Positions 1 to 28,214 of a DNA stretch of 28,214 nt are shown piece after piece. The stretch covers positions 1-28,214 of IMG/VR virus record IMGVR_UViG_3300042907_000851, one strand, 5' to 3'. Each line of letters starts with the position of its first letter. Position 1 is the first letter of the stretch. This DNA is from a virus. Made by a program: the position numbers and the translations under genes. The notes under the pieces were generated by a model. It worked only from the letters and a program-made list of their open reading frames with translations. It searched no databases and was not told where the DNA came from.

Positions 1-2060
1 TTACTTGGATCTGAATAATAATCCAAAGAACTATTGATCAAAGGAGTCCATGTTTTCTGAGAAATTGGTTCTGGATCTTCGCCATTAAGGAACTTGACCC
101 AAACTTCTACTTCTGAACCAACTGGTCTGAACGCAGTTAGAACAACTTGAATGTCCTCTGCATCTTGACCTGCAGCAAGGCTGACAACCTTTGATACATA
201 TTTTGATTTCGCATCACCAGAATTAAAGAATTCGTCGTATTGGAAATTGACCGGATCAATTTCATTTTTAATTACTAACTGCTGATCTCTGACAGTGTCA
301 ATAGCAGGAGAAAGGAAAGCACTATCACTGACCATTCTAGCTTTATAAGTGAACGATTTAGCGCCACTCATGCTAGTAATTTCGTTTGATCTACTAGCAA
401 CTATTCTTTCTCTGTCGTAGAATTCAGATTCATAACCAGGAGTTACTCTGTTGTCCAAAGTATCAACCGAGTATGTATTACTTGTACCTCTATAATAGAG
501 GTCCAAAGTTGTTCCTGCAGGGGTAATAAATGCCAACTGTGGAACAACAGCGTCTACTACTGGATTGTATAATGTGCCACTATTAGCGTATGCAATCAGA
601 GTTGTGTTATTTGGGCTTGAAATCGTTGTGTTACTAAATCTATGAATCTGAACATAAGAGTTACCGCTAAAATTACCAGTAGAAGAATCGCAATATAGAA
701 TGTTCTTAACAGCATCATAATAATTGATTGTAGCATAAACACTAGTATTGACCGTTCCACCAGTAGCATTTGATGTTGAATTTGTTGATTTGAATACGAC
801 ATCTCCGGAAATGATACTTGCACTAGTATTGACGTAACCTACGTTATATACCGAAACATATTCGTTATTACTGTTGTAGAATACAGCCTGACCTTCATTG
901 GTCTTAAAATTTGCTCTATATAAATTGAACTTTACGTATTCTTCCTGAAGAGCAGTCCATTGTTTTTCGGTGGCGCCATAAAAAGCTGTCCCCACTACGG
1001 GCTGACTGTACACTTGATAACCAGTTTCAATATCAACGTCTCCGAGATTACAAGTCCATACATGATAATCTGGGTCGTTTGCGTCAGGTCTTACCACGAA
1101 AGCATATGTTTTGCCATTCATCAAAAAAACTGGAGATTGAAAAGTAAATGTAGTCGGATTTGTAGCATCTGCGCTAATGTTTATTTCATCGTAACTTTTA
1201 TGAACTTTGGAAAATGGTAAGATCACATCGCCATTTGGGTATCCATTTTCAGTTTCACAAAGATATACTGTTACACCATTTTCTCTTATCTGTGATTTTT
1301 GTTTGAAGAAAAGTCTTAGAGCTGTGGCGTATATTCCTGCTTCTCCATTTGGAGTATTAATTGTCAACGCCTGCGCTAACGGTTCTAAAAAGAACAACCA
1401 AATTGGAGGAGGTGGAGGTGGCGGAGGAGGCAGAATAGTAACGACATCTAGAATATTAGTTTGTGATGTTACTGTATTACTCTGAACTACGGTTTGTGTT
1501 ACAGGAACAAAACCTAAATCCGGAGTCACAGTTGTTAAAGTGGTAGCTTGTTTGGTCACGCTCAAGTTAGAAGCGGTGAATACCACAGAAGCCAAAGAAG
1601 TGAGAGCATCATTACCCAAAGCCAAACTGTCTACGTCTGCTATTTGGAACGCTCTATCTCCTGTTTTGAATTTACCTGCAGGAATATTGAACTGTCCTGC
1701 TACTCTACCCCATTTATCAGAATAGATTGCATCTCCCCAATTACCGCCCTTTGGTACAATTGTATAATCTGCAGCATTTAATGGTATCTGGTATGTATTA
1801 GCTGTGCTGCCTGTTCTCTGCGCTGGAGCGCAATAAGCATCAACATTAATACTATCAAAGAAAAAATGCAATCTCTGATTAGGGCGCATATTGTATGCGA
1901 CGAATGAAACAATTCTATTGGCGATAAATGGTTGATTGGAAACAGAAGTAACAAAATTACCTACCTGTTGAAGATCAGTCTGAGGCGTAACAGTAATCTG
2001 AGTACCATCTCTGGTATTAGTTACTGTTGTTGTAGTAGATGTTGTATTTACTGCTGCCAA
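1..2060 (-). CDS. DUF4815-associated tail fibre/adhesin protein, C-terminally cut by the window edge
   Basis: The minus frame is open from a TTG start (2058-2060) to the left edge, giving 686 complete codons with no stop. AGGAG (2070-2074) lies 9 bases upstream and supports the TTG start. The N-terminal part carries motifs I associate with the large adhesins that accompany DUF4815 proteins: RPNQRLHFFFDS, then GRVAGQFNIPAGKFKTGDR. A run of nine prolines (1404-1430) follows and acts as a rigid linker. After it comes the beta-rich module with YLCETENGYPNGDVILPFSK and YQVYSQPVVGTAFYGA. In several relatives, as I remember them, these modules sit in one polypeptide with the DUF4815 domain; here they form a separate gene 39 bases after it. 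The likely role is a virion tail fibre or adhesin; receptor binding is inferred. Confidence 0.75.
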   Translation of the reverse strand, partial: MAAVNTTSTTTTVTNTRDGTQITVTPQTDLQQVGNFVTSVSNQPFIANRIVSFVAYNMRPNQRLHFFFDSINVDAYCAPAQRTGSTANTYQIPLNAADYTIVPKGGNWGDAIYSDKWGRVAGQFNIPAGKFKTGDRAFQIADVDSLALGNDALTSLASVVFTASNLSVTKQATTLTTVTPDLGFVPVTQTVVQSNTVTSQTNILDVVTILPPPPPPPPPIWLFFLEPLAQALTINTPNGEAGIYATALRLFFKQKSQIRENGVTVYLCETENGYPNGDVILPFSKVHKSYDEINISADATNPTTFTFQSPVFLMNGKTYAFVVRPDANDPDYHVWTCNLGDVDIETGYQVYSQPVVGTAFYGATEKQWTALQEEYVKFNLYRANFKTNEGQAVFYNSNNEYVSVYNVGYVNTSASIISGDVVFKSTNSTSNATGGTVNTSVYATINYYDAVKNILYCDSSTGNFSGNSYVQIHRFSNTTISSPNNTTLIAYANSGTLYNPVVDAVVPQLAFITPAGTTLDLYYRGTSNTYSVDTLDNRVTPGYESEFYDRERIVASRSNEITSMSGAKSFTYKARMVSDSAFLSPAIDTVRDQQLVIKNEIDPVNFQYDEFFNSGDAKSKYVSKVVSLAAGQDAEDIQVVLTAFRPVGSEVEVWVKFLNGEDPEPISQKTWTPLINSSLDYYSDPS

Positions 2061-2083
2061 TTTAAATTTCTCCTAATAATCAT

Positions 2084-2091
2084 TATTTATA
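2084..2091 (-). promoter_or_regulatory. T4-type late promoter (TATAAATA)
   Basis: The minus strand reads TATAAATA, an exact match to the T4 late -10 consensus, in the 39-base gap before the TTG-start adhesin gene. A start site 6-7 bases downstream would fall near 2077, just upstream of the AGGAG site at 2070-2074. A second, weaker GATAAATA lies at 2094-2101. Confidence 0.55.
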
Positions 2092-2099
2092 GTTATTTA

Positions 2100-5000
2100 T
2101 CAAAGCAACGACAAGAGGTTAGACAAGCTTACGCCACCAGCTATAAACTGTAGCAAACGATTTCTAGTTGCATCAACTGTTGTGGTGACAGTAGTAGTAT
2201 TACTTGCGGCAGTCAAACCTATTGTTCCTGAAACTCTTTGTGCTTCGGTCAAACTTTGTTGCGCTGTTGCTGCAACTGAGCTTTGAACTGTTTGAGTGTC
2301 TCCTGTACTCCAAGAAGTAGTAGTTGTTGATGGTCCAATAATTGGCGTTGAGCTTACTAATCTACCCCAAGAATCATAAACTAGACTTGATGCAGTTCCT
2401 GTGATTACCGTGGTTCTAGAAACGTCTGTTCTAGTTCTCCAATCACCCCATAGAGTGCCGAAAGGACTTGCAGCGAATTCTCTCCATGGTGCAGTCATAT
2501 CAACTGTCATATTAACTGACGCTGTTTGGTTGGTGTCAATGTTATTATCATATGAAGGTATTAATTGCGCCTGACCGTTCCAAGCGTATGCAACTAATGC
2601 AGAAGAACGATATTTGGTTGCAAATCTTTGTGATATGAATGACACAGAATCATACTGAAGTGTTATCAATCTACCAGTTTGAACAACATTTGAAGAAGCT
2701 GCAGAATTGAAACGAATATTAACAATTTCTCTTGTGATTCTTGGTCTTGCTACACCAATATCAGAATCAATTGCAATAGCAAATTCTGGATTAGATACAT
2801 CACTTAGACCGAAATCAGTAAACGGATCAACGAAGATACCATTTTTGAATCTATCAAGACCATAACTATCTGTTACAGTTAGATCCTTGGCCTTTTTTTC
2901 TAATAGAGAAAGCTGTGCATAATACTCTAGATTTGTAATTCTGTTATCTAGGGTGCCAATATCCTTCATGGTATATCTGCGATTAGTTACAAGGCTACTG
3001 GTTACAGCAGTAGAAGTATCTCTAATTAGATTTACAGCGTTCTGATTGATTGACTGGAATTCATCAATCTGGTCACCAGAAAGAGAAGGATAAGCAGGAA
3101 CATTTAATACAGCCAAAGCCATTGCATTTTCTGGATACAACGGAGTCTGTGGGCTGATACTTGATACGCCTTCCTTTACTTTCAAAGTGTTTTCTGGTGT
3201 CATTAACAACAGATCTTTTCTTGGCAAATACATGGTATAGTCAGCTTCTAGATTCTTACCATATGTTGGGAAATTCAACCCATCAATTGGTATATTAAGA
3301 GAAACTGTTGAAGAAGGATTCAAAGTTGCATAAGAAACCGCAGTATTAATCAATGCAGCGTTTGATAGGTTTGTGATAATACCAGTATCGTTAGCTGTGA
3401 TAGCACAAGGTGTTCTGAAATCTACAACATCTCTTAGATAAATTCTAGAACCAGTAGAAGCCACATAAAGCGGAATGTCTTTAGTTTGGATGGCGCTTGT
3501 ATTAGCTGTATTAGCATCGTCAACGGGATAAGATTCAACAGTGAAGAATCCAACGCCAGCCGAAGTGTTAGCAGCAAAATAATCAAGTTCGACCAATAGA
3601 TATGGGTAGCTAGACTGACTATAACTAGATTTAGCGTAAATATAAGCTAGACCGTAATGAGTGTCTTGCTGACCTGTATCATAACTGAAATTGGATGTTA
3701 GATCTACAGCAATGATACCATTAGCGTTTGTAAAGCTAGTAGTTGCTGAACCGTAAATTTTACGAACTCTATGAACGTCGCTGTAACCAAGGCACCATGG
3801 GCCCTTTGGATTTGTTGCAGTGTTTATCTTTACGTATCTATTTTTACGTATGGCCTTTGAGGCTGGGTTAGCAACAGTTCTCTGCATATTGAACGAAACT
3901 TCTACGCCTACTGTGGCGCTTGGGAATTCGCCAGAGTAAACATTGAAAGAAGTTGTATTTGTTACAGTAACGTATGCGTTTGGACCAACAGTTGATCTTG
4001 CAATCTGAAGAACTTTGCCCTTTGGATATCTCTTGTAATAAGTTTGACCAGCAGCATTTGCACCGAATGCAGCATCAACGTTAAGGAATGTAGCATTAGT
4101 TACACTTGTTACAGTTCTTACATCACTGGCACCAACTCTAATATTATCTCCTGGCTTGAAGTTTGTAGTAAAGGTAGTGCTAGAACCAACAACGTTTGTT
4201 GAGGTATTATATACTGTTACATTACCAGTTAGCGCAGAAGAATCTGCATTAGCTGAGAATGTAACAACAATTTCAGAAGCAGAAGAATCGGATAGAGTTG
4301 TATTTGAACCGTATGTTAATATGTCAGAACCACCAGCCTGAGAACCAGGAGCTCTAACAACAATCAGACCAGTACTCAACATTTGACATGAAGAGTTTGT
4401 GGTTCTATATGTGTAATCAGTGTTGATATTATTTCCAGCGTCTCTTAGGTTCTTAATACCAGGAACGCCGAAACTATAAAGTTGCATCTTATTCTGAGAA
4501 TCAACAGTGCCATTAGAGACAACGTCGCCAACAGCCTTATTAGTTCCATCGTAATATATTGATTTGATCTGATTGATGCTGTATCCGCTCAATAGCTGAA
4601 CATCAAATACATGTAACAAATATTCTGCAGAAGCAGAACCAACAACGCCTGCATTATATGTGAAACATCTAGCTTTAGCTGTCCCAATGTATGTTCCAGC
4701 TGGTGATACTGAAGAATAGGTTCTGTTTGTGACAGCTTGTTGAGCGGCAGAATATAATTTTACTGTCTGTGCTTTGTCTGTCAAAAATGTTCCTGCAACT
4801 TCTTTAAGAGCAAAGAAGCTACCATAATTGAAACTTATTATCTGTGATTTGTTAACGGTAGTGTCAACACCACGGCGCATATTAATATGAGCAGATTTTA
4901 ATAGCTCAACTCTGTTACCCTGAGCATATCCTATGCCGGGGCTTACTCTGGCAAGAACATTATTAGAACTTGATGGAGCAATTTCGTTTCCAAGAACTGA

Positions 5001-5987
5001 TGTTAGCGTATCAATGGTAAAGTTTTTAACAATATAGTTACCTGATTCTTCGTATGTTCTAGTGGCTAGAATATCACCAACAATAGAATAAACATTGACT
5101 GATGGATTTACTTTGGCAACCAAAGATCCATAATTGTAGAAAGCAATAGGGTTAAAATCTTCAGTTAATGATGCTTGTTCTTGTGATAGAGAAACTAGTT
5201 TTGGAACCAGTTTTAATCTATGAGCTCCAGGCGCATTTTCATTAGGATAACCAAGAGCGTTGTCTAGCAGACTAGTATCTTGGGTTTCAGTAACAATTTG
5301 TTCCACTAGAGTGAAACCAACTACGTTATTAGAAGCGTATGTATTGAAGTTGTTAACTAGGCCAAAAGTTTCTTCAGGAACTTTAATAAAGAAACCATTA
5401 ATAAAGATAATACCATTACTGCAAGTAATACCATGAGCCTCGCCAGAAGTATATGTGTCAGTAAGAACGTTTGCCCAAGTATATACATTAGCAAGAGAAA
5501 CATTACCTTGCGGTGTAACCTGATGAAAAGTAAGAAGTTCTCCATTAGAGAATACAGTCTCTCCGCCTTCGCCAGTATCAAGATACTTTAGATAAAGGAT
5601 ATTATTGTCTGGATAATTGCTAGAAAAACCAGCATTAGCATAAAGAACCTTGGCGGTCAAATTACTTGTAACACTGGTTGCAATCGCATTGATATATTCT
5701 GTAACGTCTAGGGTTGCTGTATTAGCAGAACCGTTTGAAGCAAAATCCATTAGACGAATATAAGGAACTTTTGGAAGATCTGTTACAGTACAACCTTTAA
5801 CGACGTCTCCGCTTCTCCAAGCCCAGCTACCAAATGTTTCAATCTGATTCTGTAAAATAGTCTGTAGTTGTGTCAATTCTCTCGCTTGAACAGCAACAGA
5901 AGGACGAAACATAATACGATGATAATTTTTATCTACATTATAATCGTCGTAATATGGAGCTACGTTAAAATCAGTCTTTAATGGCAT
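2100..5987 (-). CDS. Large DUF4815-domain virion structural protein (tail fibre/adhesin)
   Basis: This 1295-residue protein opens with the DUF4815 hallmark: APYYDDYN at about residues 10-17, RPSVAVQARELTQLQT at about 29-44, then NQIETFGSWAWRSGDVV. The rest is Thr/Ser/Asn/Val-rich and looks like beta-structured fibre. A helical segment near residues 1000-1040 (DIGTLDNRITNLEYYAQLSL) is typical of the family. The C-terminus is low-complexity Thr/Ser (GPSTTTTSWSTGDTQTVQ). Members of this family are baseplate-attached structural proteins in T4-like phages of marine and soil bacteria; the exact position is not known to me. The start ATG (5985-5987) has AGGA just upstream. It follows gp8, where T4 carries genes 9-12. 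Confidence 0.85.
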   Translation of the reverse strand: MPLKTDFNVAPYYDDYNVDKNYHRIMFRPSVAVQARELTQLQTILQNQIETFGSWAWRSGDVVKGCTVTDLPKVPYIRLMDFASNGSANTATLDVTEYINAIATSVTSNLTAKVLYANAGFSSNYPDNNILYLKYLDTGEGGETVFSNGELLTFHQVTPQGNVSLANVYTWANVLTDTYTSGEAHGITCSNGIIFINGFFIKVPEETFGLVNNFNTYASNNVVGFTLVEQIVTETQDTSLLDNALGYPNENAPGAHRLKLVPKLVSLSQEQASLTEDFNPIAFYNYGSLVAKVNPSVNVYSIVGDILATRTYEESGNYIVKNFTIDTLTSVLGNEIAPSSSNNVLARVSPGIGYAQGNRVELLKSAHINMRRGVDTTVNKSQIISFNYGSFFALKEVAGTFLTDKAQTVKLYSAAQQAVTNRTYSSVSPAGTYIGTAKARCFTYNAGVVGSASAEYLLHVFDVQLLSGYSINQIKSIYYDGTNKAVGDVVSNGTVDSQNKMQLYSFGVPGIKNLRDAGNNINTDYTYRTTNSSCQMLSTGLIVVRAPGSQAGGSDILTYGSNTTLSDSSASEIVVTFSANADSSALTGNVTVYNTSTNVVGSSTTFTTNFKPGDNIRVGASDVRTVTSVTNATFLNVDAAFGANAAGQTYYKRYPKGKVLQIARSTVGPNAYVTVTNTTSFNVYSGEFPSATVGVEVSFNMQRTVANPASKAIRKNRYVKINTATNPKGPWCLGYSDVHRVRKIYGSATTSFTNANGIIAVDLTSNFSYDTGQQDTHYGLAYIYAKSSYSQSSYPYLLVELDYFAANTSAGVGFFTVESYPVDDANTANTSAIQTKDIPLYVASTGSRIYLRDVVDFRTPCAITANDTGIITNLSNAALINTAVSYATLNPSSTVSLNIPIDGLNFPTYGKNLEADYTMYLPRKDLLLMTPENTLKVKEGVSSISPQTPLYPENAMALAVLNVPAYPSLSGDQIDEFQSINQNAVNLIRDTSTAVTSSLVTNRRYTMKDIGTLDNRITNLEYYAQLSLLEKKAKDLTVTDSYGLDRFKNGIFVDPFTDFGLSDVSNPEFAIAIDSDIGVARPRITREIVNIRFNSAASSNVVQTGRLITLQYDSVSFISQRFATKYRSSALVAYAWNGQAQLIPSYDNNIDTNQTASVNMTVDMTAPWREFAASPFGTLWGDWRTRTDVSRTTVITGTASSLVYDSWGRLVSSTPIIGPSTTTTSWSTGDTQTVQSSVAATAQQSLTEAQRVSGTIGLTAASNTTTVTTTVDATRNRLLQFIAGGVSLSNLLSLL

Positions 5988-6002
5988 TATAAGTTCCTGT
6001 TA

Positions 6003-7538
6003 TTAAATCTCAATAACCAGCTTAAAAGATTCTGTTTGAGAATTGGATCTATTTACGTTATTTATATCTTGGACGTATAACGGTTTTATGTCTTTGGCGT
6101 AAATAGAGCCATTATCAATAATGTCTATCTCAGAGCTTATAGAAGAATCGCTAGATAAAACATATTCCCCGTTTGTGAAAGTTTTGTCGCCTACGACCTT
6201 TATTCTTGACGTATTGGCAAAGGCTACGATGCCATAAGCATTACTAGTGTTTCCATAAACTCTATCTCCAACAGTGAACGAGACCGGATTCAATAGATTT
6301 GCGTCTAAAGTTTGACTAAATGTTGCAGAGGTATAGGCAACATTACTTTTGGCACCGTTAGCATATAGTCCATATGGATTTTTAATTATACCAACCTTGT
6401 TATACAAGATATTATCAGGAATAGTGCTGATCTCACTATTAGCAAAATGAAAATTGATACCTAATGCTTTTACATTTAGTTCTGAAACTGGGTCGGAACC
6501 ATGTCCTCCTGGAGGAGGAACAATAGCATAAACATTAACACCAGAACCAACAGAAGATGTAATATATACATTAGCCCAAGAAACATCAGCGCCAATATCA
6601 AGCATTACAATATCGCTGATAGAATTAGTGGAAGTATTTACTAAACTATAAGCGGAAGGTTGTGTGCCTCCATCAGTAACAAACACAACTCTTGGGGAAA
6701 TTTTATATTGTGTTGCTTCTGGGACGATATTGGTTGTATTAGCCTCGCCTTCTAAGTATACCCATTTACCTACGCTATTAGAAACATAGTTTGAAATCTG
6801 GAATATCTGAGAAGTAGTTGCTGTAGTATTATAGATATAAATTGCACTATTAGTATAAAACCCAGAAGCATTACTTGCAGTGTTACCAACCTGAACAACA
6901 GTACTATTGGCAGAAAGAATGATTCCATCATGATAAGTGGAATATCCAGAACCAGCGTTTGATATAACTACTTTTTCTACACCACAGTAAACATTAGCAT
7001 ATAAAGAAGTTACACTATTTGCATATACTGGAGCATAATCGTTTGTAGAAAACATCTTATAAACTCTATATGGAACAGAGGTGATGTATTTCCAAACATA
7101 TCCATCAGATGTTTCGAAAGAAGTTACTTGTGGTATAGAAGGTTTTACAGTAGAAGGGGAATTGTTAGCATTATCGATGCATTTATAAATGTCATAAGAA
7201 CCGCCAGTATAATCTGGAGTGGATATTACATAAAATTTATTATTAGAATATAGATTTGCATCGTTGTTATCATACATTCTATAAACAACACCATTGGCCC
7301 AAATATTATTATCTATCAAAGGTGCAAAATTTGATATTATTAATTTTTTACCAAACAACATTAACCAATCTGATTCAAATTGGGTGTTATAATCGTCAGC
7401 AGTAGTGTTAGAAAGCGGTCCAACTCTTTCTATAGGATTAGAAGCGACAGCGTAATAATATGAAGTGTTTGATTTAACATTATCAAGCATTTCATCTATT
7501 AGAGCCTTTCTATAAAAAGGTTGTAATACTCCAGACAT
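6003..7538 (-). CDS. gp8: Baseplate wedge subunit gp8
   Basis: The 511-residue product resembles T4-like gp8, a dimeric wedge component that bridges gp6/gp7 and the fibre network. Visible signs are an N-terminal YRKALIDEMLDN helix, the segment SDGYVWKYITSVPYRV at about residue 145 (compare GDGYVWEYLFEIP in T4 gp8, from memory), and a C-terminal tail SQTESFKLVIEI comparable to the T4 gp8 end. It is longer than T4 gp8 (about 334 residues), with the extra length in Asn/Thr/Ser-rich beta segments. It follows the gp6, gp7-like and small tail genes in T4 order. The ATG is preceded by TAAGGTATTTAA. Confidence 0.8.
   Translation of the reverse strand: MSGVLQPFYRKALIDEMLDNVKSNTSYYYAVASNPIERVGPLSNTTADDYNTQFESDWLMLFGKKLIISNFAPLIDNNIWANGVVYRMYDNNDANLYSNNKFYVISTPDYTGGSYDIYKCIDNANNSPSTVKPSIPQVTSFETSDGYVWKYITSVPYRVYKMFSTNDYAPVYANSVTSLYANVYCGVEKVVISNAGSGYSTYHDGIILSANSTVVQVGNTASNASGFYTNSAIYIYNTTATTSQIFQISNYVSNSVGKWVYLEGEANTTNIVPEATQYKISPRVVFVTDGGTQPSAYSLVNTSTNSISDIVMLDIGADVSWANVYITSSVGSGVNVYAIVPPPGGHGSDPVSELNVKALGINFHFANSEISTIPDNILYNKVGIIKNPYGLYANGAKSNVAYTSATFSQTLDANLLNPVSFTVGDRVYGNTSNAYGIVAFANTSRIKVVGDKTFTNGEYVLSSDSSISSEIDIIDNGSIYAKDIKPLYVQDINNVNRSNSQTESFKLVIEI
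6059..6066 (-). promoter_or_regulatory. Candidate late promoter inside the end of gp8
   Basis: Exact TATAAATA on the minus strand, about 72 bases upstream of the DUF4815 gene start and inside the last codons of gp8. It would supply a separate transcript for the two large adhesin genes. In AT-rich DNA a chance match cannot be excluded. Confidence 0.33.
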
Positions 7539-7547
7539 TTAAATACC

Positions 7548-8132
7548 TTATCTTCCTATAGCAATGTAATATACATTAGACAAAGTTGCGTTTGATGTTC
7601 TGATAACAGCAACACTCGTATTAGTTGCAATAACAGCAGCTTCATAAGTTGCTGCAGCTATATTAGATGTTGCTGTAACAACGTATGGACCTGTAGTGAA
7701 TGCATTCGCAAATGTAGCGTTTCCAACAGCAGAGTTAGCAAGCACATACCCAAAATTCATTTTGAACCCATTAGGCAGATATGTGTAACCATTGGCTGCA
7801 GCTGTATAAGAACCAATATTTACTGTATTAGATGTAACACTTATAGAATTTGCTGTCACCGTTCCATTGCCTGTGAAAAACCCGGAACTGTTGGCAACAG
7901 CATTTATAGAAGTATTTCCGATTCTTATGGTAGAGGAATTGTTTCCAAATACCAAAGAGGTCGAATTAACTACAGTATTTACTGAAGAGTTACCGACTGT
8001 GATCGCTGTATTAACAACCGGATTGGTATAAAGTTCTAAAAAGTTATCATTGATGATAACCATAGCATCTCTAAGTGGAGTGCCAGTTCCATCATTTGGG
8101 CTACTTCCCACGTTAACTACTTGTCTTGCCAA
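7548..8132 (-). CDS. Small tail/baseplate protein with N-terminal NDGTG-LR-A module
   Basis: The 194-residue protein starts MARQVVNVGSSPNDGTGTPL and continues with RDAMVIINDNFLELY. This short attachment module recurs at the N-termini of many T4-like tail and fibre proteins. The middle consists of degenerate Val-Asn-Ser-Thr repeats typical of a beta fibre, and the C-terminus (about 120-194) looks like a small compact beta domain. It starts with TTG (8130-8132), supported by AGGGGA about 8 bases upstream and by the conserved MARQVVNVG beginning. It lies between the gp7-like and gp8 genes, where T4 has nothing equivalent. It is likely a minor fibre or baseplate decoration. Confidence 0.6.
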   Translation of the reverse strand: MARQVVNVGSSPNDGTGTPLRDAMVIINDNFLELYTNPVVNTAITVGNSSVNTVVNSTSLVFGNNSSTIRIGNTSINAVANSSGFFTGNGTVTANSISVTSNTVNIGSYTAAANGYTYLPNGFKMNFGYVLANSAVGNATFANAFTTGPYVVTATSNIAAATYEAAVIATNTSVAVIRTSNATLSNVYYIAIGR

Positions 8133-8153
8133 TTTAAATCCCCTATGACTAAA

Positions 8154-11100
8154 TTAAGATGGTAAATCTTCTGATATTCTATCGGAAGTTATTGTTCTGT
8201 TGTCTGAATATGTTGTATTTATATCAGCCCCAAAATAATTGTTAGCGAACACATATTGGTCCACGGTCAAAATTACACCTGGTAAAGTAGTGCCGTTTGG
8301 TAGTTCCTCGTAATAAACATCAGCGCTGACCCTGTGATCTAAAATATCACAGGTTATATAAAGAGGCCAAGAAGTATTTGCAACAGCGTCATAATTCAGT
8401 TCTATTGCGCTGGGTAGAACAAACGGCTGAAGCTCATATCTTCCGAATAGAGCAGATCCAGCTGTATGGAATGTTGAATAGAAAATATCTTTATATGTTT
8501 CTAAACTTAAACCAGTTCTTATTTCATAAGAATAATCTTGATAAAAATAGCTATCTTGGATGACTTTATCAGAATTCAAAAGACTGTCAGTTGTAGCCCA
8601 ATAACCAATACCTCTACCAATACCACCTTTTCTTACTAGTCCTCTAATTTCATTAGCTGTGTCGAATGGTATATATTTGGTAGATAGAATAGCGCCGTTT
8701 GCTGCGCTGTTCACGGATCTGATTGTCATTTCAGGTAATGAATTATAACCAACGCCGCCATACCAAGCGCCTTCAGAAGTATTAACTGAAACAACATTGC
8801 CTTGAGAATTTGTTAGAATAGAACCTCTTGCTGGGTTTTCTGTAACGCCTCCAGTGAAAACAATGGTATCACCGTTAACATATCCTCTACCAGCTTTAAC
8901 AACTGTTGGGACTTGTAGAATTCCATAACGATAAGCATGAACAGATTCACCCTCAACGTAACCCTTTCCGGAATTAATAGCAGTAACTTTTTCTACGATA
9001 TTATTACCACTAGAGTTCAGAGCTTCAATATTATCATTTATGCCATTAATTGTGCCATCTAGTCTTTTCATAATATTAGCTAGATTAGTGTAATCTAAAG
9101 TACTATATGTGTAAGATAGAATACTGAAAATATCAGAACTACCAGTTGTCTTATTTCTACCAGAATATTCAGAATCGTCAAACTGCGCTGGCATAATAAC
9201 AACAGATCTACCATACAAAGAACTAGAAGTAGAACTATTATTTGTGAAACCATACAATTGTATTGAAACATCGCTTATTATGTTTCTGATAACAGCCAAC
9301 TCTAAAGTGTTTGCATTTGAGCTATTTGCTTGAAGATAGATAATATCGTCGTTGGCAAAATATTTACTGAATTTGGCTGTTTTGATAAAATGTTTTTCTG
9401 CAGCAACAGAAGACCCTGTATATATTTGAATTACCGGACCACCAGCTGAATTACTTAAAGTAATAGCTGATGAATTGGTAGTCTTAATATAAAGCACAGA
9501 ATTTGCTGATAGATTAGCTATGGCTGTATTACCAGCCGGAACGTCGTAATATACTCTATCGTTGACTGCAAAATACAAATCAGCATTTGCTATTTTGAAC
9601 GCATAACTAGTATTATTAATCGATGTAGTATTAGCATAAACTGATGTTATAAATCCATTAACGTATGGATAAGTGTTACGTAAAGTATCGTTTAATAAGT
9701 AATGAGTTTCACCAGCTAATATAACACTAGTTGATATTTCAATAGGATCTGAGTTACCAGTAAATGTATCGCTTAATGTTATTGCAGTAGAATTAGAACT
9801 TTCAACGTAATAAAAAGAATTTGGTGTGAGACCAATTATACCTGTATTTCCGCTAGGAACTAGGTAATAAACGTAATCGTCTGGGTAAAAATATGTATTG
9901 GCATTTGTTAACAGAATAGAATAGGCTGAATTATTTACTGAAGTAGTATTTGCATAAAAACTTCTTGTTAAAGCCTTTGTTATAAACGAATGTCTTTCTG
10001 TAGTATTAGCAGCAACAGCAGTAGTAATACTTAATTCAGCGCCGCCCTGTGTTGCGCTCAATGTAATACCAATTGAGTTAGTTGTTTTTACATAATATCT
10101 AGTATTTGCTGTCAATCCGGTTATTGCTGTATTACCTGCTGGAACAATATAATCAACATAAGCATTAGCGTCATAATGTTTTAAAGCATTAGGTATAAGA
10201 ATTACATTACTAGAAATATAAGAAGTATTGACATATACTTGACTGGAATACGCATTAACAAAATCGTTGCTATTATACCAAGTCAATTTACCTGGAATAT
10301 TTTTAGACATAAAAGTTGATCTAACGAATACGTTTGCGGGCGCAATATATCCGTTACCAGCCAAAACGTTTGTAAGGGCTGCAATTCTTCCGAAACTATT
10401 AGTTTCATAACTAAAACACTCATCTAAGGTGGAAGAAGCATTAGCGTTTGGGTATTTGTAGAACCCATAAATTTCGTTTAATTGAAGGTCTTGATAATCT
10501 AAAAATAAATCAGTATTATATGTCAAAGACTTTACGTCAGCCAATTTAATATTAAAACTAGCACCCTGACCTGTTTGATCTAATATATTTTTATACAAGA
10601 AGATGGCAGCATTAGCAGCAAAGCCAAACCCACCGTTCTTAATATTAAAGTTAAGAGAACCATAACCACGAAACAAGGATGTAACAACTATTAATCCTTG
10701 ATCGCCGAACGAATCAACTTCATTAGTATCTGGATCTTTATATGCTATTTTTAAAATGTCACCAACGTTAAATGAATTTCCACTGTTGAAAACATCTAAT
10801 CTATCAAGAGAGCCTAGAATTGTTGGGGATAGACCAATCAAATTAGAATCTGTTTTATATCTCTCATCAACTATTTTTTCAGCAACGATGAAGTCTCCGC
10901 CTTTTGGAGCAACATGGTTAATATACATAACATATATTTCATTTTTGTTGAAATGTTCTTTTACAATTCTTTCAACTACTGCTGTAGTATGAGAAGAAAT
11001 GCCGTATATTGTTTTACCAATCAGATCCTCTAATACAGGACTCCAAGTTATTTCTAGGTATTTTGGTTCAACCCATTTACCGTCAGAAACTCTTAAAACA

Positions 11101-11474
11101 TCTTGGCCTGGTAAGTAAATATCTACGTTTTCGTTATAAACCAATTTAAATAATAGTTTATAACCTTGTATAGTTCCCTTAGAACGATAAACATCTAGAA
11201 TATGTTTTAATAGAAATCTTTTATTAGCAATGATATTAAACGGAATGCCATAAAGATATTTTTTCTGAAAATACTCCAGAAATCTTTCAATGGTGGTGTC
11301 AATATCTCTATATTCAAATAATTCTCTAGCTTCTTTAATTGGCTGGCCTTCTTGTTCCATCCACTCAAAGTAAGTCTTTACGAACAAAATGAAGTTTTCA
11401 CCCTCTTCTTGGTAGAATTGGGGGAACTGATTTTGAACAAAATTCGAGATTGTTTTTTCTATTGTTAAATCCAT
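8154..11474 (-). CDS. gp7: Baseplate wedge protein gp7-like, with inserted tandem repeats
   Basis: The 1106-residue product sits directly after gp6, as in T4. Residues 1-170 match the conserved core I recall in T4 gp7: NFILFVKTYFEWMEQEG, then DVYRSKGTIQGYKLLFKLVY, an acidic stretch, and LEDLIGKTIYG. In T4 this core lies in the C-terminal third; here it is at the very N-terminus, so domain order differs. Residues about 420-710 form three tandem ~100-residue repeats. The C-terminal part contains glycine-rich GKGYVEGE, GRGYVNGD, GVGYNSLPE motifs and a final segment (SYEIRTGLSLETYKDIFYST) typical of these long wedge proteins. gp7 is the wedge initiator bound to gp10/gp6. The upstream SD is weak and the start is 1 base from the gp6 stop. 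Confidence 0.75.
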   Translation of the reverse strand: MDLTIEKTISNFVQNQFPQFYQEEGENFILFVKTYFEWMEQEGQPIKEARELFEYRDIDTTIERFLEYFQKKYLYGIPFNIIANKRFLLKHILDVYRSKGTIQGYKLLFKLVYNENVDIYLPGQDVLRVSDGKWVEPKYLEITWSPVLEDLIGKTIYGISSHTTAVVERIVKEHFNKNEIYVMYINHVAPKGGDFIVAEKIVDERYKTDSNLIGLSPTILGSLDRLDVFNSGNSFNVGDILKIAYKDPDTNEVDSFGDQGLIVVTSLFRGYGSLNFNIKNGGFGFAANAAIFLYKNILDQTGQGASFNIKLADVKSLTYNTDLFLDYQDLQLNEIYGFYKYPNANASSTLDECFSYETNSFGRIAALTNVLAGNGYIAPANVFVRSTFMSKNIPGKLTWYNSNDFVNAYSSQVYVNTSYISSNVILIPNALKHYDANAYVDYIVPAGNTAITGLTANTRYYVKTTNSIGITLSATQGGAELSITTAVAANTTERHSFITKALTRSFYANTTSVNNSAYSILLTNANTYFYPDDYVYYLVPSGNTGIIGLTPNSFYYVESSNSTAITLSDTFTGNSDPIEISTSVILAGETHYLLNDTLRNTYPYVNGFITSVYANTTSINNTSYAFKIANADLYFAVNDRVYYDVPAGNTAIANLSANSVLYIKTTNSSAITLSNSAGGPVIQIYTGSSVAAEKHFIKTAKFSKYFANDDIIYLQANSSNANTLELAVIRNIISDVSIQLYGFTNNSSTSSSLYGRSVVIMPAQFDDSEYSGRNKTTGSSDIFSILSYTYSTLDYTNLANIMKRLDGTINGINDNIEALNSSGNNIVEKVTAINSGKGYVEGESVHAYRYGILQVPTVVKAGRGYVNGDTIVFTGGVTENPARGSILTNSQGNVVSVNTSEGAWYGGVGYNSLPEMTIRSVNSAANGAILSTKYIPFDTANEIRGLVRKGGIGRGIGYWATTDSLLNSDKVIQDSYFYQDYSYEIRTGLSLETYKDIFYSTFHTAGSALFGRYELQPFVLPSAIELNYDAVANTSWPLYITCDILDHRVSADVYYEELPNGTTLPGVILTVDQYVFANNYFGADINTTYSDNRTITSDRISEDLPS
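8216..8223 (-). promoter_or_regulatory. Candidate late promoter inside the end of the gp7-like gene
   Basis: Exact TATAAATA on the minus strand, about 84 bases upstream of the TTG-start 194-residue gene and inside the last ~25 codons of the gp7-like gene. The position matches the similar element inside gp8. No test of function is possible from sequence alone. Confidence 0.33.
9345..10230 (-). repeat. Three tandem ~300-bp coding repeats in the gp7-like gene
   Basis: Three units about 100 codons long lie head to tail. Each carries an anchor such as VPAGNTAITGL, VPSGNTGIIGL or VPAGNTAIANL (centred near 10135, 9845 and 9535), then a YYV(K/E)..NS..ITLS strand. The units are diverged at both DNA and protein level, so the duplication is old or the modules are functionally constrained. 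Boundaries are approximate. Confidence 0.75.
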
Positions 11475-11475
11475 T

Positions 11476-13290
11476 TTACTTTATTGTTTCTATAATTTCT
11501 ATATTAACATCTACTGGATCGATCAAAAGCACAACATTCTTTGATGCAATAATATCTTTATTCTTAGTAGTCAAAGACAATTCTATATACCCATCATAAT
11601 CTGCAGTCTTAAGATTTGATATTGTTACCATACCAGTGTTATAATCGATAGTTCCTATATCAGCTTTAAGAACTGTTCTTACGCCTTTCAAATAAGTATA
11701 AACAATAACATTTCCAACAGCGTCATCTTCCAAATAGCAATTAGGATAGATATTATCATCTTCGTCTACGTATGAGAACGATGTGCTTCCCAAAACTCTT
11801 TCGTCAGGATAAGCGACACCATTATAATATCCTTCTTGTTCGGCGCCATTATTAAATCTTATATCAAAAGAAGTAGCAAATAGTAATTTCGGAGTTAATC
11901 TTTTAACGATTTTAACACGTGTATCGTTACTAGTTATACTTTGATCTAACGAATCAATATGAGTAACGAATCTACTATATCTAAAATCATTGCCAAATTT
12001 TTCCAAATGATCTTTACTGAAATTTATTATTCCATCTAGAATCATACTTTTAATTTCAGTAGAATATTTTGTTGTTAGTTTAGAATTAAACTGAACAGTT
12101 GTAGTAACATCAATATAGAAATATTCAGGATCTGTAACTATAATTCTATTTGGTAATGCTATATAATCTTGCAAATAATTGATAATATCATTTTTCAATA
12201 AAGACGAAGCAGTTATTGATGCCGTTGGTTTAATAGATACAATAACTCTTCCATATAGTTTTGGTTCTAAGTCTTGACCGCCGTAAATAATAACGTCGTC
12301 CACCGCACCACCAAACTCAGCACGTACTAATGAATAATAGTCATCTACAGAAACTGCTCTTTGTTGTGTAGCATAATATCTTGGAGCATTAAATCTTATA
12401 TTCTCAATGCTTTCTTGATTTGCACCTTGTATAGAACTAGTAATAACTGTAATATCTGAAGCAGTGGCCTCGCCGCCATTACCTGGTCCAATGTTATCAG
12501 ATAATACGAAATTTTCTACGCCATTACCGTCTGAACCATTTGTTACAATGTAATCAACGTTGATAGAAGCACCATTAATAGGTTTCTTACCAAATAAACC
12601 ATCGCCAAACTTTATTTCATATTTCCCGCCTTCAACAGCTTGAATAAAGTAAACTGTAGAAATGTCGTTCAAACCAAAAAGCGTAGAAGCGTAAGTATAT
12701 TCTGTATTAGAACCATTTTCAGCAACATAAACTGTTAAACTTGATGTATCAACATTTTCATTAGATAATGTGAATTTTTGATTTTCTATATCATAATCTA
12801 CAACAAAAGAATCTGAGAAATATGTTCCTTCGTTTACTTGGATGTTATCAACCAAATATGTGTTATTCGAAGAAACAAATGTCTGTGAAAGATCGGTAAC
12901 AAAGGTATATGATCCATTGGAATTATAACCAGTAAATCTAGTGCCTTTTGGTAGAGTTAATTTGTTTGATGTTAGACCAGTGGTTTCTACAGTGAATGTA
13001 ATATTAGCAACAGCGCAATGTGCGCTTCTTGGAATATAGTTCAATTCTTTGGCGTGTGAAATAACAGAATCGATTTTCTGAGCGGAGTCCAAAAACATCT
13101 CAGATGCAACCATATTCAAATAGAATGAATTCAAAAATGAATTATATGACATAACATCAAGTAGAACGTTGATGTTTGAGCCGTCAAAATTATAATCTTT
13201 GAATGCTGATTGTGTCTTAAGGAATTCTTTAAAATTACTCTTAAGAGTATCGAAGTCTAAAGACGATAGATTAAGTGAACTATTTGCCAT
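11476..13290 (-). CDS. gp6: Baseplate wedge subunit gp6 (baseplate J-like)
   Basis: This 604-residue protein (T4 gp6 about 660) has the organisation of the gp6/baseplate-J family. It has an N-terminal helical arm (FLKTQSAFKDYNFDGSN, then SYNSFLNSFYLNMVASEMF), a barrel region with YEIKFGDGLFGKKPINGA, the ESIENIRFNAPRYYATQQRA motif and VSVDDYYSLV at about residues 310-325. The last is the classic J-family signature ahead of the core domain. gp6 forms the inner ring that holds the wedges together and contacts gp25 and gp53. The gene abuts gp25 with no gap and precedes the gp7-like gene by 1 base. Asn/Ser content matches neighbouring structural genes. Confidence 0.92.
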   Translation of the reverse strand: MANSSLNLSSLDFDTLKSNFKEFLKTQSAFKDYNFDGSNINVLLDVMSYNSFLNSFYLNMVASEMFLDSAQKIDSVISHAKELNYIPRSAHCAVANITFTVETTGLTSNKLTLPKGTRFTGYNSNGSYTFVTDLSQTFVSSNNTYLVDNIQVNEGTYFSDSFVVDYDIENQKFTLSNENVDTSSLTVYVAENGSNTEYTYASTLFGLNDISTVYFIQAVEGGKYEIKFGDGLFGKKPINGASINVDYIVTNGSDGNGVENFVLSDNIGPGNGGEATASDITVITSSIQGANQESIENIRFNAPRYYATQQRAVSVDDYYSLVRAEFGGAVDDVIIYGGQDLEPKLYGRVIVSIKPTASITASSLLKNDIINYLQDYIALPNRIIVTDPEYFYIDVTTTVQFNSKLTTKYSTEIKSMILDGIINFSKDHLEKFGNDFRYSRFVTHIDSLDQSITSNDTRVKIVKRLTPKLLFATSFDIRFNNGAEQEGYYNGVAYPDERVLGSTSFSYVDEDDNIYPNCYLEDDAVGNVIVYTYLKGVRTVLKADIGTIDYNTGMVTISNLKTADYDGYIELSLTTKNKDIIASKNVVLLIDPVDVNIEIIETIK

Positions 13291-13719
13291 TTATCGGACT
13301 CTTTTTAGTACTAAGTTAAGAGTTAACTCTGTTGGATTATTTATTAGATTATAAATTAATGTTATTTCTATTTGGTTTTCATTAATGTTATCAGTATTTA
13401 CAATAGTTTGTAAAAGATTAACTCTAGGTTCATTGTTTTCAACTGTGTTGTTTATAAACAATTCCAAAGAATCTCTAGCTTCATCGGTATTGAGTTCGAA
13501 CAAAGTTGCCATGACATCAGAGCCAACCGTAGGCTGAAATAGTCTTTCGCCTAGATTAGTTCGTATAAGATTTTTCAGAGATTGCATAACAGCATGCTCG
13601 TTAGTAACTCTTGCTAACTGATTGCCTACTGGTGTTTTTGCAAAACTTGTCATAAAATCTGAAAAGTATTCAATTTGTTTTTTTGAACCTGTAAAGGTGT
13701 CTGCTCTTGTTAATGCCAT
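13291..13719 (-). CDS. gp25: Baseplate wedge subunit gp25 (lysozyme-like fold)
   Basis: The 142-residue product (T4 gp25 is 132) carries the family signature: LIRTNLGERLFQPTVGS at residues 51-67, the NNEPRV (EPR) motif at 95-100 and the terminal strand pair LIYNLINNPTELTLNLVLKR. gp25 joins gp6 and gp53 in the wedge core and is conserved from T4 to R-type pyocins and the type VI secretion system, where TssE is the homologue. The start ATG has AGGA just upstream. The gene lies directly upstream of gp6 with zero gap, consistent with stoichiometric co-expression. Confidence 0.93.
   Translation of the reverse strand: MALTRADTFTGSKKQIEYFSDFMTSFAKTPVGNQLARVTNEHAVMQSLKNLIRTNLGERLFQPTVGSDVMATLFELNTDEARDSLELFINNTVENNEPRVNLLQTIVNTDNINENQIEITLIYNLINNPTELTLNLVLKRVR
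13338..13345 (-). promoter_or_regulatory. Possible late promoter inside gp25, upstream of gp6
   Basis: AATAAATA on the minus strand, one mismatch from the T4 late consensus, about 48 bases upstream of the gp6 start and inside the conserved LINNP-coding end of gp25. Low confidence because the same 8-mer also occurs inside unrelated coding sequence here. Confidence 0.2.
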
Positions 13720-13721
13720 TT

Positions 13722-14006
13722 TTATCCTACGTCTACTAAGCTACTTCCGGATGAAGCCTTTGGATTACAATGTTCTCCTCCAGCCGTTGGACATAAATTA
13801 TCTGGATTGGCGCTATCAGTCACAACTATTATTTTTTTACCGCCAATTGTAATATATGATTTACTGGCGATTAACCCACCTGCCCCATGAGTGTTTTGAT
13901 CGTTTTCTACTGCCCATAATTTGTTATCAATAGTGACAAAACTCTGACCACTAACCACTGTAGTAGCCCCACAAGATCTTTGGTCATCTTGTCTATGTGC
14001 TTGCAT
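13722..14006 (-). CDS. PAAR-like spike-tip protein (gp5.4-like)
   Basis: The 94-residue protein has the size and metal-ligand spacing of PAAR-repeat tip proteins, which cap the central needle of T4-like tails and the T6SS spike. Candidate ligands are H4, C12, H40, C72, H79 and C80. Short beta strands (YITIGGKKIIVVTD) alternate with Gly/Ser turns. In T4 the equivalent is gp5.4 (97 residues). It is encoded just after the needle protein (7-base gap) and 2 bases before gp25, so the context supports a sharp membrane-piercing tip. The SD is AAGG at an unusually long spacing from ATG (14004-14006). Confidence 0.8.
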   Translation of the reverse strand: MQAHRQDDQRSCGATTVVSGQSFVTIDNKLWAVENDQNTHGAGGLIASKSYITIGGKKIIVVTDSANPDNLCPTAGGEHCNPKASSGSSLVDVG

Positions 14007-14013
14007 ATACTAT

Positions 14014-14832
14014 TTAACCTTGCTCAAACTTAATAGATGCAGATTTAATTGTTATGGTGCCGCTTTCTATAACAATACTAGAACCACCAACCTTTATAGT
14101 TACCTTAGATCCAGCATCTATTGTAATATCAGTTGCTGCCTTAACAAAAGCATCTGAAGCGGAATTAATGGTAGCTGTTGAACCAGTCTGCACCATCATA
14201 GTGCTACCTGTTTCTATTTTACCTTTTTCGCTAACATAGTTGTCGTAATTGGCTCCAGCATACAACGAAACGTCTTTCTGGAACACTTCGATCTTTTTCT
14301 TTTCACCCATAGATACATAATCGCCTTCAGTGGCGTTAAATCTATCACCCTTTACTCTATGACGATTGGTTCCTGCATCAACATTACAATGAACTGGCGC
14401 TGAACCTTGCTGAACACCGTTGTATCTGGAATCTCCAGACATCTTAAATTCTTTTTTACCAGTTCCTCTGTAATAGTTTTTACCAGCAACATGACCAAAG
14501 TCATCGCCATGTTCCATTCTACCAGTCTTTTCGCCATTGTGATCAAAATGACCATCTACTTGAACTGACTTACCACCGCCAACATAACCTCTATGTTCGC
14601 CGGGATTTACTGAAGTATGAATTTCTTTTTTATCTTGATCGTGGTGCGTTATTTGATAACTACCGCTTGGGGTCAATGATTCTGAATACGACTTTTCATG
14701 TTCATCTGGATTGCGGTATGTTAGATGATGTCCTCCAAGAGCGTCCCATTCGCCATGAACGTAACCATACTTTGGTTCAATGTCATTCTCATCTAATGCT
14801 GATTTTGGAACTTTTTTGTTATGATCTACCAT
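14014..14832 (-). CDS. Tail spike needle protein (gp5 C-terminal/VgrG-like beta helix)
   Basis: The 272 residues end in a tandem beta-helix: ATDITIDAGSKVTIKVGG, then SSIVIESGTITIKSASIKFE. This is the pattern of the triple-stranded needle of T4 gp5 and VgrG. The N-terminal half is hydrophilic and His/Gly/Asp-rich (YGYVHGEWDALGGHH, HRGYVGGGKSVQVDG), with repeated short strands compatible with trimeric intertwining. No lysozyme catalytic domain is visible. In T4 this needle is the C-terminal part of gp5 after the OB fold and lysozyme; here it is a free gene. Its ATG overlaps the stop of the preceding gene (TAATG), implying coupled translation, and the PAAR tip follows. Confidence 0.8.
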   Translation of the reverse strand: MVDHNKKVPKSALDENDIEPKYGYVHGEWDALGGHHLTYRNPDEHEKSYSESLTPSGSYQITHHDQDKKEIHTSVNPGEHRGYVGGGKSVQVDGHFDHNGEKTGRMEHGDDFGHVAGKNYYRGTGKKEFKMSGDSRYNGVQQGSAPVHCNVDAGTNRHRVKGDRFNATEGDYVSMGEKKKIEVFQKDVSLYAGANYDNYVSEKGKIETGSTMMVQTGSTATINSASDAFVKAATDITIDAGSKVTIKVGGSSIVIESGTITIKSASIKFEQG

Positions 14833-16301
14833 TAACTTACACCTAACAATGTTAACATCTGAGAAATATTTTTCTTGCCTGTTTCAGTTACATCGCCACC
14901 AGCATAATATCCGCCGCCAGAAGCTCCTGGGAAACCACTACCAGCTCCACCACCACCGCCGCCGGATCCGCCACCAAAACCACCAAAACTACCGAGTAGA
15001 TTACCACCACCCATGTTACCAAGCACTCCTCCAATACCTCCACCACCAGAACCAAATCCGCTCATGATATTTGAAATGCCACCCATATTACCTAATGAAC
15101 CTAGAGCGCCGCCGACGCCACCACCCATGGCTTGATTACCCATTTCAAACAACTGATTATTAAAAGTCATATCTTTAGTATATTGATTCAATGTCTTTTG
15201 TATATCGCCTTGGTTCAATACAGATTTTGGTAATTGCTGAGAAGTAAGCATTTGCATAAGAGACTGTAACTGTCCTCCCATGCTCCCGCCACTACTGTTG
15301 TTTTGATTAGCGTTATTGCCCATATTGTTGTTTGTTATATTATCTTCAACGTTTACTACTTGTTTAGCTAATATATAATTCAATATTTCTATTGTTAATA
15401 TTGGCTGCGGATTCTGAACCCAAATATATGGCTTCAGATCAGTAGCTATTTCAATTTCAGACAAAGAATAAGTTTCTTCGTTTGGCGTGGTATACACAAA
15501 TGTTCCAGGTTCTCTTCTGGTATAAACTTTTTCGGTTTTGTCTGGCGACAACCATTCTATATAACCTGGATATGGGTCAAGAGCAATTTGATAATACTGT
15601 TTAATATAACCGTCAGGAACTTCGCTTGTTGCAATCAAAGGACTTGGAACAATATCGCCATAAATTGTTTCATCGTATACCGATACAGGAATATTCAATG
15701 GTCCATAATATAATGCAACTTTAATTAGATTGGCTATAGAATTCTTAACAATTTCTTGAAATCTGTCATCGACTTCATCAATACCGCCATTGTCCAAAAG
15801 GGTTGTGAAAACTTCTATTACTCTTTCGAACCCATACTTCAATGATAATAAAGCCAAAGCGCCAGTAAACGAATCATTTATTACAGTTATAATACCTGCA
15901 GGCACTGGATCGGTGCTATCAAGAATACCTTGTGGTGTGTTTTGACCTGAACCGCCAGAACCCATACCACCCATCATTCCACTGCCCATACCAAGGATAT
16001 TAGTCATCTGCATCAACTGAGGATACATTTGCGGTAGAACTTGAGCCTTACCTTGAGGATCAATTTGTTTCATTAATTGCGGTAAGTCAGTTTGACCTTT
16101 TTCAGCAGCTGCAGAAGTTGGCTTGTCTGCATTAGGTGCAAACTTATCTCTAGCGTCTGATAAACTTTTTGATTCGTCTGGTTTTACTGCCGGTGAATCT
16201 GCATATTTCACCTCAGCATTAATCTTTGGTTTTTGACCGCCTAATGTTTGATGATTAGGACTGACCGTTTTATTGTTATTTTCAAAAGCCTTTTCTGCCA
16301 T
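14832..16301 (-). CDS. Gly-rich structural protein between gp5 OB domain and needle, function unknown
   Basis: I do not recognise this 489-residue protein with certainty. It has a disordered, charged N-terminus (1-80), a Met/Gly-rich patch (GMGSGMMGGMGSGGSG, about 105-120) and a compact middle (about 125-320) containing ALLSLKYGFERVIEVF helices and strands with YIEWLSPDKTEKVYTRR. A Gln/Asn-rich linker follows, then about 100 residues that are mostly glycine with Ser, Met and Phe, ending in a short helix (KKNISQMLTLLGV). It overlaps both neighbours by one base in TAATG junctions, so it is translated with the OB-domain and needle proteins. This suggests a hub or spike component, perhaps filling the space where T4 gp5 has its lysozyme domain; that is inference. 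Confidence 0.55.
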   Translation of the reverse strand: MAEKAFENNNKTVSPNHQTLGGQKPKINAEVKYADSPAVKPDESKSLSDARDKFAPNADKPTSAAAEKGQTDLPQLMKQIDPQGKAQVLPQMYPQLMQMTNILGMGSGMMGGMGSGGSGQNTPQGILDSTDPVPAGIITVINDSFTGALALLSLKYGFERVIEVFTTLLDNGGIDEVDDRFQEIVKNSIANLIKVALYYGPLNIPVSVYDETIYGDIVPSPLIATSEVPDGYIKQYYQIALDPYPGYIEWLSPDKTEKVYTRREPGTFVYTTPNEETYSLSEIEIATDLKPYIWVQNPQPILTIEILNYILAKQVVNVEDNITNNNMGNNANQNNSSGGSMGGQLQSLMQMLTSQQLPKSVLNQGDIQKTLNQYTKDMTFNNQLFEMGNQAMGGGVGGALGSLGNMGGISNIMSGFGSGGGGIGGVLGNMGGGNLLGSFGGFGGGSGGGGGGAGSGFPGASGGGYYAGGDVTETGKKNISQMLTLLGVS

Positions 16302-16708
16302 TAATTACTTTTCCTTGTCCATGCAGGATTATCAATACCAGGTTTTCTAATTTTACCACCGGAATTTCTTTGGGCTTCTTGACTTTGTTGACCAACACCG
16401 CCATTACTATCATCATGACCTTCTGGCATATCACCACGTGCTAATGACCCAAGAACAATAGGATATTGCATAGCAGTATCATGAGGTAAATATGTAACCA
16501 ACACTCTAGAACCAACTTTAAGACCAGAAGGCGAAACACCAATTCTTGATGTTGCAGCCGATGTTACTGGTTGAACAACCATAGCCCATGGAAGTTCTTC
16601 GTCTTTAATTGATTGTTCATCGTTATGTTCGTTATATATTCTAACCTTAACACGTCCAGATCTAGTCGGATCTTCTTCAAAATTTCTAACTTCAGCAATA
16701 TAAAACAT
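16301..16708 (-). CDS. gp5: gp5 N-terminal OB-fold hub protein (split gp5)
   Basis: The 135-residue product matches the OB-fold at the start of T4 gp5: a DPTRSGRVKVRIYNEH strand set, then LPWAMVVQPVTSAATSRIG (T4 has LPWMSVIQPITSAAMSGIG by memory) and VGSRVLVTYLPHD, with PIVLGSLARGD closing the barrel. In T4 this domain sits on the gp27 trimer and is continued by lysozyme and needle domains. Here it ends after a short Gly/Gln-rich tail and the needle is a separate gene. It overlaps gp27 upstream and the Gly-rich protein downstream by one base each. Confidence 0.85.
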   Translation of the reverse strand: MFYIAEVRNFEEDPTRSGRVKVRIYNEHNDEQSIKDEELPWAMVVQPVTSAATSRIGVSPSGLKVGSRVLVTYLPHDTAMQYPIVLGSLARGDMPEGHDDSNGGVGQQSQEAQRNSGGKIRKPGIDNPAWTRKSN

Positions 16709-17964
16709 TATCCTTGACCTCCACCGCCACGTTTGAACGATGCCTTAACAACTCTTAATATCATTGTGCAATTTGGCGGCTCGGCTGCAACTCTATACTT
16801 TGTTCTTATAGCAACAACCAAACACTTACCATTGAATTGCGACTCGCCTTCTTCCCAATCACTATTAGCTTTCTTAGGAATATCCAATTCAATCATAGAA
16901 CCTAAAGTGATTTTAGGGTTGTAGTAAACTTCTAATTCAGCTGAGTTCTGTGCCAAGTGGGCCAGAAATGCTGACCTTTTTGTTTTTGCCTCAGAAGTTG
17001 TATGCTTATCTTTATTGTTTGCCTTATCATGTATGTATCTAACAGGCAAAGACTTAGCATATGAAGGCGACTGATCGTATACGCCCTGACTATCAGCAAA
17101 TTTGAATTTGTTCTGCTTTTGAGTGTTTGTAGCAATAACCTTATGACTTGTTAAATCTATAGCGTATTCTTCAGTCTTATCTAAGGCTCTAGGACCAGCA
17201 TCAAAATTCTTAGAGGGTTTAAACCACATGATAGAATTTTGTCTGTCTTGCTGATTTGCTTTAGAAAAACTTAAATTTGTAGTTTGTCTTAATTTAACTA
17301 CAGGTGACTGTTCAAACAATTCTTCAAAAGTCTTAAACACATATTTGTGTTCGCCCCCGCTGTCCCCTTGTTGGAATAAAGCAAACGTAGAAGATTCATA
17401 TTTCTCAGAAACATGTTCTGTATTCATTTTCTTTATAGCGTCTAAAGGATGCATTTTAGGAATTACGATTCTACGATTTCCTTTGGTGTCAGCTTTATCT
17501 ATTTTTCTTTTAGTTTTAAACCCTTCTTTGAGTATATGCTCAACTACTTCACTGGTTTTACCTTTAAAGCTCTTTTCGATATGATTACCCTGAGCGTTTA
17601 GAAATTCAGGAGAAACACATCTTATGTCGTATTGTTTATTGTGACCAGACCCAGTGTTGTTTAAAGATTCATCATTTAGATTTTTATTCTGGAACATTTT
17701 AAATTTGAAGTTACCGCCGCCGCCAGAACTAAAAATGTTATCATCTCCAGAAAATCTTATCTCGACATCTTGATCGTATGAACCATTAATTCTGTTTTGA
17801 CCTAATGCGTCGGAAGCATCCATAACTCTTACTTCACCAACTGGTCCGTAAGGATTCAATATATCTTCATATACGTTGAAACCAACCAATGAAACTTTCT
17901 TGTCCTTGGTTAGCTCCATATTACCAACTTTTACGTTGGATATTTTGATATCACCTGCAGCCAT
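16708..17964 (-). CDS. gp27: Baseplate central hub protein gp27-like
   Basis: The 418-residue protein (T4 gp27 is 391) is placed directly before the gp5 OB-domain gene, its known partner. Visible family features are an N-terminal beta barrel (NVKVGNMELTKDKKVSLVGF, DILNPYGPVGEVRVMDASDA), the YDIRCVSPEFLNAQGN strand-loop followed by SKSF-like EKSFKGKTSEVVEHILKE near residues 110-150, and a C-terminal barrel with LEVYYNPKITLGSMIELDIP and GKCLVVAIRTKYR. These fit the gp27/VgrG-N/gpD hub fold, a trimer that adapts the sixfold tube to the threefold spike. The Gly-rich extreme C-terminus (RGGGGQG) is unusual. It begins 1 base after the gp53 stop. Confidence 0.82.
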   Translation of the reverse strand: MAAGDIKISNVKVGNMELTKDKKVSLVGFNVYEDILNPYGPVGEVRVMDASDALGQNRINGSYDQDVEIRFSGDDNIFSSGGGGNFKFKMFQNKNLNDESLNNTGSGHNKQYDIRCVSPEFLNAQGNHIEKSFKGKTSEVVEHILKEGFKTKRKIDKADTKGNRRIVIPKMHPLDAIKKMNTEHVSEKYESSTFALFQQGDSGGEHKYVFKTFEELFEQSPVVKLRQTTNLSFSKANQQDRQNSIMWFKPSKNFDAGPRALDKTEEYAIDLTSHKVIATNTQKQNKFKFADSQGVYDQSPSYAKSLPVRYIHDKANNKDKHTTSEAKTKRSAFLAHLAQNSAELEVYYNPKITLGSMIELDIPKKANSDWEEGESQFNGKCLVVAIRTKYRVAAEPPNCTMILRVVKASFKRGGGGQG

Positions 17965-17965
17965 T

Positions 17966-18841
17966 TTATTCCTTCAATAAATCTGTTAGGTTATCAACCG
18001 CTACTTGCTTCAATCTGTTATCAAGAACTCTAATAGTTTTATTAAATTCGTTTTTATCTTCTTCAAATTCTAAGTAAGTAACAGCTTTCCAATACGCCTC
18101 TTCTTCTGCCGGTATATTGGAAGAAACTACATTTGAAGATGTAAACACAGTATTTACTGAACTCTCAGAGCCATAAATATAACTGTTAGAAGTTATGGAA
18201 ACATCATCGTTATCAACAAATATACCGCTAACATGACAAACAGAAACTTTATTATTAGAAACTGACAACACCTGTCCTCTTCCATAATTCTCGTTACTGA
18301 AATTTATATAACAAATTTCATCTTTTATGAAAGAAGTATTACTGACGGTATACTGAACAATTTTGTTGGTATTAGTTTTCCAATCAATCTGTTTTCTCTT
18401 GTATGACATGGTTCTTCCGTTAGAACCAAATACAGGCTCCCAATATCTTTGCATGCCAGGAGTCAATGCATTATATCCACCAATTGTCAGCTGATCTCCG
18501 TCTACCCAATTATTAACATAATGTTTAATTTTAGATTGAGCGTTATAATAAGAACCATATTTCTTGTCTAAGAAATCGACCATTTCTCTTTCGTGTAAAT
18601 ACCACTCATAATATGGGTCAACGATTTTGTTTACAATATAAAGGATCCAACTTTTATATTGATCATCATAATATCTAGCACTTAGCTGATCGGCTCTTTC
18701 ATTGTCGGTAATTTCATAAGGATAATAAACAAATGGAATTGTTTCGATTTTGTCTAAAACAGTAACACGCCTAGTAATATCTATGGCTTGATTATTAGCA
18801 TAGGTTATAACAGGGAATTTGTCGAAATATCTTTGTGGCAT
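17966..18841 (-). CDS. gp53: Baseplate wedge subunit gp53
   Basis: The 291-residue protein contains the gp53 signature in its first 110 residues: MPQRYFDKFPVITYANNQA, IPFVYYPYEITDNERADQL, SARYYDDQYKSWILYIVN, DPYYEWYLHEREMVDFL and KKYGS. gp53 clamps gp6, gp7 and gp25 in the wedge centre and forms the last piece before wedge assembly around the hub. It is longer than T4 gp53 (196 residues), with an extra Ser/Asn-rich beta part (about 170-240) and a helical C-terminus (AVTYLEFEEDKNEFNKTI). It sits 10 bases downstream of the tail-tube cap gene and 1 base before gp27. Confidence 0.9.
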   Translation of the reverse strand: MPQRYFDKFPVITYANNQAIDITRRVTVLDKIETIPFVYYPYEITDNERADQLSARYYDDQYKSWILYIVNKIVDPYYEWYLHEREMVDFLDKKYGSYYNAQSKIKHYVNNWVDGDQLTIGGYNALTPGMQRYWEPVFGSNGRTMSYKRKQIDWKTNTNKIVQYTVSNTSFIKDEICYINFSNENYGRGQVLSVSNNKVSVCHVSGIFVDNDDVSITSNSYIYGSESSVNTVFTSSNVVSSNIPAEEEAYWKAVTYLEFEEDKNEFNKTIRVLDNRLKQVAVDNLTDLLKE

Positions 18842-18851
18842 GTCTTACTCT

Positions 18852-19583
18852 TTATGTTATTTCTTCTGAAGTCCAGAGCTGAATTTCTTTCAACTGCAAT
18901 GTAAGGTTGATTACTGTTGGTGCTCCACTTCTAAAGAAAGATGGAGTTCCTGATCCATTATAATCAACTTGAACTGATATGATGGCGCATGGCTTCAGTT
19001 TGAATAGATATTTCTCTGGCTTAAATGATACCAAAGCAATCTTAGGGTATTTCTGTAGCCCCCAAATTCCAGTGGTACTAGGTAATGCAGCTGCCTTGCA
19101 TTCTTTTATTATACTCAATAAAGTCTCTGATTCGCTTTCTGTGTTTGGAGCCAAAGTCCAACTTAATGTAAATTCTTTAAATCCGGGTCTTTTGAACATC
19201 ATAAACATGAAAGGATTGACAACACTACCTGATGCTATTTCTCCGCCTTTCATTCCTAGGCTCAAACCTGAAAGCAAGGCGCTACCAAAATTACCTAAGT
19301 ATTGTGCGGCAGCTTGTGAAGCCATTCCGCCAACTTCATTAGTGGCACTCCACTCTTCCCACAAGATAACTTCATTATCGTTTAATCTTCTTGGAATTGG
19401 CAGCTTGAACCCACCACCATATGATATAGCTCCTAAACCGCTTGACACCAAACTGTATTCATAATTCACCAAGCTGATGTTAGTATAAAACCCTCTATTA
19501 GACTGAATCAAGTCCTCAGGGAAAGTTTTTGATTGTCTGTTAAATCTTCCGGGCGGTTGCGGAAAGTTCTGTGTAAGAGCCAT
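18852..19583 (-). CDS. gp48: Tail-tube cap/baseplate protein gp48-like
   Basis: The 243-residue product starts MALTQNFPQPPGRFNRQSK. Its second half has the strand pattern of the gp48/gp54/gp19 tube fold: MFKRPGFKEFTLSWTLAPNT, SESETLLSIIKECKAAALPS, PKIALVSFKPEKYLFKLKP, then a terminal VINLTLQLKEIQLWTSEEI. A small Ala/Gly segment (AAAQYLGNFGSALLSGLSLGMKG split across residues 93-115) lies mid-protein. gp48 and gp54 form the first rings on which the tail tube polymerises; I prefer gp48 but cannot exclude gp54. It is the first gene of the long minus-strand structural operon, 58 bases from the divergent gp4 gene. Confidence 0.7.
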   Translation of the reverse strand: MALTQNFPQPPGRFNRQSKTFPEDLIQSNRGFYTNISLVNYEYSLVSSGLGAISYGGGFKLPIPRRLNDNEVILWEEWSATNEVGGMASQAAAQYLGNFGSALLSGLSLGMKGGEIASGSVVNPFMFMMFKRPGFKEFTLSWTLAPNTESESETLLSIIKECKAAALPSTTGIWGLQKYPKIALVSFKPEKYLFKLKPCAIISVQVDYNGSGTPSFFRSGAPTVINLTLQLKEIQLWTSEEIT

Positions 19584-19601
19584 AGTATCCCTTAATCTTG
19601 T

Positions 19602-19609
19602 AATAAATA
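19602..19609 (+). promoter_or_regulatory. Candidate late promoter for the gp4 operon
   Basis: AATAAATA on the plus strand, one base from the T4 late consensus. A start site 6-7 bases downstream would give a leader of about 25 bases before the gp4 ATG (19642). It faces a second such element on the other strand within the same 58-base gap. Confidence 0.4.
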
Positions 19610-19620
19610 TTACTTTACCT

Positions 19621-19628
19621 TATTTATT
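19621..19628 (-). promoter_or_regulatory. Candidate late promoter for the minus-strand baseplate operon
   Basis: AATAAATA on the minus strand (TATTTATT on plus), 38 bases upstream of the gp48-like start. The predicted start site near 19614 lies inside the oppositely oriented element's transcript region, so the two promoters overlap head to head. Confidence 0.4.
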
Positions 19629-19641
19629 AAACTGAAACAAG

Positions 19642-20088
19642 ATGGCGACAACTAAAGGTTATTTTAAACCACTAAACCCCAATAAATACAAAGGTGATAC
19701 TTCAAATATTGTCTATAGAAGTAGATGGGAATTTGTCTATATGGCAAGATTAGACAAAGACCCAGATGTCGTATGGTGGCAAAGCGAGGAAACTATAATT
19801 CCTTACAGGTCTCCGGTGGACAATCGGATTCATAGATATTACCCTGATTTTGTGGTAAGGAGAAAAACTAAAGAAGGCTCTAAAACCATAGTGGTTGAAA
19901 TCAAACCTTATGCTCAGACTTTACCGCCGACAATTACCGAGGCCAAAAAAAAGTCTAGAAAGTATTTGAACGAGGTTATGACTTGGGGTGTAAATTCTGC
20001 TAAGTGGAAAGCTGCAAGAGAATTCTGTAAAGATCGTGGTTATGAATTTGTTATCATCACAGAAAAAGAACTAGGACTTATGTTTTAA
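19642..20088 (+). CDS. gp4: Head completion protein gp4 (PD-(D/E)XK nuclease fold)
   Basis: The 148-residue protein matches T4 gp4 (gp50/65, about 150 residues), which acts on packaged heads before tail joining. A TnsA/PD-(D/E)XK nuclease core is visible: E30 in YRSRWEFVYMARLD, D69 in YYPDF and E86-x-K88 in VVEIKPY. The segment PDVVWWQSEETIIPY is characteristic. It is the first gene of the plus-strand operon, and its TAA overlaps the next ATG (TAATG at 20086-20090). The usual T4 neighbours 2 and 53 are both close by, although 53 is now on the opposite strand. Confidence 0.9.
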   Translation: MATTKGYFKPLNPNKYKGDTSNIVYRSRWEFVYMARLDKDPDVVWWQSEETIIPYRSPVDNRIHRYYPDFVVRRKTKEGSKTIVVEIKPYAQTLPPTITEAKKKSRKYLNEVMTWGVNSAKWKAAREFCKDRGYEFVIITEKELGLMF

Positions 20089-20663
20089 TGCCAAACACTT
20101 TTAATAGTCTTATCAAAGCCAGCTCTAGGGCGATAGCTGATAAATCAACAACGGCTCAAGATTGGTTTTCGGCTTCTGTTGAAGATTTGAAGGCCAATAA
20201 AACAAAAGGCGATCCCAATAAAATCTTCAAAAAGTCCTCTATGCCTTTTATCGGAGGCATGTTCCTTTATATGTATGACCCAAAATATAAAGACAAGTTA
20301 CCTTTTTATGATATGTTCCCTTTAACTATGCCCGTTGAAATGTATCTGAATGGGTTTCTAGGTATAAACCTACATTATCTGCCTCCGTTGGGTAGAATTA
20401 AGATTTTGAATTCTCTTATCGATTTGACAGATGAAAATAAATACAACAAGAATAAAAGGTTGAGTATCTCTTATGAATATCTAAGAGGTTATTCAAACCA
20501 ATTAAAGGGCGTTGAGGGCTGCGTGAAAAGATACCTTTTTTCGCACGTTAGAAGTTCTTTCCATGAAGTTGATCCTTCAGATTGGGAAAAGGCTGCTGTG
20601 TTACCGCTTCAAAGATGGAAAGTTAACAGTAACAAAAGATACGCTGGTTCACCACCTTACTAG
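20088..20663 (+). CDS. T4-like virion protein, possibly DNA end protector gp2
   Basis: The 191-residue protein belongs to a family I recognise from T4-like genomes by its layout: an N-terminal AQDWFSASVEDLKA helix, FIGGMFLYMYDPKYKDKLPFYD at about residues 54-75, then PLTMPVEMYLNGFLGINLHYLPP, and a C-terminal RYLFSHVRSSFHEVDPSDWEKA with AVLPLQRW. Some relatives are labelled DNA end protector (gp2), others only structural protein. In T4, genes 2 and 4 are adjacent, which favours gp2, but T4 gp2 is longer (about 274) and I cannot align it from memory. Translation is coupled to gp4 through the TAATG overlap. Confidence 0.5.
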   Translation: MPNTFNSLIKASSRAIADKSTTAQDWFSASVEDLKANKTKGDPNKIFKKSSMPFIGGMFLYMYDPKYKDKLPFYDMFPLTMPVEMYLNGFLGINLHYLPPLGRIKILNSLIDLTDENKYNKNKRLSISYEYLRGYSNQLKGVEGCVKRYLFSHVRSSFHEVDPSDWEKAAVLPLQRWKVNSNKRYAGSPPY

Positions 20664-20671
20664 GACGAAAA

Positions 20672-21337
20672 ATGCCATTTAACATAAACGCTTATCAAAC
20701 GAATTTAAGGGACTTTGGTTATCTAGATAATAACTCATTTTCTGTTCTGATACAGACCCCAAGAATTTTGTCTAACGCTGTTCTTAGTAACCAAGGCACA
20801 CCAACAGCGATATATAAAATCGCCAAAAATATGGAATTCAGAATAGACCAGGTTAGAGCTCCTGGTATTTCTATTATGACGGCTGACATAAACCGTTTCG
20901 GTATTGGCCCAACTCAGAAAATGCCAATAAACGCCCAATTCCAAGAAGTAAGTTTATCAATGCTTGGCGATCATTATTGCGAATTCTGGCAATATTGGTA
21001 TCAGTGGACCAGAGCAATTTTCCAATTTAATGGATCATCAACAAACAATACCGCCCCGAACTATACTGCAGAATACAAAGAAAATTATGCAACAACCATG
21101 TGTATTTTCATATATGATCATTATGGCAATATAGTCCAAAAGATTAATCTATTTGACGCCTTTCCGACAGCTATTAGAGAGTTTCCTCTTTCTTGGGGCG
21201 ATTCGAATCTTATGAAAATCAACGTTTCAATTGCTTACACTGAATACACTATAGAAAATTCTACCGTGCAAGCAACCAACTCTCAACAAAGAACCAATCT
21301 AAGAACAGGAACTGCGAGAGACACTATAACAAATTAA
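20672..21337 (+). CDS. Tail-tube-fold baseplate protein (gp19/gp54-like)
   Basis: The 221-residue product has the features of a tail-tube-like protein: an N-terminal strand region (NNSFSVLIQTPRILSNAVLS), the FRIDQVRAPGISIMTADINR loop, and the strand SLSMLGDHYCEFWQYWYQW typical of the tube-fold helix-loop. A C-terminal IREFPLSWGDSNLMKINVSI and AYTEYTIENS close the fold, as in gp19 homologues. It may be the tube initiator gp54, given that the gp48-like cap is nearby; a minor tube subunit is the alternative. AGGA lies 6 bases before the ATG and the gene follows the gp2-like gene by 8 bases. It precedes gp26. Confidence 0.6.
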   Translation: MPFNINAYQTNLRDFGYLDNNSFSVLIQTPRILSNAVLSNQGTPTAIYKIAKNMEFRIDQVRAPGISIMTADINRFGIGPTQKMPINAQFQEVSLSMLGDHYCEFWQYWYQWTRAIFQFNGSSTNNTAPNYTAEYKENYATTMCIFIYDHYGNIVQKINLFDAFPTAIREFPLSWGDSNLMKINVSIAYTEYTIENSTVQATNSQQRTNLRTGTARDTITN

Positions 21338-21352
21338 TGATGGAGTATATTA

Positions 21353-22063
21353 ATGTCATTACCGAAAATTGACTACCCTGTATATAAGGTGAATGTTCCT
21401 TCTTTGAAAAAGGACTATCAGTTTAGACCCTTTTTGGTCAAAGAAGAAAAGTTATTATTAATGGCAAAGGAAAGCGATAACCAAGCTGATATCCTTTCTG
21501 CTATTAAACAGGTAGTTAATAACTGTTCCGTTGATCCAAAACTAGATGTCGGTAAACTAGCTTTATTTGACCTTGAGTTTATCTTTTTAAAACTCCGCTC
21601 GGTTTCTGTAGACAACGTGGTTAAAGTTTCTTATAGAGATTCAGAGGATAAGAAGGTTTACGACTTTGACATCAATCTAGACGAAGTTAAGGTCAATTAT
21701 CCAAAGAAGTTGGATAACAAGATAAAAATAACGCCACAGTCAGGTATTATAATGAAATACCCTTCGGCGTCGCTATATGATGATACTGATTTCTTGAATC
21801 TAGAAAAAGATTATATGTTTGAACTTATCATTAGATGTATTGATTCCATTTATTTTGAAGATCAGATTTATGAATGCAAAGATTATAAGAGAGAAGAACT
21901 GAACGAGTTCCTGGAAAACCTGAATATCAAGACCTTTGAACAGGTCCAGAACTTCCTGTTGAATGTTCCTAGAATGGAATACAAGATAATCTATCAAAAT
22001 GAACTTGGGAACGATCGTGAAATTGTATTGTCTTCGTTAAACGATTTTTTTACGTGGCGCTGA
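21353..22063 (+). CDS. gp26: Baseplate hub/tail assembly protein gp26 (T4 baseplate family)
   Basis: The 236-residue protein fits the T4 gp26 family (T4 gp26 is 208). It begins with LPKIDYPVYKVNVPSLKKDY, FRPFLVKEEKLLLMAKES and ILSAIKQVVNNCSVDPKLDV, followed by LALFDLEFIFLKLRSVSVDN, the conserved core, then a beta region and a helical C-terminus (REELNEFLENLNIKTFEQV, LNVPRMEYKI). GGAG lies 8 bases upstream of the ATG. The TGA stop (22061-22063) lies beyond a T-heptamer at 22045-22051 that could divert some ribosomes into the -1 frame, giving a predicted 294-residue product (233 gp26 residues plus 61). In T4, gp26 is annotated as a hub subunit; its position before the tape measure here suggests an assembly-chaperone role. 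Confidence 0.85.
   Translation: MSLPKIDYPVYKVNVPSLKKDYQFRPFLVKEEKLLLMAKESDNQADILSAIKQVVNNCSVDPKLDVGKLALFDLEFIFLKLRSVSVDNVVKVSYRDSEDKKVYDFDINLDEVKVNYPKKLDNKIKITPQSGIIMKYPSASLYDDTDFLNLEKDYMFELIIRCIDSIYFEDQIYECKDYKREELNEFLENLNIKTFEQVQNFLLNVPRMEYKIIYQNELGNDREIVLSSLNDFFTWR
22045..22051 (+). promoter_or_regulatory. Candidate -1 ribosomal frameshift site (T TTT TTT)
   Basis: Seven consecutive T residues are read in the gp26 frame as GA[T] TTT TTT ACG, exactly the X XXY YYZ register. A -1 slip re-pairs both tRNAs perfectly and continues as TAC GTG GCG into the 22054-22236 frame, which is open from 22021 after a TGA at 22018-22020. The site is in the only 43-base window where both frames are open. 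Confidence 0.65.
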
Positions 22064-22236
22064 GTCATAGTACATTATCTAATTATTTTGCTACTATATT
22101 CTCTTTGGCTCAGCACCATAAATATTCAATTAGTGAAATAGAATCTATGATACCCTTTGAAAGAGATATATACGTTCAAATGCTCGTCAACTACTTAAAA
22201 GAAGTAGAAGAAGCTAAAAAGAAAAGCAGCGGATAA
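22054..22236 (+). CDS. Second tail-assembly chaperone frame (likely made as a gp26 frameshift extension)
   Basis: The frame codes for 60 residues from GTG at 22054, ending MIPFERDIYVQMLVNYLKEV and a Lys/Glu tail. Helical content and the ERDIYVQML segment resemble short ORFs that follow gp26 in T4-like phages, in the place of T4 gene 51. No Shine-Dalgarno sequence precedes the GTG: the upstream bases are a T-tract. In-frame alternatives upstream are ATT codons only. This, together with the overlap with gp26, makes expression by -1 frameshift more likely than independent initiation. It is separated from the tape measure by 3 bases. Confidence 0.65.
   Translation: MALSHSTLSNYFATIFSLAQHHKYSISEIESMIPFERDIYVQMLVNYLKEVEEAKKKSSG
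22055..22118 (+). promoter_or_regulatory. Possible RNA stem downstream of the frameshift site
   Basis: TGGCGCTGAG (22055-22064) can pair with CTCAGCACCA (22109-22118): nine of ten pairs are Watson-Crick with one C-A mismatch, extendable by a G-U at each end. The loop is 44 bases and AT-rich. The inner seven pairs begin 7 bases after the heptamer, within the usual spacer range for a frameshift stimulator. Confidence 0.35.
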
Positions 22237-22239
22237 CAA

Positions 22240-24255
22240 ATGGCCATAGAAGCAGAAGAATTAGCGGTAATATCTAGAAGCATTAGAAATGCTGGAGTTG
22301 AAACTGCAGGCGAATTCCGTCAAGCAGCCAATGCCAGCAACGCTAATCTCAGCAGAATAGTCAAAGATATTTCTACAACCTTCAAAGCACAGAGAGAAGA
22401 TATCGCAGATCTTCATAATGTGCTTGAGGAAATGGTTTCTGAGTCTCAGCAAACTGGTAACAAAATTGACAGTCTAAATTCTCTATTCAGAGAGTCTTTA
22501 GAAATACAAAATTCTATGCGCACCGAGATGAGCAATGTTACCAAAAACACTCGTATTCTCAGCGGTGACATTGAATCTTTAAACCGTAACATTATGAATA
22601 ATACTAGCAGTGGGTTGTTGGGAAGTATTTCCAATCTAAGCACAGATTTTGCTAAGCAACTAGCATTAATGGGAGTTGGAGCTGCTGTAGCTGGTGGTGG
22701 AATGACAGCTCTGGGTGCTATGGGCGGTGGAGGTCTAGGTAGACAAGAAGTAAAAGAAGGCAGCGGTTCTGGATACGAACAATCTGGATTAAGCAGACAA
22801 AATGTGGCAGACATGATCAGAAAGTCTGCCATACAACGTGGAATTGATCCTGAAACAGCTGTTGGTATCGCTAAATCAGAAGGTTTGAATACATATAGAT
22901 CATCGGCTCCAGGCAAAAAATGGGGTATGGAAAGAGAACCTTCATATGGACCATTCCAATTATTGGTTGGTAAAGGCACTGGTGGCCCAGAAGGTCTTGG
23001 TGATAGGTTTAAAGCTGCAACAGGTATTGACCCAGCAACAGATCGATCAGCTGCTTCTCTTCAGAAACAAATAGATTTTGCTCTTGATGAAGCAAAGAAA
23101 AAAGGTTGGGGTCAATGGTATGGTCGTAAGACTGCTGGGATTGGAGAGTTTCAAGGAATAAACGTTGATACTTCTAAAATGAAGGCTCCTGAAATATCAA
23201 CCACTCCACAAACAACTACGCCAACAACAACCCCATCTGCTACTCCAGTGTCAGCGCCTGAAGCAATTCCTTCTGCTAATGATCCTCGAACAGAACGTAT
23301 AGGCAAAGAAGGCGGTCATGGTCCAGTAAGTGGCGCTGCTCATGAGGATCATAAACATGGCGAACAAGTAAGTGCTTCATTGCCTTCTGGTGATGTTGTT
23401 GCTCTTGGTCATGCTCTAGAAAAAATGGGAATGCGTATCTCTGAACATCCGCAGTTCGGCGGCGTTAAACCTGTTCATAAAGGTAAGGCGCATTATGAAG
23501 GCAGAGCAATTGATATCAATTTTGGTGAAGGTAACGTTGAAGCAAAGGATCCTGTTATGGGAGCCAAGTTTGATCAACTAGCCGAACAATTGACTAGACT
23601 AGGATATAAAGTTTATTGGAGAGAAAGCGGACCATATGCAGCTGCTGGTCATAATAATCATCTACATGCTGAAATTCCAAAAGGTGGGGCGCAGTCTGTT
23701 CCAGACACATATCAAATAGCAGGTTCGCCAGAACAAAGAGCGATGCAAGGAGCAACTCCAGCCGCTGGATCTACTGCATCTACTGCTCCGCCTGCAGCTA
23801 CACCTATGGCGGCTGAACCAGTAGCACAAGCGCCTATATCTCCCGGAATTGCAGCCCCACCAGCTGGCGCAAATATGATGGGTCAAATGATGGGTATGAT
23901 ACCAGGAATGATGGGTGGAGGAATTGGTGGTATTGCAGGAATGTTACTACCAATGATTGCCTCAACTATACAATCAGAATTAGTATCAACACCATCGATG
24001 CCAGCATTGAACGCACAAGCATTAAACCAAGCTGCAGTTACTTCGCAAGCTACTGAACAAACAGTTCAAGAAGCTCAAGTTTCTTCGCACACCCCACAAG
24101 TCAATGCAGAACCAAATAGAATGCATAATTCAAATCAAGCTGGATTTGCTTATAATATGCCAGGAGATATTGAGTGGCCAGATTGGGCTGGTATGCTTGG
24201 TGGCAATCATTACGAAGAAATGAATTTGTTTAAACCTAGAATGTCTAGAGGATAA
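22240..24255 (+). CDS. Tape measure/hub protein with lysozyme-like and M15 peptidase-like domains
   Basis: The 671-residue protein lies directly after the assembly genes, the expected tape-measure position (T4 gp29 is 590). Residues 1-130 are predicted coiled coil. A hydrophobic Ala/Gly/Met segment follows (about 143-165). Residues 183-290 look like a lytic transglycosylase/lysozyme: DMIRKSAIQRGIDPETAVGI, AKSEGL with candidate catalytic E214, and a YGPFQLL turn. A Thr/Pro linker leads to residues 385-480, an M15/VanY-like peptidase with H418-x2-G421-x-A423-x-D425 and H474-x-H476. A Pro/Ala/Gln region and a Met/Gly-rich hydrophobic stretch (about 543-578) complete the protein. Such domains cut peptidoglycan locally during DNA entry. 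The SD is weak. Assignment as tape measure is by position and architecture. Confidence 0.72.
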   Translation: MAIEAEELAVISRSIRNAGVETAGEFRQAANASNANLSRIVKDISTTFKAQREDIADLHNVLEEMVSESQQTGNKIDSLNSLFRESLEIQNSMRTEMSNVTKNTRILSGDIESLNRNIMNNTSSGLLGSISNLSTDFAKQLALMGVGAAVAGGGMTALGAMGGGGLGRQEVKEGSGSGYEQSGLSRQNVADMIRKSAIQRGIDPETAVGIAKSEGLNTYRSSAPGKKWGMEREPSYGPFQLLVGKGTGGPEGLGDRFKAATGIDPATDRSAASLQKQIDFALDEAKKKGWGQWYGRKTAGIGEFQGINVDTSKMKAPEISTTPQTTTPTTTPSATPVSAPEAIPSANDPRTERIGKEGGHGPVSGAAHEDHKHGEQVSASLPSGDVVALGHALEKMGMRISEHPQFGGVKPVHKGKAHYEGRAIDINFGEGNVEAKDPVMGAKFDQLAEQLTRLGYKVYWRESGPYAAAGHNNHLHAEIPKGGAQSVPDTYQIAGSPEQRAMQGATPAAGSTASTAPPAATPMAAEPVAQAPISPGIAAPPAGANMMGQMMGMIPGMMGGGIGGIAGMLLPMIASTIQSELVSTPSMPALNAQALNQAAVTSQATEQTVQEAQVSSHTPQVNAEPNRMHNSNQAGFAYNMPGDIEWPDWAGMLGGNHYEEMNLFKPRMSRG

Positions 24256-24256
24256 T

Positions 24257-24280
24257 AAAAAAGGGAGCCTTTTGGCTCCC
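24257..24280 (-). terminator. Rho-independent terminator for gp32
   Basis: GGGAGCC (24263-24269), a four-base loop and GGCTCCC form a perfect 7-bp GC-rich stem. On the minus strand it is followed by six T (24262-24257), the strong orientation for gp32. On the plus strand the tract after the stem is weaker (TCTTCATTTT), so it may also serve the converging tape measure gene. Confidence 0.88.
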
Positions 24281-24288
24281 TCTTCATT

Positions 24289-25191
24289 TTAGTCGTTAGC
24301 GAGTTTCTTGAAAAACTCCAATGACTCATCGTCATCTTCGTCGTCGCTAGAATACTTCGGCGCATGAGTCGCCTTAAAAGTCGGAGCAGTTTCTTCATCC
24401 TGCCATGGAACTTCAGTATTCTCAGCTGCCTTACGCTTCGTTGCAGGAGCATCCTCGGCAAGAACCTTTGCTAGACGAGCACGTAGCTCCTCTTCTGACT
24501 TGAAGTTCTTGGGATCTAGGAATTCCTGAAGAGAATGTTCGCTCTTCCAGATCTGCTCCAGAACCTTATCGTCATCAGACAGAGCCTCTGGCTTACCAAA
24601 CTCTGACTTATCATAGTTACGATAACCTTCAACCTGTCGGATCTTCAGCTTGAATGGAGCGCCAGCCCAAAGATCGAATGGGTTGATTGCTTCCTCGTCA
24701 GCAAACTGAGGCTCCATTGCCTCCTTTAGCTTGTCGAAGATCTTCTTACCATACTTGTAGAGGAAAACCTTACCCTCGTTAGCAGGATTGCCTGGATCGC
24801 TGATAACCTGAATATTGCTGATGAAGTGAAGACGACGCTTCTGCTTACGAGCAATTTCCTTGTTAGCCTCAATACCAGAGTTCCAGAGCTTAGAATTATA
24901 CTCAGAAACTGGATCGCTCTTACCAAGAGTGGTCAGCGAGTTCTCGATATACCATCCGCCTGGACCCTGGAAACCATGATCAAAGATACGAACGAAAGGA
25001 ACATCTTCGCCAGCTGGCGGAGGAAGGAAACGAATAACAGCATAACCATTACCAGCCTTGTCGACTGTTGGCGTCCAGAAACGGTCATCGGCACCTTTGC
25101 CTTCGCCGCCTGATAGCTTATTGAGTTCTGATGTTAGGGATTCGAGAGACTTCTTACCTGAAGCTGCCTTGAGGGACTTAAAATCTACCAT
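24289..25191 (-). CDS. gp32: Single-stranded DNA-binding protein gp32
   Basis: The product is 300 residues from ATG 25189-25191, chosen over an upstream in-frame start because GGAG lies 7 bases before it and the N-terminus MVDFKSLKAASGKKSLESL fits the basic cooperativity arm of gp32. The core has RFLPPPAGEDVPFVRIFDHG, then WYIENSLTTLGKSDPVSEYN, the strongly conserved NPANEGKVFLYKYGKKIFDK (residues 136-154) and KLKIRQVEGYRNYDKSEF. The C-terminus is very acidic (SSDDEDDDESLEFFKKL), the partner-recruiting tail. The zinc ligands of T4 gp32 are absent: the HGFQGPGGWYIENSL region has no cysteine. It follows gp59 as in T4 (order reversed in transcription). Confidence 0.95.
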   Translation of the reverse strand: MVDFKSLKAASGKKSLESLTSELNKLSGGEGKGADDRFWTPTVDKAGNGYAVIRFLPPPAGEDVPFVRIFDHGFQGPGGWYIENSLTTLGKSDPVSEYNSKLWNSGIEANKEIARKQKRRLHFISNIQVISDPGNPANEGKVFLYKYGKKIFDKLKEAMEPQFADEEAINPFDLWAGAPFKLKIRQVEGYRNYDKSEFGKPEALSDDDKVLEQIWKSEHSLQEFLDPKNFKSEEELRARLAKVLAEDAPATKRKAAENTEVPWQDEETAPTFKATHAPKYSSDDEDDDESLEFFKKLAND

Positions 25192-25220
25192 GTATAATCT
25201 CCGTATTACGATGTATAACA

Positions 25221-25249
25221 ATTGTATGATGGGCATTTGTATCACCCAA
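25221..25249 (-). promoter_or_regulatory. Candidate sigma70-like promoter for gp32
   Basis: On the minus strand TTGGGT (25249-25244) and TACAAT (25226-25221) are separated by exactly 17 bases; the -10 has five of six consensus bases, the -35 three. The predicted start site gives a leader of about 23 bases. It lies in the 60-base gp59-gp32 gap. Confidence 0.35.
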
Positions 25250-25251
25250 CA

Positions 25252-25827
25252 TTATTTAGTATACTCCATATCACTCATAATGTCAAGCATTACTTGCTTT
25301 ATTTTTTCACGATCATACTTTATAAATGGAGTATATTTCACAACCCTCAATCGGATATCTTCCCATATCGGGTCGTATTCAAGTTTATCGTCCCATTGCT
25401 TTAATGCCTTTGTCATTTCAACAAAAATACAAAGAGACTCTAAACTGATCTCGTTGGCCAGAAATAACCGTAAGGCAGCAGGATGTTGCTGACCCTTCGG
25501 TTCTTCTAGAATTTTCTTAAAATCTGTTTTAAAATTGTATGTAAGGGACTGGTTACGCTTCTTCCAGTTTTGATATGTTACTTGAGCAGATTCTGAATAT
25601 GCGAGCTCACGGATCCAGAGTTTTGGATCAACACTAAGATTAGCAATAAGAAACTCGCATACATTTTCAATCTTAGATAGTTTTTCAAAAAACACCTTAT
25701 CCTTACGCTTCTCAAATGCATTTAATGAAGTATTTGTTTTTCCATTATATTTTACATAATCATAATTTAGTTTATTAAAATGATTTTTTAAAGCAATATA
25801 ATCTTTAAAAGCATCAAAAGCAGTCAT
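25252..25827 (-). CDS. gp59: Helicase loader gp59
   Basis: The 191-residue protein (T4 gp59 is 217) shows NYDYVKYNGKT at residues 21-31 and the diagnostic KRKDKVFFEKLSK at 41-53 (T4: KRRDKYFFQKLSE), then LIANLSVDPKLWIRELAYSE and a helical C-terminal domain (FLANEISLESLCIFVEMTKA). gp59 loads the gp41 helicase on gp32-coated forks. It is adjacent to gp32 as in T4. AGGTG lies just upstream of the ATG. Its start lies head to head with the homing endonuclease leader. Confidence 0.9.
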   Translation of the reverse strand: MTAFDAFKDYIALKNHFNKLNYDYVKYNGKTNTSLNAFEKRKDKVFFEKLSKIENVCEFLIANLSVDPKLWIRELAYSESAQVTYQNWKKRNQSLTYNFKTDFKKILEEPKGQQHPAALRLFLANEISLESLCIFVEMTKALKQWDDKLEYDPIWEDIRLRVVKYTPFIKYDREKIKQVMLDIMSDMEYTK

Positions 25828-25846
25828 GTTTCACCTAAATAATATT

Positions 25847-25876
25847 GCCCATCGCGATGCGTCAACATCCATGGGC
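25847..25876. repeat. Inverted repeat and palindrome in the gp59/endonuclease gap
   Basis: GCCCAT (25847-25852) is repeated inverted as ATGGGC (25871-25876), and a perfect 10-base palindrome CATCGCGATG occupies 25850-25859. It lies in the 74-base divergent gap, upstream of the endonuclease SD. It may be an RNA hairpin or an operator-like site; its role is unknown. Confidence 0.4.
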
Positions 25877-25901
25877 TCTAATACTAACCAGGAGTATCAG
25901 C

Positions 25902-26450
25902 ATGGATATTTATTACGTTTACGCTTATATTAACAAATCCACAAATCTTCCATATTATATTGGTAAAGGCAAAGGTAACAGAGCCTATTGCAAACATACC
26001 AATGTTTCCACCCCAAAAGACAAATCCAAAATTGTATTCTTAGAAACAAATCTTACCGAAATAGGAGCTCTTTCTATAGAAAGAAGAATGATTCGTTGGT
26101 ATGGTAGAAAACAATCTGGCGGCATACTTCTAAATCAATTAGAAGGGGGAGACAACCCTCCTTTGCACACAGGAAAAATAAGAAGCGAATCTCATAAAAA
26201 AGCAATATCTATTTCCAAAAAAGGTAAAAAGAGACCGGAATCTGATAGAAGAGCAATATCATTAGGAAAAATTGGCAAAAAGATAGGTCCAGCCTCGGAA
26301 AGCAGAAAACAAGCAATCTCACAAGCCAAAAAAGGTAAACGATGGTTCAAAAATAAAGAAGAAACCAAATGTGTTTGTTGTCTACCAAATCAAAAGCCAA
26401 AAAACTGGGTTCCTGGAATGATTAAAAAATCAAACATCTCCAGTATTTGA
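25902..26450 (+). CDS. GIY-YIG homing endonuclease with NUMOD3 repeats
   Basis: The start is set at ATG 25902-25904 (182 residues), with GGAG 7 bases upstream; an in-frame GTG/ATG further upstream would add 19 residues without support. Residues 4-30 hold the GIY-YIG core (YYVYAYINKSTNLPYYIG) with R27 as candidate catalytic arginine, and E60 in LSIERRMIRWYG is the likely metal-binding glutamate. Residues 88-147 carry three NUMOD3-like basic repeats (HTGKIRSESHKKAIS, KKGKKRPESDRRAIS and a third at 128-147) that bind the target DNA. A C157-x-C159-C160 cluster ends the protein. It is free-standing, opposite to its neighbours, and overlaps the metalloprotease end by 21 bases. It is a mobile, selfish gene. 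Confidence 0.9.
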   Translation: MDIYYVYAYINKSTNLPYYIGKGKGNRAYCKHTNVSTPKDKSKIVFLETNLTEIGALSIERRMIRWYGRKQSGGILLNQLEGGDNPPLHTGKIRSESHKKAISISKKGKKRPESDRRAISLGKIGKKIGPASESRKQAISQAKKGKRWFKNKEETKCVCCLPNQKPKNWVPGMIKKSNISSI

Positions 26451-26981
26451 AGAAGGAATTTCAGGTTGTTTCTTTGGAGTTGTAATCTTTATATGCTTCG
26501 AACGACGACATAACGACTCAGGCTCTCCATATTGTAAATAAGTCAAAAACTTGAAGTATAATCCCTTCTCACGACCATATGCCTCGATTTCCCAAGGACA
26601 TTCCCAATAGTCCATTTCTTCGTGAAGATACTTCTCACCTTGCCATTTGACCATCCGTACGGGACGCCAAATGTCTTTCATCTCACCTTTTGCATATTGC
26701 TTTAAATGAACCATCTCATGAGCGAGCGCAAGAAGAGTCTCCTTCTTGCTAAGGGCACGGTCAATACCTATTTGAAACTCTCTGCAATTATTATTGTCGT
26801 CTGTCCAATCGCAATAAGCATAATCCCCGTCTTCATTCGTAAATTTCTCAAATTTTACTACCAAACGGATGTTATTAAATAGTTTCCCGCCCCCGATTAA
26901 GTACTTACCATAGAAATATATCGCTTTTTTGATTATCCCCAATGATACGTGCGATGGTCGACCGATTGTCTGTATACGCAT
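26430..26981 (-). CDS. Zinc metalloprotease-like protein (HExxH)
   Basis: The start ATG 26979-26981 (183 residues) has GGAGG 5 bases upstream; a TTG 15 bases earlier overlaps that site and is unlikely. Residues 82-95 contain LLALAHEMVHLKQY with the H88-E89-x2-H92 zinc motif, and the EMDYWECPWEIEAYGRE segment (122-138) offers a downstream acidic ligand, E131 or E133. This arrangement is of the SprT-like/peptidase type; many T4-like phages carry such a protein with no known substrate. The last 15 residues (PKKQPEIPSSNTG) lie in the overlap with the endonuclease and look like a flexible tail. A late-type promoter sits at 27010-27017. Confidence 0.75.
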   Translation of the reverse strand: MRIQTIGRPSHVSLGIIKKAIYFYGKYLIGGGKLFNNIRLVVKFEKFTNEDGDYAYCDWTDDNNNCREFQIGIDRALSKKETLLALAHEMVHLKQYAKGEMKDIWRPVRMVKWQGEKYLHEEMDYWECPWEIEAYGREKGLYFKFLTYLQYGEPESLCRRSKHIKITTPKKQPEIPSSNTGDV

Positions 26982-27009
26982 AAACGCCTCCAACAATGGT
27001 TGAACCTAG

Positions 27010-27017
27010 TATTTATA
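27010..27017 (-). promoter_or_regulatory. T4-type late promoter (TATAAATA) at the gp33 stop codon
   Basis: Exact TATAAATA on the minus strand, 29 bases upstream of the metalloprotease ATG. The TAA stop of gp33 (27013-27015) lies within the element. A start site near 27004 would give a leader of about 22 bases containing GGAGG. Confidence 0.48.
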
Positions 27018-27231
27018 TGGGAAGGCGAGCTCCACGCTTCAGAACATTAAGATTTTCAGCTTCTAACTGAATCTTAGACCTCATTACCGGATCTTTTTTG
27101 ATCCAATAGGCTGCAGTCTCAATTTCTAGATTATTCTTCTCGCACCAAAAGACAACAGCGTCAATATATTCTATATTCTTGTCTCTACAGAGCTTTTCTA
27201 CTTCTTCTACGAAGTTTGAATTTTTAAGCAT
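27013..27231 (-). CDS. gp33: Late transcription coactivator gp33
   Basis: The 72-residue protein has the pattern of gp33 in cyanophage-like T4 relatives: NIEYIDAVVFWCEKNNLEIE at about 19-38, AAYWIKKDPVMRSKIQLEAE, NLNVLKR and a C-terminal LPI, the hydrophobic hook that in T4 gp33 contacts the RNA polymerase beta flap. gp33 bridges the polymerase, the late sigma gp55 and the sliding clamp. The order 33-59-32 is that of T4. There is no clear SD before its ATG (27229-27231), but the gene starts inside the end of the preceding 60-codon ORF, which suggests translational coupling. Confidence 0.8.
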   Translation of the reverse strand: MLKNSNFVEEVEKLCRDKNIEYIDAVVFWCEKNNLEIETAAYWIKKDPVMRSKIQLEAENLNVLKRGARLPI

Positions 27232-27389
27232 TGTTTTTCATATTCTTTCAATTCAGCGATTCTTTGTTCTAGATACTCCTGTATGTGGGTATCATTGCTT
27301 CGTAGAGCCTTACTTCTATTCAATTCCTGTTGTAATGACCACATTACTGTGCTGGCGTGAGAATATGAATAAGTCTCTTTAATATGCAT
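27207..27389 (-). CDS. Small coiled-coil protein, unknown function
   Basis: The 60-residue product is hydrophilic and helical (VMWSLQQELNRSKALRS, HIQEYLEQRIAELKEYEKQ), with a heptad-like C-terminal half. AAGGA lies 8 bases before its ATG, inside the end of the L,D-transpeptidase gene. It overlaps the gp33 start by 25 bases. The SD and the gap-free position support a real gene. No family is recognised. Confidence 0.6.
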   Translation of the reverse strand: MHIKETYSYSHASTVMWSLQQELNRSKALRSNDTHIQEYLEQRIAELKEYEKQCLKIQTS

Positions 27390-27393
27390 AGAA

Positions 27394-27798
27394 CTAATCC
27401 TTGATTGTGATTGTCGTGGGTTCGCCTTTGGTCATATTATAGAGCGTAGAAGCATTAGAAGGATGGAGCCGAACGCAACCATGAGAAGCAGGACGCCCCA
27501 AATTACCTGTATGAGGAGTAGCGTGGATAGCAAATCCACCAGAAAAGAAAATAGAGTGTGGCATCGGCGCATTGTCATACTTCTTTGAATAGTGCATTAG
27601 ATGATAAAAATAAGGATGAAAAGTTCCTGTTGGGGTGTAATAACCCTTTCTAGCAGTAGATACTGGCCACTGCTCGATCAACTCTCCATCTTGGTAAACA
27701 GACATAGACTGATGACGTTTAGAAACAACAACATGATAATCTGCAAACGCTGAAGTTGAAATGAAAACTGCAGCGAGAACAATCAACAATCTTTTCAT
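27394..27798 (-). CDS. Secreted L,D-transpeptidase (YkuD)
   Basis: The start ATG 27796-27798 (134 residues) follows AGGA by 8 bases; an upstream in-frame start would mask the signal peptide. Residues 1-19 (MKRLLIVLAAVFISTSAFA) form a Sec signal with cleavage after AFA. The mature part is one YkuD domain: SVYQDGELIEQWPVSTAR, TPTGTF at 55-60, H92 in FAIHAT and the catalytic SHGCVRL with C108 and R110. Such enzymes form 3-3 crosslinks in peptidoglycan or attach proteins to it in the periplasm. It is co-transcribed with a tRNA and small ORFs. A role in remodelling the host wall or blocking superinfection is inference. Host capture is plausible. Confidence 0.88.
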   Translation of the reverse strand: MKRLLIVLAAVFISTSAFADYHVVVSKRHQSMSVYQDGELIEQWPVSTARKGYYTPTGTFHPYFYHLMHYSKKYDNAPMPHSIFFSGGFAIHATPHTGNLGRPASHGCVRLHPSNASTLYNMTKGEPTTITIKD

Positions 27799-27806
27799 AA
27801 TATATC

Positions 27807-27917
27807 CTAGTGGTTGTGGTTCTGTTTCTTCCAGATCCAAGAAGTTAAGCGTAATAGATTTTGGTGAATTGCATTAACGAAAGAACTATTCCAGAACCAG
27901 TGATTGTGTCTTGACAT
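27807..27917 (-). CDS. 36-residue small ORF coupled to the transpeptidase gene
   Basis: ATG 27915-27917 is preceded by AGGAG with a 6-base spacer, the best SD nearby. The peptide begins MSRHNHWFWNSSFVNAI and ends in WIWKKQNHNH; it is rich in Trp, His and Asn. Its TAG stop (27807-27809) forms part of the AGGA site of the transpeptidase, 8 bases ahead of that ATG. This fits translational coupling or a leader peptide. No family is known to me. Confidence 0.5.
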   Translation of the reverse strand: MSRHNHWFWNSSFVNAIHQNLLRLTSWIWKKQNHNH

Positions 27918-27933
27918 TTAGTTCTCCTAAGGA

Positions 27934-28010
27934 TGGCGACTCCGGTACGATTCGAACGTACGACCCCAAAATTAGAAGTTTTGTGCTCTATCCAGCTGAG
28001 CTACGGAGCC
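27934..28010 (-). tRNA. tRNA-Arg (anticodon UCU)
   Basis: The minus strand folds into a full cloverleaf. The acceptor GGCTCCG pairs with CGGAGTC (one G-U), the D arm is GCTC...GAGC, the anticodon arm CAAAA/TTTTG has loop CTTCTAA (anticodon TCT), and the T arm GTACG/CGTAC has loop TTCGAAT. Discriminator G and CCA are encoded (27934-27936). It reads AGA/AGG codons, and AGA is common in the phage genes here. Confidence 0.95.
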
Positions 28011-28019
28011 ATTATTAGT

Positions 28020-28048
28020 ATTATAACCCATCATGAATGAAAAAGCAA
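28020..28048 (-). promoter_or_regulatory. Sigma70-like promoter of the tRNA-Arg operon
   Basis: On the minus strand TATAAT (28025-28020, perfect) lies 17 bases after TTGCTT (28048-28043, three of six). The predicted start site near 28013 is three bases before the tRNA. The -35 overlaps the 3' arm of the upstream terminator. Confidence 0.5.
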
Positions 28049-28069
28049 GTCTTTTGAAAGGAGACTTGC
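28040..28069 (-). terminator. Rho-independent terminator after the right-edge ORF
   Basis: GCAAGTCT (28045-28052) pairs with AGACTTGC (28062-28069), an 8-bp stem with a 9-base loop. On the minus strand it is followed by TTTTT (28044-28040). It separates the small ORF at the right edge from the tRNA operon. Confidence 0.7.
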
Positions 28070-28083
28070 AGAACCTTTATTAT

Positions 28084-28214
28084 TTATTTCTTATCTACAA
28101 ATTGTTTATAGGATTCAGCTAATTCGAAAATCTCATCTTTTGTAGGAAAAGATGGCACAGCTGTGCTGATCTTTCGTTCATATAATTCAAGATCAGCGTG
28201 AAACTTTGCTTCCA
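28084..28214 (-). CDS. Small hydrophilic protein, 5' end at the window edge
   Basis: Forty-two codons and a TAA stop (28084-28086) are visible, ending in IFELAESYKQFVDKK. The codon split by the edge reads xTG, so it could be an ATG start giving a 43-residue protein, or the C-terminus of a longer one. It is helical and charged, with no recognised family. It is followed by the terminator at 28040-28069. Confidence 0.5.
   Translation of the reverse strand, partial: EAKFHADLELYERKISTAVPSFPTKDEIFELAESYKQFVDKK

Follow-up and report, generated by a model that had tools for sequence, protein, structure and literature searches.

The G/GT pair of phage lambda is the model case of frameshifting in tail assembly chaperones. 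In lambda (gpG/gpGT) and in P2 (E/E'), a short chaperone and a rare long form made by -1 fusion are encoded between the tail tube and tape measure genes. A 2016 review (PMC5009743) gives chaperone frameshifting of the lambda type as widely conserved 'except T4'. The title of Vladimirov et al. (2022) names chaperone genes of T4-like phages. Citing that work, PRFect (PMC10274946) states that in some T4-like phages the pair consists of a short gene and a fused one, and a 2025 paper (PMC12846349) cites it for poly-T signals, which suggests that at least some poly-T sites are reported there. Text citing it in PMC9603447, PMC12859696 and PMC12671138 contributed no further detail. PMC12846349 also describes a chaperone frameshift in the Vandenendeviridae and Andersonviridae (phage Adele), with GTTTTT as its signal; we set this case beside gp26 by description only. 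In the passages of PMC2993671 consulted, gp26 appears only as a list entry.

Within the titles and abstract openings of the open-access literature, we found no frameshift described at gp26/gp51 of cyanophages or of the clade studied here. Nor, in the same mainly open-access material, did we find a stem, a Shine-Dalgarno (SD)-like element or near-universal conservation described at gp26/gp51. The initial annotation had supposed that frameshifting was unreported for the gp26 region of T4-like phages. This stood for cyanophages and for the present clade at the level of those titles and abstract openings, but not for the kind of gene, which was already known, the 2022 paper naming T4-like chaperone genes in its title. 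What the present analysis adds for gp26/gp51 is the breadth of conservation, a downstream stem, an upstream SD-like element and the difference from T4.

We analyzed a 28,214-nt stretch of viral DNA (hereafter the window), and consider, with a probability of roughly 0.9, that its gp26 and the -1 frame behind it form a single recoded gene, in which programmed -1 frameshifting of the lambda G/GT type would give a short and a long tail chaperone. The gp26 gene, encoding the short form of this predicted chaperone, lies at 21353-22063 (+ strand; 236 aa). Its product is a member of family PF12322 (E 1e-53; 182.7 bits against a curated cut-off of 24.5) and matches phrog_150 (E 8.9e-57). The slippery heptamer T TTT TTT is at 22045-22051 (+) in the 0/-1 register. 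Both slippery codons are TTT in the gp26 frame (22046-48 and 22049-51), so a tandem -1 slip would leave both tRNA-Phe paired with TTT again. Open from 22021 to 22236, the -1 frame shares 43 nt with gp26; from 22051 to 22236 (+) it provides an extension of 61 codons and a stop, giving a predicted fusion of 294 aa (233 + 61) with the junction LNDFF-YVALSH. Our recomputed coordinates agreed with the initial annotation on the heptamer, its register and the overlap, and reproduced its 294-residue product and junction.

The extension belongs to a real protein family, phrog_634 ('baseplate hub assembly catalyst', E 6.9e-25), which is that of gp51, and it also matches the C-terminus of the family to which gp26 belongs, phrog_150 (E 1.9e-4). 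The window does not have the T4-type gp51 arrangement, as the C-terminal domain sits in the -1 frame and not in one open frame with a gp26 part; PF12322 was found at one place in the record, a 28-kb fragment. In comparison with lambda, whose site is G GGA AAG, the window has T TTT TTT, and gp26 is longer than gpG; the two are likened by layout, not by sequence. Runs of this kind are not rare in a window of 37% GC (T7 has four start positions and A7 three on the + strand). The heptamer alone is therefore little proof, and its conservation is the proper test.

The surroundings form a T4-like structural module, with genes for baseplate wedge, tail tube cap, head closure, DNA end protector, single-strand DNA binding protein and helicase loader. 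The next gene upstream of gp26 (20672-21337, +) encodes a tail tube-type protein (phrog_45 'tail tube', E 4.3e-21; PF23849, E 1.1e-10), the presumed partner of the extension. Downstream, the open reading frame at 22240-24255 (+; 671 aa) starts 3 nt after the extension and probably encodes the tape measure protein, the presumed client. The spacing is as the initial annotation had it, while the identity as tape measure protein rests on position and on weak matches to phrog_9483 ('tail length tape measure protein', E 0.0014) and phrog_35997 (unknown, E 0.00048). With this identity, gp26 is placed between a tail tube-type gene and a probable tape measure gene, as in the lambda G/GT type.

Inspection by eye showed murein hydrolase-like stretches in the probable tape measure protein (lytic transglycosylase-like, then peptidase-like); two segments of it gave no Pfam match above the cut-off. 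In relatives, the gene at this place is annotated as peptidase, chitinase or murein transglycosylase. Elsewhere in the window, a 135-aa open reading frame (16301-16708, - strand) matched phrog_430 ('baseplate hub subunit and tail lysozyme') in its N-terminal part only (21-129 of 868), as a gp5-like protein lacking the lysozyme part. Within the baseplate cluster, the products of 14014-14832 (-) and 14832-16301 (-), of 272 and 489 aa, gave no PHROG match at E 0.001.

We compared an AlphaFold model of the window gp26 (mean pLDDT 89.6) with solved structures. Its first 96 residues aligned with 3fgx (Z 8.1), the HK97 tail assembly chaperone 2ob9 (Z 7.4, rmsd 4.0 over 84 residues), YqbN 3klu (Z 6.8) and the PICI protein 5ir0 (Z 4.8), four matches set apart from the next (Z 2.8). 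We take 3fgx and 3klu to be chaperone-like proteins of PBSX-type elements, although their PDB titles are silent on that. Foldseek alone ranked 2ob9 third with a weak E of 1.3; except for 2ob9 and 3fgx, its PDB matches (all with E >0.7) were treated as noise. A gp26 profile searched against the sequences of solved structures found no credible relative (best E 0.01, to a protein of unrelated name). Structure comparison of a T4-type gp51 model (pLDDT 82.3) returned no chaperone, which we regard as uninformative. From the model, the N-terminal half of gp26 has a tentative resemblance to the HK97 tail assembly chaperone.

This resemblance bears on the possibility that gp26 and gp51 are parts of the baseplate hub and not tail assembly chaperones, even if they are fused. 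Database names ('baseplate hub', 'hub assembly catalyst') point that way, and the Z of 7.4 to 2ob9 falls under the level trusted by the structure-comparison tool itself. Nevertheless, the top four structural matches stand clear of the remainder and include a named chaperone, gp26 is flanked by tail tube-type and probable tape measure genes, and there is a published assignment of T4-like chaperone genes (Vladimirov et al., 2022, by its title). We therefore hold a purely hub function to be unlikely. As a separate observation, 5ir0, which the gp26 model resembles over residues 6-92, is ORF19 of a Vibrio cholerae PICI-like element; PICI-like satellites may thus carry a tail-chaperone-like protein.

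Conservation was assessed in 264 loci, comprising 241 IMG/VR loci fetched by their gp26 proteins only and 23 named phages, mostly chosen from lists of gp51-domain matches, so that presence of the domain was selected in the latter and presence of the heptamer was not. In 258 of the 264, T TTT TTN occurred in the 0/-1 register near the gp26 end, and the -1 frame stayed open for 120 nt or more beyond the gp26 stop. A further two had the heptamer on a cut contig, and four ran off the contig before the gp26 stop. The heptamer was thus found at every locus with a readable gp26 end (260/260, none having been dropped for its absence), although these counts come from related sequences and are not independent trials. 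Among 198 distinct sequences the site was TTTTTTC in 130, TTTTTTT in 65 and TTTTTTG in 3. All 23 named phages had it in register, and they represent six or more groups, among them Kyanoviridae, Eurybiavirus, Emdodecavirus, Pootjesviridae and, within the Straboviridae, Schizotequatrovirus and Ceceduovirus. Identity to the window gp26 falls to 23% among relatives in one aligned sample. Given this conservation in register with an open -1 frame, the heptamer is not a chance occurrence, and the lack of heptamer conservation that the initial annotation had named as a refutation was not observed. Two of the three Pootjesviridae records have T TTT TTG, a Phe/Leu tRNA change in the A site.

Codon usage was examined in 197 aligned gp26 sequences, at the 18 columns in which one amino acid, Met and Trp excepted, was conserved in 90% or more. 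Among these, only the column of the first slippery Phe had an invariant codon (TTT in 197/197). This set, like that used for the SD-like element below, consists of loci already scored as heptamer-positive, and is not circular only because every readable locus had the heptamer. Two further conserved Phe columns, away from the site, had TTT in 72/196 and 92/186 sequences and TTC in the rest, and Phe codons elsewhere in gp26 were 65% TTT. The codon preceding the Phe pair ended in T in 198/198 sequences, compared with 70% T for two-fold NNY codons elsewhere. Constraint at wobble positions, which the initial annotation had named as a check, was therefore seen at the slippery site against mixed TTT and TTC at other conserved Phe residues.

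Downstream of the heptamer the window can form a stem of nine pairs with a 38-nt loop, its 5' arm at 22059-22067 (+), 7 nt after the heptamer, and its 3' arm at 22106-22114 (+) (minimum free energy -15.0 kcal/mol; z -2.6 for the 60-nt stretch). This stem had gone unnoticed in the initial annotation. In 48 distinct sites from the clade of the window, 94.0% of cells were paired and five of the nine pairs had changed on both sides (28 cells); none of 500 shuffles reached the observed values for pairing and both-side change. One covariation measure, further pair types, showed no excess over shuffles (156/500). When the partner was slid by 1-3 columns, pairing was at most 40.5%. RNAalifold independently recovered seven of the nine pairs; the consensus energy was small (-3.24 kcal/mol). 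Lengthening the window stem by TGG/CCA was rejected, this pairing not being present in other members when the alignment was inspected by eye.

Also by eye, other lineages have a different stem at about the same place. Stability after the heptamer was compared with control windows using dinucleotide shuffles; the mean z was -3.11 (control -0.09) in 33 clusters of the window type and -1.94 (control -0.33) in 63 clusters of other lineages. Mononucleotide shuffles of all 198 sequences gave a mean z of -2.48 downstream against -0.41 in the control. The three Pootjesviridae records had no obvious strong stem downstream by eye, and their stimulator may differ.

An SD-like tetramer (GAGG, GGAG or AGGA) was present within 30 nt upstream of the heptamer in 117/198 sequences, with 81 occurrences exactly 10 nt and 35 occurrences 11 nt before it. 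The Glu codon of an EGL motif, which builds the tetramer, was GAG or GAA in a ratio of 73:19, against 1022:2391 for Glu codons elsewhere in gp26. The tetramer was absent from 81/198 sequences, including one identical to that of the window. The dnaX signal of E. coli has the same three-part layout (an SD-like element about 10 nt upstream, a slippery heptamer and a downstream stem-loop), but with an A AAA AAG site and in an unrelated gene; the SD-like part is what the window and those 81 relatives lack.

In the window, where the initial annotation had seen only a GTG, the listed open reading frame of the -1 frame begins at GTG 22054. Across 152 distinct tails (58-75 residues, counted from FF), the open -1 frame, read as far as 12 codons beyond the heptamer, contained no ATG, GTG or TTG in 70, an ATG in just 53, and only a GTG or TTG in 29 more. 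The gp51 domain had tblastn matches in 571 phage records (E up to 0.1), and in the records that we opened it was a separate gene, shortened, or without annotation. It is unannotated in S-CAM7, metaG-MbCM1 and ACG-2014d, and annotated from about 50 nt after the gp26 stop in S-RIM8 and S-RIM50. Missing or late annotation in these five records is what would be expected if gp51 had no start of its own. Some GenBank records name T4-type gp26 or gp51 'tape measure protein assembly chaperone'.

It might be argued that gp51 is a separate gene with a translationally coupled start inside or just after gp26 (GTG 22054 here, ATG in some cyanophages), and that the heptamer is incidental. The 82 tails with a potential start would allow this, and gp51 has been annotated with a start of its own in S-PM2, P-SSM2 and others. 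In S-PM2, however, GGAGG precedes the annotated ATG by more than 20 nt and the heptamer by about 10 nt, and the 70 tails devoid of all three starts are difficult to accommodate. Furthermore, an incidental heptamer would not stay fixed at a synonymous position in 197/197 sequences, nor precede a covarying stem, and in T4 the homologous domain forms the C-terminus of a full-length fusion (see below). Independent initiation is accordingly very improbable as an account of the locus, and many gp51-domain annotations may need revision. Still less credible is slippage of RNA polymerase on the T run as the source of the fusion, since although the window site has seven T, 130 of 198 relatives have TTTTTTC and three TTTTTTG, runs of six where polymerase slippage usually needs longer ones, and the fixed codon phase, covarying stem and SD-like element fit a ribosomal signal.

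The frameshift reading was also favored by comparison with T4. Both T4 gp26 and T4 gp51 match PF12322, and the C-terminus of gp51 is phrog_634, so the T4 proteins belong to the same families as the window pair. T4 gp51 (249 aa) aligned to residues 13-280 of the 282 of phrog_150, and T4 gp26 to 14-235 only. In profile comparisons, the gp26 end maps to residue 202 of T4-type gp51 (E 8.2e-14) and the -1 domain to residues 200-245 (E 1.3e-7), which makes T4-type gp51 collinear with the predicted frameshift product. T4 had two full-length phrog_150 matches, whilst each of the other 11 phage records searched had one; a separate C-terminal piece was found in six of these 11.

In T4, the short (26) and long (51) forms are two genes on opposite strands, and gene 26 has no heptamer. 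None of ten T4-type gp26 genes (those readable among 11 loci, four of the ten being at least 98% identical to T4) had an in-register XXXYYYZ heptamer in the last 75 nt. Seven of the ten keep both Phe codons as TTC TTT, T4 itself reading GAG TTC TTT. The idea that gp26 and its partner at the gp51 position are the T4-type equivalent of G/GT is thus supported for the window and its relatives, but not for T4 itself, which shows no sign of frameshifting and has a short gene 26 with a separate long gene 51. The presence of the heptamer at all 260 other readable loci, against 0/10 in the T4 type, suggests that, among T4-like phages, it is T4 and its close relatives that depart from the rule. In the T4 record (3770-3890, -), gene 25 starts behind gene 26 at TAATGG, so that the -1 frame is open there as well (398 nt); it encodes gp25, not the gp51 domain.

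Taken together, comparison across relatives (the conserved site and register, the synonymous codons, the stem, the domain in the -1 frame and the collinearity with T4-type gp51), with the modelled fold of gp26, supports the frameshift, the fusion to a second domain and the analogy to G/GT that the initial annotation had proposed. From it we infer the occurrence and efficiency of frameshifting, the binding partners and the direction of evolution. Most ribosomes would stop at the gp26 stop, giving the abundant short form of 236 aa. A minority would pause at the downstream stem, both tRNA-Phe would shift by -1 on T TTT TTT, and these ribosomes would add 61 codons to give the rare 294-aa long form. 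If the pair works like lambda gpG/gpGT, the gp26 part would coat the tape measure protein encoded by the next gene, the extension would recruit tail tube subunits, and both chaperone forms would depart before the tail is complete. In T4, genes 26 (short) and 51 (long) would yield equivalent products, for which the simplest route would be a duplication that made the frameshift unnecessary.

We lean towards an ancestral origin, in T4-like myoviruses, for the three-part signal (an SD-like GAGG in many lineages, T TTT TTY, and a lineage-specific covarying stem). The T4 branch would then have swapped recoding for duplication, with gp26 keeping the short form without the heptamer and gp51 being the hard-wired former frameshift product. 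The signal is small enough for a reporter test in E. coli, and natural frameshifted and fused versions could be compared biochemically. If true, this history would be a rare case in which the replacement of a recoding event by a duplicated gene can be traced.
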